Below the pieces are notes generated by a model. That model worked only from the letters and a program-made list of their open reading frames with translations. It ran no database searches and was not told where the DNA came from. A stretch of 64,000 nucleotides of DNA from a gamma proteobacterium symbiont of Stewartia floridana (lineage in GTDB: Bacteria > Pseudomonadota > Gammaproteobacteria > Chromatiales > Chromatiaceae), in contig NAUB01000016.1 in NCBI GenBank assembly GCA_003676145.1, positions 1 to 64,000 on the forward strand, written 5' to 3'. How positions within the stretch are numbered: position 1 is the first letter of the stretch; the number at the start of each line of letters is the position of its first letter. The position numbers and the translations under genes were made by a program. Of the stretch, positions 1 through 64,000 are shown one piece after another.

Positions 1-8
1 GTGGCCCA

Positions 9-299
9 CTAGCCAATGGTGAAGTCGGCATAGTTATGCTGATCGATCACTTCACAGGAGACTGCGGAGACACTGGCACCTGAAGGCCCCCTGCGCAGCC
101 AATCCTTGAGTTCATCCAAGGCATCAGCACGGCCACAGGCAACCACTTCCACACGCCCGTCGTTCAGGTTCTTGGCAAATCCGGTAATCCCCAGTCGCTG
201 GGCTTCATGTCTGGCGGATGCCCGATAGAAAACCCCCTGCACCCGACCACCAACAAAACAGCGCACACAGATCTCTCCGCTGCTGATTCGATCACTCAT
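9..299 (-). CDS. Acylphosphatase
   Basis: A 96-residue protein, the normal length for acylphosphatase, which hydrolyses the carboxyl-phosphate bond of acyl phosphates in the cytoplasm. The family signature is visible near the N-terminus as GRVQGVFYR, where the Arg is the phosphate-binding residue. The catalytic Asn lies in the FAKNLNDGRVEV segment. The downstream TAG stop is at the extreme left of the window. Its ATG overlaps the 3' end of the upstream efflux-adaptor gene by 8 bases, so the two are co-transcribed, although no functional link between them is evident. Confidence 0.95.
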   Translation of the reverse strand: MSDRISSGEICVRCFVGGRVQGVFYRASARHEAQRLGITGFAKNLNDGRVEVVACGRADALDELKDWLRRGPSGASVSAVSCEVIDQHNYADFTIG

Positions 300-1056
300 C
301 GGCTATCCTCAAAACCGCCTTCTCACCTGCCCTGACCACCACCGCCTCGGGTGGCTGGAAAGTCGCTTCAAGCAGATATCGGGCTCCATTCGCATCTTCA
401 GCAACGGGCTTCAGGCCCACTCTGGAAATCTCTCCGTTCAACCATTGACCTCGCAGGCCGATCTGCACGCCGATGCCCGGCTTCAGTTTATCCGCCTGCT
501 GAGCAGTGACATCGGTAGTGACCTTCATTCGCCCGGTATGACAAAGATTGAGCAGTGGCTGTGCCTGCTGGCGATTGATTACCGCCTGGCCGGGCTGTAC
601 ATAGATCTCCTCCACAATGCCATCAAACGGTGCCGTGATACGGCTGTAATCGATATCCAATCGAACCTTGGCCAGTTGCGCATCCGCTTCGCGATAAGCC
701 GCATCCGATTCGGCCGCTTCAATCTCAGCCTGCTTACGTTCATGGTCGGACAACAGTGTTCGATCGTAGAGCTCAAGGGAGCGATCCAACTCTCTTTTGG
801 CCTCCGCATTCTGCTGCGTAGCCGCCTCAAGTCTCGATTCGGCGGCTGCCAGACGGCTTGTATAGGCCCGCTGGTCCAGTTCGATGAGTATGGTTCCGCG
901 ACTGACCTTCTCGCCCTCCCCGGCATTAACCCGACTCACCATGCCATCCACTGTCGTACTCAGCTCCACCTGCTGATACCAGCTGGTCACCGCCTCCAGA
1001 TCTAGGGCCAAAGACTGTCCGCTGTACAACAGACAGATTAGCATCAGCACCCTCAT
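292..1056 (-). CDS. Efflux transporter periplasmic adaptor subunit (membrane fusion protein)
   Basis: A 254-residue protein of the HlyD/RND adaptor family. Residues 1-17 form a signal peptide. A biotinyl-lipoyl-like half domain (VDGMVSRVNAGEGEKVSRG) follows, then an alpha-helical hairpin rich in Ala/Glu (about 65-135), and then the second half of the lipoyl domain (ITAPFDGIVEEIYVQPGQAV). It is shorter than the usual 350-400 residues because the C-terminal membrane-proximal domain is reduced. Such adaptors link an inner-membrane pump to a TolC channel. A TolC-type gene lies 1.9 kb upstream on the same strand, but no pump gene is in the window, so it may lie to the left of base 1 or elsewhere. 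Confidence 0.85.
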   Translation of the reverse strand: MRVLMLICLLYSGQSLALDLEAVTSWYQQVELSTTVDGMVSRVNAGEGEKVSRGTILIELDQRAYTSRLAAAESRLEAATQQNAEAKRELDRSLELYDRTLLSDHERKQAEIEAAESDAAYREADAQLAKVRLDIDYSRITAPFDGIVEEIYVQPGQAVINRQQAQPLLNLCHTGRMKVTTDVTAQQADKLKPGIGVQIGLRGQWLNGEISRVGLKPVAEDANGARYLLEATFQPPEAVVVRAGEKAVLRIADE

Positions 1057-1713
1057 GATTACCCCCTTTCACTTAATTATTAACCCAGCACCTTAATCGG
1101 CCATGGCCAGCCAAGTCTCTTATCAGTCACTACTGATCAGACAGCGTACCCGAATCTCTGAGAGATTGATGCCACTCGATTGCAAACAAGCCATTATTAT
1201 CTTTTATATATTCTATATCTTATATTCTTGTTAAATGGTAATTCCATGAAAAACGCCATGCATAGATAAACCGCCAAATCGTTGCTGTAAATTCAAATGA
1301 ACGACGCTAAAAGCTGAGCATGAAAATCTGCTTTATCGGATTATAGAGAGCCCCGTCGCATGCATGCTCAGCTCCAATCACCTCACCATAACAGGCTTAT
1401 CATAGCCCATCTAACACTTCCAAAGATATAATAAAAACAGCGCGTTACCACACACCCATCAGCCGGACCCGAATCGGCCAGAGGTAGGCTGCTGTTGGGC
1501 CATCCGGCAGAACATGACCTCTATGGCTTACTCTGATCGAGCCAATCGCATGACAGGCCGTTCCCTGCACCAACACGGGTCACCGGGCGATATTCTCAAC
1601 ATAGTCAGGATGACGCTCAACTATCGAGCCGACAGACCGATATAAAGATAGAGAGGCGTGTACTCTGGAATTATGCTTGCGGCTATAAATTGACGCGCAG
1701 CGGGGTTTCAAAC
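1057..1713. other. Intergenic region between divergent genes (efflux adaptor and EF-hand-like protein)
   Basis: About 650 bases with no convincing reading frame. It must hold the divergent promoters of the adaptor (leftward) and the EF-hand-like gene (rightward). The left end has a palindrome (listed separately). AT-rich stretches around 1190-1240 and 1420-1440 could be promoter DNA, but I see no clear -35/-10 pair. Confidence 0.4.
1122..1137. promoter_or_regulatory. Palindromic candidate operator upstream of the efflux adaptor
   Basis: ATCAGT and ACTGAT are perfect inverted arms separated by four bases (CACT), 66 bases upstream of the adaptor start. Short palindromes in this position often bind TetR- or MarR-type repressors of efflux genes. 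No regulator gene is adjacent, so this assignment rests only on symmetry and position. Confidence 0.3.
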
Positions 1714-2793
1714 ATGATCATCAGCCAATCTTCCCTCAGCATGGATAGTCATCGCACCGCTGAGGTCAAACACGAAGTTAAGAGCGAACTCACGTTGTGG
1801 CGCGGAGAACGAAGCAGCGCGGATTCAGAACAAACTCGCACGCCAGGCAGATCGCTTGTGGTGCGTGCCGAGGCCCTGCAGGTCACTATTTCCCAGACAG
1901 CCCATTCACTGCAACCGAAAGAGGCACTCCTGAAACTCGACGATGCGGCTCCCGAACCCCACATGGGGGAGCTGAAGATTCAATTGATCAAGATAATGAT
2001 CGAGCATTTCACCGGACGTGAGATCGATATTCTGACGCCTGATGAACTGCAGCCGGAAGCGCAACCTGTTGAGACTGAGCCGACCCAGACTAAGTTAGAG
2101 CTACAGGCGCCGGCCCAATCCGCCGGCTGGGGAATGATCTATGACTTCTACGAGTCACATTACGAGTCGGAACATGTCGATTTCAAGGCCCAGGGTAAGG
2201 TTCTGACGGCGGACGGACGTGAGATCAGTATCGCTCTGCAACTGAGCATGAGCCGTGAGTTTCTACGTGAATCGACTGTCCAGATACGTGCCGGTGATGC
2301 GGTCATGAAGGATCCCCTGGTAGTCAATTTCAACGGTACTGCCGCGCAACTGACGGAGCGCAATTTCCACTTCGACATCGATGCAGACGGCCGGGATGAG
2401 CAGATCGCTTTTGTCCGGCCAGGCAGTGGTTTATTGGCACTCGATCGCAATGCAGACGGCCGCATCAATGATGGTAGCGAACTGTTTGGTGCGCTCAGCG
2501 GAGATGGATTCAGTGAACTGGCCAATCACGACAAGGATGGTAACGGCTGGATCGATGAAGCGGACTCAATCTATCGTCGTCTACGGATCTGGACAAAATC
2601 GGCTGACGGTCAGGATTCGCTCATGGCGCTGGGGCAGACCGGCGTCGGAGCTATCTATCTCGGTTCGGTTGAGACTCCCTTCCTGCTCAAGGATGCAGGC
2701 AATGAAACCCTGGGGCAGATCCGCCAGACTGGCATCTATCTCTCCGAAGATGGGGAGACCGGTACCCTTCAGCAACTGGACCTGGTGGTTTGA
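1714..2793 (+). CDS. EF-hand-like calcium-binding domain protein of unknown function
   Basis: 359 residues from the ATG at 1714. A TTG 24 bases earlier would extend the frame, but ATG is preferred. The N-terminal half is hydrophilic and low in recognisable features. The C-terminal third carries Asp-rich loops of the calcium-binding type: DIDADGRDE at about residue 223, DRNADGRINDGSELFG at about 245, and DKDGNGWIDEAD at about 273. This architecture (a beta-rich domain followed by D-x-D-x-D-G loops ending in a LFG motif) is common in uncharacterised gammaproteobacterial proteins related to VCBS/RTX-like sequences. There is no signal peptide. The gene stands alone between leftward genes. Its role is unknown. 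Confidence 0.75.
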   Translation: MIISQSSLSMDSHRTAEVKHEVKSELTLWRGERSSADSEQTRTPGRSLVVRAEALQVTISQTAHSLQPKEALLKLDDAAPEPHMGELKIQLIKIMIEHFTGREIDILTPDELQPEAQPVETEPTQTKLELQAPAQSAGWGMIYDFYESHYESEHVDFKAQGKVLTADGREISIALQLSMSREFLRESTVQIRAGDAVMKDPLVVNFNGTAAQLTERNFHFDIDADGRDEQIAFVRPGSGLLALDRNADGRINDGSELFGALSGDGFSELANHDKDGNGWIDEADSIYRRLRIWTKSADGQDSLMALGQTGVGAIYLGSVETPFLLKDAGNETLGQIRQTGIYLSEDGETGTLQQLDLVV

Positions 2794-2951
2794 TTCGAAG
2801 TGAAACGAGCAGTTGCGGATACGTTTCCTGGTAACTTACGGGGAAGCATGTTGCGCTCATCCTGTTGTACCGATCCGGCAGTCATCAACAGCCCGCATCA
2901 GAGATTGAACCGACGAGCGTTCGATACCCGTCGGCGCCTGCCTACCATACC

Positions 2952-4262
2952 CTAAGGCTTCCCGGCACCTTTCTCCGCTTCCAGCAAGCCCCCTGTCAGA
3001 GCCTTGAGATGGGCCAGTGCCAACTGTATCTGATAGGTGTTCTTTGCCTGCTGGAACTGGATATCGGCGATCTGGGTCATCGAGTCACCCAGGTCCGATG
3101 AGAGATCGAGCTCATACAGGGTACGGCTTCGATCCAGATAGAGATCCCGGTAATCCCCGGTGACAGTGATCTCCTCTGCGGCCACACGCAGTTGATTGAG
3201 CTCCATCCAATAGTCCAGAACCTGTTGTCGAAGGGCAAGCTCATAAGCCGCCAACTCAGCCTGCTTCTGTTGCACTCTGGCACGCTGTCTGGCGCTATCC
3301 GCTTCGACACGACTTCCCTGATAGAGAGGCACCTCAAAAACCAGCGCCGCGGTCAGAGGATTGCGCCCGCCAAGTTCACGCTCATAGGTCGCTGCCTCCA
3401 ACTGGGCACGAATCACCGGATTGCTTTCCGATTCAGTTGCCTGCAGCTGTTTTTTTGCCGCCTGAAGTTCCGCTCTCAGTTTCTGCATCCCCGGATTGCC
3501 GCTTAACGCCAAGGCCACCAACTCATCAACATCCGCCAGCTCATCCTGCGCTTCGAAGTTGGGCATTTCCAGTTCAGCGGGAAGATCGAGGGGACGGTTC
3601 AGACTGATTGCCAGCTGGGAGCGGGTGATGCGCTGGCGGTTACCGCTCAGCGCCGCCTTTCTTCTGCTTTGCTGGTAGCGGCTTTCAAGCTCAAGCATCT
3701 CCACATCGGAGACCCTGCCGAGCTCATTTTTGGTGCGGGCCCGATCGAAGCGGATGTAGTCGATCGACAGGGCCTCGGTGTCGCGGGCATTCTCCAGATC
3801 GGCCAGCAGCACATTGAAGTAGCGGGCCATGACATCGAGCCTGCGCTGCTGACGCACCTCCATAAGCTGCCAGCGACGGGACTCCAGATCCGCATCCGCA
3901 GCTTCCAGAGCGTGCGCCGTGCGTCCAAAATCGTAGAGCTGTTTACTGATCTTGAGCCTAGCCAGGCTGTCATTGTGGGTCTGATAGATGGCGATTTCCG
4001 AAGGCTCGATGGCACGCAATTCAGCACTCAGATCGACGCGCAGATCATCGTTTGAGTCGGCCAGGTGCCGAGCGGCTTCAGCCTGGGCCAGCGCCGCATC
4101 TGCAAGGGTGCGTTCCGGATGTTGCGCATCCGCCAGACTCAGAGCATACGCCAGCGTCAGCGGTGAAGGCAGGGGCTCCACAGCCATTGCCCAGCCGCAA
4201 ATCGAGCTCAGTAGAAACAGCAGCAATCGCCTGCAACAGGCTCTGTTGGACAACCTGACCAC
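2952..4262 (-). CDS. TolC-family outer membrane efflux protein
   Basis: 436 residues starting at a GTG that overlaps the preceding stop codon (TAGTG), which indicates translational coupling to the upstream thioredoxin gene. The N-terminus is a signal peptide (LLLFLLSSICGWAMA). The rest is a long Ala/Leu/Gln/Glu-rich helical repeat in two halves typical of TolC/OEP channels, including paired segments of the form SxxQLxxArxNLxxAR-like helices. It would form the outer-membrane exit duct for the adaptor encoded at 292-1056 and a missing inner-membrane pump. Coupling to two thioredoxin-fold genes is an unusual setting for a TolC gene. Confidence 0.88.
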   Translation of the reverse strand: MVRLSNRACCRRLLLFLLSSICGWAMAVEPLPSPLTLAYALSLADAQHPERTLADAALAQAEAARHLADSNDDLRVDLSAELRAIEPSEIAIYQTHNDSLARLKISKQLYDFGRTAHALEAADADLESRRWQLMEVRQQRRLDVMARYFNVLLADLENARDTEALSIDYIRFDRARTKNELGRVSDVEMLELESRYQQSRRKAALSGNRQRITRSQLAISLNRPLDLPAELEMPNFEAQDELADVDELVALALSGNPGMQKLRAELQAAKKQLQATESESNPVIRAQLEAATYERELGGRNPLTAALVFEVPLYQGSRVEADSARQRARVQQKQAELAAYELALRQQVLDYWMELNQLRVAAEEITVTGDYRDLYLDRSRTLYELDLSSDLGDSMTQIADIQFQQAKNTYQIQLALAHLKALTGGLLEAEKGAGKP

Positions 4263-4795
4263 TACTTGCGCATTTCCTTTTTCTTGGCTCTTTTGTAACG
4301 GGAAAAGTTGCTTGACTTGTAGTGGCCGTCGACAACGAATTCACCCAGCCACATGAACTCATCGGCGGTGTTGGTCGCACCAGTGAAACGGGTCAGAAGA
4401 TTGCCATCGAGATCAAAGAAGGCGAATACCGGAGTCGCTCTTACCTTGAAGTGTTTGAAGGCAAAATCCTTCTCTTTGATCGGATTTCCCTTGAAGTCGG
4501 AGATCTCCACATCACCTTCGATATCCACGGTATAGATCTGGAAATGTTCCTGAAAGTAGTCCTGCACCGCCACCTGGTTGAGGACACGGCTCTTCATACG
4601 GTGACAAAAGGGACACTCATCCATTTCAAACATGATCAATACGCCTTTTTTTCCCTCCTCCCTGGCGACCATCAGCTCTTCACTGAAATCCCCCAGAGAT
4701 TGATTGAAAAAGTGTTCACCGGGATCCCGGGTTGCAGCCGTTGCCTCGGCAAGCGTCAGGCAGAACAAAACCAGCATCAGCATGGGTCGTGTCAT
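4262..4795 (-). CDS. Periplasmic thioredoxin-fold protein (SoxW-like)
   Basis: 177 residues with a signal peptide (cleavage after about residue 20, TLAEATA) and a thioredoxin-like active site ECPFCHRM at about residue 60. The cis-proline loop is RATPVF. The CxxC plus following His-Arg-Met resembles SoxW and the Thioredoxin_2 group, which reduce periplasmic protein disulfides or persulfides. The C-terminus is strongly basic (RYKRAKKKEMRK). The stop overlaps the start of the TolC-type gene. A sulfur-oxidation role fits the presumed lifestyle but is inference. Confidence 0.8.
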   Translation of the reverse strand: MTRPMLMLVLFCLTLAEATAATRDPGEHFFNQSLGDFSEELMVAREEGKKGVLIMFEMDECPFCHRMKSRVLNQVAVQDYFQEHFQIYTVDIEGDVEISDFKGNPIKEKDFAFKHFKVRATPVFAFFDLDGNLLTRFTGATNTADEFMWLGEFVVDGHYKSSNFSRYKRAKKKEMRK

Positions 4796-4827
4796 CTATC
4801 ACTCCTTAGGGCTTGTTAGACAGTACA

Positions 4828-5310
4828 CTAGTTGCTCTCTTCTTTTATGAAGGTCTCCAGATCCTCCAGGGTCACCGGCCCAACCTGACGGGCAACCAGC
4901 TCACCTTTGGGATTGACCAGAAATGAGGTGGGCAGACCGGGCACCCGCCCCAGCTCGGTACGTGCTGCCGGCTTGGTCAACAGGATCGGATAGCTAAGAA
5001 ACTGTTCGTCGACAAAGGTTTTCAGGCGGTGCGGATCGATACGCTCCATGGCGACACCCAATACCACCGCATCCTTGTCTTTGTGATTGTTGTGGAACAC
5101 CTCCAGTTCCGGCAACTCCTCGCGGCAGGGAGGACACCAGGTAGCCCAGTAGTTGACCAGGACCCACTTCCCCCGATAGTCGGAAAGACGGTAATTTTTG
5201 CCATCCAGGCCCGGCAGTTCAAAATCCACCGGCTCTGCCACGACCGGTTGGATAAACAGCCACAATCCACAGATCAAGAGGATACGGCTCAGGGGATTGT
5301 TGCAATACAT
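4828..5310 (-). CDS. TlpA/ResA-type thiol:disulfide oxidoreductase
   Basis: 160 residues with an N-terminal signal or anchor (LLICGLWLFIQPVVA). The AhpC-TSA/redoxin domain holds WCPPC in the WATWCPPCREELPEL segment and the cis-Pro loop VPGLPTSFLV. TlpA-like proteins keep heme-binding cysteines of cytochromes c or copper-site cysteines reduced in the periplasm, which suits a genome with many c-type cytochromes. It lies 32 bases upstream of the SoxW-like gene on the same strand and probably heads this three-gene unit. Confidence 0.88.
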   Translation of the reverse strand: MYCNNPLSRILLICGLWLFIQPVVAEPVDFELPGLDGKNYRLSDYRGKWVLVNYWATWCPPCREELPELEVFHNNHKDKDAVVLGVAMERIDPHRLKTFVDEQFLSYPILLTKPAARTELGRVPGLPTSFLVNPKGELVARQVGPVTLEDLETFIKEESN

Positions 5311-5786
5311 AGATCTCTCCAGTGGATCGGTATTCGTCTCGGGCTTGTTGCCACTTATTCAATCAGCCCGCTGTTGGACGATCTTTCAGACCGCCATTTT
5401 CATGCTTAATTCCGATAAGTTCAATTCAGGTAAACCATAATCGACAAACTGAAACGGATCAGAGGCGGAGCAAAGCTCAGGTGGATCCAGAGATGACGAG
5501 GGCCGCTGTCAAAACAGGAACATTCAAGAATTAACTTACTAAAATACAACAACTTTGTCTAAAAATCAGGGGTCTTTCAGTGGCCCCATGAATTATACTT
5601 CATCTATATAAAGATCAATTAAACCACTGACAAAACGACCTGTTGCGGGAGAATGCTGCGCTGATGATTAATCATCCCTGCAGCAGCCAATAATGATATA
5701 GTTTCCGTCAGGGCCTGTTAACAGGTCCTAGGGTCTGCTAACAGGCCCGAGTCACCCGCATAAAGGAAACGGACCGACACCACACC
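5311..5786. other. Intergenic region with palindromes between divergent genes
   Basis: 475 bases without a credible gene. They contain a 14-base perfect palindrome, GATGATTAATCATC (5663-5676), flanked by GCTGC/GCAGC arms, and a larger inverted repeat at 5711-5748. They should include promoters for the leftward TlpA unit and the rightward PilZ-like gene. Confidence 0.5.
5711..5748. repeat. Nested inverted repeat upstream of the PilZ-like gene
   Basis: Outer arms GGGCCTGTTA (5711-5720) and TAACAGGCCC (5739-5748) are perfectly complementary. The left arm also starts a smaller perfect palindrome, CCTGTTAACAGG (5714-5725). The structure could switch between two short hairpins and one long one. 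It ends 38 bases before the next start codon, so it lies in the 5' leader or promoter. A related arm, AGGGCCT...AGGCCCT, follows rpoH at 62727. Confidence 0.5.
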
Positions 5787-7400
5787 ATGTTTGACTTTTT
5801 CAGCCAGCGGACACCTGCGCAAAAGCAACCTCAGTTCTTTGTGCCCAAGGCCGATCCATTCGAGAACCCGTTGGTTGAGACCGATCCCCATGCGTTAGCC
5901 CAGTGGGCAACCGCGCTTCCCTTCGCCAATCCCCAGCAGCTTGCTGAAAACGTGATCACCAGCCTGAGCCGCCTGAACCGTTATCCCGGTCAGGTAAAGA
6001 AACGCGACGAGTTGATGCAGATCTATATCACACCAGCGATGCGGCTGGCCCACGGCATGTCCCAGCGCAAACAACAGGCACCGATCAGCCTGGTGCGGCG
6101 GGTGATGCTTGAGATGGCCTATGGCTATTGCCATATCGTCAATCACTGCATCAGCAGTAAGCAGAGTAAAAAATCAGCGCAGAAGCTCGGGCAGGCAATC
6201 TACAACGCAAGCAAATATTTCATCCTCGAATACCTGTTGGCCTGTGAGGATTTTGATTGCCGCTGCGTCTCCCCCTATCAGCATCTATCAAGACTGATGA
6301 CCTATGCCTGGGAACAGAATCTGCATCTGCTGGAGATGGAGGATCATGACCAGAGCGAATCCCACCAGGCGACCATATCCCATCAGTACAATCGCTTTCT
6401 CCTGCTGCTGTTGCTGGACCCTTGCCATCTGCAGGAGGGTGAACCCAGGATCTGCTTTGACTATTTGAACGAACTCGCCGGCGAAGCCAACATCATCGCA
6501 CCGGATAAGGATGTGGATGCCACCGGCCGCTACGTGATCGATCGCCTCGGCGAGGTGCCTCCCTACCTCTACCATCCTGACTGCCTGGAAAACCTGCCGC
6601 TGCCCAGATTTACCCTGTTCGATCTGAGCCCCGTCAGCAAGACGCTGCACCAACAGCTGCGCCTGATGGAAAAGTCGGAACAGAGCAAACCGGCCTGCAT
6701 GAATCGATTGACCGCCAAAGAGGCCAACAATCTATTGGCCCGGATGCTCAAATCCTGGCACATCCGACTTAAGCGAGACAGTGAAAGACACAACACCTCT
6801 GGCCAGATCATGGTCTGGATCGGGGTACAGAATGCCTATCAATACCTGGCCGGACAGAGCGCCAACCAGGAGCCTGGTGATGAGGAGATCACCATGACTC
6901 AACCGGTTGGCATGCGGGATTCGGCACACCGCGTCGGCAACAAAAGAATTATCGCACTACGCAGCAATCAAAGTCGTTCCGGCGTCGCATTACGCATCCC
7001 GCGACAGGCTGTATCGAAAGAGCTGATTGGACAACTGATCCTGATCTCGACCCATGAGAACAAACAGGGCAGTGACTGGAAACTGGGGGTCGTCAAACGG
7101 GCCATGAACTCTGGCGACAACCTGCTGGAAGTCGGCGTGCAGTTTGTTGCGGGCAAGCTGGAACCGATCACATTGCGACTCGCCAAACTGCAGAACGAGG
7201 AAGAGTCGAACCCGGATCACGGCGCAATCTTCATCGATCAGGGCCACAACAACCGCAGCTCTCTCATCGTACCCAAGCATTTCTTCGTCATCGGTCAGGA
7301 GTACCGGGTCGAGGAGATGATCCCCTCCCCGAGTATCAGCCCACTGCAGCAGCTTGAGACCACAGCGCATTTCGAGCGCTTTCGAATCAAGAGTGTGTAA
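5787..7400 (+). CDS. Large cytoplasmic protein with a PilZ-like C-terminal domain
   Basis: 537 residues, no signal peptide or membrane segment. The N-terminal ~330 residues are helical (for example KKRDELMQIYITPAMRLAHG) and show no enzyme motif that I recognise. The C-terminal part is beta-rich and contains NQSRSG at about residue 395, which fits the (D/N)xSxxG half of the PilZ cyclic-di-GMP motif; the partner RxxxR half is less clear. The overall plan resembles the TfpZ/TfpB-type PilZ proteins tied to type IV pili, but no pilus gene is nearby. Domain assignment is tentative. Confidence 0.6.
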   Translation: MFDFFSQRTPAQKQPQFFVPKADPFENPLVETDPHALAQWATALPFANPQQLAENVITSLSRLNRYPGQVKKRDELMQIYITPAMRLAHGMSQRKQQAPISLVRRVMLEMAYGYCHIVNHCISSKQSKKSAQKLGQAIYNASKYFILEYLLACEDFDCRCVSPYQHLSRLMTYAWEQNLHLLEMEDHDQSESHQATISHQYNRFLLLLLLDPCHLQEGEPRICFDYLNELAGEANIIAPDKDVDATGRYVIDRLGEVPPYLYHPDCLENLPLPRFTLFDLSPVSKTLHQQLRLMEKSEQSKPACMNRLTAKEANNLLARMLKSWHIRLKRDSERHNTSGQIMVWIGVQNAYQYLAGQSANQEPGDEEITMTQPVGMRDSAHRVGNKRIIALRSNQSRSGVALRIPRQAVSKELIGQLILISTHENKQGSDWKLGVVKRAMNSGDNLLEVGVQFVAGKLEPITLRLAKLQNEEESNPDHGAIFIDQGHNNRSSLIVPKHFFVIGQEYRVEEMIPSPSISPLQQLETTAHFERFRIKSV

Positions 7401-7422
7401 CCGTCAGCCAGGCGGCTGAATA

Positions 7423-8679
7423 TTAATCCGCTGTCCCATGCTGCTCATGCAGCAACTCCTCCAGCGGGCGATCCATGCTCTGCTCAAGGGTCAGGTTCAA
7501 GCTCTCAAGCAACTCCTCGAGAGCCATGGGAATATCGACCAGCTCATCCCGATCGGGGATCACATAGGCGGCCGACTGGTAGAGATCCTTCAGCATCACC
7601 TGCCGCAGGTCTCGGGCCAGAGCCCAGCCTTTCTCATCCGCTCTAAGGACCAGGTGGGCTTTGTAGAGACTGTTCAGCGATGCTTCGATGCGCTCTTCAG
7701 TCGTACCGGCGATTCGGCTCTGAAGCTGTCGGGTGGTCATGGAGAGACCCTGCCGTTGCGCCTCACTTAACTGGCCGAGCAGTCGCAGCGCCAACAGAAA
7801 AGCGCCACCCCGCTGCTGGGCATGCTCCCGCCAATCCTCCCGATAGATACCCAGACAGTAGGTAAACTCCGCCCCAAGCAGGGTGACCAGCCAGGAGAGA
7901 TAGATCCAGATCAGAAAGATCGGTACCACGGCAAGCGCGCCGTAGATCGCTTCATAGGTTGGAAAGGTGGTCACATAGAGTGCAAATCCCCGCTTTGACA
8001 GCTCAAACAGCAGGGCTGCCAGCAGTCCGCCCAGCAGGGCGTGGCGCATGGGTACAGATCGATTGGGCACCAACGCATAGAGCAGACTGAAAGCCAGGGC
8101 GGAAATCAGCACCGGCATCATGCTGAACAGCTTCGATCGCACCATCACCACCGCCTCGGCCTGTTCGAGCAGCGGTATGGAGACCAGGTAGGAGGTTACG
8201 CCAACGCTGACCACAATCAGTATTGGCCCCAGCGAGAGGATTGCCCAGTAGACGGTAAACTTGGCCAGCGGTGGACGCTGCTTCCTGACATGCCAGATTG
8301 TGTTGAAGGCCTTATCGATATTACTCATCAACAACAGGGCGACAAGTACCAGAAAGACAAACCCCACACCGGTCAGCTTGGCCGCTTTCTGACTGAAATT
8401 CCTTAGATGCTCCTGTACAGCCTCACCGGCGGCTGGGACAAAGTTCTGAAACAGAAAATTCTCGATCTGTTCCGACATCCGCTCGGAGGCGGGAAAAACC
8501 GAAAACAGGGCCAGTACCACCGTCATCAACGGTACCAGAGAGAGCAGCGTTGTATAGGTAAGTGCAGCCACATGCTGTATCCCACCATCTGCCGCGAAAT
8601 GGTGAAACACCAGGCGCAGAAAGGCACTAACATGCCTTATGCTCGATGTCAGGGTCTGTTTAGCGTCCTGTGGATTCAT
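7423..8679 (-). CDS. YihY/BrkB family inner membrane protein
   Basis: 418 residues from the ATG at 8679, chosen because AGAAGGA lies about 10 bases upstream; a GTG at 8700 is the alternative. Six membrane segments occupy about residues 30-270, with the family phrases ALTYTTLLSLVPLM, AFNTIWHVRKQRP and VVPIFLIWIYLSWLVTLLGAEFTY. The soluble C-terminal ~150 residues look like a winged-helix-type tail (RQLQSRIAGTTEERIEASLNSL). The old name ribonuclease BN for this family was an error, and the function is unknown. It may act in envelope homeostasis. Confidence 0.88.
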   Translation of the reverse strand: MNPQDAKQTLTSSIRHVSAFLRLVFHHFAADGGIQHVAALTYTTLLSLVPLMTVVLALFSVFPASERMSEQIENFLFQNFVPAAGEAVQEHLRNFSQKAAKLTGVGFVFLVLVALLLMSNIDKAFNTIWHVRKQRPPLAKFTVYWAILSLGPILIVVSVGVTSYLVSIPLLEQAEAVVMVRSKLFSMMPVLISALAFSLLYALVPNRSVPMRHALLGGLLAALLFELSKRGFALYVTTFPTYEAIYGALAVVPIFLIWIYLSWLVTLLGAEFTYCLGIYREDWREHAQQRGGAFLLALRLLGQLSEAQRQGLSMTTRQLQSRIAGTTEERIEASLNSLYKAHLVLRADEKGWALARDLRQVMLKDLYQSAAYVIPDRDELVDIPMALEELLESLNLTLEQSMDRPLEELLHEQHGTAD

Positions 8680-8730
8680 CACCGGTTTTCCTTCTCGCAC
8701 CTGGAATCGGAGTACTCACACCAGGGACTA

Positions 8731-8895
8731 TTAAACCATGAAGGGGATAAAGATCACGATAGCTTGCGCTTCGCACAGCAACCTCAGAATCGAAACCAGG
8801 CCAAATAACCCTATCAGATACACCACTCCAGCGATTTCAGGGCCTGCCGGATTGATATGGAGCAACCACCACCATCCGGATACAATGACGGCCAA
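8731..8895 (-). CDS. Possible small membrane protein
   Basis: A 54-residue frame from a TTG at 8895 with two hydrophobic stretches (AVIVSGWWWLL and VVYLIGLFGLVSILRLL, then AIVIFIPFMV). The pattern looks like a two-helix membrane peptide, but no good ribosome binding site precedes it and it lies opposite the arsC promoter region. I do not recognise the family. Confidence 0.25.
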   Translation of the reverse strand: MAVIVSGWWWLLHINPAGPEIAGVVYLIGLFGLVSILRLLCEAQAIVIFIPFMV

Positions 8896-8918
8896 ACACC
8901 ATAAGACAGGACAATCAA

Positions 8919-9266
8919 ATGACCACAGAGATCTATCACAATCCCCGCTGCAGCAAATCGAGACAAACACTGCAGTTACTGGAGGAACAGGGTGTTGAGC
9001 CGGAAATCGTCGAATATCTGAAAACCCCACCGGACAGTAAGACCCTGGAGACAATTCTCGACATGCTGGGTCTGGAGCCGCGTGAACTGATGCGCCGCAA
9101 AGAGCCGGAGTACAAACAGAATCAGCTCGACAATCCCGAGCTGAGCCGCACCCAGTTGATCGAAGCGATGGTCGCTCATCCGAAGCTGATCGAACGACCG
9201 ATTGTCATCAAGAACGGCAAGGCCGCCATCGGTCGACCACCGGAAAAGGTTCTGGAGATCCTCTGA
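8919..9266 (+). CDS. arsC: Glutaredoxin-type arsenate reductase
   Basis: 115 residues, matching the ArsC/Spx fold. The catalytic Cys is in NPRCSKSRQTL (residues 8-18). The family C-terminal RPIV...G.A.IGRPPE signature is present (ERPIVIKNGKAAIGRPPEKVL). It reduces arsenate to arsenite with glutathione and glutaredoxin in the cytoplasm. No arsB/arsR is adjacent. It is followed by wrbA after 31 bases, an arrangement seen in many gammaproteobacteria, where this paralogue is often annotated ArsC or YfgD. Confidence 0.93.
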   Translation: MTTEIYHNPRCSKSRQTLQLLEEQGVEPEIVEYLKTPPDSKTLETILDMLGLEPRELMRRKEPEYKQNQLDNPELSRTQLIEAMVAHPKLIERPIVIKNGKAAIGRPPEKVLEIL

Positions 9267-9282
9267 TCCTGAGCATAACTGA

Positions 9283-9897
<615 letters not shown>

Positions 9898-9901
9898 CTC
9901 C

Positions 9902-10582
9902 ATGCCCAACCAGCTGCCTCTTGGCCTGAGCATCAGACCGCGGATCGATTTCGCCCATTTCGTGATCGGCAGAAACGGGGAGGCGGTCTCCCGCCTGCGC
10001 GGCGAACAGGATCCCTATATCTACCTATGGGGCGATTCGGGTTCAGGCAAAAGCCACCTGTTACAGGCTGCCTGTCAGCAGTCCCAGTCCAAAGGAGAGC
10101 AGCCCGCCTATCTGCCATTCAAATCGGAACATGGCCTGCAGCCGGAGATGCTGGAAGGGCTTGATGGTTTCTCCCTGGTCTGCCTGGACGATCTTCAGGT
10201 ACTTGCGGGAGAGCGGGCCTGGGAAGTGGCGATCTTCAATCTCTACAACCTGCTGCAGGAGCGTGGCGCCAGATTGATCGTCGCCTGCGACCGCCCGCCT
10301 GGGCAACTCTCCCTGCATCTCGACGATCTGGCCTCCAGGCTGACCTGGGGGCCCTGTTACCACCTGTTCCCACTGAATGATGAGGAGCGACTCGAACTGC
10401 TGATCAGCAACGCGGAACTGCGGGGTCTGTCGATGAGCGTAGAAACCGCTCAATTTCTGCTGCAGAGAACCCCCAGGGATATCCATTTCCTGACCATTCT
10501 GCTGGATCGACTCGACCAGGCTTCACTTGCAGCCCAGCGCAAACTCACTATACCCTTTGTCCGGGAAGCGCTGAAACTATGA
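9902..10582 (+). CDS. hda: DnaA regulatory inactivator Hda
   Basis: 226 residues from the ATG at 9902. The QLPLGL sequence at residues 4-9 is the beta-clamp-binding motif expected at the N-terminus of Hda. The AAA+ P-loop WGDSGSGKSHLL and Walker B LVCLDDLQ are intact. The C-terminal arm HFLTILLDRLDQASLAAQRKLT matches DnaA-like lid regions; there is no DNA-binding domain IV, which separates it from DnaA. With the sliding clamp it stimulates hydrolysis of DnaA-ATP to stop re-initiation. Confidence 0.93.
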   Translation: MPNQLPLGLSIRPRIDFAHFVIGRNGEAVSRLRGEQDPYIYLWGDSGSGKSHLLQAACQQSQSKGEQPAYLPFKSEHGLQPEMLEGLDGFSLVCLDDLQVLAGERAWEVAIFNLYNLLQERGARLIVACDRPPGQLSLHLDDLASRLTWGPCYHLFPLNDEERLELLISNAELRGLSMSVETAQFLLQRTPRDIHFLTILLDRLDQASLAAQRKLTIPFVREALKL

Positions 10583-10631
10583 CACACAACCCTGATCCAA
10601 GGGTATGTAAACCCTGAAAGTAGGTAGTGAT

Positions 10632-10955
10632 ATGACAACCACACAGAAAATCATCGAAAAAAAGCTGCAGGAATCGTTTACACCGCTGCACCTGGAAGTG
10701 ATCGATGAGAGCCATAATCACAGTGTACCGGATGGGGCCGAATCCCATTTCAAGGTGGTACTGGTGAGTGAGGCATTTGAAGGCGAAAAGCTGATCCAGC
10801 GCCATCGTAGAGTCAATAAAGTCCTGGCGGAAGAGTTGAGTGAGGGGGGTGTACATGCCCTCGCGCTGCACACCCTGACACCGGAAGATTGGTTCAACCA
10901 CGGCGGTACGGTACCCGCTTCACCTGAATGTCTGGGTGGCTCAAAACAGAGCTAG
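10632..10955 (+). CDS. bolA: BolA family protein
   Basis: 107 residues. The BolA core is seen in ESHNHSVPDGAESHFKVVLVS followed by QRHRRVNKVLAEEL and VHALALHTLTPEDW. The conserved His and the RHRxVxxxL helix are the family hallmarks. BolA proteins act with monothiol glutaredoxins around a shared [2Fe-2S] cluster and influence morphology and iron regulation. The next gene, 6 bases downstream, is a glutaredoxin-like protein, which fits this partnership even though that protein is of the dithiol CPFC type. Confidence 0.92.
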   Translation: MTTTQKIIEKKLQESFTPLHLEVIDESHNHSVPDGAESHFKVVLVSEAFEGEKLIQRHRRVNKVLAEELSEGGVHALALHTLTPEDWFNHGGTVPASPECLGGSKQS

Positions 10956-10961
10956 CGGACG

Positions 10962-11321
10962 ATGCTGCACTGGCTCACCAGTCTCATCTCCAAACCGTTA
11001 CGGCGTGATCCGGCCCGCCAGCGTCAGGTTGATCAAGAGACCAGTCGCCTGGCACTCTATCAATTCCCCCTCTGCCCGTTCTGCATCAAGGTCAATCGGG
11101 TGATTCGCAAGTTGAACCTGAAGATCGAGCAGCGCAACGCAGCCAGCGATCCGAACTGGGCTGACGAGCTACAGCAACTCGGTGGAAAGCTGCAGACCCC
11201 CTGCCTGAAAATTGAGCAACAGGATGGTGACCGCTGGCTGTATGAATCGGATGACATCATCCGCTATCTCAGACAGAGATTTGCAACCTCTCGGGACCTT
11301 TCGAAAGATCACATTGCCTGA
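10962..11321 (+). CDS. Glutaredoxin/glutathione S-transferase N-terminal-like protein
   Basis: 119 residues. A basic N-terminal extension of about 30 residues precedes a glutaredoxin fold with the dithiol motif LCPFCIKV at about residue 39. The cis-Pro region is QTPCLKI, and the fold ends with YESDDIIRYLRQRF, which is typical of GST-N/GrxB-like proteins. It likely reduces glutathione-mixed disulfides. It is coupled to bolA. Confidence 0.85.
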   Translation: MLHWLTSLISKPLRRDPARQRQVDQETSRLALYQFPLCPFCIKVNRVIRKLNLKIEQRNAASDPNWADELQQLGGKLQTPCLKIEQQDGDRWLYESDDIIRYLRQRFATSRDLSKDHIA

Positions 11322-11454
11322 TACGAAACCCTTGGGCAATTAACCGCCAACCACCGCGAACTGTCGCAAATCGATGCTGCAACAGGATAGTCATTGGCGA
11401 AATTTTACGGTGATTGGCGTTTTTTGCGGTTAATCCTCTTTACGAAGGGTCAGA

Positions 11455-12813
11455 CTACTTCAATGAGTTCTGCTCGAAATAGTCCCGTGTCAATTTGAAA
11501 ACCACCGGGCTGAGCATCAGCAGCGCAAGCAGATTTGGAATCGCCATCAGGGCATTCAGCGTATCCGCCACCAGCCAGACAAAATTAAGATAGTCCTGCG
11601 CCAGCGCGCCAACCGGAATCATGATGATCCACAGTACACGAAACGGAACAATCGCCTTGATACCCACAAGGTACTCAACGCAACGTTCACTGTAGACGCT
11701 CCAACCCAGTATGGTGGTAAAGGCGAACACCGCCAGGCCCACACTGACAATCAAACCGCCAACCCCAGGCAGCGCCATCTCAAAGGCGGCAGACGAGAGT
11801 GCCGCTCCGGTCTCACCCGTAGTCCAGACCCCGGTGACAACGATCGCCAGACCGGTAACCGAACAGACGATCAGGGTATCGATGAAGGTTCCCAGCATCG
11901 CCACCGTACCCTGGCGCACCGGACTGTCGGTTGCTGCAGAGGCGTGCGCGATCGGCGCACTGCCGAGTCCGGCCTCGTTGGAGAAGACGCCCCTGGCCAC
12001 ACCAAAACGAATCGCCGCCCAAACCGCCGCACCGGCAAAGCCACCCGTGGCCGCCACCGGAGTGAAGGCATACTGGATGATCTGACCGATCGCTGCCGGA
12101 ATCTCGGAAATATTCAGAACGATGATCACGCCCCCGGCCAACAGATAGGCGATCGCCATCAGGGGCACCAGTTTACCGGCCACTTCCGCGATCCGACGGA
12201 TTCCACCGATCAGCACCAGCGCCGCCAGCACTGCCATCACCCCACCGGTAACGGCCGGATCGATACCCAGGCTCTCGTTTTTCAGCAGTGCCTGAGCAAC
12301 CGAATTGGCCTGTACGGTATTACCGATACCAAATCCGGCCAAGGCTCCGAAAACCGCAAACAGGGTACCCAGCCAGGTCCATTTGCTGCCCAGACCGTTC
12401 TTGATGTAGTACATGGGACCGCCGACGTGGTTGCCGTTCTCATCCACTTCCCGGTATTTGACAGCCAGTACCGCTTCCGCGTATTTGGTGGCCATACCGA
12501 CCAGCGCGGTACACCACATCCAGAACAGAGCCCCTGGACCACCCAGAGCGATGGCGGTGGCGACCCCGGCGATATTACCCGTGCCGATGGTTGCAGAGAG
12601 CGAGGTCATCAGGGCGTTGAACGGGGTGATCTCCCCCTCTCCCCGGCCTTCGCGCCCTCCCCAGAGCATTTGAAATCCATATTTGAGCCGAGCCAATGGC
12701 ATCAGCTTCAAGCCGATCATCAGGAACAGCCCGGTACCCAGAATCAGTACCAGCATGACAGGCCCCCAGACAATGCTGTTCAGCCCGCCGATCAGTTCTT
12801 TGAGTAGTTCCAC
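11455..12813 (-). CDS. Alanine/glycine:cation symporter (AGCS family)
   Basis: 452 residues and about ten membrane helices. Family phrases are SATIGTGNIAGVATAIALGGPGALFWMW (split: SATIGTGNIAGVAT then GGPGALFWMW), ATKYAEAVLAVKYRE, GGPMYYIKNGL and GVARGVFSNEAGLGSAPIAHA. It imports alanine or glycine with Na+. It is monocistronic, and its leader carries a nested stem (12841-12885). I saw no glycine riboswitch motif there. Confidence 0.93.
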   Translation of the reverse strand: MELLKELIGGLNSIVWGPVMLVLILGTGLFLMIGLKLMPLARLKYGFQMLWGGREGRGEGEITPFNALMTSLSATIGTGNIAGVATAIALGGPGALFWMWCTALVGMATKYAEAVLAVKYREVDENGNHVGGPMYYIKNGLGSKWTWLGTLFAVFGALAGFGIGNTVQANSVAQALLKNESLGIDPAVTGGVMAVLAALVLIGGIRRIAEVAGKLVPLMAIAYLLAGGVIIVLNISEIPAAIGQIIQYAFTPVAATGGFAGAAVWAAIRFGVARGVFSNEAGLGSAPIAHASAATDSPVRQGTVAMLGTFIDTLIVCSVTGLAIVVTGVWTTGETGAALSSAAFEMALPGVGGLIVSVGLAVFAFTTILGWSVYSERCVEYLVGIKAIVPFRVLWIIMIPVGALAQDYLNFVWLVADTLNALMAIPNLLALLMLSPVVFKLTRDYFEQNSLK

Positions 12814-12840
12814 TGCATACCCCCTTATCTATTTTTATTT

Positions 12841-12885
12841 TGCATGGCAGGTAGTTAGGACACTTTTGAAGTGAATCGCCATGCA
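12841..12885 (-). promoter_or_regulatory. Nested stem-loop in the leader of the alanine symporter gene
   Basis: The arms TGCATGGC (12841-12848) and GCCATGCA (12878-12885) pair perfectly and enclose a second perfect stem, CACTT-TTG-AAGTG (12861-12873). The element begins 28 bases upstream of the symporter start and has no T tract, so it is more like an operator or leader structure than a terminator. Confidence 0.35.
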
Positions 12886-13040
12886 CCTTGCGGGATCTCA
12901 CACGATACTTCCGTGAACCTACTATACACACTCACAAGTTTTCGGTAAAAAATCCAAAAACACCCATTTTGCTTGAGATTATTGGCCCAGAAGACTAATC
13001 TGGTACTGATTGCATCCAAATCGTTTTGGTGAATGAATCC

Positions 13041-13403
13041 ATGTCTGTCTGTAAAAGTCTTAAGGGTTACTCCCGAAAACATGAACGTGTAGCAGATCTG
13101 TTTTCGTTGTTAGCGGTTGCACTGCTGTTCGGCACACTCTATCTGGTGGTCAGCAACTATTCCGAGGTCATCAGCTGGATGAAGACCGATGCGGTGATCC
13201 ATGTGCCTGTGGTGGTCGGCATACTGATTCTGGATCTGTTCCTGATCTACATGTTCCTCAACATCGGCGCGGCGCGCTTTGAAGAGGAGGAGGAGGGGTG
13301 TTTCCATACCTTCAAAGGACGCAGATCGGGTAGCGGCTCTGTCGGCAACGTGTTTACAAGCTGGCTGCATCACATGGAACAGGTCGGCAGAAAACATCGC
13401 TGA
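13041..13403 (+). CDS. Small two-helix membrane protein of unknown function
   Basis: 120 residues from the ATG at 13041. Two hydrophobic helices (about 18-40, LFSLLAVALLFGTLYLVV, and about 53-74, VPVVVGILILDLFLIYMFL) are followed by an acidic patch (EEEEEG) and a basic tail. No family recognised. It sits 19 bases before the TatT lipoprotein gene on the same strand, so it could be the first gene of the TRAP transporter unit or simply read through with it. Confidence 0.65.
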   Translation: MSVCKSLKGYSRKHERVADLFSLLAVALLFGTLYLVVSNYSEVISWMKTDAVIHVPVVVGILILDLFLIYMFLNIGAARFEEEEEGCFHTFKGRRSGSGSVGNVFTSWLHHMEQVGRKHR

Positions 13404-13422
13404 AATCTGTCACAATCGGCGG

Positions 13423-14280
13423 ATGATCAAGAACCGTCGTCGTCTCATAACAGTCTCACTTCTCTGCTCAGCCGCACTACTTCTGGATAGTGGCTGCAGC
13501 TCACTGTCAACCAGCCGTCTGGCAGCCAACCTCTCCAACGCCATGCTCAATCAGACGGATCCGGAGATTGTGCGACACGGTGCACCGGCCTATCTGTTGT
13601 TACTCGACTCGTTTATCGCGGAGAACCCCAACGATCGGGATCTGCTCTATGCCGGCGCCAGACTGTATGGTGCCTATGCAGGCGGACTGGTGAAGGATCC
13701 GCAACGGCAGAAAAATCTCACCCAGAAAGCGATGGACTACGCCACCACAGGATTCTGTGAGGCGGAGCCGGAGCTCTGCCACGACAGCCACAAGCCGTTC
13801 GAACAGTTTTCCGCCACCCTGGCCAAGAGCGATGAGCCCGATCTGGAAGATCTCTATCTCTATGGCGCTACCTGGGCAGGTTGGATTCAGGCACACAGTG
13901 ATGACTGGAATGCGGTTGCTGATCTGGCTAAAGCCGAGTCGCTGCTGCTGCGGGTGGTCGAACGGGACCCTGGCTATGAAAAGGGTCGCGCCCAGCTCTA
14001 CCTGGGTGTGATACGCAGTCAGATCCCCCCCGCACTGGGTGGTAAACCGGAACTCGGCAAACAGCACTTTGAGTCGGCCATCGACTACTCCGAGGGTCAG
14101 GACCTGATGGTAAAACTGGAATACGCTCGACACTATGCCCGATTGGTTTTTGATAAAACTCTACATGACAGACTGCTCAATGAGGTACTGCAGGCCGATC
14201 CGGTACAAAGCGGCCTGACATTGAGTAACATCATGGCGCAACAACAAGCCAAGTCATTGATCGAAGAAGATTATTTTTAA
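13423..14280 (+). CDS. TRAP transporter-associated TatT lipoprotein
   Basis: 285 residues from the ATG at 13423. The signal peptide ends in a lipobox (LLLDSGCSSL), so the mature protein is a periplasm-facing lipoprotein. The body is helical and TPR-like (for example DRDLLYAGARLYGAYAGGLV and KAESLLLRVVERDPGYEKGRAQLYLGV), matching the TatT family. TatT trimers are proposed to associate with DctP-type binding proteins of TRAP systems that handle hydrophobic or unusual ligands. The DctP gene follows. Confidence 0.85.
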   Translation: MIKNRRRLITVSLLCSAALLLDSGCSSLSTSRLAANLSNAMLNQTDPEIVRHGAPAYLLLLDSFIAENPNDRDLLYAGARLYGAYAGGLVKDPQRQKNLTQKAMDYATTGFCEAEPELCHDSHKPFEQFSATLAKSDEPDLEDLYLYGATWAGWIQAHSDDWNAVADLAKAESLLLRVVERDPGYEKGRAQLYLGVIRSQIPPALGGKPELGKQHFESAIDYSEGQDLMVKLEYARHYARLVFDKTLHDRLLNEVLQADPVQSGLTLSNIMAQQQAKSLIEEDYF

Positions 14281-14530
14281 CAACCAACAGATGTAACATC
14301 TTGTAAACAGTGAACATCTATACTACGGTAGTTGAATCGACTGACAGCACCGCGGAACGGATTGCACCCCGGGGTAAGCGAGCAAATACCCCACAAACCC
14401 CAATGATATTCCCCCTGCATGAGTCCAAACAGATCAGTCTGACGTATAACACACAGAGTCAGGACCGCTTGGATTAGTGATCACGGGCACAATCACTGAC
14501 TTCTCTCTTTGACCTTAGAGGATTAGACAC

Positions 14531-15613
14531 ATGTTCCGCCTGCTGGCCATTCTCATCATGACACTCACGCTGCTGCCAGTCAGTCATGCCAAGACCACTT
14601 TGAAGATCGCCACTCTGGCACCGGATGGCACCAGCTGGATGAAGCAGATGCGGGCGGCTGCCAAAGAGATCCATGAGAAGAGTGAAGGACGGGTAAAGAT
14701 CCGCTTCTACCCCGGTGGGGTCATGGGTAACGACAACAGCGTGCTACGCAAAATCCGTATCGGTCAGTTGCAGGGTGGCGCCATCACCGGAGGTGGCTTG
14801 AGCAGTATCTACTCCGACGCCCAGATCTACACACTGCCGTTCCAGTTCCGCAACCTTGAGGAGGTGGATGCGGTACGCCAGGTGATGGATAAGCGGATCA
14901 TCGATGGTTTGCAAAAGAAGGGCTTTATCAGTTTCGGCCTGAGTGAAGGTGGTTTTGCCTACCTGCTCTCCAACTCACCGGTGAAGACCACCGACAACAT
15001 GAAAGGGCTGAAGATCTGGATACCGGAAGGGGACAAGGTTAACGCGGAGATATTCAGCAAACTGGGCATCGCGCCGATCCCCCTGCCGTTGACCGATGTA
15101 CTGACCGGCCTGCAGACCGGACTGATCGATACCATCGCCAGCGCCCCCATCGGTGCCATAGCACTGCAGTGGCATACCCGGGTCAACTATCTGACTCAGG
15201 TCCCGCTCGCCTATCTCTACGCCACACTGGTGATCAAGGAGAAGGCCTTCAACAAACTCACTGAAGCCGACCGGGATCTGGTCAAACAGACCCTCCAGTC
15301 CACCTTCGTCAAACTCAACCAACAGAACCGTGAAGACAATATCGCCGCGCTCTCCGCTCTCAAAAAACAGGGTATCGAGTTCATCAGCCCGACTGAACAA
15401 CAGCAACAGGCCTGGGAGCAGCATGCCAACATAACGCTGCAGAGCTTGCGCAATGAAGGAGTGGTCTCAATCCAACTGTTGGAAGAGATGCAGAATCTGA
15501 TCCAGCTGCAACGGGATTCGAATCCAGTCACAAAACAGACTGAAGAGATCTTGATCAATCGCCGCGATACCGCACTCAAGTCCAGTTTTAATGAGTCCCA
15601 CTCGATGCAGTAA
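14531..15613 (+). CDS. TRAP transporter substrate-binding protein, DctP type
   Basis: 360 residues with a signal peptide (LLAILIMTLTLLPVSHA). DctP-family features include KIATLAPDGTSWMKQM, the ligand-carboxylate Arg region KIRFYPGGVMGNDNSVLRKIRIGQL and the LPLTDVLTGLQTGLIDTIASAP segment. It delivers an organic substrate, commonly a carboxylate, to the DctQM permease. The permease genes lie 1.4 kb downstream, with two unrelated genes in between. The C-terminal ~40 residues extend beyond the usual fold. Confidence 0.92.
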   Translation: MFRLLAILIMTLTLLPVSHAKTTLKIATLAPDGTSWMKQMRAAAKEIHEKSEGRVKIRFYPGGVMGNDNSVLRKIRIGQLQGGAITGGGLSSIYSDAQIYTLPFQFRNLEEVDAVRQVMDKRIIDGLQKKGFISFGLSEGGFAYLLSNSPVKTTDNMKGLKIWIPEGDKVNAEIFSKLGIAPIPLPLTDVLTGLQTGLIDTIASAPIGAIALQWHTRVNYLTQVPLAYLYATLVIKEKAFNKLTEADRDLVKQTLQSTFVKLNQQNREDNIAALSALKKQGIEFISPTEQQQQAWEQHANITLQSLRNEGVVSIQLLEEMQNLIQLQRDSNPVTKQTEEILINRRDTALKSSFNESHSMQ

Positions 15614-15842
15614 GCAGAGGGACTGAAGCGGAGAGCAGATTGAAGACAATCTGTCCCGGTACTTCGATCAAACTGAGGCTTGCAGTGGATAACCTATGCA
15701 GAGAGAATGTCGCTTTCTGCAACTGAGTATCGTTGCAAAGGAGATCCACCTGAGACCGGATGAACCGATGGATTCATTCATCGATCGATAACAGACGATA
15801 TCCTTTAAAAACCAATCACTCACACTGCAGGTATCGCTAGCC

Positions 15843-16154
15843 ATGCCGGAAATGAATCTGTTTAAACCAGATAAGGCGGATGGAGAGAAGGAGAATCTGG
15901 AGACTCTGTTGAGCAGGAAAAACGTCACGATCGAGCGTATCCTGAGTCCACCGAATAGTATCACTGAGATTCTGCAACAGCCCCATGACGAATGGATCAG
16001 CATCCTGCAGGGGAGTGCAAAACTTGAAATGGATGACACACAACACAATCTTCATCGGGGGGATTGCGTATTGATCCCAGCCAACACACCCCATCGTGTG
16101 CTGACAACCAGCCACCAGCCTCACTGCATCTGGCTCACGGTACATATACGTTAA
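15843..16154 (+). CDS. Cupin-domain protein
   Basis: 103 residues with a single beta-barrel cupin. The motifs are DEWISILQGSAKLEMDD (first cupin motif, lacking the usual His pair) and RGDCVLIPANTPHRV (second motif with its His). With only one clear metal-ligand His it may be non-catalytic or sensory. It lies between the TRAP binding protein and the nucleotidyltransferase gene. Its function is unknown. Confidence 0.75.
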   Translation: MPEMNLFKPDKADGEKENLETLLSRKNVTIERILSPPNSITEILQQPHDEWISILQGSAKLEMDDTQHNLHRGDCVLIPANTPHRVLTTSHQPHCIWLTVHIR

Positions 16155-16309
16155 TTTCCATCCGGTTCTGCGGGAACGCATCCTTTCCGATTACTCAAAA
16201 CCAGTGCATGGAATCGATATGCATACCAGCAGGTCACGCCATTAATCACAGGGAGTAAAGAATAGATAGTGGTTTCACACTCTGGTGCAACATCTATTAG
16301 GCCACGAGA

Positions 16310-16843
16310 ATGAATAGCAAACATATTGAGCTAATCCATCTACTGTTCTTTGAAGCAGAGAAAATAAAAATCCCATTGTGGCTAAGTGGTGGGTGGGCTA
16401 TTGATGCAAAAAGAGACCAAGTAACCTGGGAGCACGAAGATATTGATGTTACATATCCTTCAGATCAAGAAAATGACTTTATTGCGTTGCTGCTCAGACT
16501 AGGCGGCAACATTACGCAACAAACGTCTTACGGTTTTCTCGCTAGTCTTCAGGGGGTTCTCATTGACTGTGAGCCATGCACTCTCGTCGGAGGTAGCTAC
16601 GAGCTAGATGGGCCACCGGCAGGGACATGTCCGATGGAAAAATTGGGGAAGTTGGATAGTATACCAATCCGTTGTATAAGTTGGGAGGCAGTGCTGTGGG
16701 ATTACTTTTACTATATAGAAGAGGTTCCACAAAGCAAATGGCGCTCTAAGGATTTCTCTAACTTCGAGTTGGTTAAGGCATTTTATGGCACAGCAAATAC
16801 ACAAAAATTACACGAGCAATTCAAAACACAGTATATGGACTGA
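16310..16843 (+). CDS. ANT(2'')-like aminoglycoside nucleotidyltransferase homologue
   Basis: 177 residues, the same length as aminoglycoside 2''-O-nucleotidyltransferase ANT(2'')-Ia (AadB) as I recall it, and it appears to align without gaps. Visible shared features: PLWLSGGWAIDA near residue 22, the metal-binding EHEDIDVTYP (AadB: KHDDIDLTFP) supplying the two catalytic Asp residues, LIDCEP with the third acidic residue, and SWEAVLWDYFYY near 125. ANT(2'') enzymes transfer AMP to gentamicin/kanamycin-type drugs in the cytoplasm. The gene is visibly richer in A/T than its neighbours and splits a TRAP transporter cluster, both signs of acquisition. The active residues are intact, but the substrate cannot be read from sequence. 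Confidence 0.85.
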   Translation: MNSKHIELIHLLFFEAEKIKIPLWLSGGWAIDAKRDQVTWEHEDIDVTYPSDQENDFIALLLRLGGNITQQTSYGFLASLQGVLIDCEPCTLVGGSYELDGPPAGTCPMEKLGKLDSIPIRCISWEAVLWDYFYYIEEVPQSKWRSKDFSNFELVKAFYGTANTQKLHEQFKTQYMD

Positions 16844-16921
16844 CAAGTCAAAGGCACTCGAACAGCCGAAAGCCGCCACGCTCGCGCATCGCTATGCCGC
16901 TTTTAGCTGGCGTTGATTTGC
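16844..16921 (+). repeat. Imperfect 78-base inverted repeat after the ANT(2'')-like gene
   Basis: Directly after the stop codon, CAAGTCAAAGGC can pair with the end sequence GCGTTGATTTGC, and inner parts AGCCGAAAGC and GCTTTTAGC also pair. Size, position and a GCGTT core on the right recall an integron attC site, but the left core lacks the expected AAC and the right core departs from GTTRRRY. It may instead be a terminator-like or degraded recombination structure. Confidence 0.3.
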
Positions 16922-16976
16922 ACGCTCAGAAACTGGAATAACTATCTATCTTGATATACCGCTATAATCGATCCCC

Positions 16977-17465
16977 ATGATAAATATGCTCCAGACCATT
17001 CGCCAGGTCATCCATCGCTTCGAGGAGTTGCTCACAGCTATTCTGCTGGGTGGCATGATACTGTTGGCAGGCAGTCAGATCGTACTGCGCAATCTGTTCG
17101 ATTCCGGTCTGATCTGGGCAGACCCCAGCTTACGTATCATGGTGTTATGGATCGCCCTGTTGGGTGCCATTGCAGCCACCAGGGAGAATCGGCATATCCG
17201 TATCGACCTGCTATCTCATGTACTTTCAAATCGCAGCAGATCCCTGCTAACCGTTTTGCATGATCTGTTCAGCGCTCTGGTCTGTGGCTTGATCGCCTGG
17301 CACTCAGCCCGTTTTGTCTACTTCGAGTGGCAGGACGGCACTCAGCTGTTCTCCATTCTGCCAGCCTGGATCGGGGAGATCATCATACCGATCGGCTTTG
17401 CCATCATGAGCATCCGTTTCATCGTCAACATCCCACTGCATCTGATGAATAGGAAGGCAGCATGA
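16977..17465 (+). CDS. TRAP transporter small permease, DctQ type
   Basis: 162 residues with four membrane helices (about 15-35, 50-66, 88-108 and 128-150). IDLLSHVL and RENRHIRID are typical DctQ phrases. TATAAT lies 9 bases before the ATG with no Shine-Dalgarno sequence between, so a leaderless transcript from a promoter just upstream is possible. The stop overlaps the start of dctM by 4 bases. Confidence 0.88.
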   Translation: MINMLQTIRQVIHRFEELLTAILLGGMILLAGSQIVLRNLFDSGLIWADPSLRIMVLWIALLGAIAATRENRHIRIDLLSHVLSNRSRSLLTVLHDLFSALVCGLIAWHSARFVYFEWQDGTQLFSILPAWIGEIIIPIGFAIMSIRFIVNIPLHLMNRKAA

Positions 17466-18736
17466 TCGTCACCATCGGCCTGATTCTGCTGGCACTGAGT
17501 GGCGCACCGCTGTTTGCGGTAATTGGTGCAGGAGCCCTGTGGGGTTTCTATCAATCTGAAGTCGACCTGTCCGTGGTCGCCATCGAGTTTTTCCGACTGG
17601 CAGAGACACCCGTTCTGCTCGCCATTCCCCTGTTCACATTTGCAGGTTATCTGTTGAGCGAAGGTAATGCGCCAAGTCGACTGGTCAGGCTGACCCAATC
17701 CCTGCTCGGTTGGATGCCGGGGGGTATGGCGTTCGTTGCACTGATCGCCTGTGCCCTGTTTACCGCCTTCACCGGCGCTTCCGGTGTGACCATCGTAGCG
17801 CTGGGTGCCCTGCTCTATCCGGCATTGAAACAGGCCGGCTACAAAAAGAGTTTCAGCCTCGGCCTGGTGACAACCTCAGGCAGCCTGGGCCTGCTGTTCG
17901 CACCGGCCCTGCCATTGATTCTGTATGCCGTAGTAGCCCAACAGTTGGGTATCGGCGGATCGATCACAGTGGACGATATGTTTCTCGCCGGCATTCTGCC
18001 GGGACTGCTGATGCTGTTCATCCTCATGGTTTGGGGACTCTACTCCGGTCGCCATCTGCAACTCACCCCCTTCTCCTTTGCGGAAGCCCGCAGAGCAATC
18101 AAAGATGCCGCATGGGAACTGCCCTTGCCGGTGATCCTGCTTGGCGGTATCTACAGTGGCTACTTCGCCATCTCTGAAGCGGCCGCCGTTACCGCGCTCT
18201 ACGTCCTGTTTGTTGAAATGGTGATCCATAAGGAGATCTCGTTACGCCAACTGCCCCGCATCATGCATGAGGCGATGCTCTTAGTCGGTGGCATTCTGGT
18301 CATCCTCGGCCTCTCCCTGGCATCCACCAACTACATGATCGACAGCGATGTACCCGGGATGCTATTCAGTTGGCTGCATGAGCGGGTACACGACCCACTC
18401 ACCTTTCTGATCCTGCTGAATATCTTTCTGCTGATACTCGGCACCATGCTGGATATCTTTTCCGCTTTGGTGTTGATGGTTCCACTGCTGCTGCCGGTTG
18501 CGGTGGAGTATGGTATCGACCCTGTCCACTTGGGCATCATTTTTCTGGCCAATATGCAGATCGGTTATTTCACCCCTCCCGTGGGCATGAATCTGTTCAT
18601 CGCCAGTTACCGGTTCGGTAAACCGATCGCCGAGATATACCGCGCCACCCTTCCCTGGTTTCTGCTCCTTTTCGGCGCGGTATTGGTGATCACCTACTGG
18701 CCCTCACTCTCTCTTGCCCTGTTGAACCGGAGTTGA
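17462..18736 (+). CDS. TRAP transporter large permease, DctM type
   Basis: 424 residues and 10-12 membrane helices. The DctM signatures AIPLFTFAGYLLSEG, GASGVTIVALGALLYPALKQAGY and PPVGMNLFIASYRFGKPI are present. It forms the Na+-coupled channel subunit working with DctQ and DctP. The 3' end overlaps the 3' end of the convergent DMT-transporter gene by 43 bases. Confidence 0.93.
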   Translation: MIVTIGLILLALSGAPLFAVIGAGALWGFYQSEVDLSVVAIEFFRLAETPVLLAIPLFTFAGYLLSEGNAPSRLVRLTQSLLGWMPGGMAFVALIACALFTAFTGASGVTIVALGALLYPALKQAGYKKSFSLGLVTTSGSLGLLFAPALPLILYAVVAQQLGIGGSITVDDMFLAGILPGLLMLFILMVWGLYSGRHLQLTPFSFAEARRAIKDAAWELPLPVILLGGIYSGYFAISEAAAVTALYVLFVEMVIHKEISLRQLPRIMHEAMLLVGGILVILGLSLASTNYMIDSDVPGMLFSWLHERVHDPLTFLILLNIFLLILGTMLDIFSALVLMVPLLLPVAVEYGIDPVHLGIIFLANMQIGYFTPPVGMNLFIASYRFGKPIAEIYRATLPWFLLLFGAVLVITYWPSLSLALLNRS

Positions 18737-19602
18737 GGCAAGCCTCTACCCCAAAACTCAAACAGGGCCAGCCCCAGCAGGATCAACCCGGTGCCCAACC
18801 AGACCCGCTGATCGATCTGCTCACCGTTGAGCCACTGCCCGGCCAGCAGGGCGAACAGCGGAGTGATCAATGTGATCAGCGCGACCTTGGTGGTCTCCAC
18901 ACTCTTCAGAATATAGAAGTAGAGGGCGAATCCAAGCACCGAGCCGATGATCCCCAGATAGACGATCGATACCAGGGCCCGCTCTCCAATCACCTGAGGC
19001 CAACTCTCACCCTGAATGAACCAACTCAACAGAAACAGGGGTACTGCGACCAGCAAACCGCCCGCTGTCACTACCAGCCCATGCAGTTGAGCATCGATCC
19101 GTTTCACCCAGACCGCACTGGCGGAATGGGTTATCACCGAGACCAGCATGCCACACAGGCCCAGCGCAAATTCAGGACCCGCATTGATGCCGACACTGAA
19201 GATGGTGACCAGACCGGAGAGTGAGATTAATACGGCTACTAATCTCGAAGCGTCCATGCCTCTTTCGTTCAACCAATAGCGGGCCATCAGACCGGTAATG
19301 ATCGGTGACAGTCCGAAGATGACCGAGATCCAGCCGGATGGGATGTACTGCGCAGACCAGTAGACCGAAGTCATCGCGATGAAGATACCCAGACCGGCTG
19401 CCATGTAGGTGTGTCGTGCCGTCTTATGCCATGCCAGTCGCAGTCCGATCAGACGCAACAGGAGCAAGGCGAGCACCACACCGATCACCATACGCCCCGT
19501 TACACCGAACAGATAGCCCACACCCTGACCACTCCATTGAATGGCCAGGGGCGTAGTACCCCAAATCAGCAATACCCCTACATAGGCTGCTGGCACAGAC
19601 AT
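18694..19602 (-). CDS. EamA/DMT superfamily transporter
   Basis: 302 residues from the ATG at 19602, chosen because GGAGGG stands 9 bases upstream; longer in-frame starts would run through a terminator hairpin. Ten membrane helices in two EamA repeats are seen, with GTTPLAIQWSG at the start of the first and SAVWVKRIDAQLHG at the start of the second. Members export amino acids or metabolites. An intrinsic terminator immediately before the ribosome binding site suggests attenuation control. Confidence 0.88.
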   Translation of the reverse strand: MSVPAAYVGVLLIWGTTPLAIQWSGQGVGYLFGVTGRMVIGVVLALLLLRLIGLRLAWHKTARHTYMAAGLGIFIAMTSVYWSAQYIPSGWISVIFGLSPIITGLMARYWLNERGMDASRLVAVLISLSGLVTIFSVGINAGPEFALGLCGMLVSVITHSASAVWVKRIDAQLHGLVVTAGGLLVAVPLFLLSWFIQGESWPQVIGERALVSIVYLGIIGSVLGFALYFYILKSVETTKVALITLITPLFALLAGQWLNGEQIDQRVWLGTGLILLGLALFEFWGRGLPQLRFNRARESEGQ

Positions 19603-19621
19603 GTTGATACCCTCCATAACG

Positions 19622-19654
19622 AAAAAGGCCGCAGATGTTTCCATCTGCGGCCTT
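19622..19654 (-). terminator. Intrinsic terminator in the leader of the DMT-transporter gene
   Basis: A perfect 13-base-pair stem AAGGCCGCAGATG / CATCTGCGGCCTT with a 4-base loop (stem 19625-19654) is followed on the minus strand by TTTTTC. It ends about 20 bases before the transporter ATG and just ahead of its Shine-Dalgarno sequence, the layout of a transcription attenuator. Confidence 0.75.
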
Positions 19655-19684
19655 GTTAAAAAATCCTGTGATTTAAACTGTCGT

Positions 19685-19780
19685 TTAACCGGATCTTCTG
19701 ACCACAGACGGATCACCCACTGCCCAGAGGAACAGTCGGCGCTTAATCACCATCTTGTTGGTCGGTTTGATCTGATTCAT
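19685..19780 (-). CDS. Possible leader peptide upstream of the DMT-transporter gene
   Basis: A 31-codon frame (begins MNQIKPTNKMVIKRR) ends about 30 bases before the terminator stem. It is basic and hydrophobic without an obvious run of regulatory codons, and its ribosome binding site is weak. It could be an attenuation leader peptide or chance. Confidence 0.3.
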   Translation of the reverse strand: MNQIKPTNKMVIKRRLFLWAVGDPSVVRRSG

Positions 19781-19961
19781 GCTTTGAGCATTGCATGGAT
19801 CCAAGCTTGAGGTCAAGCCAAGATTTTCCAATTTGGGCATTGCTGTCTGGTGATCGGTAATCGGGCTAGTTGCCTTATCAACCAAACGGAGAGTGCAATA
19901 TGCATGGATTAATTCCACCAGCTGTTACAATCCCTCTTTTCAGGTCCCGGTTCAGACCATC

Positions 19962-20612
19962 ATGAAGATCAAACTTGCAGAACTCTTTCCATCCTGCGCC
20001 ATTGTGGTCACGGCGGATCAAGCCATGTGGACCACACCACTGTGCGATGAGGAAGAGAAGCTGATTGAAACGGCGGTGCAAAAGCGTCAACAGGAGTTTC
20101 GAGCCGGACGCCATGCCGCCCACCAGGCGCTGGATCAGCTCAGCGCACCCTGGCAACCGCTGCTGCGTGATGAAAAGCGTCAGCCGTTATGGCCGACAGG
20201 TTTTGTGGGGAGTATCAGTCACTGCCGTGGTGAATGTGTGGCGGTGTGCGCCAAAGCCGCTGAACTGGCCAGTCTGGGTATTGACGTGGAACCTCTGGAG
20301 CCCCTGCCCAAGGGGGTAGATCAATACATCCACACAGCCGATGATCATGCCACCATGCAGGCAGATAACACGCTGCCGGAGCGATTGATCTTCAGTGCCA
20401 AGGAGAGCCTCTATAAATGCTTCTATCCACTGATCGGCGAACACATGGGATTTCAATCCGTATCACTGAACATCGATGCGGAGAATATGAGCTTCGATTT
20501 CATCCCTTCGGCTACCAGTACCATCCCATTCCCGGCAGAACTCAAATTCCACGGCCGCTTCATGACCAGCGAGAGTCATCTCTATACAGGATGCTATCTG
20601 ACAGGCAGCTGA
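19962..20612 (+). CDS. 4'-phosphopantetheinyl transferase (EntD/Sfp type)
   Basis: 216 residues from the ATG at 19962; a GTG at 19893 would add 23 residues. The family motifs are present: GSISHCRGECVAVCA, the Mg-binding GIDVEPLEPL, and FSAKESLYKCFYP. The enzyme transfers phosphopantetheine from CoA to carrier domains of non-ribosomal peptide, polyketide or fatty-acid systems. The motif spacing is that of EntD-like enzymes, but no carrier-protein gene lies in the window. Confidence 0.88.
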   Translation: MKIKLAELFPSCAIVVTADQAMWTTPLCDEEEKLIETAVQKRQQEFRAGRHAAHQALDQLSAPWQPLLRDEKRQPLWPTGFVGSISHCRGECVAVCAKAAELASLGIDVEPLEPLPKGVDQYIHTADDHATMQADNTLPERLIFSAKESLYKCFYPLIGEHMGFQSVSLNIDAENMSFDFIPSATSTIPFPAELKFHGRFMTSESHLYTGCYLTGS

Positions 20613-20627
20613 GGGACCTGGGCTGAC

Positions 20628-21101
20628 TCAGCCCATGAGTACGGATACCGCGGTTGCAGTCCAGCGTTCACCGCCAACTGTCGGCTTGCCGCTGCCATTC
20701 CACAGATCGGCGGTCTGTTCCGGGGAGATGCAATTGACCTGCAACTCAACCGCTTCACGATTCAATGCGGCGATATAGCGATCCTTGCCAACCACGTCGA
20801 TCAGGTCGTAGTAGTCGATGTTCTTACCGAACTCACTATTGATGATATCGATTGCGTCATCCACATGAAAGCTGTCGACCAGCTCGATGAGACGCGTTTC
20901 AACCGCACTCTTTTCCGCCAGCACCTTCTGATAGGCTTCCCAGATCAGCTCGCCGCGCCGGAACATATCCTCGTTCCAGTTATCCAGGGCATGGCGTACC
21001 GGCTGGGTGGTCAGGTGCGGATACTCCTTGGACAGCTTCTTCAGCTGTTGAACCGCTTCTCTGGCAGCATCCAAAAACTCACAATTTTCTGTATCACTCA
21101 T
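20628..21101 (-). CDS. Conserved-looking cytoplasmic protein of unknown function
   Basis: 157 residues, acidic and mostly helical, with no signal peptide or membrane segment and no motif I recognise. The C-terminal segment NCISPEQTADLWNGSGKPTVGGERWTA (from about residue 122; quoted in part: SGKPTVGGERWTA) is the most distinctive part. It stands alone, convergent with the phosphopantetheinyl transferase and divergent from queD. Confidence 0.7.
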   Translation of the reverse strand: MSDTENCEFLDAAREAVQQLKKLSKEYPHLTTQPVRHALDNWNEDMFRRGELIWEAYQKVLAEKSAVETRLIELVDSFHVDDAIDIINSEFGKNIDYYDLIDVVGKDRYIAALNREAVELQVNCISPEQTADLWNGSGKPTVGGERWTATAVSVLMG

Positions 21102-21251
21102 AGGAATACGCTAATGACAGACCTGCTATTACTAACGGCATTCAGAAAAATTCCTTTACCAGCTCCTGGCGACACAACCATCGCTTCAGGCTGGCGAAGC
21201 GAACCACCACCCCGTATACTTGCCGACTGATTTATTCACCTGACCCAGACA

Positions 21252-21656
21252 ATGTATACGGTTACCAAAGAGATCCGCTTCTGCTACGGCCATAGGCTAT
21301 TGAACCACAAGGGAAAATGCCGCCATCTACACGGCCACAACGCAACTGCGGTGATCCATCTGGAGTCCGCACAGCTGGATGAGCTGGGAATGGTCTGTGA
21401 CTTCTCGGATATCGGTGATTATGTCAAAAAGTGGGTCAATCAGAACTTGGATCACAATATGCTGCTGCATCCTGATGATCCGGTATTGCCCCTGCTGCAG
21501 GATGCCGGAGAATCGGTCTATGTGATGCCCAACAATCCAACTGCGGAAAATATTGCACGGCTGATTTTTGACTATGTCGAGGCTGGCGGCTTTCCGGTGG
21601 TGGAAGTATCGCTGCATGAAACCGACAGCGCATTGGCAAGCTATCGAAAACCGTGA
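21252..21656 (+). CDS. queD: 6-carboxytetrahydropterin synthase / 6-pyruvoyl-tetrahydropterin synthase family
   Basis: 134 residues. Zinc ligands are the His of CYGHRL and the two His of LHGH; the catalytic Cys is in KGKCRHLHGH. The DHNMLLHPDDP and VSLHETDSALASY segments complete the active site. QueD converts dihydroneopterin triphosphate to 6-carboxytetrahydropterin on the way to queuosine. The last 225 coding bases plus 28 bases of 3' flank recur near 41.4-41.66 kb as a broken copy. Confidence 0.9.
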   Translation: MYTVTKEIRFCYGHRLLNHKGKCRHLHGHNATAVIHLESAQLDELGMVCDFSDIGDYVKKWVNQNLDHNMLLHPDDPVLPLLQDAGESVYVMPNNPTAENIARLIFDYVEAGGFPVVEVSLHETDSALASYRKP

Positions 21657-21813
21657 TTCAGCAGCTTAGGGTCATACCCGCACCTGGATGAATGACCCAC
21701 CAGAGCTGAGGCTTGCAGATCTAGAACAAGAGATCTGACCGAACCTGGATGGCGATACCAGAGCTACGACAGCCCTGGCCATCTTCACTGACAGATTCAT
21801 ACTCATTTATGAA

Positions 21814-22533
21814 TTAGAGCGAGCTTCTTACTCTGCAAGGCATCTCTGGTTCCAGCCCGTATATCGATTCAATGTGGGCGAGAGAGCGTAAAAGTGACAC
21901 ATCGATGATCTCTATTTCGCTGCCTTTTAGCTCTAAAATACTCTTTGATGAGAGATTTTGCAGAATGCGTGAAAATGTCTCCGGCTTCATTGATAACCTG
22001 GCGGCCAATACTCCTTTGGCGGCCGGTAGGGTGAATCTGGACATTCCGACTTCATCCATTCGTCTTAGCAACATGGCGCACATCCTAGTCGTGGCACTTT
22101 GCAGCGTCAAATCATCGATCTCTTTAATCAGGCCGCGCAAGCGCTGACTCATGGTGCCCATAATTCTGAAGCAGACCTCAATCGATTCACTCAGTATGTG
22201 AAGGAAGCGTTTGCTGTCGAATGAGATTATTCGTGCAGGCCCTAATGCCTCGGCGCTGACTGGGTAGATCGGGTGTTCCATAAACATCAGAGCTTCAGCG
22301 AATGTGTTACCTGGCTGGATGATATCGATGATTTTCTGATCCCCATTAGATGAGACGCGAAAGAGCTTAATCTGACCGCCAATCACGAGAAAAAAACGAT
22401 TTGCATCGTCACCAGTCTCAAACAGGGATTCGCCATCTTTCAGTGTGCTGATATGGCTGCTTTCAAGCACCTGTGTAACCTGATGGTCATTCAATGATGA
22501 AAACAGATGTGCAGATCTGATATCGATGTTCAT
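21814..22533 (-). CDS. dnr: Crp/Fnr-family regulator of the DNR type
   Basis: 239 residues: cyclic-nucleotide-type beta barrel (about 10-120), dimerisation helix, and a C-terminal helix-turn-helix with LSMKPETFSRILQNL. The ETFSR residues match the E-x-x-S-R recognition helix that reads TTGA half-sites in FNR proteins. There are no clustered N-terminal cysteines, so it is not an iron-sulfur FNR. FAEALMFMEHPIYPVSAEA closely resembles DNR of Pseudomonas aeruginosa, a heme-dependent NO sensor that switches on denitrification. It is divergent from nirE and probably controls the three TTGAC-N4-GTCAA sites in the window. Confidence 0.85.
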   Translation of the reverse strand: MNIDIRSAHLFSSLNDHQVTQVLESSHISTLKDGESLFETGDDANRFFLVIGGQIKLFRVSSNGDQKIIDIIQPGNTFAEALMFMEHPIYPVSAEALGPARIISFDSKRFLHILSESIEVCFRIMGTMSQRLRGLIKEIDDLTLQSATTRMCAMLLRRMDEVGMSRFTLPAAKGVLAARLSMKPETFSRILQNLSSKSILELKGSEIEIIDVSLLRSLAHIESIYGLEPEMPCRVRSSL

Positions 22534-22683
22534 ATCTAGCTATTCCGGGTATGGGCATTAACAAAGCCTAGGCTTTTCTCACATCACATCTCAATTCAGT
22601 CACATCATGCGCCTTGTCTTGCAGCTAATGCCATGCGTATGGCGATCTGTGGGTAATCTTGGCCTAAGTGCAGTTGAAGTCAT

Positions 22684-22697
22684 TTGACCTTAGTCAA
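22684..22697. promoter_or_regulatory. DNR/FNR-type box upstream of nirE
   Basis: TTGAC-CTTA-GTCAA is a perfect palindrome, one base per half away from the TTGAT-N4-ATCAA consensus. It lies 150 bases upstream of nirE in the 316-base space shared with the divergent dnr gene. The rest of that space has no gene; a second palindrome CTTGATCAAG is at 22778-22787. Confidence 0.75.
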
Positions 22698-22849
22698 GGA
22701 GGGCTCGAGCGGGAGTCTTAAAGTTTCAACAAGAAAGAGGTAAAGCATTACTCGGGACAAGACCTTCACAGAGGGTGCTTGATCAAGATTGAGAAGGGGG
22801 GGTTCGCCAAGCCAGGCGAATCCCGATTCCCCAGCGAGGCGGACCAAAT

Positions 22850-23638
22850 ATGAAACCAAAAGGGGTTGTCTATCTGGTAGGTGCGGGACCCGGTGATCCT
22901 GATCTGCTAACCGTTAAGGCACTGAGACTGATTCAGTATGCCGATGTGGTGGTATACGATCGGCTAGTCTCAACTGAGATCATGGATCTCGTACCCCCAG
23001 GTGTATCACGAATCGCCGTGGGCAAGGCACCGGGTCTGCACTGTGTTCCGCAGCACGAAATCAATGAGCTATTGGCCAGTCTGGCGCGGAAATCAAGAAA
23101 CATCGTTCGACTTAAGGGCGGTGATCCATTCGTCTTCGGTCGCGGCAGCGAGGAGGCGCTCCATCTCGAAGCACTGGGTATCTCATTCGAAGTTGTTCCG
23201 GGTATCACGGCGGCATCAGCTGTCAGCACATATGCAGGCATTCCCTTGACCCATCGCTCAATGTGCCGCGGCGTCAGGTTGGTGACAGGCCACCTACAGG
23301 AGGGCGATAGACTGGAGCTCGACTGGCAGAGGCTTGCCGACCCCAGCGCAACACTGGTGATCTACATGGGGCTCACCAACCTGGCTAAGATCACACAAGG
23401 TCTGATCTCCGCAGGACGCGAATCATCGACGCCTGCAGCAGCGATTCAGGATGGCACCACTCCCCGCCAGCGTAGAGTGATTGCTTGCTTGGGGACGTTG
23501 GAACAGGCAGTCCAAGAAGAAGGGCTCCGCTCCCCTGTCATCATAATCGTCGGTGAGACCGTATCGCTTGCCGATCGACTCGACTGGTTCGTGACGGAGG
23601 AGGGTCGCAATGAAGCGCACTGCCTTGATCGTCCTTAG
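22850..23638 (+). CDS. nirE: Uroporphyrinogen-III C-methyltransferase (heme d1 branch)
   Basis: 262 residues, the single-domain SUMT length. SAM-binding and active-site motifs are VYLVGAGPGDPDLLTVKA, YDRLVS, RLKGGDPFVFGRGSEE and VVPGITAASAVSTYAGIPLTHR. It makes precorrin-2, the entry to heme d1. As first gene of the nir biogenesis cluster it is NirE rather than CobA/CysG. nirC starts inside its last 29 bases in another frame. Confidence 0.93.
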   Translation: MKPKGVVYLVGAGPGDPDLLTVKALRLIQYADVVVYDRLVSTEIMDLVPPGVSRIAVGKAPGLHCVPQHEINELLASLARKSRNIVRLKGGDPFVFGRGSEEALHLEALGISFEVVPGITAASAVSTYAGIPLTHRSMCRGVRLVTGHLQEGDRLELDWQRLADPSATLVIYMGLTNLAKITQGLISAGRESSTPAAAIQDGTTPRQRRVIACLGTLEQAVQEEGLRSPVIIIVGETVSLADRLDWFVTEEGRNEAHCLDRP

Positions 23639-23927
23639 TCTGATCTTTAGTGCTCAAGTTGCACTGGCTTCCGATATCTCTTCGGCGCGGGAATTGGAGC
23701 TTTTAAACCTACTCAAACACGATTGTGGTTCCTGTCATGGTTTGTCGCTGAAGGGGGGGTTGGGCCCTGCGCTTACTCCGGATGTAATGCGGCAAAAACC
23801 AATTCAATATATCAGTGCAACCATTCTCTACGGACGCAGCGGAACACCCATGCCGCCTTGGCATCCATTTATGTCGGAAGGCGAAGCAAACTGGCTTGCT
23901 CAACGTATCAAGGAGGGGGTGCAATGA
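23610..23927 (+). CDS. nirC: Small c-type cytochrome NirC
   Basis: 105 residues with a signal peptide (LIVLSLIFSAQVALA) and one heme motif, CGSCHG, at about residue 39; the distal Met is likely in TPMPPWH. It corresponds to the c55x cytochrome of nir operons, which is thought to pass electrons during heme d1 synthesis or to NirS. It overlaps nirE at its start and nirF by 4 bases at its end. Confidence 0.88.
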   Translation: MKRTALIVLSLIFSAQVALASDISSARELELLNLLKHDCGSCHGLSLKGGLGPALTPDVMRQKPIQYISATILYGRSGTPMPPWHPFMSEGEANWLAQRIKEGVQ

Positions 23928-25096
23928 GCCGCTGGCTGATATTTCCGCTGTTAATGTTGTTTTCTGTTGCTCCGATAGAGGCTGGCGAGTTGCGTGGCAC
24001 CGGCGATTTGGGTGTGGTGGTAGAGCGTGCCGGAGGCAGTCTGCAGGTGATCGAGACCAGTGGGAATAGTGTGCTGGGGAGAATCGACGGCCTGGGTGAT
24101 TTGTCGCACGCTTCCGTGGTCTTCTCCCGAGACGAACGCTATGCCTATGTGTTCGGCAGAGATGGAGGTCTGACTAAGGTCGATGTACTCGAACGTAGAG
24201 TCGTCGCGCGAGTCATTCAGTCTGGTAATAGCATTGGTGGGGCCATCTCCCAAGATGGACGCCTGATTGCGGTATCCAACTATGAGCCGGGCGGGGTTCG
24301 TATCTTTGATGCAGAGACGCTGGATCCTGTGGCAGACATACCTGCGGTCTACGGAGAAAGCTTGCGATCGAAGGTCGTTGGTCTGGTGGACGCCCCCGGA
24401 AACCGCTTCATCTTCAGTCTATGGGATGCCGGTGAAATCTGGAGTGTGGGGATGAGCGATCCAGAGAACCCGGTCATTACCAAATACCCTGACGTGGGAA
24501 AGAATCCGTATGATGCCCTGATCACACCGGAAGGTCGTTACTACATCGCCGGTCTCTATGGTGAGGACGGACTCGCGTTACTCGATCTCTGGTATCCGGA
24601 GCGTGGCGTTAAGCGCATTCTGAACGACTACGGAAAGGGAGAGCAGAAGTTACCCGTCTACAAGATGCCGCACCTGGAGGGGTGGGCAAAGGCCGGACGC
24701 CATCTATTCATTCCTGCTGTAGGACAGCATCAGGTGCTGGTGGTCGATACCGACAACTGGCAGGAGATCGATAGGCTCGCTGTGCACGGACAACCCGTCT
24801 TTGTGATGGCGAGACCCGATGGACGTCAGATTTGGGTCAACTTCGCATTCCCGAATAACGACACCATACAGGTCATTGACACCCGCGATCTCAAACTGGT
24901 CGAGACATTGAAACCGGGCAAGGGTGTGTTGCACATGGAGTTCGAGCCCAGGGGAGGCGAAGTCTGGGTCTCGGTGCGCGATATTGACCGGCTCCAGGTT
25001 TACGACACAACCGACTTCAGCATGCTGGCCGATCGACCGGCGGAAAAACCATCCGGGATCTTTCTTAGCGCCCGTGCACATCGTACAGGTCTCTGA
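23924..25096 (+). CDS. nirF: Heme d1 biosynthesis protein NirF
   Basis: 390 residues from the ATG at 23924 (AGGAGGGGG just upstream, ATGA overlap with nirC). A signal peptide precedes an eight-bladed propeller-like protein related to the d1 domain of NirS, without a heme c motif. Phrases such as SNYEPGGVRIFDAETLDP, GLYGEDGLALLDLWYPE and WVNFAFPNNDTIQVID are NirF-like. It acts in the periplasm at a late step of heme d1 formation. Confidence 0.92.
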   Translation: MSRWLIFPLLMLFSVAPIEAGELRGTGDLGVVVERAGGSLQVIETSGNSVLGRIDGLGDLSHASVVFSRDERYAYVFGRDGGLTKVDVLERRVVARVIQSGNSIGGAISQDGRLIAVSNYEPGGVRIFDAETLDPVADIPAVYGESLRSKVVGLVDAPGNRFIFSLWDAGEIWSVGMSDPENPVITKYPDVGKNPYDALITPEGRYYIAGLYGEDGLALLDLWYPERGVKRILNDYGKGEQKLPVYKMPHLEGWAKAGRHLFIPAVGQHQVLVVDTDNWQEIDRLAVHGQPVFVMARPDGRQIWVNFAFPNNDTIQVIDTRDLKLVETLKPGKGVLHMEFEPRGGEVWVSVRDIDRLQVYDTTDFSMLADRPAEKPSGIFLSARAHRTGL

Positions 25097-25097
25097 G

Positions 25098-25580
25098 ATG
25101 GCACAGAAAGAGTCTATTCTTGATCGCCCTTTGAATGAGCTTGAGCGTAGGCTGCTTAACGACTTCCAGGAGGGTTTTCCACTCACTTCACGGCCTTTCC
25201 GCACAATTGCGGAGAGTGTGGGCTGTACGGAGGATGAAGCCATGCACACACTGCAACAGTTGCAGTCTAACCAGTTGATCAGCCGAGTGGGACCGGTGTT
25301 TCGCCCCAATCGAGTCGGTGCCAGCACCCTGGCAGCAATGGAAGTACCCGCTGAACGCCTGCAGGTGGTTGCAGATATTGTCAACGGATACGGCGAAGTC
25401 AATCACAACTACGAACGGGAACATCAGCTGAATCTGTGGTTTGTCGTCACCGCTGCCAACCGAGAAATGCTTGAGAGCATTCTGTTAGAGATCGAGCACA
25501 CAACCGGACTGGAGGTCATCGACTTGCCGATGATAGAGGACTTCCACATCAATCTCGGGTTTCCCCTGCAATGGCTATGA
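25098..25580 (+). CDS. nirD: Heme d1 biosynthesis siroheme decarboxylase subunit NirD
   Basis: 160 residues of the AsnC/Lrp-like fold, one base after nirF. The N-terminal HTH-like part (LNELERRLLNDFQEGFPLTSRPF) is followed by the effector-like domain ending in VIDLPMIEDFHINLGFPL. NirD/NirG-type ends read F.I.LGF. With NirL, NirG and NirH it decarboxylates siroheme to didecarboxysiroheme. Despite the fold it is an enzyme subunit, not a regulator. Confidence 0.88.
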   Translation: MAQKESILDRPLNELERRLLNDFQEGFPLTSRPFRTIAESVGCTEDEAMHTLQQLQSNQLISRVGPVFRPNRVGASTLAAMEVPAERLQVVADIVNGYGEVNHNYEREHQLNLWFVVTAANREMLESILLEIEHTTGLEVIDLPMIEDFHINLGFPLQWL

Positions 25581-26128
25581 TTGGTAACTCTGAGAGCCTG
25601 ATCAGTGATCCCCTGGATCGGGAGCTTGTACAGGCAGTTCAGGGCGGACTACCTCTTGTGGTCAACCCCTATGCAGCGATCGCCGAGCAGATTGGTACTG
25701 ACGAAACTGATGTGATTCGCCGTTTGGAGCGATTGTTAGAGAGTGGCGACATTCGCCGTTTCGGTGTTGTGGTTAGACATCGGGAGTTGGGCTATCGAGC
25801 CAATGCCATGGTGGTCTGGGATGTGAATGACAAGCGAGTATCGGAGATTGGTCGGCTGATCGGCCGTCAATCATGCGTAACCCTCTGTTACCGTCGACCC
25901 CGTCGTTCTGGTCGATGGCGCTACAATCTTTTCTGCATGATCCACGGCCGCAGCCGCGAGGGCGTACTGAATAACCTCCAACTACTGATCGAAAACTGCG
26001 GCTTGGAGACAATAGAACACGAGGTACTCTTCAGCCGGCGTCGCTTCAAGCAGCGTGGCGCTCGTTACGTGACGCAAAAGGAGAGCCGAGATCCTCTCCC
26101 CTGCCAAACCTCATTGACTGTGGAGTGA
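25577..26128 (+). CDS. nirL: Heme d1 biosynthesis siroheme decarboxylase subunit NirL
   Basis: 183 residues from the ATG at 25577, which overlaps the nirD stop as ATGA; an ATG two codons earlier is possible. AsnC/Lrp-like fold. The middle has RRFGVVVRHRELGYRANAMVVW, the heme-site His/Arg segment of NirL/NirH proteins, and it ends with EHEVLFSRRRFKQRG, the NirL/NirH type. It pairs with NirD. The last 20 residues are polar and variable. Confidence 0.86.
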   Translation: MIGNSESLISDPLDRELVQAVQGGLPLVVNPYAAIAEQIGTDETDVIRRLERLLESGDIRRFGVVVRHRELGYRANAMVVWDVNDKRVSEIGRLIGRQSCVTLCYRRPRRSGRWRYNLFCMIHGRSREGVLNNLQLLIENCGLETIEHEVLFSRRRFKQRGARYVTQKESRDPLPCQTSLTVE

Positions 26129-26132
26129 CTTC

Positions 26133-27119
26133 ATGTCCAGTCTGTCATCACTCGATCGCCAACTGATCAACCGTTTCCAGGGCGGTGTCGACCTGTCTGA
26201 CAGACCCTTCCATCAGATGGCCAGACTAGTCGACTCGGATGAATCCGAAGTGATGAATGCGGTGCAAAGACTGCTGGACGACGGCTGGCTTTCACGATTC
26301 GGCCCCCTCTACAACGCTGAACGCCTGGGGGGAAGCCTGGCACTTGCCGCCATGGCTGCCCCTGAAGCGGTGTTTGACGATGTGGTCGAGCAAGTGAATG
26401 CTCTGCCGGAGGTGGCTCACAACTATCGACGTGACCACTGGCTGAATATGTGGTTTGTCCTGGCCACTGATTCCAATGAGAGTATGGCCAGCATTATCAG
26501 CCACATCGAAGGGATAACCGGTCTGCGGGTATACGCCTTTCCCAAACAGGAGGAGTTTTATCTCGGTCTTTGGTTCGAGATTGGAGAGGATGGCGGTTTC
26601 ACCACCCGTTCCATCCCTGCCGGCACATCTTGTGGCACTCATCATCTCGATGAGCTTGACCGTCGTATCATCGCTGAAACCCAGTCTGGTCTCCCGGTGA
26701 GTCATGATCCCTGCGAAGAGGTGGCTGATCGTATTGGTTGCTGGCCCAGCGAGGTGGTCAAGCGTATGAACGATATGCTGGGGATGGGTGTCATACGCCG
26801 AACGGGGTTGGTGCCCAACCACTACCGCCTTGGCTTTCGCGGCAACGGCATGACCGTCTGGAACATCCCGGATGAGCAGCTACGTGAGGCGGGACAGCGG
26901 TTGGGCTCACTCGACTATGTCAGCCACTGCTACTCCCGGCCTCGCCATCTACCCGACTGGCCCTACAACCTGTTTGCCATGGTGCATGGCCGGGACCGGG
27001 ATGATGTAAAGGAGAAACTGATTACGATGGGCCAGGTCCTGAAATCCTTTCACCTGGGTCACGAGGTCCTGTTCAGCACAGCGGTGCTGAAGAAGACCGG
27101 TATGCGGTTGAATCTCTAG
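26133..27119 (+). CDS. nirGH: Fused NirG-NirH siroheme decarboxylase subunit
   Basis: 328 residues, twice the length of one Nir AsnC-like subunit. Residues 1-160 are of the NirD/NirG type (LDRQLINRFQGGVDLSDRPF ... FYLGLWFEI) and residues about 172-328 are of the NirL/NirH type (LDRRIIAETQSGLPVSHDP ... HEVLFSTAVLKKTGMRL). The two halves are separated by a short linker (GFTTRSIPAGTSCGTHH). GGAG precedes the start. Fused NirDL proteins are known in some denitrifiers. Here, separate D and L genes coexist with a fused G-H. Confidence 0.85.
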   Translation: MSSLSSLDRQLINRFQGGVDLSDRPFHQMARLVDSDESEVMNAVQRLLDDGWLSRFGPLYNAERLGGSLALAAMAAPEAVFDDVVEQVNALPEVAHNYRRDHWLNMWFVLATDSNESMASIISHIEGITGLRVYAFPKQEEFYLGLWFEIGEDGGFTTRSIPAGTSCGTHHLDELDRRIIAETQSGLPVSHDPCEEVADRIGCWPSEVVKRMNDMLGMGVIRRTGLVPNHYRLGFRGNGMTVWNIPDEQLREAGQRLGSLDYVSHCYSRPRHLPDWPYNLFAMVHGRDRDDVKEKLITMGQVLKSFHLGHEVLFSTAVLKKTGMRLNL

Positions 27120-27128
27120 GAGATTACC

Positions 27129-28307
27129 ATGTTCCGAATCAGTCGCTATCTACATGCGTTACAAAAATCGCCTGAAGACGGAAATCCACAACGGCCAGTC
27201 AAATCAACAGGACCGGTGGTGATCTGGAATCTGGTACGCCGCTGCAATCTGACCTGTAAACACTGTTACGCCACTTCAGCCGACAAGGATTTTCCGGGTG
27301 AGCTGGATACGCAACAGGTCTTCGACGTAATGGATGACCTGAAGGGGTTCGGTGTTTCGGTACTGATTCTCTCCGGTGGCGAACCGCTGATGCGTCCGGA
27401 TATCTACGACATCTCAAAACGCGCCAAGTCACAGGGCTTCTATGTTGGTCTCTCCACCAACGGCACACTGATTGATGAGGACTCTATCGGCAAGATCGCA
27501 GATGTAGGATACGACTATGTAGGGATCAGCATCGACGGCTTACGCGAGACCCATGACCGTTTCCGGCGTAAGGGGGGCGCCTTCGATGAGTCTCTCCAAG
27601 GCATAAGGCTCTGCACCGAGGCCGGCCTCAAGGTGGGCTTACGCTTTACGCTGACACAAGACAATGCAGCAGAGCTTCCCGGCCTGCTGGATTTGATGGA
27701 GCGGGAGCGGATCGAGAAGTTTTATCTTTCTCATCTCAACTACGCCGGGCGCGGTTACAAGAACCGCCGTGATGATGTCCACCATCGAATGACGCGTGAA
27801 GCGATGGATTTACTTTTTGCCACCTGTTGGCAGGATGTGCAGCTGGGTAATCAGCGTGAATTTGTTACCGGTAACAACGACGCCGATGGCGTCTATCTTC
27901 TTCACTGGGTGGCCAGACATCTGCCCCAATATCATGCTCGCTTGCTGGAGATGCTCAATCGCTGGGGTGGAAATGCCAGCGGGGTCAATATTGCCAATAT
28001 CGACAACGAGGGTCGAGTACATCCGGACACCATGTGGTGGGACTATACCCTTGGTAATGTCAAAGAGAGGCCTTTCTCCGAAATATGGCAAGACACCTCA
28101 GATCCCCTGATGGCCGGACTGAAGCAACCTCAAAGGCCTTTAGAGGGGCGTTGTGCAGACTGTGGCCGACTCTCCATCTGTGGTGGTAACAGCCGGACCC
28201 GGGCCTGGAGAATGACCGCTAACCCCTGGTCAGAGGATCCCGGTTGCTATCTGACCGATGAGGAGATCGATCTAAAATCCAAACCCGCCACATTGGCGGC
28301 CTGTTGA
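27129..28307 (+). CDS. nirJ: Heme d1 biosynthesis radical SAM protein NirJ
   Basis: 392 residues with AGGAG before the start. The radical SAM motif CNLTCKHCYA is at about residue 39, GGEP at about 85. The C-terminal SPASM-like cysteines appear as CADCGRLSICGGNSRTRAW and the later DPGCYL. NirJ removes propionate side chains of the heme d1 precursor in the cytoplasm. It is in line with the other nir genes, 9 bases after nirGH. Confidence 0.95.
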   Translation: MFRISRYLHALQKSPEDGNPQRPVKSTGPVVIWNLVRRCNLTCKHCYATSADKDFPGELDTQQVFDVMDDLKGFGVSVLILSGGEPLMRPDIYDISKRAKSQGFYVGLSTNGTLIDEDSIGKIADVGYDYVGISIDGLRETHDRFRRKGGAFDESLQGIRLCTEAGLKVGLRFTLTQDNAAELPGLLDLMERERIEKFYLSHLNYAGRGYKNRRDDVHHRMTREAMDLLFATCWQDVQLGNQREFVTGNNDADGVYLLHWVARHLPQYHARLLEMLNRWGGNASGVNIANIDNEGRVHPDTMWWDYTLGNVKERPFSEIWQDTSDPLMAGLKQPQRPLEGRCADCGRLSICGGNSRTRAWRMTANPWSEDPGCYLTDEEIDLKSKPATLAAC

Positions 28308-28329
28308 TACCATTGCACTTATCCAGACT

Positions 28330-28797
28330 ATGCAACGCTTAACTTGCTGTCTTGTCGCCTTGTTACTCCTGGTTGTAACAGGTGGACTGGTTTACAAATT
28401 CATCCTGCAGGGGGATACCGCACCGGCAAACGATGGACGTTTGGTCATCTTGATGCCAGAGGAAGAAAGGGATCTGGTGCTGGCAGAAATGCGAAGTTTT
28501 CTGGCAAGTGTCCGAGATGTCGCCGCGGCTATTGAAAAGGATGATGCCGATGCACTGGCCAAGGCGGCACGGCTTTCAGGTATGTCTGCCGGTAGAGAGA
28601 TGCCCGGATCACTGGTAGGGCGTCTGCCGATGGAATTCAAACGTCTTGGCTTCGACACCCATCGTCGGTTCGATCAGATGGCGTTGGATGCGGAACAGAT
28701 GGGCGACATGCAGTTGAGTCTTCAACAGTTGACCCAGGTATTGGACAACTGTGTCAGCTGTCATGCGACTTACCGTATCGATCGCATGGCGGAGTGA
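28330..28797 (+). CDS. Class II (cytochrome c'-type) monoheme cytochrome
   Basis: 155 residues. A hydrophobic N-terminus (about 5-24) is an anchor or signal peptide. The remainder is a four-helix bundle with the heme motif near the C-terminus, CVSCHATYR, the position seen in cytochromes c' and c-556. Cytochromes c' bind NO and can protect against it. Its place between nirJ and nirN suggests a NO-binding or electron-carrier role in nitrite respiration. Confidence 0.82.
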   Translation: MQRLTCCLVALLLLVVTGGLVYKFILQGDTAPANDGRLVILMPEEERDLVLAEMRSFLASVRDVAAAIEKDDADALAKAARLSGMSAGREMPGSLVGRLPMEFKRLGFDTHRRFDQMALDAEQMGDMQLSLQQLTQVLDNCVSCHATYRIDRMAE

Positions 28798-28801
28798 TTC
28801 A

Positions 28802-30394
28802 ATGTTGGCGAAACAAAGTTACAAGATACCGGCGGTCAGAAAGTACTCGCAGTTGATGCCGCTACTCCTTGCTTTCGCTGTTCTCGCAGCCAGTGCGGGG
28901 CAATCTGAGCTGTCAGTCGATGAACTCTACCGCACACACTGTGCTGAGTGCCACGGCGCGGACAGACTGGGGCTGACGGGCCCCGCACTGCTGCCCGAGA
29001 ACCTTCGTAGGCTACGTCAAAAAAAGGCATTGAAGACCATTTCAGAAGGACGTGCCGCGACCCAAATGCCTCCCTTCAGCACACGTCTGAGCCACGATCA
29101 GATCCAGACGCTGGTGGAGTATGTCTATACCCCGCTCGAAAATATCCCTGAGTGGGGAATGCAACAGATTGCCGCCAGCCGAATCGAGCACCATGTTCAT
29201 GGCAGCCTACCGGACAAGCCGCTCTACGAGGCCGATATCGACAATCTTTTTGTGGTGGTGGAACTGGGAGATCATCACGCGACCCTGTTGAATGGTGACA
29301 CCTTTACCCCGATTCACCGCTTCCAGACCCGTTTCGCTCTTCATGGTGGTCCCAAGTATGCAGAGGGAGGTCGCTACGTCTACTTTGCCTCCCGCGATGG
29401 CTGGATCAGTAAATTCGACACCTTCAACCTCAGTTACACGGCAGAGGTGAGAGCGGGCATTAATACAAGGAACCTGGCTGTTTCACATGACGGTCGCTTC
29501 GTCATGGTGGCCAACTACCTGCCCCACACACTGGTGGTCTTGGATGCAAGGGATCTAAAGCCATTGAAAGTGATACCTGTGGAAGATGAAAAGGGCAAGA
29601 GTTCCAGAGTCAGCGCAGTCTATACCGCGGACCCCCGCTCATCCTTCATTGCCGCGATGAAGGATATCCCTCAGGTTTGGGAGATCAGTTATGAGATACC
29701 GCCGCCGAAAGGGTTCGGGCAATGGATTCATGACTATCGGGAGGATTCAGGGGAGATGGGAGTGACCGAAGCCTTTCCGGTCCGGCGAATCCGGACCCGG
29801 GACTATCTCGACGATTTTTTTATCAATCAGGACTACACGCAGATTGCCGGCACGGCACGCGACGGCAAGGGACAGGTGGTAGATCTCGATCTGGGGCGCG
29901 CAATCGGGGCCTTGAACCTTCCCGGCATGCCCCATCTCAGCTCAGGCATTACCTGGCGCATCGCCGAACGCCCGGTGATGGCTACACCCAATATCAAAGC
30001 CGGCAAGGTGACAGTGCTCGATACTGACACTTGGCAGGTGATCAAGGAGATTCCAACCCTTGGGCCTGGCTTCTTCATGCGCAGTCACGAGAAGAATCCC
30101 TTCGCCTGGGTGGATGTCTTCTTCGGTGAGCACAAGGACGCCATGCACGTGATCGATAAACAGAGCCTGGAAGTGGTCAAGACGCTCTATCCGGCACCGG
30201 GAAAGACCTCAGCTCATGTGGAATTCACCAAGGATGGACGTTACGCACTGGTCAGTGTGTGGGATCAGGAGGGTGCCTTGGTTATCTATGATGCTCACAC
30301 CCTTGAGGAGGTCAAGCGGCTGCCGATGAAGAAACCGTCCGGTAAGTACAACGTATACAACAAGTTGACCCGTTCTTCAGGGACCAGCCATTGA
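28802..30394 (+). CDS. nirN: Cytochrome NirN (NirS-like dihydro-heme d1 dehydrogenase)
   Basis: 530 residues from the ATG at 28802. A signal peptide (LLLAFAVLAASA) is followed by a cytochrome c domain with CAECHG at about residue 44 and an eight-bladed d1-type propeller. The sequence is NirS-like but distinct, and it sits within the biogenesis cluster, as NirN does. NirN oxidises dihydro-heme d1 and hands heme d1 to NirS. True NirS is encoded at 36345-37994. Confidence 0.88.
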   Translation: MLAKQSYKIPAVRKYSQLMPLLLAFAVLAASAGQSELSVDELYRTHCAECHGADRLGLTGPALLPENLRRLRQKKALKTISEGRAATQMPPFSTRLSHDQIQTLVEYVYTPLENIPEWGMQQIAASRIEHHVHGSLPDKPLYEADIDNLFVVVELGDHHATLLNGDTFTPIHRFQTRFALHGGPKYAEGGRYVYFASRDGWISKFDTFNLSYTAEVRAGINTRNLAVSHDGRFVMVANYLPHTLVVLDARDLKPLKVIPVEDEKGKSSRVSAVYTADPRSSFIAAMKDIPQVWEISYEIPPPKGFGQWIHDYREDSGEMGVTEAFPVRRIRTRDYLDDFFINQDYTQIAGTARDGKGQVVDLDLGRAIGALNLPGMPHLSSGITWRIAERPVMATPNIKAGKVTVLDTDTWQVIKEIPTLGPGFFMRSHEKNPFAWVDVFFGEHKDAMHVIDKQSLEVVKTLYPAPGKTSAHVEFTKDGRYALVSVWDQEGALVIYDAHTLEEVKRLPMKKPSGKYNVYNKLTRSSGTSH

Positions 30395-30410
30395 ACAAGG
30401 TGCATATGGA

Positions 30411-30959
30411 ATGGAAATGAAACCCCTTGCCAGGCTCATTGCGGTGGGTCTCCTATTCTGGTTCACACAAGGTCGGGCGGAGACGCTGACGCTTTCTGTC
30501 GACGCCATCAAAGTGGAAGACGGTGATACGCTTAAGGTCACAGTGGCAGTCGGTATCAAGCGGGTACAATTAATCGGAATCGATGCGCCGGAGGATACTG
30601 AAAATCCTAAATTCGCTGCAGATAGAAAGCGCACTGGCCTCTCCCAGGAGACCTTGCTCTCGCTAGGTATCATTGCCACCGGTCATCTGAAGAAACAACT
30701 CGCTGCAGGTGACGAGTACCAGCTCAGATGGGAATCGGATAAGCCCGACAAGTACGGACGGCTACCGGGGGAGTTGTTCACACCGTCCGGAGTCTCGATT
30801 AACACGCGAATGGTTGAAGAGGGTTATGCCGTTGCATTGCCAGGGGTATCGTCAACGCTTCAATCCGTGCAACGACAGGCCGAGAGCGATCACAGAGGAC
30901 TTTGGGGACTGCTGGCGAAACCTACCCGACTTTGGGCTGGGTCCTACAGTTCAGACTGA
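30411..30959 (+). CDS. Secreted staphylococcal-nuclease-like protein
   Basis: 182 residues with a signal peptide (LIAVGLLFWFTQGRA). SNase-fold motifs: VEDGDTLKV, the active-site RVQLIGIDAPE (Arg and Asp), SDKPDKYGRLPGELF and NTRMVEEGYA, then an RGLWG end. It would cleave DNA or RNA outside the cytoplasm. It is the last rightward gene of the nir run; the connection to denitrification is not obvious. Confidence 0.85.
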   Translation: MEMKPLARLIAVGLLFWFTQGRAETLTLSVDAIKVEDGDTLKVTVAVGIKRVQLIGIDAPEDTENPKFAADRKRTGLSQETLLSLGIIATGHLKKQLAAGDEYQLRWESDKPDKYGRLPGELFTPSGVSINTRMVEEGYAVALPGVSSTLQSVQRQAESDHRGLWGLLAKPTRLWAGSYSSD

Positions 30960-30987
30960 ACCCTCACAGCCTGATACCGGTGAATAC

Positions 30988-31004
30988 CCGCCCTTTGAGG
31001 GCGG
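30988..31004. terminator. Hairpin between convergent transcripts
   Basis: CCGCCCT-TTG-AGGGCGG is a perfect 7-pair stem between the ends of the nuclease and peroxidase genes. There is no proper T tract on either side, so it is a weak or Rho-assisted terminator candidate. Confidence 0.4.
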
Positions 31005-31022
31005 TGAAGTAAGGTTTCAAGT

Positions 31023-32024
31023 TTACTGGCTCGTGGTGGCTGTGGGTTCAAAGTCCTTACCGGTCAACGCGTGAAGAAAGGCGGTGACAGCATTAGCGTC
31101 CTGAGCTTTGAGTTCGGTGTCGAGCTGAATTCGCGCCATGATTTTCACTACCTCAGAGAGTTCCTTTCCCGAACCATCATGAAACCAGGGACCGGTGATC
31201 GCCACATTGCGTAGTGAGGCTACTTTGAAAACCATGCGGTCGGCCTCTAAACCGGTCACCCGAAAGCGCCCGGGGTCTTCCGTATTATGAAATTCAGCGT
31301 GCACACCGAGTTTCTCCAATAAGGTACCACCGATCATGGGACCATCATGGCAGCGCACGCAGTTATGACGAATGAAAAGAGCGAGCCCCGACTGTTCCTG
31401 ATCGGTCAAAGCCGTTTTATTTCCGAGCATGAAATCATCGAAGCGGGATTCACTGCGCAGTGTACGTTCGAACGCGGCGATAGCCCCCGCAAGATTGTCA
31501 TAGGAGAGTGGAGAGGCGTCCTCCGGAAAGGCCATTGAAAAGGCATCCGCGTAGCTCGGAATGGCGCCGAGTTTATTCACCACACTCGCTTCGTCCGGCA
31601 TGCCCATTTCTATCGGATTGAGTATCGGTTGCCGTGCCTGATCCGCCAGGTCCTTAGCGCGACCGTCCCAGAATTGAGAACTCTGCCATCCGGCGTTCAG
31701 TACCGTGGGGGTATTGCGGTCTCCGAACTCCCCGCGTGCTCCAGGTGATGTCGGAAGGCTGTCCATACCGCCTCTACCATCTCCCAGCGGATGACAGGTG
31801 GCACAGGATTGGCTGTCATTGATAGAGAGGCGGGGGTCGAAATAGAGTTCTCTCCCCAGTTCGACACGTTCCGCTGTGTCATTCTCACTGCCGGGCATGG
31901 TTTGGGGCAGTGGGGCAAAATAACGGTTGGCTTTTTTGATCAAGCGATCGGTTTTATCCGCCTGTACGCCAGCAGTGAAAAGGCACAGCATCAAGACCAC
32001 AATGTGACTGAGTTTGAGTTTCAT
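31023..32024 (-). CDS. Di-heme cytochrome c peroxidase family protein
   Basis: 333 residues with a signal peptide (HIVVLMLCLFTAGVQA) and two heme motifs, CATCH (about residue 73) and CVRCH (about 220). GRELYFDPRLSINDSQSCATCH and NTPTVLNAGW are CcpA/MauG-family phrases; GSGKELSEVVKIM is the C-terminal helix region. It reduces hydrogen peroxide in the periplasm using small cytochrome or cupredoxin donors, both of which are encoded just upstream. GGGAGGC precedes the start. Confidence 0.92.
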   Translation of the reverse strand: MKLKLSHIVVLMLCLFTAGVQADKTDRLIKKANRYFAPLPQTMPGSENDTAERVELGRELYFDPRLSINDSQSCATCHPLGDGRGGMDSLPTSPGARGEFGDRNTPTVLNAGWQSSQFWDGRAKDLADQARQPILNPIEMGMPDEASVVNKLGAIPSYADAFSMAFPEDASPLSYDNLAGAIAAFERTLRSESRFDDFMLGNKTALTDQEQSGLALFIRHNCVRCHDGPMIGGTLLEKLGVHAEFHNTEDPGRFRVTGLEADRMVFKVASLRNVAITGPWFHDGSGKELSEVVKIMARIQLDTELKAQDANAVTAFLHALTGKDFEPTATTSQ

Positions 32025-32071
32025 TTTCTAGCCTCCCAGGGCTGGAGGAGTGCGCATTAACAGCCCTAACT

Positions 32072-32917
32072 TCAATCAAACAGAAAGGATCGGGTATCGC
32101 TCAATGAGCGGTGTACGCCGTGACACCTGGCACAGATAACGACAGCGGCCTCACCCAGTTTTCTGCCGGTCATTTTGGGTTGCTGTTGCATCAATGCCTC
32201 ATCCAGTTCATCGAGTGTTTTTACACTTGCATCGCCGAGAATCCGTTGACGGGGTAGTTCGTCTTTGTGACAGGAGTCACAACTCTCTGCCAGTCGATGA
32301 AGTTGCCGACGGAGCTGCTGAACAGCTTTCTGTGCGTGGCTCCATCGATCGTCCACACTGGCTATCTTGATGCGGTTGATCGTTTGGGAGAGGGCCTCCA
32401 TGTGATCGCCATATTCCTGCGGTCGGCCCTGGTCGCCAACAATCACAATCTTGCTAAAATCTGGTGAGCGATATCGCAGAGCAGCTAGCGCCCGGTACTC
32501 CCGGTGACAGTTTCGGCAGTTGCGTTGCAGCCGTGAAACTGCGCTGGCCACAGTCTTGAAATCCCCTCTTTGAGCTGCCGTTTCCAGTCGTTCGGTCTCT
32601 TCCAGCTCAACCTCATCCTGCCATTCGGGCACCATTTCCGGGAGTTTACGATAGTGTGCGGTGAACTTGATGGCCCACTTACGGGTTAACTCCAGGTCTC
32701 CTTCAGCGGCATACTCATCTACGGCCTGTAGTTCTCGCCGAAGCGCAAACATTGTGTGAAGCCAGACCTGTCTCTTGCTCTCTGGCTTGTACCACTGTGA
32801 AAGAGAGTCGGGTAGTAGCGTGAAACTGCGCTCCTGTTCGGCAACGGAGTGACAGCTCAGGGATGCCAGCAGAAGGGCGGTAATACCGACAAGCCAGAAC
32901 TGTCTATTATCGATCAT
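32072..32917 (-). CDS. Triheme periplasmic c-type cytochrome
   Basis: 281 residues with a signal peptide. Three heme motifs: CRNCHREYR (about residue 132), CDSCHKDE (about 215) and CARCHG (about 262). The first, followed by xxY/F-R after a helical bundle, is like a class II cytochrome c', and the second part repeats this helical plan, so the protein looks like two cytochrome c'-like bundles plus a short third heme tail. It is an uncommon architecture. The location after nirS and the cupredoxin implies electron transfer or NO binding in nitrite reduction. Confidence 0.8.
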   Translation of the reverse strand: MIDNRQFWLVGITALLLASLSCHSVAEQERSFTLLPDSLSQWYKPESKRQVWLHTMFALRRELQAVDEYAAEGDLELTRKWAIKFTAHYRKLPEMVPEWQDEVELEETERLETAAQRGDFKTVASAVSRLQRNCRNCHREYRALAALRYRSPDFSKIVIVGDQGRPQEYGDHMEALSQTINRIKIASVDDRWSHAQKAVQQLRRQLHRLAESCDSCHKDELPRQRILGDASVKTLDELDEALMQQQPKMTGRKLGEAAVVICARCHGVHRSLSDTRSFLFD

Positions 32918-33016
32918 GTTATCTTAGTTATCCCAACTGGGCAGAGGCATTTCGCCAACAGCTTTTTGCGGCCCAGGTGATAAGTTCGCTCGCTACCCAT
33001 CAGAAGTCAGCAGAGA

Positions 33017-33352
33017 CTACTCTACAACGTGCACCACACCTTTCATCTGGTGGCTCTCTTGGTGGGGTTCGCAGACATAGTGGTAAGTACCTGCCTTTTC
33101 GAAGGTACGTTCCCTGATATCCCCAGGAAAGAAGTAGTCGCCGGGCTCTTCGCCGAGAACTTCAAACCAGGCACTGTGATACTGGCGCTTTTCGTGGTTC
33201 TCCCAGCGCACGGTGGCGCCCACTTTGACGGTAATCTCTTCAGGTTGGAATTTGTAGTCCTTCGCAATGACTGTGACTACTTCGTCGCCGCCGGCAGTTG
33301 CCTGTTGTGCAACAAACAGCCACAGTAGCAGAATTATGCCAGATCGAAACAT
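33017..33352 (-). CDS. Plastocyanin-like cupredoxin
   Basis: 111 residues from the ATG at 33352, preceded by GGAGAG; an ATG 15 bases earlier is possible. A signal peptide (IILLLWLFVAQQATA) precedes a single cupredoxin domain. Type 1 copper ligands are the His in RQYHSAWF and the C-x2-H-x5-M set in YVCEPHQESHQMKG. A blue copper protein next to nirS is a natural electron donor to cytochrome cd1. Confidence 0.9.
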   Translation of the reverse strand: MFRSGIILLLWLFVAQQATAGGDEVVTVIAKDYKFQPEEITVKVGATVRWENHEKRQYHSAWFEVLGEEPGDYFFPGDIRERTFEKAGTYHYVCEPHQESHQMKGVVHVVE

Positions 33353-33412
33353 AATGGTTCTCTCCATTTCATGGTGGCCACTTACTATCCCTTGGTCTGG
33401 GGTAAAAGGCAG

Positions 33413-36202
33413 TTACTGTGATATTGCGTTGATCTCCGCCTCTGGATTGTCCAGCCCCAATTTGTAGCCGAGTGAGACATGATGAAAGCGACTGTTGGTA
33501 TAATCATCGTGGATCGCAAATCCGAAATTGTAGACTGTGCCTTTTTCAATCCCCACATCACCGGATAATTCAGATTTCAGCTTGCGCTTGAAGGTGGCAG
33601 TCCAGTAGCCAGCTTCCTCTTTAATACTACCCTGTACCGCTTCGCCGCCTTTCATGACGCGTTGCTCAAGGATGTATCCATTCTCCACGCTACCGCTGCC
33701 GCTGCTTATCCGCACCAGATCCATAGTTTTATGGGCGTCAATTTTCGCCTGCAGGGCAGCCTTGTCTTCGAGCTTGTCCCAGCCGCCCAGCTTTTTACCA
33801 CGCCGGCCCTTCTCTTCGACCTTGGTGCGAGACTCCTTAATGTACTTGGTTACACCCTGGCTGAAATCGAGAGGAAGTCCAGACGCGGCAGGGTCCTCGG
33901 GATGGCCAGGCATGGTTCGCAGATCCTCGTGACAAGTACCCCAGCAGCCGGCCTGAGAAGCGTACTCCAACTCATCGGTGGCCAGCATGAAGGCCAGCTT
34001 CACCTGATTGTCGGGATCCATTTTTCCGCCCTCCACAAAGGAGATCGGCACATGCTCTGTGCCTTCCCACTGAAAACGCAGATAGAGATGCTCATTGTCG
34101 TGAGTCGCCTGCACCGTCACAGGGATGGCGGCCCGTTTTCCTTCGGGTGGGGTCGGCTCGGCTTTCTGACCGGTCACCATCTTTTTACCCATATCGGCAA
34201 GCTCCTTCTCGTGGCAGACCGTGCAGCGATCACCGGCGCGGAAGGGCCGGGCGCCGCCGTGCATCTTACCCACCAGCGTCCACTCCATTGAGGTTTGACC
34301 GGGATAGAAGAGAGTGATCTGACGCTCTCCAGCTTTTGACCAGTCAACATTGCCGCCCGCATCCCCTCTGGCAGGTGACACAGCCTTCTGCGGTGTGGTT
34401 GCAGCAGCGACAGGGGGAGTGACGACGGCTTTTACCGCATTGATTTCGGCCTGGTCGTTATCCAACGCCAGTTTATAGCCGAGCGAGACGTGGTGAAAAC
34501 GGGCGTTGGTGAAATCATCATGGATAGCGAAACCGAAATTATAGACAGTACCCGGATCTATCGCGATATTACCCGTGCCTGAAGATTTCAAGGGGCGTCT
34601 TACTACCACAGTCCAGAGTCCTGCTTCCAGCCAACCCTGTGCATCCACCTTGCCGCCATCGTCCATGATGCGCTGTTCGAGTACATAGCCACTTTCCGTT
34701 TTACCGTTGCTGTTCCAACGGATCAGGTCCATGACCTTGTGTGCATCAAGCTCTGCCTTGATGGCGACATCGTCTTTCAGTTTATCCCATCCGCCAAGCT
34801 TCTTGCCGCGCCTGCCCTTCTCCTCAACCTTGGTTCGCGACTCCTTGATATATTTGGTCACGCCGTTGGAGAGATCCAGGTTGAGACCGGCTGAGGCAGC
34901 ACTCTCCGGATGACCGGGCATGGTTCTCAGGTCTTCATGACAGGTACCCCAGCAGCCGGCTTGGGAGGCGTACTCCAGCTCGTCCGTTGCCAGCATCAAG
35001 GCTAATTTCACCTGATTGGCGGGATCCATCTTGCCACCGTCCACGAAGGGGACGGGGACATGTTCCGTATCCTCCCACTGGAACCGCAGATAGAGGTTCT
35101 CATCATCATGGGCAGCCTGGAGTGTGACCGGGATGGCCGCGCGTTTGCCTTCGGGTGGCGTCGGTTCCGCCTTCTGTCCGGTCACCATCTTATTGCCCAT
35201 ATCAGCGAGCTCCTTCTCGTGGCAGACCGTGCAGCGATCACCGGCGCGGAAGGGCCTGGCACCACCGTGAAACTTACCCACCAGGGTCCACTCCATAGAG
35301 GTCTGTCCTGGATAGAACAGGGTGATCAGGCGTTCGGGCGATGCACTCCAGTCGACACCAAAGCCGCGAACGGTCGCAGCAGCTGTGGCAGCGGTTCCGG
35401 CGTCTTGCGATTTCAGCGCAGCAAGGGCCTGAGCCACGGCGGCTTCTATTTTCTCTTGTATGACCAAAGCCTGCGCCTTGCGACGTTCACGATCTTTCCG
35501 TGACTCCTCCTGACGTGCCGCTTCTTCAGCTGCCTCCGTAGCTTCGGCTTTCGCTAGACCATCTTTAAAGGCTGCCGGTATCTCGGTCTTATAGGCTTCA
35601 ACCGGCTTGGCCCACTCCTCCAACTCCTCCTCGCTGATCTCTTTGTGTACCGGTTTATGTGCGAGTCCTTTGTGGCAATCGATACACGTGTTGCCGTTCT
35701 CCATGGCGAAGACATGCTGGTTGCGGGCACGCGGTTTCTGCTTTTCGGGATTCATGGTGTCCCAATCGTGGCAGTTGCGGCACTCTCTCGAATCGGTCTC
35801 CTTCATGGCACTCCATACCCGGCGGGCCATGGTAAGGCGGTGTGCTTCAAATTTCTCTGGGGTATCTACAGTCCCCAACATTTTGTGCCAGAGCTCGTTA
35901 CTGGCTTTGATCTTTCTGACGATCTTGTGTACCCAGGGGCGGGGGACGTGGCAGTCCGGGCAGCCTGCACCGACACCGCTTCGATTGCCGTCGTGGGCAG
36001 TGCCTTTGAACTCCTGATAGACATTCTCCTCCATCTCGTGACAGGAGACACAGAATTCCATGGTGTTGGTGGCTTCCATCACCGTATTAAAGCCGCCCCA
36101 GAGTATGACGCCGATCACCATGAATAGGACAGCACCACCCAGCGTCGCGCCAAAGGCGACTTTGCGTGATAGTAGGCTTTTGAATAAAGACTGCTGATGC
36201 AT
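33413..36202 (-). CDS. NapC/NirT-type tetraheme cytochrome fused to two repeated heme-binding modules
   Basis: 929 residues. Residues 15-37 form a membrane anchor, followed by a NapC/NirT-like tetraheme domain with CVSCH (51), CPDCH (81), CRNCH (141) and CIDCH (173). A charged Ala/Glu/Arg helical linker (about 215-270) leads to two ~300-residue repeats (about 285-590 and 620-929), each with CTVCH (324, 660) and an unusual CWGTCH motif (CX3CH; 417 and the equivalent place in repeat 2) and then a beta-rich part resembling the heme-binding gamma subunit of ethylbenzene dehydrogenase-type enzymes. Up to eight c-type hemes. It probably takes electrons from quinol and passes them to NirS or the cupredoxin. 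Start and length are clear; the exact partner is inference. Confidence 0.85.
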   Translation of the reverse strand: MHQQSLFKSLLSRKVAFGATLGGAVLFMVIGVILWGGFNTVMEATNTMEFCVSCHEMEENVYQEFKGTAHDGNRSGVGAGCPDCHVPRPWVHKIVRKIKASNELWHKMLGTVDTPEKFEAHRLTMARRVWSAMKETDSRECRNCHDWDTMNPEKQKPRARNQHVFAMENGNTCIDCHKGLAHKPVHKEISEEELEEWAKPVEAYKTEIPAAFKDGLAKAEATEAAEEAARQEESRKDRERRKAQALVIQEKIEAAVAQALAALKSQDAGTAATAAATVRGFGVDWSASPERLITLFYPGQTSMEWTLVGKFHGGARPFRAGDRCTVCHEKELADMGNKMVTGQKAEPTPPEGKRAAIPVTLQAAHDDENLYLRFQWEDTEHVPVPFVDGGKMDPANQVKLALMLATDELEYASQAGCWGTCHEDLRTMPGHPESAASAGLNLDLSNGVTKYIKESRTKVEEKGRRGKKLGGWDKLKDDVAIKAELDAHKVMDLIRWNSNGKTESGYVLEQRIMDDGGKVDAQGWLEAGLWTVVVRRPLKSSGTGNIAIDPGTVYNFGFAIHDDFTNARFHHVSLGYKLALDNDQAEINAVKAVVTPPVAAATTPQKAVSPARGDAGGNVDWSKAGERQITLFYPGQTSMEWTLVGKMHGGARPFRAGDRCTVCHEKELADMGKKMVTGQKAEPTPPEGKRAAIPVTVQATHDNEHLYLRFQWEGTEHVPISFVEGGKMDPDNQVKLAFMLATDELEYASQAGCWGTCHEDLRTMPGHPEDPAASGLPLDFSQGVTKYIKESRTKVEEKGRRGKKLGGWDKLEDKAALQAKIDAHKTMDLVRISSGSGSVENGYILEQRVMKGGEAVQGSIKEEAGYWTATFKRKLKSELSGDVGIEKGTVYNFGFAIHDDYTNSRFHHVSLGYKLGLDNPEAEINAISQ

Positions 36203-36344
36203 CGCTTTCCCCGTTCAGGTCACAATGGCCAGGTGATACACCACTTTCGGAATGGGTGGTGCTGATGTCGGTTAAATAGGCAGACATGGGACTCAGCCCC
36301 ATGTCCGTCTTTTCTTCAGTTACGTGCGTAACACCTTGCGGACA

Positions 36345-37994
36345 TCAAGTGACGTGATTGACCCGATTGTGCACGTTGAACTTGCCAGTCGGTGCGAACA
36401 GACCTTTGACACGTGCCTTCTCTTCGAGGGTTTTTGCGTCAAAGATGATGATCTCACCGTTTGGCTCCTTCGAGTCACTGCGGTTCCAGACAGAGGTCCA
36501 GACTTCGGTACCATCGTTATTGAACTCGATGTGTACAGCCGCGTAGCCGGGCTTATCGGTCAGGCGAAGCGTTTTGACGATCTCACGGGTCTCTTTCGAG
36601 ATGACCTGGATGGACTGCTGCACTTCAGGTTCCGGATGCTTAGTCTGGTCGGCCCAGTAGTAGTCGCTCTTGGGATGAGTGCGGATAAACAGGCCGGGAC
36701 CGTCGGTTTCGACTTCATAACAGATTTTCCAAGCCTGATCTTTGTGGCCCACAGGGTCGTTACCCCAGGCAGTGACTTTGCCTACACCCAAGTGAGTGGT
36801 ACCGCCGACAGGACCGCATTTGGGATCGACCCAGTTGGCTCCCGGTCCGGGATGGGGCAACTTGTCCACATCGATCAGCTTGGTGAGCTTCTGGGTTTTG
36901 GTGTCTACGACAACCATCTGGTTGGATGCGTTGGCTGCGATCTGGAAATAACGCCCCGTCGGATCATAGAAGCCGTCATGGAGAAACTTGGCGGTATCCA
37001 TCTTGGTGATCTTCAGGTTGTCGATATCACTGTAATCGACCTGCCACATCTGGCCCAGTTCCTTCATGGAGACCAGCCAGCTGGGGTGGTTGGGTGTATC
37101 ATAGATAGCCGCCACACGGGACTCGTTGACGTATTCACCATCCACATTCACACCACGCGCAGAGACCACTTTCAACGGCTCCATGGTATGGGCGTCGGCA
37201 ATGACGAAATGGGGTGGCCAGTAACCACCGCCCACCACATACTTGCCGTCACCGGAGACGGCTACGTCTCGAGCGTCATAGGCGATCTGCACCTCGGCAA
37301 CCTTCATCTTGTCAGGGGTCTGCCAGAGATCAATCTTGGTCAGCTTGCCGTCGCGGCCCTGGGTATACCAGAAGCGGCCGGCGTCCTTGGCTTTCAGATT
37401 CTTGTGATGCTCAGCAGCTTTCAGAACATGTACCGCATAGCCGGTTGGGACGTGGGCAACAACCTCTTTTTTGTCGCCGTCAATAACGGCCACTTTGCCC
37501 ACATCACGCTCGATGACCAGGAAGAAGTTTTTCCAGTTACGGCCATGCAGAGGCTTGGTGGGATAATCTTTCGGGTCTACGAAGACCTTGTGGCGCTCTT
37601 TCATCAGGGCCAGAGACATCTCAGGTGGCACCGGGGGTTCCATCTGAATGTAGGTGGCCATCTTCTTGATCTCATCTTCAGTCATGATATCGTCGAAGTT
37701 GTTCATACCACCTTCGGTACCGAACTTGATGATCTTTTCTAAACGCTCCTGTCCTAGTTTCATCGTTTCTTTCGGTTCCAGACTCTTTCCTGTCGCGCCT
37801 TTACGCAGGGTGCCATGGCAACCCGCACAACGCTGAAAGTAGGTGGTCTTGGAAGCCTCAAAGTCCGCTTCGCTGAGTGTGGGTGTAGCGGCTTGGGCAG
37901 CAATACCTGCACCGCCGATTGTCAAGCTGATTGCCAAAGAGAGCGTACTGACGCTAATACCGGTCCTTACGCTTGGCCTGAAACTTCTAGTCAT
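36345..37994 (-). CDS. nirS: Cytochrome cd1 nitrite reductase
   Basis: 549 residues with a Sec signal peptide (about 1-35). The cytochrome c domain has CAGCHGTLRKGATG at about residue 57. The d1 propeller shows the expected landmarks, for example GGGYWPPHFVIADAHTMEP, HLGVGKVTAWGND and GLFIRTHPKSDYYWAD, which hold the catalytic and heme-ligand His. It reduces nitrite to NO in the periplasm. A TTGAC-N4-GTCAA box 69 bases upstream (38063) with TTAATT near -10 is spaced as a class II DNR/FNR-activated promoter. It leads the unit that includes the NirT-like fusion and redox carriers. Confidence 0.96.
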   Translation of the reverse strand: MTRSFRPSVRTGISVSTLSLAISLTIGGAGIAAQAATPTLSEADFEASKTTYFQRCAGCHGTLRKGATGKSLEPKETMKLGQERLEKIIKFGTEGGMNNFDDIMTEDEIKKMATYIQMEPPVPPEMSLALMKERHKVFVDPKDYPTKPLHGRNWKNFFLVIERDVGKVAVIDGDKKEVVAHVPTGYAVHVLKAAEHHKNLKAKDAGRFWYTQGRDGKLTKIDLWQTPDKMKVAEVQIAYDARDVAVSGDGKYVVGGGYWPPHFVIADAHTMEPLKVVSARGVNVDGEYVNESRVAAIYDTPNHPSWLVSMKELGQMWQVDYSDIDNLKITKMDTAKFLHDGFYDPTGRYFQIAANASNQMVVVDTKTQKLTKLIDVDKLPHPGPGANWVDPKCGPVGGTTHLGVGKVTAWGNDPVGHKDQAWKICYEVETDGPGLFIRTHPKSDYYWADQTKHPEPEVQQSIQVISKETREIVKTLRLTDKPGYAAVHIEFNNDGTEVWTSVWNRSDSKEPNGEIIIFDAKTLEEKARVKGLFAPTGKFNVHNRVNHVT

Positions 37995-38062
37995 TGGAGT
38001 AATCCTCCCTCGTGTGTCGATAGTCGCACGACAAATTAAGCTCCCTGGTCAAGTCATCAACC

Positions 38063-38076
38063 TTGACAAATGTCAA
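38063..38076. promoter_or_regulatory. DNR/FNR-type box between nirS and the bacteriohemerythrin gene
   Basis: TTGAC-AAAT-GTCAA, perfect palindrome. For nirS, a start about 41 bases from its centre would place TTAATT (38034-38039, minus strand) at -10. The same box may serve the divergent bacteriohemerythrin gene, whose start is about 150 bases to the right. Confidence 0.8.
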
Positions 38077-38224
38077 ATCAAAAAATGTGGTTTTACACGA
38101 TAGTCAATCCAGACAAGGTATTAGCTCCGAGTCCGGGTTGGGTTTATTTGCAAGATAGAAGTGACTCAGTCCGTATCCGGTCTTCCTTTTGTTATTCATC
38201 GACAACAGTTTCGGGATGCTCGTC

Positions 38225-38791
38225 ATGCGTAAAAGCTTACAGACTTTCGGACTCTCCCTGTTTATCGTCCTGGCCTTTCTGGTTATCGGTATCGGGTTTC
38301 TGTTTGGTATCGACAATCCGGTTCCATGGATCATGATAGCGATACTCATTGCATTACCCGTGATCCATAAGAAAATGACATCACGGAAGTTTGTTGCCTG
38401 GGACGACAGCCTGAGTGTTGGAATAGAGGTCATTGATGAGGATCATAAAAAATTACTCTCTTTGATCAATAACTTACAGACCGCCATACTCTATCCGACC
38501 GGTGAAGCATTCGAACGTCAGGCGTTGGGTGAATTAGTGGATTACACTAAGTACCACTTTGCACGAGAAGAAAAGCTGATGCAGGATAACGGCTATCCGG
38601 ATTTTGAGCCGCACAAGGAACAGCACGAAAAAATGATCATGGAAGTAAGTAGCTACATGGATGCTTATGAAAAGAACCGTGAAGCGACGATTGACGATTT
38701 GACCAGTTTTCTTAAGACTTGGTTAATAAACCATATCGCAGGCACAGATCAGAACTATAGCCAGTTTTTACGTGACAAAGGGATCCGCTGA
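38225..38791 (+). CDS. Membrane-anchored bacteriohemerythrin
   Basis: 188 residues from the ATG at 38225. Two hydrophobic helices (about 8-25 and 32-46) precede a hemerythrin domain with all diiron ligands: WDDSLSVGIEVIDEDHKKL (first His), KYHFAREEKLM, EPHKEQHEKM and INHIAGTDQNY. Hemerythrins bind O2, and several bind NO. Divergent from nirS with a shared DNR box, it may scavenge or sense O2/NO at the membrane during denitrification. Confidence 0.9.
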   Translation: MRKSLQTFGLSLFIVLAFLVIGIGFLFGIDNPVPWIMIAILIALPVIHKKMTSRKFVAWDDSLSVGIEVIDEDHKKLLSLINNLQTAILYPTGEAFERQALGELVDYTKYHFAREEKLMQDNGYPDFEPHKEQHEKMIMEVSSYMDAYEKNREATIDDLTSFLKTWLINHIAGTDQNYSQFLRDKGIR

Positions 38792-39198
38792 ATCCACATG
38801 AAATCGACCAATCAGCGTATCATTAGAGTCAACCGCCTGCCTTGTGGTTCAAAAAAAGCGGACGTTTAGGAAAGTTGTCGTGAGTGTGTGGCGCCATTAC
38901 AGATTCAGAAGCGCGATTTGCGCTTGGGCGGCAGGCAGAAATTCATCACTCTTTTCATTGTTCTCTGCTTGGGGAACTCCTGAACAAGTTCCAGCATTCT
39001 TGGTTACCATTTGCGGAAAACTCACGTTTTTGGCCAGAAAACAGCGCTGTTTCGGTTAAAACCGGTTTACTTGCTGCGGGTTAGCTCCCCAGAGTCGAAC
39101 TCTGGGCTCACTGCCGCCGCCTCATTGGGTATCGCTACGTAATGATGCCTCGTCGACAAAAACAGTTGCTCTCCAATGACCGCTACTCGCGTGGCCCA
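38792..39198. other. Gene-free region with a hairpin and possible repeat sequence
   Basis: About 400 bases with only short frames, none convincing. It contains the hairpin CCCAGAG-TCGAA-CTCTGGG (39088-39106). The last 8 bases plus the NnrS-like stop codon share a 12-base string, GTGGCCCACTAG, with the first 12 bases of the window, in both cases spanning the stop codon of a leftward gene. It could be the remnant of an interspersed repeat, but a full match cannot be seen inside this window. Confidence 0.35.
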
Positions 39199-40467
39199 CT
39201 AGACATGCACTTGTAGTTCTCGCTGATAAACAATATAGGCCTTGGCAATATTACTTGATAGATAGATCGCAGATCCTGTGAAGACAACACCAGGAAGGAT
39301 TGAAAAAGGTTGCGTCATCAAGTCACCTGCTAACAGCAGGATAATCGCGGATGTATGAACGATATAATGCCGCCTGGCAGAACGCTCAGGTATAAAATGC
39401 TTCATGGAGGGAATTTGAGTGTTAAGACGGCGTCTTTTAAGCACAACCGCCTGCAGATGGTACCAGCATAGAAAAGGCAAAACCCTGTAAATAATGCCAA
39501 TTGGGATGGTCAAGCCAACGCCGATGAGAAGCAGAATACCTATGACAACATCCCGCTCCGATACTACCCATATCGCCGCCGCAAGCAACAGGCACCCGAT
39601 ACCGGTACCTATGAACAAAATGGTTGAATCAATAATAGACCGTTTTCTTTGAATCATAATCACAAGAATTCCTACTGCAATGAGGCATAAGAGGAACACA
39701 ACTCCTGAGATACTTGATTTGAAAACCGGCTCTTTAATAAAGATCGATAGTGTGAAGAACGTCAATAGAATGACGATAGATGGTGCATAAATCTGTTGAA
39801 GCAACAACGGAATTTCACGAGTGACATAGAAGATTGGCACGAGCTTGAACAGCACAGAAAAAAGCACGATCCCCATCCACCCCATCAATCCCCAGGAAAG
39901 GTGGACGGTAACCACATGTTGCATGTCATTCAGTGCCACCTTCCCCGCTAAGGAGAGCACTAGGAGTATGCCGAGCAACACAGTCGGGATCACTGAAAAC
40001 CAACCCAGCCCCAGTTGTAAAGTGATCTTGATGGGTACGGACTCTCCTTGTATCGCGAGACTTGCAGCCACAAGAAAAATAAAGAATCCAACGCTAACCA
40101 AAACTGCCCCAAGCATTAACAGTTCGTGATTTAAAAAGAGAAATCCACCACTGAGTGAGATTGCACCCAGTGCTAAACTAAGGTTCACGATACTACTCAC
40201 TAGCATTACGGAAGGCAGTGGCGTACCGACCACTACCGGCAGTAGCTGAAACATTGCCCCGGTCATGACCTGTGCAAGAAAGCCCACGGTAACGAGATGC
40301 GTCAATGCCAGCGCCAACGGGCTCCAGCGCGATACGAAGAGATCCTGGCCATTGAAGATCAGAAGCAGGCCAATCGCCACAGAAAAAAGCGCTGCGCTAA
40401 AGAAGAACTTGAAAGGAACAAACAGTGGCGGCGCTTGTTCCAGGGAAAGTCCCGATGTATTGATCAC
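39199..40467 (-). CDS. NnrS-like multi-pass membrane protein (possible heme protein)
   Basis: 422 residues from a GTG at 40467, 4 bases after the DUF2249 stop; the open frame extends to 40533 but would overlap that gene. About 12 membrane helices with conserved-looking His in LALTHLVTVGFLAQVMTGAMF and VVTVHLSWGLMGWMGIVLFS, and a late CWYHLQAVV. The pattern resembles NnrS and other heme-copper-oxidase-subunit-I-like proteins of denitrifiers, which are implicated in NO metabolism or resistance. Family assignment is by pattern only. Operon with DUF2249 and hemerythrin genes. Confidence 0.65.
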   Translation of the reverse strand: MINTSGLSLEQAPPLFVPFKFFFSAALFSVAIGLLLIFNGQDLFVSRWSPLALALTHLVTVGFLAQVMTGAMFQLLPVVVGTPLPSVMLVSSIVNLSLALGAISLSGGFLFLNHELLMLGAVLVSVGFFIFLVAASLAIQGESVPIKITLQLGLGWFSVIPTVLLGILLVLSLAGKVALNDMQHVVTVHLSWGLMGWMGIVLFSVLFKLVPIFYVTREIPLLLQQIYAPSIVILLTFFTLSIFIKEPVFKSSISGVVFLLCLIAVGILVIMIQRKRSIIDSTILFIGTGIGCLLLAAAIWVVSERDVVIGILLLIGVGLTIPIGIIYRVLPFLCWYHLQAVVLKRRRLNTQIPSMKHFIPERSARRHYIVHTSAIILLLAGDLMTQPFSILPGVVFTGSAIYLSSNIAKAYIVYQRELQVHV

Positions 40468-40471
40468 CTGA

Positions 40472-40714
40472 CTAGCCCGAACCGGTAACCGGAGGATGCC
40501 CCGTGTGCCAGATGCGAATAAAACACTCACCATTCGACCACCGGCTATCCCATGAAAAATCCATCTGTTTCAGAAGAGAATAGAGTGGGAAGGGCTCTCG
40601 ATTGTGGCGTACGCAGAGCCAATCCTCCTTTGACAAGGTGTCAAGCATATCAAGGATGCGTTCGAGAGGAACCGGCGGCTCCAGCTCTCGTACATCCAGC
40701 TTACGTTCCATCAT
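40472..40714 (-). CDS. DUF2249 domain protein
   Basis: 80 residues, the size of a single DUF2249 domain. The hallmark opening LDVRELEPPVPLERIL and the REPFPLYSLL segment are present. DUF2249 (a SirA/TusA-like fold) often accompanies hemerythrins and denitrification genes, but its role is unknown. Its start overlaps the hemerythrin stop by 4 bases. Confidence 0.88.
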   Translation of the reverse strand: MMERKLDVRELEPPVPLERILDMLDTLSKEDWLCVRHNREPFPLYSLLKQMDFSWDSRWSNGECFIRIWHTGHPPVTGSG

Positions 40715-41148
40715 GATGCCTCTGAGATCCGCCTCGATACCTCCTCCTCGAGCGTCTGTACGGTTCTGTCTGCCATCGGATAGAGCACACTCTCTTCTTT
40801 CGAATTATGCTGTTGTATCATCATAAGGAGTGTCTCAGATGCGCTAAGTCCATTATCCCGTGACTGCTCGGTTATAGCAGTTCGCAGAACGTTAACGAGA
40901 TATCGTATCTGATCATGCTCCATGGTCATGACTCTGACTGGACCGCTGGCAGATGCAGTCGCATCCTCAATAGCAGGAAAAAGGACATCTTCTTCAATAG
41001 AAAAATGACGCTCCATCATCTCATCGAATGAATCAGCGATTAACCAGGCATCTTCCCACTCAGACTTGGTAATCGCCCTTTCCATCTCGACAAAAACCTG
41101 ATCAATACACCGATGATCTTCGGTCATCGACTGAGATATCTTAATCAT
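40711..41148 (-). CDS. Hemerythrin HHE-domain protein
   Basis: 145 residues from the ATG at 41148 (GGGAG upstream). The HHE cation-binding pattern: TEDHRCIDQVF, MMERHFSIEEDVLFP, MTMEHDQIRYL and IQQHNSKEESVLYPM, which supply five His and two acidic ligands. It is cytoplasmic. Such proteins (like YtfE/RIC) bind diiron and handle NO damage. The DNR-like box at 41203 places this operon in the nitrite/NO regulon. Confidence 0.9.
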   Translation of the reverse strand: MIKISQSMTEDHRCIDQVFVEMERAITKSEWEDAWLIADSFDEMMERHFSIEEDVLFPAIEDATASASGPVRVMTMEHDQIRYLVNVLRTAITEQSRDNGLSASETLLMMIQQHNSKEESVLYPMADRTVQTLEEEVSRRISEAS

Positions 41149-41202
41149 AGAAATGCTCCCGCTGTCTTTACATTGATTCTCTGTCCATTTCGATCTCTGG
41201 CC

Positions 41203-41216
41203 TTGACATGTGTCAA
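41203..41216. promoter_or_regulatory. DNR/FNR-type box upstream of the hemerythrin-DUF2249-NnrS-like operon
   Basis: TTGAC-ATGT-GTCAA, a perfect palindrome whose centre is about 61 bases upstream of the hemerythrin start. This is the third occurrence of the same TTGAC/GTCAA variant in the window, each in front of a denitrification-related unit. Confidence 0.8.
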
Positions 41217-41347
41217 TCGTAATACTTAAAAATATTAGATAGTTGTAATTAACCACATGTTTCAGAATATCGGGCATATTCACTTTCATGGAAGAGAAAA
41301 CAGACGCAAGATCATTCCTTCGAGATTTTTCTCGAAGAGAAATGCCG

Positions 41348-41634
41348 ACAGGCTCAACAACCACGAAGATGCGAAGTAACGCGAGCGGAGATTGGCCATT
41401 ACATCAGAAATGGATCAGTCAGAATCTGGATCACAATATGCTGCTGTACAGTGATGATCCGGTATTGCACCTGCTGAAGGAAGCCGGCGAGTCGATCTAT
41501 GTGATTTCCAGCAACCCAACCGCGAAAATATTGCACGGCTGATTTTTGACGATGTCGAGGCTGGCGGCTTTCCGGTAATGGAAGTATCGCTGCATGAAAC
41601 CGACAGCGCATTGGCAAACTATCGAAAACCGTGA
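41348..41634 (+). pseudogene. Broken second copy of queD
   Basis: Bases from about 41385 onward match queD codons for the DIGDYVKKW...DHNMLL...ETDSALASY part, with single-base losses near 41410 and at 41522 (CCGC-GAAAATATT against CTGCGGAAAATATT). A trace of the N-terminal HRLLNH segment is seen near 41353, and the zinc-site part between is missing. The TGA stop and 28 bases of 3' flank (to 41662) are identical to the intact gene at 21252-21656. It cannot make a working enzyme. Confidence 0.85.
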
Positions 41635-41744
41635 TTCAGCAGCTTAGGGTCATACCCGCACCGGCTATTGATGGATGCGTCACGAGATGACGCACCCATC
41701 CATTAACCCGGCGACTAAGGATGTCGTGTTAATAATATCGGCGA

Positions 41745-42971
41745 TCAACTGATTTCGTTGTAACCGCGCTCTTCGTGCAGAACGATATCCAGACCTTCAA
41801 TCTCCTCTTCCTTGTTGACCCGAAGACCGATCAGCGCATCCACCAGCTTGAGAATGCCCAGGGTGACCACGGCGGTAAAGACGACGGTGACAACAACCCC
41901 GATGAACTGCACCCAGAATTGGCCGCCCATGGAGGTTATGCCATCCGCAAAGCCGTATCCGGAAAAGATTCCCAGTGAGGTGGAGGAGAAGATACCGGCC
42001 AGCAAGGTACCCAAAATCCCGCCAACCCCATGAACCGGAAAGACATCGAGAGAGTCATCGATTTTAAGCACCTGTTTCAGATAGTTGGTGGCTGAGAAAC
42101 AGATGATCCCGGCCAGCAGACCGATCACCAGGGCACCCGCCGGTCCGACGAAGCCTGAGGCTGGGGTGATCGTACCCAAACCGGCAACCATACCGGTAAC
42201 CGCACCCAACGCACTCGGCTTGCCGAACTTGATCCACTCCCGAACCAGCCAGGTCATTGCACCCGTGGCCGCAGAGATGTGGGTGACCAACATCGCCATC
42301 GAGGCACTGCCGTCTGCCGCCAAGGCACTGCCCCCATTGAAACCGAACCAACCGACCCAGAGCATGCCGGCACCGGCAATGGTCATGGTCATGTTGTGGG
42401 GCATCATGGATGCGGTACCGAAGCCACGCCTGGGGCCCATCACCATGGCTGCAACCAGAGCGGCCACACCGGCAGTGATGTGAACCACGGTGCCACCGGC
42501 AAAGTCGTACAATCCCATGCTGCCAAGCCAGCCACCACCCCAGACCCAGTGGGTAATCGGCACATAGACCAGAAACAACCAAATGGCGCTGAACAGCAGC
42601 ATGGCTGAGAAACGCATACGTTCGGCAAAACCACCAACAATCAGAGCCGGTGTGATAATGGCGAATGTCATCTGAAAGAGCATGAACAGGGATTCCGGAA
42701 TATCGCCAGACAGAGTCTCCTTACCGACACCTGACATGAGAATCCGACTGAAATCACCAATCCAGGCGTTTCCTTCGCCGAACGCCAGGCTGTAACCGGC
42801 AATCAACCATAGGATCGATACCATGCCGGCAATGGCAAAACACTGCATCAGCACGGAGAGGACATTTTTGGTTCTCACCAGGCCGCCGTAAAACATGGCC
42901 AGCCCCGGTAGCGTCATAAACAACACCAATGCGGTAGATGCCATGATCCAAGCTGTATTCGCACTATTCAT
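41745..42971 (-). CDS. amt: Ammonium transporter Amt
   Basis: 408 residues and eleven membrane helices. Amt signatures include DFAGGTVVHITAGVAALVAA and the twin-His region with VGWFGFNGGSALAADG and VFPVHGVGGILGTLLAGIF. It conducts ammonium/ammonia into the cell. No glnK/glnB gene is adjacent, unlike the usual glnK-amtB pair. The C-terminal tail (EEEIEGLDIVLHEERGYNE) is the normal regulatory tail. Good Shine-Dalgarno (GGAAGGGG). Confidence 0.95.
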   Translation of the reverse strand: MNSANTAWIMASTALVLFMTLPGLAMFYGGLVRTKNVLSVLMQCFAIAGMVSILWLIAGYSLAFGEGNAWIGDFSRILMSGVGKETLSGDIPESLFMLFQMTFAIITPALIVGGFAERMRFSAMLLFSAIWLFLVYVPITHWVWGGGWLGSMGLYDFAGGTVVHITAGVAALVAAMVMGPRRGFGTASMMPHNMTMTIAGAGMLWVGWFGFNGGSALAADGSASMAMLVTHISAATGAMTWLVREWIKFGKPSALGAVTGMVAGLGTITPASGFVGPAGALVIGLLAGIICFSATNYLKQVLKIDDSLDVFPVHGVGGILGTLLAGIFSSTSLGIFSGYGFADGITSMGGQFWVQFIGVVVTVVFTAVVTLGILKLVDALIGLRVNKEEEIEGLDIVLHEERGYNEIS

Positions 42972-43056
42972 GAATACCCCTTCCAGTCATTACTCCCCCT
43001 CACCCCAGATCAGGGATTAGTACACAATTTACTGTTTTTTTACAAAAATTTGCTTT

Positions 43057-43078
43057 AACTCAATATTTTCATTGAGTT
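43057..43078. promoter_or_regulatory. Palindrome upstream of the ammonium transporter gene
   Basis: AACTCAAT-ATTTTC-ATTGAGTT is a perfect 8-base inverted repeat, 86 bases upstream of amt, between divergent genes. It may be an operator; I see no sigma-54 -24/-12 element nearby. Confidence 0.35.
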
Positions 43079-43186
43079 AGAGTCACAAAATGGCAGATCG
43101 GAGCTAAAGTTACAACCGCTTTAGCCGTTACGATTCACGTGGGTTCGCGGATGAACAATACCATATACCGGATTGTCCAAAAATAC

Positions 43187-43215
43187 TTGACTATATAAGC
43201 AATTATTAATACAGT
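43187..43215 (+). promoter_or_regulatory. Sigma-70 promoter of the 302-residue coiled-coil gene
   Basis: TTGACT (43187-43192), 17-base spacer, TACAGT (43210-43215). The predicted start lies about 40 bases before the ATG at 43261. Confidence 0.6.
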
Positions 43216-43260
43216 ATCCCGTGAAGCAGTATATTACTACTTACGGCCCGACTGAGAGAC

Positions 43261-44169
43261 ATGGATAACAGGACACAGACACAGACTCAAGTTGTAACTA
43301 GTGGGGTTACCCCATTTAGAATCAACAGCATAGAGCAGTTACCAACACTTGCTCAGGATGAGTCCTGTCACATTATCAAGCAGTATTTCGATTATCTTGA
43401 GTCCACCCTTTCGAACCAGGAGAGTGTCGTCGACGTCGAGCAACTGCGTGAAATGCTCAAAGAGGTCTCCGGCTTCATCCGTTCCAACAAGAGTCAGCTC
43501 AGAGCGGATGGCTACAGCCGCATGCTGAAGCGTTTGAACGGTATTTATGCTCAGGGCCTGCGCAACAACAATGACCGGGCCTTCACCCGCACAGCGGTCA
43601 ATTTTGCCGACATACTGAATACGGTGAGTCAGAGCTTTCCAAGTTACGACTACAGTGAATCGGTCGGACTGCTGCTCCATTACATGCATAAGATGTTCAA
43701 CTATCGGGAAGAGGGATGGATCGAGGTGTTTGAACACCTGATCTCAATGTCCGACTCGCTCGAGATCATGCAACTGATCAAGTCTCAACACCTCCAGGAG
43801 ATCCAAAACTGGGTTGAAGAGGGTGTGGACAATCTGTTCGCCCTGATGGATGAACAGCTGGAAGTGATCGACAACATCGATGCTGAAATCCTGTTGCTTG
43901 ACCAGGAGCTGCTGCAGCGTCGCAAGGCTTTCCACATTGAAGCCAAAAAACCCAGCAATGAATTGGTGGTCCCGATCACAAGAGCCCGTGATAAACAGCT
44001 GATCCAGGAGCTTTTTGACCGGCGTGCCACGCTGATCAGCGAACGACTCGGCAAACTGGAACTGGCCGACCTGCTGGATGAGAACATCCAGGAGTTTACC
44101 GATCGTCTGATTGAGATAAGGCGCAGTGCAATGATCCAGCTGGTGTGGAGCAATCCTGAGGTTCACTAG
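43261..44169 (+). CDS. Alpha-helical protein of unknown function
   Basis: 302 residues, soluble, rich in charged heptad-like helices, especially about 165-290 (EVIDNIDAEILLLDQELLQRR, in part: DAEILLLDQELLQRR, and LADLLDENIQEFTDRLIEIRR). No catalytic motif or signal peptide. It has its own promoter and terminator, so it is a monocistronic gene. No family recognised; scaffolding or a regulatory role would be guesses. Confidence 0.75.
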   Translation: MDNRTQTQTQVVTSGVTPFRINSIEQLPTLAQDESCHIIKQYFDYLESTLSNQESVVDVEQLREMLKEVSGFIRSNKSQLRADGYSRMLKRLNGIYAQGLRNNNDRAFTRTAVNFADILNTVSQSFPSYDYSESVGLLLHYMHKMFNYREEGWIEVFEHLISMSDSLEIMQLIKSQHLQEIQNWVEEGVDNLFALMDEQLEVIDNIDAEILLLDQELLQRRKAFHIEAKKPSNELVVPITRARDKQLIQELFDRRATLISERLGKLELADLLDENIQEFTDRLIEIRRSAMIQLVWSNPEVH

Positions 44170-44201
44170 ACGTTCTGCACCAATCAACGGAACAACAAAT
44201 A

Positions 44202-44232
44202 AAATGGCCTGATCAACTCAGGCCATTTTTTT
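44202..44232. terminator. Bidirectional intrinsic terminator
   Basis: The stem AAATGGCCTGA / TCAGGCCATTT (11 pairs, 5-base loop) is followed by eight T on the plus strand and, on the minus strand, by TTTTATTT. It ends both the helical-protein gene and the leftward chemoreceptor gene. Confidence 0.88.
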
Positions 44233-44260
44233 TGACACGGGAACACTCACTGCCGAAAAC

Positions 44261-46132
44261 CTAAGAGACCTTAAACCGATCCATCTCCTCTGTCAGTACA
44301 TTGGAGAGCCCTTTCAGATCCCGCACAACGCTGCTTGTGTTGTTGGATTGGTCTGACGTCTCATCCGCACTTTTGGAGATTCTCTGAATATTCTGATTCA
44401 TCTCCTCAGTCGTGGCACGTTGCTGATTAGCCGCCGCAGAGACCTGGGAGCCGAGCTGATTGATCAGTTCAATCTTCTGCTGCACGGAATCCAGAGTCTC
44501 CCCAATGGTGGTTGCCTGCTGAGATGACTCTTCGGCATGGCTGACACTGGTCGCCATAACCTCAACTGCCTCATTGACTCCCGCCTGCAGCGCGGAAATG
44601 ATCTGCTCGATCTCTTTGGTCGAATCCTGGGTTCTGCCGGCCAGGGTTCTCACCTCATCAGCCACCACCGCAAAACCTCTCCCCTGCTCACCGGCACGTG
44701 CAGCCTCAATTGCCGCATTCAGTGCCAACAGGTTGGTCTGTTCAGCAATACTCTTGATCACCTCGAGTACAACACCGATCTGCTGACTTTCATCAACCAG
44801 TGTCTGGATCACATCACTGCCCTTACGGATCTCTTCAGTCAAGGTACCGATGCTCTGCACCGACTTTTTGACGATCCGGTTGCCCTCTTCTGTCGCGGTC
44901 ATCGAATCTGTCGCGGAACTTGCCAGATGGTTGATATTCTCTGAGACATGGGTTGCACTGGCGGTCATTTCACTCAATGAGGTCGCCAGCTGATCAAGCT
45001 CCTGCTTCTGATGCGTCACGGCCAGGTTGGTTTTTTCAGATGAGTTGTTTACCTCATCGATCGTCATTACCAGACTCTCTGAGGTATTGGCCACCTTACC
45101 CACCAATCCACTCAGGTCATGGTTCATTTTCTGCATCGCACCGAGTAACCGTTTGAACTCATCGTTACGGTTACAGGTAATCTCCTGTGAAAGGTCACCG
45201 GATGCGATCCGTTCCATATGCTGCACACCCATATCGAGTGGCTTCAATGCCATCTTCATATAGAGCATCACACCGAGCATAAGCAGACCAAGCATCACCA
45301 CCGCAATGGTGTAACTGATGAGGATCAGATTCTGTTGGGATTTGGCATTTTCAGTGATGTCTTCCATTGAGAACATTCTGCCGACCAGCTTGCCATCTGT
45401 GCTGAGCAAGGGCAAAGAGCCCACGCCCTGAATACTCTCCTGCCAACCGATCTCTTGATAACTCTGCTGTTCACCCTGTGGGCTTACCAGATCGGGATAG
45501 GTTTCCGTTGTCGTGGCAGCCACTTTACCGCTATCTGTCTTAAAAATGATCTCCCTGCCATTTGCCGCTTTGATTTTTTCAGCGACGGCATCGAGGCCTT
45601 TTTCATAGACACCGACACCAACCAGATCGGAGCGATCATAGATCGGGAAAGCCACCAGATTGACCAATCGCCCATCAGTCGTCAGCTCAAACCCATCCAC
45701 CGATTTGCCTGTGGCAATGGCTTGTTTCGCCACTTCCGGACTCTGACTGACGCCATCCAGGGCGGTGAAGCCGATTCGACCATCCTTGGCGATGATCATT
45801 ACATTGTCGGCAATCCCCATCGCCTGCAATCGGGTTGCGGTTGGCCCTACTGCATCTTTAACACCCTCTTCACTAAACCGATAGAGGGACGCACTGAGTT
45901 TGCGATTCCGGGTCAGCGAGGTGAAATTCGCCGCCATGGTTGAACGTTCGTTTTCACCGATGGCACGCCAGAGATCATCCAGTCCGGCCAGATAGGCCAT
46001 CTGATAATCGCTGTTTTTCTTTTCGTAGAGATGCTGCCCCAACGAGAACAGCACGATGGTAAAAATCAGCGTCGCCAGGCCGATCACAAGAGTCAGCCTG
46101 AGCTTGAGCGAGAGTCGATTTAGCAATGTCAT
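44261..46132 (-). CDS. Methyl-accepting chemotaxis protein
   Basis: 623 residues. N-terminal membrane helix (about 10-30), a periplasmic Cache-like ligand domain with [22 protein letters not shown] and [23 protein letters not shown], a second helix at about 275-300, a HAMP domain, and the highly conserved signalling hairpin with [33 protein letters not shown] (shown in parts: [20 protein letters not shown]). It signals through CheA/CheW; no che genes adjoin. The single Cache domain suggests sensing of a small organic ligand. Confidence 0.93.
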
Positions 46133-46217
46133 CCGAGGTCTCCGAAGGGAACTTCAACCCGATGGTTTACAGTTGTCATGGCACGCCGGGATTCACTCCC
46201 AGCGTACCGCTTCGGTA

Positions 46218-46673
46218 TCACTCAACCGGATAACCGGCGGTTGTCCAGCCTGGAAAGCCGTCCCTGAAGTAATAGACTTTGCTCCAGCCCCACTCCACGG
46301 CCAAGGCAGCACCCCAGCTGGAGCGATCGCAGCCTTCCGCATTGCAGTAGAAGACAACCGCCTCATCCTTGGGAACTTCCGCAGCCAGAGAATCTGCAGT
46401 CAATTGCTGATTGGGAGTACCTGGATCGTACTCGATGTTCAATGCACCAGGGATACGGCCGGCTTCATACTGTTCCGGCTTGCGGGGATCGATAAACCAG
46501 GCTCTGGCTTTCCACAGTTCATGGGCTTTGGCACTGTCCACGGTGGTGGCACCGGCAACCGTGGCTGGCGATACATAACTTTTATCCGTTTTGACAGGCA
46601 GGTCGACTGCAAACGCAGAACTGGTAAATAAAAGACAAAGTGATACTAAGGTACTCTTGGCTACAGATTTCAT
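46218..46673 (-). CDS. Periplasmic rhodanese-like sulfurtransferase
   Basis: 151 residues with a signal peptide (TLVSLCLLFTSSAFA). One rhodanese domain: FIDPRKPEQYEAGRIPGALN and active-site loop FYCNAEGCDRSSWGAALA with the catalytic Cys. The domain handles sulfane sulfur or thiocyanate-type transfer in the periplasm. The PQTD...DPRK form is common in PQQ-linked or sulfur-oxidizer rhodaneses. AAGGAGA precedes the start. Confidence 0.88.
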   Translation of the reverse strand: MKSVAKSTLVSLCLLFTSSAFAVDLPVKTDKSYVSPATVAGATTVDSAKAHELWKARAWFIDPRKPEQYEAGRIPGALNIEYDPGTPNQQLTADSLAAEVPKDEAVVFYCNAEGCDRSSWGAALAVEWGWSKVYYFRDGFPGWTTAGYPVE

Positions 46674-46863
46674 CTAAGAATCTCCTTGGTGAATTATATT
46701 TAATACTGTTCAACCGATACTGATTAAGGATGTATCGGAATTCAGTTTTTATAAGTCGAATCCATCGATCAGTTTTACGTTGATATTCGAGCTTGATTTG
46801 TAATCTCCATTTTTTACTCGACTGTTGTTCGTAAAACTTTAATTGAGTCTATTTTTGCAGACC

Positions 46864-47206
46864 TCAGTATTCACTGATCGCTCTACTTAAGGCCTTTGGC
46901 ACCATTCCGATCAGCTCTACCGTATAGACATCTATTTGAACACCATTAGATTCCCAAGCCTGTCTGATTTCCAATAACAGCAATTCAGTATTTAATTGTT
47001 TAACCCAGATCCATCGCACCAGTTGCTCTCAAAGCATGCGGGATTCTTTTTGGCGCTTGGTTAATCTGTCGTAGAGATACAGTTGATCTTTAAATAGTTT
47101 TAAATCAATACAACCATTCCTAGCAGCAGGGACAAACAGTTTTGAAGATTGGTTAAGGCTGCAACCCGCAACCGTTAAACAATCCCTTTGACGAAATTAT
47201 GAGCAT
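46864..47206 (-). pseudogene. Broken lipoprotein gene of unknown family
   Basis: Reading leftward from an ATG at 47206, dropping one base within 47172-47182 gives a lipoprotein signal (MLIISSKGLLTVAGCSL, with Cys lipobox) and a helical body containing LKLFKDQLYLYDRLTKR, an in-frame TGA at 47029-47031, and then EQLVRWIWVKQLNTELLLLE and the tail VELIGMVPKALSRAISEY before a TGA at 46864. The protein-like pattern across the stop and the lipobox suggests a gene disabled by a frameshift and a nonsense change, or sequencing errors. It lies between the rhodanese and a cytochrome gene, same strand. Remaining intergenic bases hold nothing clear. Confidence 0.5.
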
Positions 47207-47287
47207 AAAAAAAGAGGTGGAGTCTGCCCTTCTACTCTAAGTCATAACCGGAAATATCGGTCACACCAAGGACGACATTAAAAGTTA

Positions 47288-47758
47288 TCAGTCAGGCAGG
47301 TTCAGGACAGGACTACTGGCGCTGGCCGGCTCAACAGGTAAAGTAATAAAGGCATGGTCGTTCTTACCATGACAGGTCATGCAAGCCTGATTCAGCTTTG
47401 CGAATGCCGGTTTGAAGAGGTCCCATTTTTTGGATGCCACCCCATCATTGATAATTGGAACGCCTGTCTCAAGAAACTCCTGTGCTGTTTCAGCCCGTTT
47501 CGGCCTGGCCAGTTGAACAACCTTGATCAGCTTCTCAATCTCTTCCACCTGATATTGAGCAAACTCCCAGCGCCCCTGTTTTGCCGCCCAGTAGAGATTC
47601 TTGTAGCGCTCACCAATTTCAAACATCCAGTGGGAAGTTCCAGGCACCAGCTCAACAAGATTTGCCAGTTGATCTGACGGACTACCCTGTTCCCGCCAAT
47701 CAGCTTGTGAGGTAACAACAGGAAACAGCAGCAACAGAACAATGATCGAGGTCTTCAT
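47288..47758 (-). CDS. Monoheme c-type cytochrome, class II-like
   Basis: 156 residues from the ATG at 47758; a longer frame starts at 47809. A signal peptide (IIVLLLLFPVVTSQA) is followed by a helical region and one heme motif near the C-terminus, CMTCHGKND, as in cytochrome c'/c-556-like proteins. The YKNLYWAAKQGRWEFAQYQVEEIEKL stretch (in part: YWAAKQGRWEFAQYQ) is typical of a group of uncharacterised sulfur-oxidizer cytochromes. Its role is unknown. Confidence 0.8.
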   Translation of the reverse strand: MKTSIIVLLLLFPVVTSQADWREQGSPSDQLANLVELVPGTSHWMFEIGERYKNLYWAAKQGRWEFAQYQVEEIEKLIKVVQLARPKRAETAQEFLETGVPIINDGVASKKWDLFKPAFAKLNQACMTCHGKNDHAFITLPVEPASASSPVLNLPD

Positions 47759-48014
47759 AACAACATCCCCATAGTCAAACAGCCAGACCTCTTTCAACGA
47801 CACCTTCACCGGCGTGATTCGACAGCCAGTAATCGGGGGAGTCAGTTCAAGGTATTGATTCAGATCCCGGTAGAAGACCTGACTGATAAGTCAAACCAAT
47901 CAATTCGGCTCGGTGCGTGAAACTCCTGAGCCATCACAAGGAGGGGGAATTCTATTATTTAATGCAGAGACTAAAAACCCGGCAATGCCGGGTTAATAGC
48001 AACTTATTGAAATA

Positions 48015-48091
48015 TGGTAGCAAGGGGCAGATTCGAACTGCCGACCCCAGCATTATGAGTGCTGTGCTCTAACCAACTGAGCTACCTTGCC
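48015..48091 (-). tRNA. tRNA-Met (CAT), elongator type
   Basis: A 77-base cloverleaf with encoded CCA. Acceptor GGCAAGG pairs with CCTTGCT, D-arm contains AGCTCAGTTGGTTAGAGC, anticodon loop CTCATAA has CAT, T-arm loop is TTCGAAT. The general form matches elongator Met tRNA (not the initiator, which lacks these D-arm features). A CAT anticodon could also be Ile2 (lysidine), but the anticodon stem favours Met. Confidence 0.93.
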
Positions 48092-48112
48092 ATATACGCT
48101 TGAAGGGCGTGA

Positions 48113-48141
48113 AATATACTGTTGCTGCAGCCAAGTGTCAA
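48113..48141 (-). promoter_or_regulatory. Sigma-70 promoter of tRNA-Met
   Basis: On the minus strand: TTGACA (48136-48141), 17-base spacer, TATATT (48113-48118), followed by a CACGCCC discriminator, GC-rich as at stringently controlled stable-RNA promoters. The -35 box begins only two bases after the ychF stop. Confidence 0.88.
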
Positions 48142-48142
48142 A

Positions 48143-49234
48143 TCAGACGTTGAAACGGAAATGGATCACATCCCCGTCACTGACCACGTACTCCTTACCT
48201 TCGGAGCGTAGTTTTCCCGCTTCCCGGGCGCCCTGCTCCCCTTTGCAGGCGACGAAATCGTCATAGGCAATCACCTCTGCACGGATGAATCCCCGTTCGA
48301 AGTCGGTGTGGATGACTCCGGCAGCCTGGGGTGCAGTGGCTTCGGCAGGAATCGTCCAGGCCCGCACCTCTTTCTCACCGGCGGTGAAGTAGGTCTCCAG
48401 ACCCAACAGCTGGTATCCGGCACGTACAACCCGGTTCAGCCCCGGCTCATCCAGTCCCATATCGGCCAGGAATTCACCCCGCTCATCCTCATCCAGCTCA
48501 ACGATTTCGGCCTCGATGGCGGCACACACCGGTACCACTTCCGCACCCTCATCAGCCGCCAGCTCCTGCAGGGTCTGCAGATGGGGATTGTCACTGAATC
48601 CCTCCTCATCCACATTGGCGATGTAGAGCACCGGCTTGATGGTCAGCAGAAACAGATCCCGCAACTCAATCAGCTGCTCTTCACTCAGATCCATACTGCG
48701 CACCGGTTTACCATCATTCAGATGGTCGCGTACCGACTCCAGCAACGCTTTTCGGGCCAGTACCTTCTTGTCTCCGGTTTTCGCCTGTCGGGCGGTTTTA
48801 TCGAGCCCCTTCTCCACCGACTCCAGGTCGGCCAGAGCCAACTCCGTATTGATGACCTCCACATCGCCGGCCGGATCGACCCGCCCCGCCACGTGCACGA
48901 CATCGTCGTTTTCAAAACAGCGCACCACCTGGGCGATGGCATCGGTTTCACGGATATTGGCGAGAAACTTGTTACCCAGCCCCTCCCCCTTGGAGGCGCC
49001 CGCCACCAGGCCGGCGATATCGACAAACTGCATACTGGTGGGAATAACCTGCTGTGGATTGACGATCGATGCGATCACATCCAGCCGTGGATCGGGCAGG
49101 GGAACCACCCCGACGTTGGGATCAATGGTGCAGAAGGGGTAGTTTTCCGCTGCAATCGTCGCCTTGGTCAAGGCGTTGAAAAGAGTGGATTTGCCCACAT
49201 TCGGCAAACCGACGATACCGCATTTGAAACCCAT
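48143..49234 (-). CDS. ychF: Redox-regulated ATPase YchF
   Basis: 363 residues from the ATG at 49234 (ten codons of the longer frame are excluded). P-loop [15 protein letters not shown], the [12 protein letters not shown] switch region and [17 protein letters not shown] are typical of the Obg-like YchF group; the C-terminal TGS-like domain ends in [15 protein letters not shown]. The G4 motif is NVDE (not NKxD), the mark of ATP preference. It binds ribosomes and acts in stress and translation control. Confidence 0.96.
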
Positions 49235-49294
49235 GAATGCTGCCCCTGCGAAAAAAAGGAGCAAGCATACCGGAAACGGCGCGGATTGGCACCA

Positions 49295-49600
49295 CTACTG
49301 AATCGTGAACAGCTTACCGAAGTTGGCGATCTGCAGGATTTCCAGCACGGCATCATTGCCATTGATCAGCATCACATTGTTCTCCTGAACCGCGCTATGC
49401 TCTCTCAGCTGCAACAACATACCCATCGCCGAACTGTCGAGATAATCGGTCTCTGCCAGATCCACCACAAACAGCTTCTCGCCCTTGGGGTAACTCTTGT
49501 AGGCCTGCATGAAATCCTGATGGGTTGAAAAATCAAAACGACCGGCGATTTTCAGAGTCACGGTCTTTTCGTCATCGGATAGTTCAGAGGATATGGACAT
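49295..49600 (-). CDS. STAS-domain anti-sigma factor antagonist-like protein
   Basis: 101 residues, a lone STAS domain. The phosphorylatable Ser lies in TDYLDSSAMGMLLQL, and the N-terminus (IAGRFDFSTHQDFM) matches the anti-anti-sigma fold. Such proteins switch by Ser phosphorylation in partner-switching pathways; a kinase or phosphatase partner is not in the window. Confidence 0.88.
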   Translation of the reverse strand: MSISSELSDDEKTVTLKIAGRFDFSTHQDFMQAYKSYPKGEKLFVVDLAETDYLDSSAMGMLLQLREHSAVQENNVMLINGNDAVLEILQIANFGKLFTIQ

Positions 49601-49692
49601 GGTTGGCCTCGTTGATTATGGAAGTTGTTAACACTAATTATCGTCACCGCCATCCATTGCTTAAGTCGAATCCATTATCGCACCCTGCATCA

Positions 49693-50457
49693 CTATCCGG
49701 ACACAGCAGGTGCCGATTTCATCAACAGCTCTGCCAGGGCTTTAAACTCTTTCGCCGACTGACTGTTGGGTTTGTATTCAAATATGGTACGTCCCACCCC
49801 AGGGCACTCGGCAATCGCCGCTGCCTCGCGTATCGGAATCTCCAGTAACTGATCCGGAAAGTGGTTATGTAATTTCTCAGCAATATCCTTGGAGAGTTTT
49901 CTGCGCGGAAAAAAGCGGTTCAAGGCAATCCACTGAGTAAGGGGTCTGGACAGATAGGGCTCGAATTTCTTCAATGTTTTCAGCATCATGATCAACCCGT
50001 TCAAGGACATATGATCGGCGCAAAGGGGTATCAGAGCTTCGTCTGCGGCAAAAATCGCGTTTGCCACAAGCAGCCCGGCCGAGGGAGGGCAATCGAACAA
50101 CACAAAATCCTGATCGGTCGACATACCCTGCAATGCCTGTTGCAACAAGCGGGCACGGGTTGCCCCGCCATCCTGGAGAAACTCGATCTCCTGCAGTTTT
50201 TCACCCGCCGGAATCAGCGTCAGCAGGTCCCGGATACCCTGTCTGACATCCATGATCCCCTGCTGCTGCAACAGCACCTGATCAATCCCCTTGCTGGGTG
50301 CACGGAACAGACCATAGCTCGACGCCAACTGCCCCTGGGGATCCAGATCGATCACCGTGACCCGCTGCCCGGCCAGTGCCAGGGCATGCCCCAGGTTGGT
50401 GGTCAGGGTGGTTTTACCCACACCACCTTTCTGATTAATCAGTGCAATTCGCCTCAT
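49693..50457 (-). CDS. ParA/MinD-family ATPase
   Basis: 254 residues. Deviant Walker A KGGVGKTTLTTNLGHALA, Walker A' region DLDPQGQLASSYG and Walker B DFVLFDCPPSAGLL are clear. No parB is adjacent, so it is probably an orphan ParA that positions a cellular machine (for example chemotaxis arrays) or a plasmid-like remnant. Its start overlaps a small upstream frame as ATGA. Confidence 0.92.
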   Translation of the reverse strand: MRRIALINQKGGVGKTTLTTNLGHALALAGQRVTVIDLDPQGQLASSYGLFRAPSKGIDQVLLQQQGIMDVRQGIRDLLTLIPAGEKLQEIEFLQDGGATRARLLQQALQGMSTDQDFVLFDCPPSAGLLVANAIFAADEALIPLCADHMSLNGLIMMLKTLKKFEPYLSRPLTQWIALNRFFPRRKLSKDIAEKLHNHFPDQLLEIPIREAAAIAECPGVGRTIFEYKPNSQSAKEFKALAELLMKSAPAVSG

Positions 50458-50651
50458 GCGGTTTCCTGTACGATGAACTCTACAACTTCGCCACCCCTCG
50501 GGGGTAGATCAGCACTCACTCCGTCTGCCAGTTTGATACTGAGGCCTTTGAGTTGAAAGAAAAATAGTGTCACTATTTTAGATTGATTCCCAACCCAACA
50601 GATACTTTCAAGACCCGGATACCTCTGCAGCACGAAGCAGAGCCAATACAT
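50454..50651 (-). CDS. Possible small protein translationally coupled to the ParA gene
   Basis: A 65-residue frame (start ATG at 50651, possibly TTG at 50696) ending in LPPRGGEVVEFIVQETA, whose TGA overlaps the ParA ATG in the ATGA form seen in operons. Composition is mixed and no family is recognised, so it may be chance. Confidence 0.3.
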   Translation of the reverse strand: MYWLCFVLQRYPGLESICWVGNQSKIVTLFFFQLKGLSIKLADGVSADLPPRGGEVVEFIVQETA

Positions 50652-50939
50652 GGAGATATCCCTGACCCATGGCAATGAAATCACAGATGTTGACAAAAAC
50701 CTCCCGAATCGCCTTGACGGCTAGTCGCCTGTAGTTCCCGGGCAACCATTGCCAGGTAAAAAATTTCAATCAACACAAGACCCTACAGTGACTATCGACC
50801 CTGAAACCCGAATCTTTAAGCGCATCCGAGAGGTCACTCTGCTGAACACTCTGTTGCATAAGTGGCTGATATATCTCAGCAGCCCCCTCATGATCTGAGG
50901 TAAACTCAGCAATATAGGTTTGTTGTTATTCTGACTGAC

Positions 50940-51872
50940 ATGACTCACAAGCAATTTTACGCACTACTCTGGTTGTCATTGATGAGCTGTTCGCTGATGG
51001 CGGTCACTTTTGATCTGCCTGAAGCGGGCGACGATCTGGTGGGTCGATCCTTTCGCTATACCACACACTATGAGGAGACATTCTCCGACATCGCCCGGAT
51101 CTACGACATCGGCTATCGGCAGATGGTTGCCGCCAATCCCGAGGTGGACCCCTGGCTGCCTGGAGAAGGCAGTGAGATTGTCATCCCGCAACAGTACATT
51201 CTCCCCCCTGGCCCCCGGGAAGGTATCGTAATCAATCTCGCCGAACTGCGTCTCTACTACTACCCCAAGGAGAGACCCGTGGTGATTACCTATCCGATCG
51301 GCATTGGCAGGGAGGGCTGGAGCACCCCGACAGGCAAGACCTCCGTAATCGGCAAAAAGAAGGATCCGAGCTGGACGGTTCCGGAGTCGATACTCAAGGA
51401 GCACGAAGAACAGGGTGATCCGCTACCGGATGTGGTCCCTCCCGGTCCGGATAATCCGCTTGGCAGCCATGCCATCTATCTGGGCATGAGTGGTTATCTG
51501 CTGCACGGTACCAATAAACCCTATGGGGTGGGCATGCGGGTCAGTCACGGCTGCATTCGACTCTACCCTGAAAACATCTCAAACTTTTTCAAGCAAGTGG
51601 AAACCGGCATTCCGGTACGCATCATCGACAAACCCTATAAAGCCGGCTGGCTCGACGGTGAACTTTACGTCCAGGTCCATCCACCGCTGGCTGAGTATGT
51701 CGAAGAGCGAGGTCACAATCAGACCGAGCTGGTCAACGCGGTGATCAGCAAACTGATGGAGGATAAACGCCGGCCCGACTGGAAGCAGCTGCAGAACTAC
51801 GCTGACCAGAAAACCGGTCTGCCCATGCCGCTCTACCTGTTGCAAGGGGATGAAGTGGCCGACAACCACTGA
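50940..51872 (+). CDS. L,D-transpeptidase (YkuD/ErfK family)
   Basis: 310 residues with a signal peptide (about 1-20). A short LysM-like region (YEETFSDIARIYDIGYRQMVAANP) precedes the YkuD domain, whose catalytic signature is HGTNKPYGVGMRVSHGCIRLYPE (given in part: VSHGCIRLYPE) with the active-site Cys and preceding His. It makes 3-3 cross-links in peptidoglycan or attaches a lipoprotein such as Lpp. The Lpp-like lipoprotein gene is encoded next door, convergent. Confidence 0.93.
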   Translation: MTHKQFYALLWLSLMSCSLMAVTFDLPEAGDDLVGRSFRYTTHYEETFSDIARIYDIGYRQMVAANPEVDPWLPGEGSEIVIPQQYILPPGPREGIVINLAELRLYYYPKERPVVITYPIGIGREGWSTPTGKTSVIGKKKDPSWTVPESILKEHEEQGDPLPDVVPPGPDNPLGSHAIYLGMSGYLLHGTNKPYGVGMRVSHGCIRLYPENISNFFKQVETGIPVRIIDKPYKAGWLDGELYVQVHPPLAEYVEERGHNQTELVNAVISKLMEDKRRPDWKQLQNYADQKTGLPMPLYLLQGDEVADNH

Positions 51873-51925
51873 ATCGGAACCTGTCCCAGCCAGACTCTCC
51901 CCTGCCTCACCGCCCTACAAAACAG

Positions 51926-51960
51926 AAAACCCCCGCAGAAAAAGATCTGACGGGGGTTTT
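51926..51960. terminator. Bidirectional intrinsic terminator
   Basis: AAAACCCCCG (51926-51935) and CGGGGGTTTT (51951-51960) form a stem between the L,D-transpeptidase and Lpp-like genes. The T run on both strands makes it usable in either direction. Confidence 0.85.
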
Positions 51961-52010
51961 CCATTGCACTCAAATCTCCGGCTGATGCCGCAGACAGAAG
52001 TGATTGGCGC

Positions 52011-52280
52011 TTATTTGGCCATAGCTTTCTCAGACATACGTCCGCAACGCTCATTACAGGCTTCAGCAGAATCCTTGGCAGCGTTTGCAGCTTTCATAGC
52101 AGCATCGGCAGTACCCTGAGCGGTAGCGGCTTCCAGTTGAGCCTCTTTCGCAGCCTTCATAGCAGCATCGGCAGCGGCCTGAGCGTTTGCGACATCAGCT
52201 TCCAGGCTGCTGTTGGTAGCACAACCTGCGAACAGACCAAGACTGAGAATCATTGCGGCGGTTTTGATGGTAGTTTTCAT
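52011..52280 (-). CDS. Lpp/OprI-like alanine-zipper lipoprotein
   Basis: 89 residues. The signal peptide has the lipobox LGLFAGCATN. The mature part is an Ala-rich heptad helix (ADAAMKAAKEAQLEAATAQGTADAAMKAA), which forms a trimeric coiled coil. The C-terminus CNERCGRMSEKAMAK ends with a Lys that could be joined to peptidoglycan, as in Lpp; the two Cys are unusual for E. coli Lpp but common in this family. It is expected to be highly expressed. Its upstream region is strongly base-paired (52367-52532). Confidence 0.88.
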   Translation of the reverse strand: MKTTIKTAAMILSLGLFAGCATNSSLEADVANAQAAADAAMKAAKEAQLEAATAQGTADAAMKAANAAKDSAEACNERCGRMSEKAMAK

Positions 52281-52366
52281 ATTACTCTCGATCTCTCTTA
52301 TGAGTTTTTACAATATGTGGCAGACGCCCCGTACCTTTGCACCCGTGGTTTAGCGATACAGAGTTT

Positions 52367-52532
52367 CCCAAATAGACCCTCTCCAGGTATCTCTCGCGAA
52401 TCAACCCCAATCCCGGGGTTGAGGGCCCTTTGATCCGATGAGCTGAGGTGTGGTGGTTGAAATGGATTTCAAACCCTGCACCCATTGCCGATTCGATCAG
52501 TAGCACCAACAACTTTCAACGGTCTATTTGGG
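52367..52532. ncRNA. Candidate structured RNA closed by a 12-base-pair stem
   Basis: The arms CCCAAATAGACC (52367-52378) and GGTCTATTTGGG (52521-52532) are perfectly complementary over 12 bases. Inside lie TCAACCCC (52401-52408) / GGGGTTGA (52415-52422), and further right GGTTGAAAT paired with ATTTCAAACC, itself flanked by GGTG/CACC. This is a multi-branched fold within the 538-base gene-free space between lpp-like (leftward) and ggt. On the minus strand it would be the leader of the lipoprotein mRNA, or an independent small RNA. The rest of 52281-52818 holds no gene. Confidence 0.35.
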
Positions 52533-52818
52533 ACGCTCCCAAAGTATCAGGTCACACCCTGTTGTGCTCGACTCGCTCCCTGATGCTAAACAGGATGCTG
52601 ATCGGGCAGAACATTGTATACCCTGCTCTCCACCGTTAAACACGTATCTACAAACTTCAGGCTGTAAAGAGCGGTAACATCTGGCACGGAAGCTTGATCC
52701 AAAAGTTAAACAAATTCAATGGCAAGATTCCAACTTTTAGAACTTTTTTGCAAATAATAACCCCTGACCGCTCAATAAACAGGGTTATTCGGGCCTGTGG
52801 AGAGCTCCTAAGGCGATC

Positions 52819-54507
52819 TCATTCGGTTTTTGCCATCCCCACGCCCCGCGGGTCACTGGCCGCATCAACCTGACCTGAGGACTTGTCCCAGACGACGGCC
52901 TGCATATTCCCATAACGGTTTTTCAGGGGTTTGAAATTGTGCCCCATCCCAGTCAACTGCCCGATCAGCGTCTCACTCAGCGCGTCAGCTTCCATCTGTA
53001 TCACATCGGGCAGATACTGATGGTGGAAACGGGGACGGCTGACCCAGGCCTGCGGTCCACGCCCCTCGGCCATCTCCAGGATACCGAGCAACACCATGGT
53101 GATGATCCGACTGCCACCGGGGGTGCCGAGAATGGCAATACGCTGTGCATCCTCAACAAAGGTAGGGGTCATGCTCGACAGCATACGCTTGCCCCCTTCA
53201 ATGGCGTTTGCCTCGCCGCCCACCAGACCATAGACATTCGGTACGCCCGGGCTTGCGGAAAAGTCATCCATCTCATCGTTCAGTAGAACCCCGGTGCCGG
53301 GTACCACCACACCGGCGCCAAAGGGGTAGTTGATACTCAGGGTGGCCGCAACCCGGTTCCCCTGCCGGTCGAGGATGGAGAAATGGGTGGTATCCTGACC
53401 CTCGGTGGACGTTGCCTGATGCTGGCTCTGGCTGGGGGTCGCCCGCTGCAGATCGATGCCGCGAGCCAGACCCGCCCCATACAGCGGATGAGTCAACTTC
53501 TCCACCGGCACTTGAACAAAGTCCGGATCACCAAGGTATTCGGCCCGGTCCCGATAGGCCCGGCGCATCGCTTCGACCAACACATGGGTTCTCTGGGGCT
53601 CGGACAAATCCGGGTAGTTCAGCTCCTGCAGAATATTCAGAATGGTGAGGATGGCGATCCCCCCGGATGAAGGGGGCGCGGCACTGGTAATGCGCATCCC
53701 CTGATAGTGGCCGGTAATTGGCCGTCGCTCCACCACCCGGTAGTCAGCCAGATCCTGCAGGGTCCAGATGCCGCCAGCTGCGCGAACACCGTCCACCAGC
53801 CGTTGCGCCAATTCACCCCGGTAGAAGCCGTCTATGCCCCGCTCCGCCAGAGCCTTGAGGGTATCCGCCAGATCGGGCTGTTTGATCAGATGTCCGGCGG
53901 GAGGCACCTCCCCCTGCAGCAGAAACTGTTGCGCCGATGCCTCGTGGGCCTGCAGTACCGGCAGACGCCATGAAGCCATGCGACGGTAGTATTCATCGAC
54001 GGCAAAGCCCTTGGCAGCGATCGCCATGGCGGGTTGCAGCAGCTCCGTGAGAGAGAGCTTGCCGTAGTTTTCAGTCAAGTGGACCAGCGCGGCGGGAACA
54101 CCGGGTATGCCGGCAGCGAGTGCGCCGTCAATCGACTTCTGTGCAACCACTTCACCCTGCTCATCCAGATAGAGATCCCGATGAGCGGCCAATGGCGCCC
54201 GTTCACGACCATCCAGCATGGTCTGAAAACCGTCACTGGCCCGATGCAGCAGCCAGAATCCTCCACCACCCAGCCCGGAACTGTAGGGCTCGACTACGGC
54301 CAGAACCGCGGTTACCGCCACAGCCGCGTCGAAGGCATTACCCCCCTTTCTGAGGATTTCATGACCAGCCTGGGTTGCCAGGGGATGGGCGCTGGCAATG
54401 GCTGCCTGGGCAGGCTTCTGCCCAGCCCAGACCTGACTGTAGCAGCAAAACAAAATAATAAGGCTCCACAGGGGAGCCTTAAAAGATCTCATGACTCGCG
54501 TCATCAT
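52819..54507 (-). CDS. ggt: Gamma-glutamyltransferase
   Basis: 562 residues with a signal peptide (ends about residue 28). GGT hallmarks: LGGGGFWLLH, the autocleavage site DTTHFSILDRQGNRVAAT with the nucleophile Thr, and the lid/GGS motif TPGGSRIITMVL. Processed in the periplasm into two subunits, it hydrolyses glutathione or transfers its glutamyl group. It follows directly after the ferredoxin gene stop on the same strand. Confidence 0.95.
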   Translation of the reverse strand: MMTRVMRSFKAPLWSLIILFCCYSQVWAGQKPAQAAIASAHPLATQAGHEILRKGGNAFDAAVAVTAVLAVVEPYSSGLGGGGFWLLHRASDGFQTMLDGRERAPLAAHRDLYLDEQGEVVAQKSIDGALAAGIPGVPAALVHLTENYGKLSLTELLQPAMAIAAKGFAVDEYYRRMASWRLPVLQAHEASAQQFLLQGEVPPAGHLIKQPDLADTLKALAERGIDGFYRGELAQRLVDGVRAAGGIWTLQDLADYRVVERRPITGHYQGMRITSAAPPSSGGIAILTILNILQELNYPDLSEPQRTHVLVEAMRRAYRDRAEYLGDPDFVQVPVEKLTHPLYGAGLARGIDLQRATPSQSQHQATSTEGQDTTHFSILDRQGNRVAATLSINYPFGAGVVVPGTGVLLNDEMDDFSASPGVPNVYGLVGGEANAIEGGKRMLSSMTPTFVEDAQRIAILGTPGGSRIITMVLLGILEMAEGRGPQAWVSRPRFHHQYLPDVIQMEADALSETLIGQLTGMGHNFKPLKNRYGNMQAVVWDKSSGQVDAASDPRGVGMAKTE

Positions 54508-54816
<309 letters not shown>

Positions 54817-54870
54817 TCAACCCAGCCTGGTTAATTGGCGCCACCTCTGTAATGGCGCGGGAATTTTAGG

Positions 54871-55353
<483 letters not shown>

Positions 55354-55488
55354 CTATCAATTGAACAAGATAATCATAATATCAGAGTTGACAGTTTTGA
55401 ATGATAATTCTCACCCCAGTCTTTGACGGGTTTAAAGCCATCCTCAGCTGGCGGTGACAGGAGAGTTTAGCAAGCTTTAGTCCATTGC

Positions 55489-56058
55489 TCATCCCGGAAG
55501 GGGGGCGCAGGCCAAACCGTAGCGCACCTCTCCGGCACGCTTCTCCTTCAGCAACTGCCACCCCTCGGGTAGCACCGGCAGCGGCCTCGATGCCTCATCC
55601 TCCATATAGATGCGGGCATTGTCCGCCAACCAGCCCTGGTTGAGTTTTTGACACAGCGGCCCAAGCAGATCAGCGGAGAAGGGTGGATCGAGAAATACCA
55701 CATCGAAGGGCACCGGTGACTGTTCGAGCCACTGCAGCGCGTCCGCCCTGACCACGGAGACCTGCTCCAGGTTCAGCTGCTTCCGATTCTCTTCCAGTTG
55801 CCGAACCACCGGATTGGCCGTATCGAGCATCACCACCTGGCCCGCTCCCCGGGAGGCCGCTTCGATTCCCAACGAGCCGCTTCCGGCAAACAGATCCAGA
55901 CAGCGTGCGCCGCTTATCCAGGGCTGCAACCAGTTGAAGAGGGTTTCCCGGATACGGTCACCGGTAGGCCGGAGCCCGGGAAGTTCGGCAAACGGCAGCT
56001 TCCTGCCCCTGTGCTCACCGCCAATGATGCGGACTTGGCATGCTGAGTGATTGGCCAT
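55489..56058 (-). CDS. rsmD: 16S rRNA (guanine(966)-N(2))-methyltransferase
   Basis: 189 residues. The SAM motif LDLFAGSGSLGIEAASRGA and the catalytic DPPF (in DVVFLDPPFS) are present; the opening RIIGGEHRGRKL is characteristic. It methylates G966 of 16S rRNA in the 30S subunit. Confidence 0.96.
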   Translation of the reverse strand: MANHSACQVRIIGGEHRGRKLPFAELPGLRPTGDRIRETLFNWLQPWISGARCLDLFAGSGSLGIEAASRGAGQVVMLDTANPVVRQLEENRKQLNLEQVSVVRADALQWLEQSPVPFDVVFLDPPFSADLLGPLCQKLNQGWLADNARIYMEDEASRPLPVLPEGWQLLKEKRAGEVRYGLACAPLPG

Positions 56059-56097
56059 GCGTTGCTCTCTGATTCTTTATTCGGTTGTGCTCTGATC

Positions 56098-57447
56098 CTA
56101 TTCAGCGGCCTCTGCCCGGTTAACCTGAGCCACAGGCGCGGAAAATCTTCCCACCTGTACTCTGACCAGACGTTCCGAATCGACCCGGCGTTTGAAAGCA
56201 TCGCGGATCTGCTCTTTGCTCACTGCCTCGATCCGCTCGACAAACCGATCGAGATAATCGAGAGGCAGATCGTAGAAACCGATTACCGCCAGATATTCGA
56301 CAATCTTGCCGTTGGATGCGATGCGTAGCGGAAACCCGCCGGTGATATTCTGTTTCGCTGCCTTCAGCTCCTCATCGGTCGGCCCCTCAGTGATGTAGCG
56401 CTGCAGGGTATCCTTGACCACTTTCAGCGCCTCATCCGCCTGTTCATTTTTGGTCTGCAAACCAACCTGGAAGAGGCCCAGTTGACGCATCGGAATGAAG
56501 AAACTGTAGACGCTGTAACTCAAGCCACGTTTCTCCCGTACCTCCTCGCTCAGCAGCGAAACCAGTCCGCTGCCACCAAGAATATGATTCCCCACATAGA
56601 GCGGAAAGTAGTCCGGGTCACCCCGCTTAAGGCCAGGTTGTCCCAGATAGAGATGGGATTGGGTTGATGGAAAGGGGATCTGCTTGATCACCCCTTGATC
56701 GAGTGGCGGCACCGGCGGCAGAGCTGGCATGGCTTCCCCCGAAGGCAGCCCACCCACCGCCTCTTCGGCGATAATTGCAGCAAGATCTTCATCCACCGCA
56801 CCGACGATCGCAACCACCGCATTCTTGGCCACATAGAGTCGCTGATGGGTCTTTACAATCTCTTCCCGGGTGATCGACTCGACCGACTCGCGGGTTCCCG
56901 AAGGATCCGAAGCGTAGGGATGTGTGCCATAGACCAGTTCATAGAGTTGCTTTTTACCGACACTGCCGGGGGACTGCTCATCCTGCAGAAGACCCGCCAG
57001 TATGGATTGACGCTCCCGTTCGATATCCTCCTGGTTGAAGCTGGGAGTTGCCAGGATTGCCGAGAGGGTTTGCAGGGATGTATCCAGGACTTCCGGCTCG
57101 ATCAGGGATCGCACGGCGACCCAGGCCATATCCCTTAAAGATCCCGACTCCAGCTGTGAACCCACCCCTTCGATGCGTTGCGCGATCTGAAACGCATCCC
57201 ACTTCCCCGCGCCTTCGGTCAACAGGCTGTTGGTAAAGGAGGTGATACCGGCTCTATCCCCATCTCTGGAGCTGCCGGCATCGAACACGACCCGCACATC
57301 GACCATCGGGATTTCCGGCGCATGCACGTACAGTACCTTGGCCCCGTTGCCGGTTTGCCAGGTCTCGATTTTAGGCGAGGCCTGCAGCAGGCCCGCAAAG
57401 CCGATTATCGCACCCAGTAGCAGCAGACGCAGTGTGTTATTGACCAT
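56098..57447 (-). CDS. M16-family peptidase-like protein lacking the zinc motif
   Basis: 449 residues from the ATG at 57447 (GGAGGTCGTC upstream, overlapping the partner gene by 11 bases). A signal peptide precedes two M16 domains. Where the active partner has HxxEH, this protein has FTNSLLTEGAG, so the zinc site is missing. The R/Y pair region of the second domain (GGFPLRIASNGKIVEYLAVIGFY, in part) is kept, as in the non-catalytic chain of bacterial M16 heterodimers. It probably pairs with the neighbouring peptidase in the periplasm. Confidence 0.9.
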   Translation of the reverse strand: MVNNTLRLLLLGAIIGFAGLLQASPKIETWQTGNGAKVLYVHAPEIPMVDVRVVFDAGSSRDGDRAGITSFTNSLLTEGAGKWDAFQIAQRIEGVGSQLESGSLRDMAWVAVRSLIEPEVLDTSLQTLSAILATPSFNQEDIERERQSILAGLLQDEQSPGSVGKKQLYELVYGTHPYASDPSGTRESVESITREEIVKTHQRLYVAKNAVVAIVGAVDEDLAAIIAEEAVGGLPSGEAMPALPPVPPLDQGVIKQIPFPSTQSHLYLGQPGLKRGDPDYFPLYVGNHILGGSGLVSLLSEEVREKRGLSYSVYSFFIPMRQLGLFQVGLQTKNEQADEALKVVKDTLQRYITEGPTDEELKAAKQNITGGFPLRIASNGKIVEYLAVIGFYDLPLDYLDRFVERIEAVSKEQIRDAFKRRVDSERLVRVQVGRFSAPVAQVNRAEAAE

Positions 57448-58801
57448 GACGACCTCCTGCAGCGGAGTGACGTGTGGTGTTCTCTTCCATCGGTAGGGGC
57501 TCCAATACGGCGACCGTGAGATTGTCATCGACCAGATACTTCTCAGCCACCTGCTTGACCTGCTCGGCGGTGACGGCCTTCAGTTTGTCCACATACTCGT
57601 CGCCAAGACGCCAATCGAGGCCAACGGTCTCCAACTGTCCGATCAGCATCGCCTGGTAAAACACAGAATCCTTCTCGAACACCTTCGAAGCGGTAATCTG
57701 TTTGCGCACCCGCGCCATCTCTTCATCGGTAACCAGCTCTGTCTTGAAGCGGTCGAGCTCTTTCAGGATGGCTCTCTCGACAGTCTCGATCGGGGTACCC
57801 GGCCTGGGTACTGCATCGAGCACCAACATGCCCGGCAGACGGGTGAAGGCGTTGTAGCTGGTATCCACCGAAACCGCCAGTTCACTGCCGCGAATCAGGT
57901 TACTGGCCAGGCGGGCACTGGCGCCGCCATCGAGAATGTAGGACAGCATCTCCAGCGCATAGGGCTCCCAGTCCTGATCTGTTTTACCGATCACCGGGGT
58001 TTTGAATCCCATCACCATATAGGGTTGCCGCGCCGGCACCTTCAGGGCCATCCGCTTGACGCCTCTTTGTGGCGGCTCCTCTCTCGGCTTGTTGACCGCC
58101 ACCGGCTCCGGCTTGAGTACACCGAAGTAGCGCTCTGCCAGGCGAATCACCTGATCCGGTTCCACATCCCCGACAACCACCAGGGTGGCGTTGTTGGGGG
58201 CATACCACTTGCGGTACCAGACCTGAAGATCCTCCACCTGCAGCGAGTCCAGATCGGACATCCAGCCAATCACTGGTATCCGGTAGGGTGAAGCCTGGTA
58301 GGCACCGGTAAGAAACAGCTCGTAGGTCAGGGACTGGGGCTTGTCTTCGGTGCGCATTCGCCGCTCCTCCTTGACCACCTCAACCTCTTTTTTGAACTCC
58401 GCTTCCTGCAGCTGAAGATTTCTCATTCTGTCCGCCTCCAGCTCGAAGGAGACCTCCAGGCGGTCACTCGCGAGCGTCTGATAGTAGGCGGTATAGTCAC
58501 GGCCGGTAAATGCGTTCTCGTTGCCCCCGTTGGCGGCAACGATGCGGGAAAATTCGCCAGGGGCGAGGTTGTCGGTCCCCTTGAACATCATATGTTCGAG
58601 CACATGGGAGACACCGGTAATCCCGCCATGTTCGTAACTGGAGCCGACCTTGTACCAGACCTGGGAGACCGCAATCGGTGCCCGCTTGTCCTGTTTCACG
58701 ATCACCTTCATCCCATTCTTCAGCTGGTGTTCCACCACACTGGCCTGTGCTTGAGCCGCGGCCATCAGCATCAGCATGAAAGTCGTCATCAATCTTCGCA
58801 T
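57437..58801 (-). CDS. M16-family zinc peptidase
   Basis: 454 residues from the ATG at 58801, chosen for AAGGA upstream and the signal peptide MRRLMTTFMLMLMAAAQAQA; the frame extends further upstream. The zinc site HVLEHMMFKGTD (HxxEH) is intact, with the downstream Glu in EFKKEVEVVKEERR. It is the active chain of a periplasmic M16 pair; such enzymes degrade small peptides or process envelope substrates. It lies directly upstream of and overlaps the inactive partner gene. Confidence 0.92.
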   Translation of the reverse strand: MRRLMTTFMLMLMAAAQAQASVVEHQLKNGMKVIVKQDKRAPIAVSQVWYKVGSSYEHGGITGVSHVLEHMMFKGTDNLAPGEFSRIVAANGGNENAFTGRDYTAYYQTLASDRLEVSFELEADRMRNLQLQEAEFKKEVEVVKEERRMRTEDKPQSLTYELFLTGAYQASPYRIPVIGWMSDLDSLQVEDLQVWYRKWYAPNNATLVVVGDVEPDQVIRLAERYFGVLKPEPVAVNKPREEPPQRGVKRMALKVPARQPYMVMGFKTPVIGKTDQDWEPYALEMLSYILDGGASARLASNLIRGSELAVSVDTSYNAFTRLPGMLVLDAVPRPGTPIETVERAILKELDRFKTELVTDEEMARVRKQITASKVFEKDSVFYQAMLIGQLETVGLDWRLGDEYVDKLKAVTAEQVKQVAEKYLVDDNLTVAVLEPLPMEENTTRHSAAGGRHGQ

Positions 58802-59091
58802 TAAGGTGTTCCTTATCATCATTATCAGTCTTTTAATGCCTCGAGCAGGCCCGATCGATCGAGCATCCGCATCCCCCAGCGGACAACGGCACTTTAACAT
58901 TGCCCTGGAGGACCTGTAGAATAGCGCCGGCGACAGCCCGCAGGCATTGTTTCAGAGGCCTGAAGGATTGTCCAAAATGGCTCCAGGCACAACGATTGAC
59001 ACAGCAACTGAGACCATCACTTTCAGTCACGGTGTTAGTAAGAACCTGCGATCAGTTTAGAGTTCCAATCACCCCATTGGTGTTGCCCAGT

Positions 59092-60093
59092 ATGTTCGGA
59101 TTCGGTAAACGTAAGAAGTCACACACAGAGGAAGTCGACAAACAGCCGACGGTGGAAGAGAAAACAGGTCTCTTCAGCCGCCTGCAACAGCGGCTGTCAC
59201 GCACCCGGCACAATCTGACCGATGGTCTGGCCAACCTGGTGATGGGACGTAAAACCATCGACGAGGATCTGCTCGAGGAGTTGGAGACCCTGCTGCTTAC
59301 CGCAGATGTTGGCGTCGATGCCACCAGCCGTATCATCGACGATCTGACAGAACGGGTGAAACGCAAATCCCTCAGCGACCCGGAAGCCCTGACCCAGGCC
59401 CTGAAACAGCATCTGCTCGAGATTCTTCAGGCTTGCGACAAACCCCTCGATAACAGAGAGGACGGCAAACCGCTGGTGATGGTGATGGTCGGCATCAACG
59501 GTGCCGGCAAAACCACCACCATCGGCAAACTGGCGAGAAAGTTCCAGATCGACGGCGAAACTGTCATGCTGGCCGCCGGCGATACCTTTCGCGCCGCCGC
59601 GGTGGAACAGCTGCAGACCTGGGGTGAGCGCAATCAGATCCCGGTGATTGCCCAGCATACCGGAGCGGACGCCGCCTCTGTGGTATTCGATGCGCTGCAG
59701 GCGGCCACCTCCCGGCAGGTGGACGTCCTGATTGCAGATACGGCAGGCCGACTACATACTAAGACCAATCTCATGGAAGAGCTGGCCAAGATCACCCGGG
59801 TCATGAAGAAGATCGACCCGCAGGCACCCCATGAGGTGTTGCTGGTGGTGGATGCGGGAACCGGTCAGAATGCGGTCAACCAGGCACTGCAGTTCAATGA
59901 GTCTGTCGGCCTTACCGGCCTGGTGGTCACCAAGCTGGATGGCACGGCCAAAGGCGGTGTGGTGTTCGCCATCGCGGATAAGGTCAAAGTGCCGATCCGA
60001 TTCATCGGCGTTGGTGAATCGATCGAAGACCTGCGTGAATTTGATCCCAAGGAGTTTGTCGAGGCACTGTTTGAAACCGATACGACGGATTAA
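59092..60093 (+). CDS. ftsY: Signal recognition particle receptor FtsY
   Basis: 333 residues from the ATG at 59092. A short charged A region, then the N domain (DEDLLEELETLLLTADVGVDAT) and the G domain with GINGAGKTTTIGKLA, DTFRAAAVEQL, DTAGRLHTKTNLMEELAK, TKLDGTAKGG. It docks SRP-ribosome complexes at the membrane. First of the ftsY-ftsE-ftsX cluster that precedes rpoH, the order seen in E. coli. Confidence 0.97.
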   Translation: MFGFGKRKKSHTEEVDKQPTVEEKTGLFSRLQQRLSRTRHNLTDGLANLVMGRKTIDEDLLEELETLLLTADVGVDATSRIIDDLTERVKRKSLSDPEALTQALKQHLLEILQACDKPLDNREDGKPLVMVMVGINGAGKTTTIGKLARKFQIDGETVMLAAGDTFRAAAVEQLQTWGERNQIPVIAQHTGADAASVVFDALQAATSRQVDVLIADTAGRLHTKTNLMEELAKITRVMKKIDPQAPHEVLLVVDAGTGQNAVNQALQFNESVGLTGLVVTKLDGTAKGGVVFAIADKVKVPIRFIGVGESIEDLREFDPKEFVEALFETDTTD

Positions 60094-60098
60094 GGATA

Positions 60099-60782
60099 TT
60101 GATTCATTTTGACAATGTCAGCAAACGCTATCCGGGTGGTCATACCGGACTGAGTAACATCAATCTGCGCATCGACGCGGAAGAGATGGTCTTTCTTACC
60201 GGCCATTCAGGCGCCGGCAAAAGTACCCTGCTGAAACTGATTGGCTTGCTGGAACGCTCCAGTGGCGGACAGGTGCATGTCAACGGTCGCAATCTGACCC
60301 GGCTGAAGAACCGTCAGATCCCCTATCACCGCCGCGAGGTGGGTATGATTTTTCAGGACCATCGCCTGCTGCATGACCGCACCGTATTCGACAATGTGGC
60401 CCTGCCCCTGGTGGTCTCCGGACTGGGTCATAAAGAGATTGGCAGAAGGGTTCGGGCCGCACTCGACAAGGTTGGTCTGCTGCATAAGGAGAAGAGTGCC
60501 CCGGTGACCCTCTCGGGCGGTGAACAGCAGCGTGTCGGTATTGCCCGCGCAGTGGTCAGTAAACCACCTCTGGTACTGGCGGATGAGCCCACCGGCAATC
60601 TGGATCCGGAACTGTCGAAAGAGATCATGGAGCTCTTCACTCAGTTCAACAAGGTCGGGGTTACCCTGCTTATTGCCACCCATGACCTGGCCCTGGTGAG
60701 CAGCATGAATCAACGCATTCTGACACTGACCAACGGCGCATTGAGTCATGACAGCAAGACGGAGTACCGGGATGTCACTTAA
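60099..60782 (+). CDS. ftsE: Cell division ATP-binding protein FtsE
   Basis: 227 residues starting at TTG 60099 (AGGA just upstream, five bases after the ftsY stop). Walker [15 protein letters not shown]-loop FQDHRLL, signature [14 protein letters not shown] and Walker [13 protein letters not shown]. With FtsX it drives EnvC/amidase activation at the septum. Confidence 0.96.
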
Positions 60783-61716
60783 GTCTCGACTCTTTTCAAT
60801 GCCGGGAATATGGTTACAGAGACATGCCCAGGTGGCCCTCTCGAGCCTTGGCAGACTGGTGGGGAATCGCCTCTCCTCTTTGATGACCTGTGCGGTTATC
60901 GGCATCGCGCTGGCGCTGCCGGTTGGACTGCATGTGATGCTCAGCAACCTCAACACAATCAGTGGCGGATGGGAGAGCGGTGCCAGCATCTCCCTGTTCC
61001 TGGATCAGAGCATCAGCAGTGAGAAAGCCCGCTCCCTGGCTGAAACACTGCGTCAGCACACGCGTATCGAAACCGTCGAGCTGATCAATCGGCAAACCGC
61101 ACTCGAAGAGTTTCAACGCCTCAGCGGCTACGCGGACGCACTCCAGGCCCTCGATAGCAACCCACTGCCCAATCTGCTGGTCATTCAACCGAAAGCTGAA
61201 TACACCACCGCTGAGACAGCCGAGCAGCTCGCCCAGGAGCTGAGACTGCTGCCGGAGGCGGATATCGTTCAACTCGACCTGCAATGGGTCAGGCGTCTGC
61301 AGGCCATCACAGTGATCGCGCAACGGGCCGTGGTGGTTCTGGCGGCTCTGCTCAGCATGGCGGTTTTATTGATCGTGGGAAACACCATCCGGCTGGAGAT
61401 CCAGAACCGCCGTACCGAGATCGAGATCACCAAACTGATCGGCGCCACCAACGCTTTCATCCGCAGACCCTTTCTCTACACCGGATTCTGGTATGGCCTG
61501 TTCGGCGGGTTGATCGCCTGGTTTCTGGTTGCCCTGTCGTTGATTCTGCTGAGCGGCCCCATCGCCAAGCTGGCCCAGCTCTACCAGAGCTCGTTCGATC
61601 TAAGCTCTCTCGACCCAATCACAGTCCTGGTACTGTTATCCGGTAGCGCCCTGTTGGGACTGACCGGCTCCTGGCTTGCGGTCGGTCGTCATTTGAGCGC
61701 GATTGAACCAAGCTAG
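60772..61716 (+). CDS. ftsX: Cell division protein FtsX
   Basis: 314 residues from the ATG at 60772, overlapping ftsE by 11 bases. Cytoplasmic N-terminus, a membrane helix near 40-60, an extracytoplasmic loop (about 60-180) and three later helices; NRRTEIEITKLIGATNAFIRRPF is the conserved coupling segment. Partner of FtsE. Confidence 0.95.
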   Translation: MSLKSRLFSMPGIWLQRHAQVALSSLGRLVGNRLSSLMTCAVIGIALALPVGLHVMLSNLNTISGGWESGASISLFLDQSISSEKARSLAETLRQHTRIETVELINRQTALEEFQRLSGYADALQALDSNPLPNLLVIQPKAEYTTAETAEQLAQELRLLPEADIVQLDLQWVRRLQAITVIAQRAVVVLAALLSMAVLLIVGNTIRLEIQNRRTEIEITKLIGATNAFIRRPFLYTGFWYGLFGGLIAWFLVALSLILLSGPIAKLAQLYQSSFDLSSLDPITVLVLLSGSALLGLTGSWLAVGRHLSAIEPS

Positions 61717-61810
61717 AGTCAATTAGAACTAACTACTTGATTCGGCAAAGATAAAACCACACATACCCTATTGAACTTTCTGCCGCATAACCGGTCAGAA
61801 TGGTCAGTTA

Positions 61811-61837
61811 TTGGCACTCCTGCGTAGAGAGTGCTAA
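61811..61837 (+). promoter_or_regulatory. CIRCE-like HrcA operator overlapping the rpoH promoter
   Basis: TTGGCACTC (61811-61819), a 9-base spacer, GAGTGCTAA (61829-61837). The CIRCE consensus is TTAGCACTC-N9-GAGTGCTAA; 17 of 18 arm bases agree and the spacing is exact. The right arm runs into an extended -10 (TGCTAATAT, TAATAT at 61835-61840), and TTGGCA at 61811 could be the -35 with an 18-base spacer. It ends 33 bases before the rpoH ATG. Confidence 0.85.
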
Positions 61838-61869
61838 TATTTCACCTGAAGCAATCTGGGGTAACCTGC

Positions 61870-62718
61870 ATGAGTAAAGAGATCGCACTGACAACCTTGC
61901 CCACAGGCAACATGGACAGCTACATCAGCGCTGCATTTCAGCTGCCGATGCTGAGTGCCGAAGAGGAGTACTCACTGGCGGTTCGCCTGCGTGATCAAAA
62001 AGACCTCCAGGCGGCCCAGACCCTGATCACATCCCACATCCGTTTCGTTGTGCGTATCGCCAGAAACTACAGCGGTTACGGACTGGCCCTGCCCGATCTG
62101 ATTCAGGAGGGCACTGTCGGCCTGATGAAGGCGGTCAAGCGTTTTGACCCGGAGATGGGCGTCCGTCTGGTCTCCTTTGCGGTGCATTGGATCAAGGCTG
62201 AAATCCATGAGTTCATTCTGAAGAACTGGCGCATCGTCAAGGTGGCGACCACCAAGGCGCAACGCAAACTCTTTTTTAACCTTCGCAGCTCGAAAAAACG
62301 CCTCGGCTGGTTTTCCAAAGAAGAGGTCGACAGCGTCGCCCAGGATCTTGGTGTGAAACCGGAAACCGTACTGGAGATGGAGTCCCGGCTTTCCGGTCAG
62401 GATATCGCTTTTGATGGCCCGAGCCAGGAGAGCGATGACCAGGTAACGGCGACACCGGCTGGCTATCTCAGCGACATGCGCATGGAGCCCGCCTCGATGC
62501 TGGAAGCGGTGGACAGCGAAAGCCAGATGAAACAGAAGCTGATGAGCGCCATCCAGGCTCTGGATGAGAGAAGCCGGCAGATTCTGGAAGCACGCTGGTT
62601 GAGCGACAAGAAATCCACCCTGCATGAATTGGCAGACAGATTCCAGGTTTCGGCTGAGCGCATCCGCCAGATTGAGCAGGGTGCCATGAAGAAACTGAAA
62701 TCCCAACTTGCCCTATAG
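61870..62718 (+). CDS. rpoH: RNA polymerase heat-shock sigma factor RpoH (sigma-32)
   Basis: 282 residues from the ATG at 61870. Sigma-70 family regions 2 to 4: [39 protein letters not shown] (region 2; the RpoH box [13 protein letters not shown] follows), region 4 [34 protein letters not shown] is the diagnostic RpoH-box segment. It directs heat-shock transcription and follows ftsYEX, as in E. coli. Confidence 0.97.
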
Positions 62719-62726
62719 TCCCTGCC

Positions 62727-62746
62727 AGGGCCTGTCAAAAGGCCCT
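62727..62746 (+). terminator. Hairpin after rpoH
   Basis: AGGGCCT (62727-62733) pairs with AGGCCCT (62740-62746), 9 bases after the rpoH stop. No T tract follows, so termination efficiency is doubtful. The arm resembles the GGGCCTG repeat at 5711. Confidence 0.45.
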
Positions 62747-63143
62747 CAAACCCAGCATCGGTAATCCATACCATCCGCCGTATCCACAAGCTATCGGCGC
62801 ATGTTTATTGTGCCCCGGGAAGCGCTGGCATGACCTAAAGCTATCCATGCCCCGGCCGCTTATCACAAGAAGGGAATCATCTTTTTCGGATTTACACAGG
62901 ATCATCCTTTAATTCCCAACAGATCCGCATGAATGGGCCAGACATGCATTTGCTGGGTGCCATGGAAGCGCATCAGGAAATGAGTGCCTGGGCCTTGGTC
63001 TAGTGAGGGTACAATGGCAGATAGAGATTTTACATTTGAAGCAAGCTTTATAGATCAGGCTAAGGTAATCTTCTGTTTCGAGCACTGAGCTGCTTGCAGA
63101 ATTTGATGTATTAGATTTTAGAGCATGGATTAGCTTAAACCGT
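62747..63143. other. Intergenic region between rpoH and the membrane PAS sensor gene
   Basis: About 400 bases with no gene that I can support. It presumably includes the promoter of the sensor gene; a rightward frame is absent here and minus-strand frames look like chance. Confidence 0.4.
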
Positions 63144-64000
63144 ATGCCCGAACACTCCCATCTCCCCACCAAGGCTTTCATCGCCGTGTTGATGTTATGC
63201 CTGATGCTGCTGACGATTGCAGAGATGTCCGGTTTTTTCCCAGCGGCAGAAACCCAGCCGGACAAGAAGCTGCACTCCTATGCGGAAAACCTGGCCGGCC
63301 AGCTCCATCCGTTGATCACAAGCGATAACCAATCGGCACAACTGGCGGTATTGAGCAACGGCCTCGCCGACCATCCTGGCATACTCTCACTGGTAATAGA
63401 GACCCTCGAAGGGGAGATGCAGAGAGCGGTCGCAGCTCAAACCGACAGCGCTCTGCAAACAGACCTGATTCAGCTGCCAATTGGCACCGGCAGTGAAACC
63501 GTCGGCACCTTGTCGGTGAGTTATATCGAGACCAACGCCGAATCAGCCTGGTCCTCCATTGAGATCATGATCGCATCTCTCTGGGCACTGCTTGCCAGTG
63601 TGATCCTCTATCTGCTATTCAGCGAAAATCATAACCTTGGCCTGAACTCATCCAGCGTCATTCCGGAACGGGTCAGAGCCGCATTCAATGCCCTCTCCGA
63701 GGGACTGCTGATTCTCGATCACCGGCACCGAATCATTCTGGCGAACGACTCCTTCTGCCACAAGATTGGTGAAAGCTTCAAAAACCTGCTCGACAGTAAT
63801 GCAGACGCCCTGCCCTGGAAACACAGGGAAAACACAGACAAGATCGAGAAGCTCCCCTGGCATATCAGTCTCAACAATTGTGAGCAGGTCACCGGGGTGC
63901 CAATACGACTGGCTCTGAAAGAGAGCAGTGACAAGGCTTTCTCAGTCAACAGTGCGCCAATCTTCGATAACAACGGTCAGATCCGCGGGGTGTTGGCAAC
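63144..64000 (+). CDS. Membrane sensor protein with a PAS-like domain, cut by the window edge
   Basis: An open frame begins at ATG 63144 and is still open at base 64000 (285 codons). Residues about 10-31 (AFIAVLMLCLMLLTIAEMSG) and about 137-158 (IEIMIASLWALLASVILYLLF) are membrane helices that enclose a roughly 100-residue periplasmic loop. After the second helix a PAS-like domain starts: AFNALSEGLLILDHRHRIILAN, then FSVNSAPIFDNNGQIRGVLA at the end. Such N-termini occur on histidine kinases and diguanylate cyclases; the output domain is outside the window. Confidence 0.8.
   Translation, partial: MPEHSHLPTKAFIAVLMLCLMLLTIAEMSGFFPAAETQPDKKLHSYAENLAGQLHPLITSDNQSAQLAVLSNGLADHPGILSLVIETLEGEMQRAVAAQTDSALQTDLIQLPIGTGSETVGTLSVSYIETNAESAWSSIEIMIASLWALLASVILYLLFSENHNLGLNSSSVIPERVRAAFNALSEGLLILDHRHRIILANDSFCHKIGESFKNLLDSNADALPWKHRENTDKIEKLPWHISLNNCEQVTGVPIRLALKESSDKAFSVNSAPIFDNNGQIRGVLA

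Follow-up and report, generated by a model that had tools for sequence, protein, structure and literature searches.

Repression by HrcA and activation by sigma-32 are commonly presented as separate strategies for running a heat-shock response, and the region in front of rpoH in the window analysed here (the whole stretch of 64,000 nucleotides) raises the question of whether one of them may sit on top of the other. A sequence-only reading of this DNA had proposed a CIRCE element, the operator of HrcA, directly upstream of rpoH. The gene order at the locus is ftsE-ftsX-rpoH, with ftsX, the upstream neighbour, at 60748..61716 on the plus strand (an open reading frame scoring 365 bits against TIGR00439) and rpoH, encoding sigma-32, at 61870..62718 on the same strand (TIGR02392, 402 bits against a cut-off of 323). 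A probable ribosome binding site, GGGG, was read from the sequence at 61858..61861 (plus strand) and lies in the same place in the genus genomes displayed. Opposite to ftsY-ftsE-ftsX-rpoH, at 56098-58900 on the minus strand, two adjoining open reading frames resemble M16-type zinc peptidases.

Positions 61811-61837, between ftsX and rpoH, read TTGGCACTC-CTGCGTAGA-GAGTGCTAA on the plus strand. Compared with the CIRCE consensus, TTAGCACTC-N9-GAGTGCTAA, 17/18 arm positions are matched, and the spacer (61820-61828) between the left arm (61811-61819) and the right arm (61829-61837) is exactly 9 bases long, precisely as had been proposed. The placement ahead of rpoH was likewise correct, although the distance from the end of the element to the ATG at 61870 measures 32 bases and not the 33 first given. 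Within the window this is the sole CIRCE match at three or fewer mismatches, and shuffled sequences average 0.02. The whole 4.55 Mb genome holds three CIRCE sites at one mismatch or fewer, and all three precede core heat-shock genes, namely groESL, hrcA-grpE-dnaK-dnaJ, and rpoH, so that the search for further operators that the earlier reading had recommended yielded the two classical ones. Three weaker matches (L004-L006) carry 3 mismatches, a level at which the reversed-pattern control matches as well. A chance match at rpoH was considered and is ruled out by the shuffles and by there being just three such close sites in the genome. The repressor on which the proposal depends is encoded by a single, intact hrcA gene (TIGR00331, 334 bits against a cut-off of 197) with both DNA-binding and C-terminal domains.

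The nearest named relatives belong to Candidatus Thiodiazotropha, whose members are sulfur-oxidising symbionts of lucinid clams; this is the genus referred to throughout, and its named RpoH relatives are 82-89% identical. CIRCE lies 31-36 bases before the rpoH start in 22/22 genus genomes, all of which have in common an A-to-G deviation at CIRCE position 3, with one extra mismatch in two of them. Taking the commonest base at each position, its frequency across the genus averages 0.99 for either arm, 0.68 for the spacer, and 0.54 for the 30 bases upstream; past the right arm it averages 1.00 over the next three bases and 0.65 beyond them. Conservation of both arms among close relatives had been named as a decisive check, and the arms are indeed almost invariant while the spacer and flanks drift. 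With this arm match and spacing, an hrcA gene in the genome, a promoter position at a heat-shock gene, and conserved arms, the element at 61811-61837 is a CIRCE by every feature open to sequence comparison, and its role as an HrcA operator is predicted.

The operator also appears to contain a promoter. A consensus scan finds a sigma-70-like promoter at 61811..61840 on the plus strand, with a -35 hexamer TTGGCA (61811-61816), an 18-base spacer, and a TG-extended -10 hexamer TAATAT (61835-61840), which bears out the extended -10 that had been noted as overlapping CIRCE. Both hexamers overlap the arms, TTGGCA lying in the left arm and TAATAT beginning in the right. The TAT directly after the right arm is present in 22/22 genus genomes, and the A-to-G deviation that all of them share moves the left hexamer nearer to TTGACA, from which we infer that the change may carry selective meaning. 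A -10 of the form TAANNT would require T as the third base past the right arm, and 47/57 non-redundant rpoH sites outside the genus have it there, whereas none of 21 groES CIRCE sites of related genomes does, their flank being nearly always CA(G/A); this oriented comparison relies on groES sites, just one hrcA control site being orientable by motif. The groES sites have a constant context of their own, unlike that of the rpoH sites, in which CTTGAC...CTATTA precedes the element and CA(G/A) follows its right arm, and which may represent a combined sigma-32/sigma-70 promoter.

The first description of the promoter region was incomplete, in that it overlooked a second element beside the operator. 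The consensus for sigma-E promoters is GGAACTT, about 16 bases, and TCNNA, and the P3 promoter of E. coli rpoH is sigma-E-dependent. A pattern match places a sigma-E-type promoter at 61773..61799 on the plus strand, comprising a -35 GAACTT (61773-61778), a 16-base spacer, and a -10 TCAGA (61795-61799); the extended match, TGAACTT-N16-TCAGA, spans 61772-61799, directly upstream of CIRCE, and the predicted start falls at about 61805-61807, a few bases ahead of the left arm. The strict pattern occurs at 19/20 non-redundant rpoH sites of the genus, with GAAC 35-38 bases before CIRCE, and at 37/57 non-redundant rpoH CIRCE sites outside it. At 25 of these 37 the two elements are interlocked, with GAAC exactly 15 bases before CIRCE and a 16-base spacer, such that the -10 TCNNA straddles the boundary between arm and spacer, two of its bases coming from the end of the left arm and three from the start of the spacer; the Thiodiazotropha promoter lies about 20 bases farther upstream than this form. 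Shuffled upstream sequences contain the strict pattern on average 0.15 times (genus) and 0.47 times (others), at most 3 and 4 times, and it was found in 0/80 control readings (40 non-rpoH CIRCE flanks of the groESL/hrcA type, both strands). Chance as the source of the motif is ruled out by these shuffles and controls. The same strict pattern is also seen in 21/53 named upstream regions of rpoH genes that have no CIRCE (shuffles 0.8). The GAACTT-type -35 and TCNNA -10 therefore stand above chance and in a fixed place, and the genome encodes rpoE (TIGR02939, 317 bits against a cut-off of 236), adjoined by an rseA-like gene whose product carries an RseA N-terminal domain.

It could be argued that the HrcA operator is genuine, but that the one promoter of consequence is the sigma-70-like promoter overlapped by it, the GAACTT element being minor or unused. 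Together with its TG extension, TTGGCA-N18-TAATAT makes a reasonable sigma-70 promoter, the TAT after the arm is invariant across the genus, and the strict sigma-E pattern is missing in the genus genome G017 and at 20/57 of the other sites. Against this, the sigma-E pattern exceeds shuffled expectation well, keeps a fixed register, and is absent at CIRCE sites of the groESL/hrcA type, which makes a solely sigma-70-dependent rpoH unlikely, though it is the strongest of the competitors to combined control by both promoters under HrcA.

That the operator at rpoH belongs with HrcA is indicated by its distribution, with class taken in the GTDB sense. Among 50 named gammaproteobacterial genomes, an rpoH CIRCE is present in 25/26 with hrcA versus 1/24 without it, and in a phylum-wide draw the figures for the same class are 11/12 and 0/32. 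The compared genomes share ancestry, so that these counts do not represent independent events, and the Fisher values, which take no account of this, are purely descriptive. The single hrcA-positive exception among the named genomes is Nitrococcus mobilis, and the single hrcA-negative genome with the site is a 1.7 Mb MAG. In the other classes of the draw, 2/34 hrcA-bearing genomes have an rpoH CIRCE; two genomes outside the class, G139 and G229, show a CIRCE-like site before rpoH, which may have been inherited from an ancestor, acquired by transfer, or arisen convergently. Relatives beyond the genus have the site in 18/22 cases with hrcA and 4/9 without, the latter four comprising two genomes that are 62-69% complete and two that are 97-98% complete. 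Two nearly complete genomes, G031 and G050, combine CIRCE at rpoH with no detected hrcA, for which gaps in the assembly, a recent loss of the gene, or a repressor that has diverged may account. Five genomes carry hrcA and show no CIRCE in the 350 bases preceding rpoH (G023, G025, G029, G047, and L052, which is Nitrococcus mobilis); these are apparent losses of the link between hrcA and rpoH, and its absence from Nitrococcus mobilis and from four relatives that have hrcA makes the rpoH CIRCE evidently dispensable. The predicted operator at rpoH is nevertheless typical of hrcA-bearing gammaproteobacteria and not peculiar to this genome. Because it tracks hrcA within the class and is rare outside, HrcA control of rpoH looks like a class trait of gammaproteobacteria that disappears along with hrcA. 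A second, weaker CIRCE-like palindrome adjoins the main one upstream of rpoH in G044 (TTAGCAGTC-N9-GAGTGCTAA), L089, G024, G030, and G028, and its position in G024 and G030 is downstream of the main CIRCE, where it terminates in TGCTAATATAATA; tandem HrcA sites may thus be common at rpoH.

The same distribution bears on whether the repeat might act in RNA, as a hairpin of the rpoH mRNA serving as a stability element or thermometer when transcribed from the upstream promoter. RNA begun at the predicted sigma-E start would include the whole repeat, and its 9-base arms could pair across the 9-base loop, a role that could coexist with HrcA control. The reading is not favoured because the arm letters follow the CIRCE consensus; they are conserved instead of covarying, and the presence of the repeat follows hrcA, leaving the hairpin very improbable as the explanation. 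Least probable of all is retention of the palindrome merely as promoter hexamers without HrcA, for although its outer arm bases coincide with the -35 and -10 hexamers, the inner bases CACTC and GAGTG are nearly invariant where sigma-70 promoters are unconstrained, and gammaproteobacteria lacking hrcA lack the palindrome at rpoH.

The model that best accommodates these observations, and which is probably correct, is that HrcA gates both sigma-E- and sigma-70-driven transcription of rpoH through CIRCE, so that rpoH is released together with groESL and the dnaK operon. In the unstressed cell, HrcA would occupy CIRCE and repress rpoH transcription, covering the sigma-70-like promoter contained in the operator and, in the interlocked form, the sigma-E -10 as well. 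In Thiodiazotropha, HrcA may instead block the start of polymerase at, or its escape from, the sigma-E promoter, because the predicted sigma-E start sits just before the operator. In other bacteria HrcA is known to be released while GroE is occupied, and misfolded protein occupying GroE, or inactivation of HrcA by heat, would likewise cause HrcA to leave CIRCE here, freeing groESL, hrcA-grpE-dnaK-dnaJ, and rpoH jointly, after which sigma-32 would supply a second wave. Expression of rpoH would then require both that active HrcA be absent and that a housekeeping or envelope-stress polymerase be available, and the circuit would close as negative feedback in which GroE supports HrcA, HrcA lowers rpoH, and sigma-32 raises the chaperones. 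The nesting of circuits proposed at the outset, with sigma-32 itself under HrcA, gains support from the intact hrcA, the conserved arms, and the tracking of hrcA, from which we infer repression.

If HrcA does gate rpoH over a sigma-E promoter, both systems would be stacked, with the folding state of the cytoplasm licensing how sigma-32 responds to envelope stress. The textbook circuit of E. coli might then be a reduced version from which the upper layer has been lost. Extended to all gammaproteobacteria that keep HrcA, the proposal is that rpoH forms a third standing member of the HrcA regulon, with an interlocked sigma-E promoter through which folding state licenses envelope-stress input, and that lineages such as Pseudomonas, Halomonas, and Pasteurellaceae have shed the repressor along with its operator, so that their rpoH now lacks the HrcA layer; for this wider claim the chances appear evenly balanced. 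The prediction that HrcA controls rpoH would be simple to test in culturable gammaproteobacteria.

The closest known arrangement is that of Geobacter sulfurreducens, in which a CIRCE upstream of rpoH was predicted in 2004 (Rodionov et al., Table 8; PMC545781). As here, HrcA operators are listed at rpoH, groESL, and hrcA-grpE-dnaK-dnaJ, and the distance to the start is similar (-51), but Geobacter sulfurreducens is a single deltaproteobacterial species whose tabulated relatives have no rpoH site, whereas the site described here is class-wide in hrcA-bearing gammaproteobacteria; the relevant passages of that report also mention no sigma-E promoter, an element whose pattern is present at the rpoH CIRCE here. 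To the question left by the sequence-only reading, whether such a site had been described in related genomes, a literature search for CIRCE at rpoH, its reach ending short of HrcA regulon surveys of beta- and gammaproteobacteria and of regulon databases, returned this one deltaproteobacterial prediction and no gammaproteobacterial one. Permina and Gelfand reportedly treated the HrcA regulons of beta- and gammaproteobacteria in 2003, and theirs would be the likeliest source of any earlier gammaproteobacterial report.

Compared with the familiar control of groESL and hrcA-dnaK operons by HrcA and CIRCE, the operator type and the repressor are identical, and sites for both operons exist in this genome, but the target at the rpoH site is the heat-shock sigma factor itself. 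The surroundings differ as well: groES sites are preceded by CTTGACT...CTATTA and followed by CA(G/A), rpoH sites preceded by GAACTT and followed by NNT. In Helicobacter, HrcA sites are known that lie close to or across -35 and -10 elements (PMC6032397). In Vibrio, sigma-E binds and drives rpoH promoters (PMC4890791), and these, like E. coli P3, resemble the present promoter in their GAACTT-type -35, spacer of about 16 bases, and rpoH target, a likeness that extends to the ftsE-ftsX-rpoH neighbourhood. The Vibrio and E. coli promoters are described without an HrcA operator, whereas here the promoter adjoins or enters CIRCE. What seems new relative to these systems is the breadth of the rpoH CIRCE in gammaproteobacteria and its interlock with a sigma-E-type promoter.
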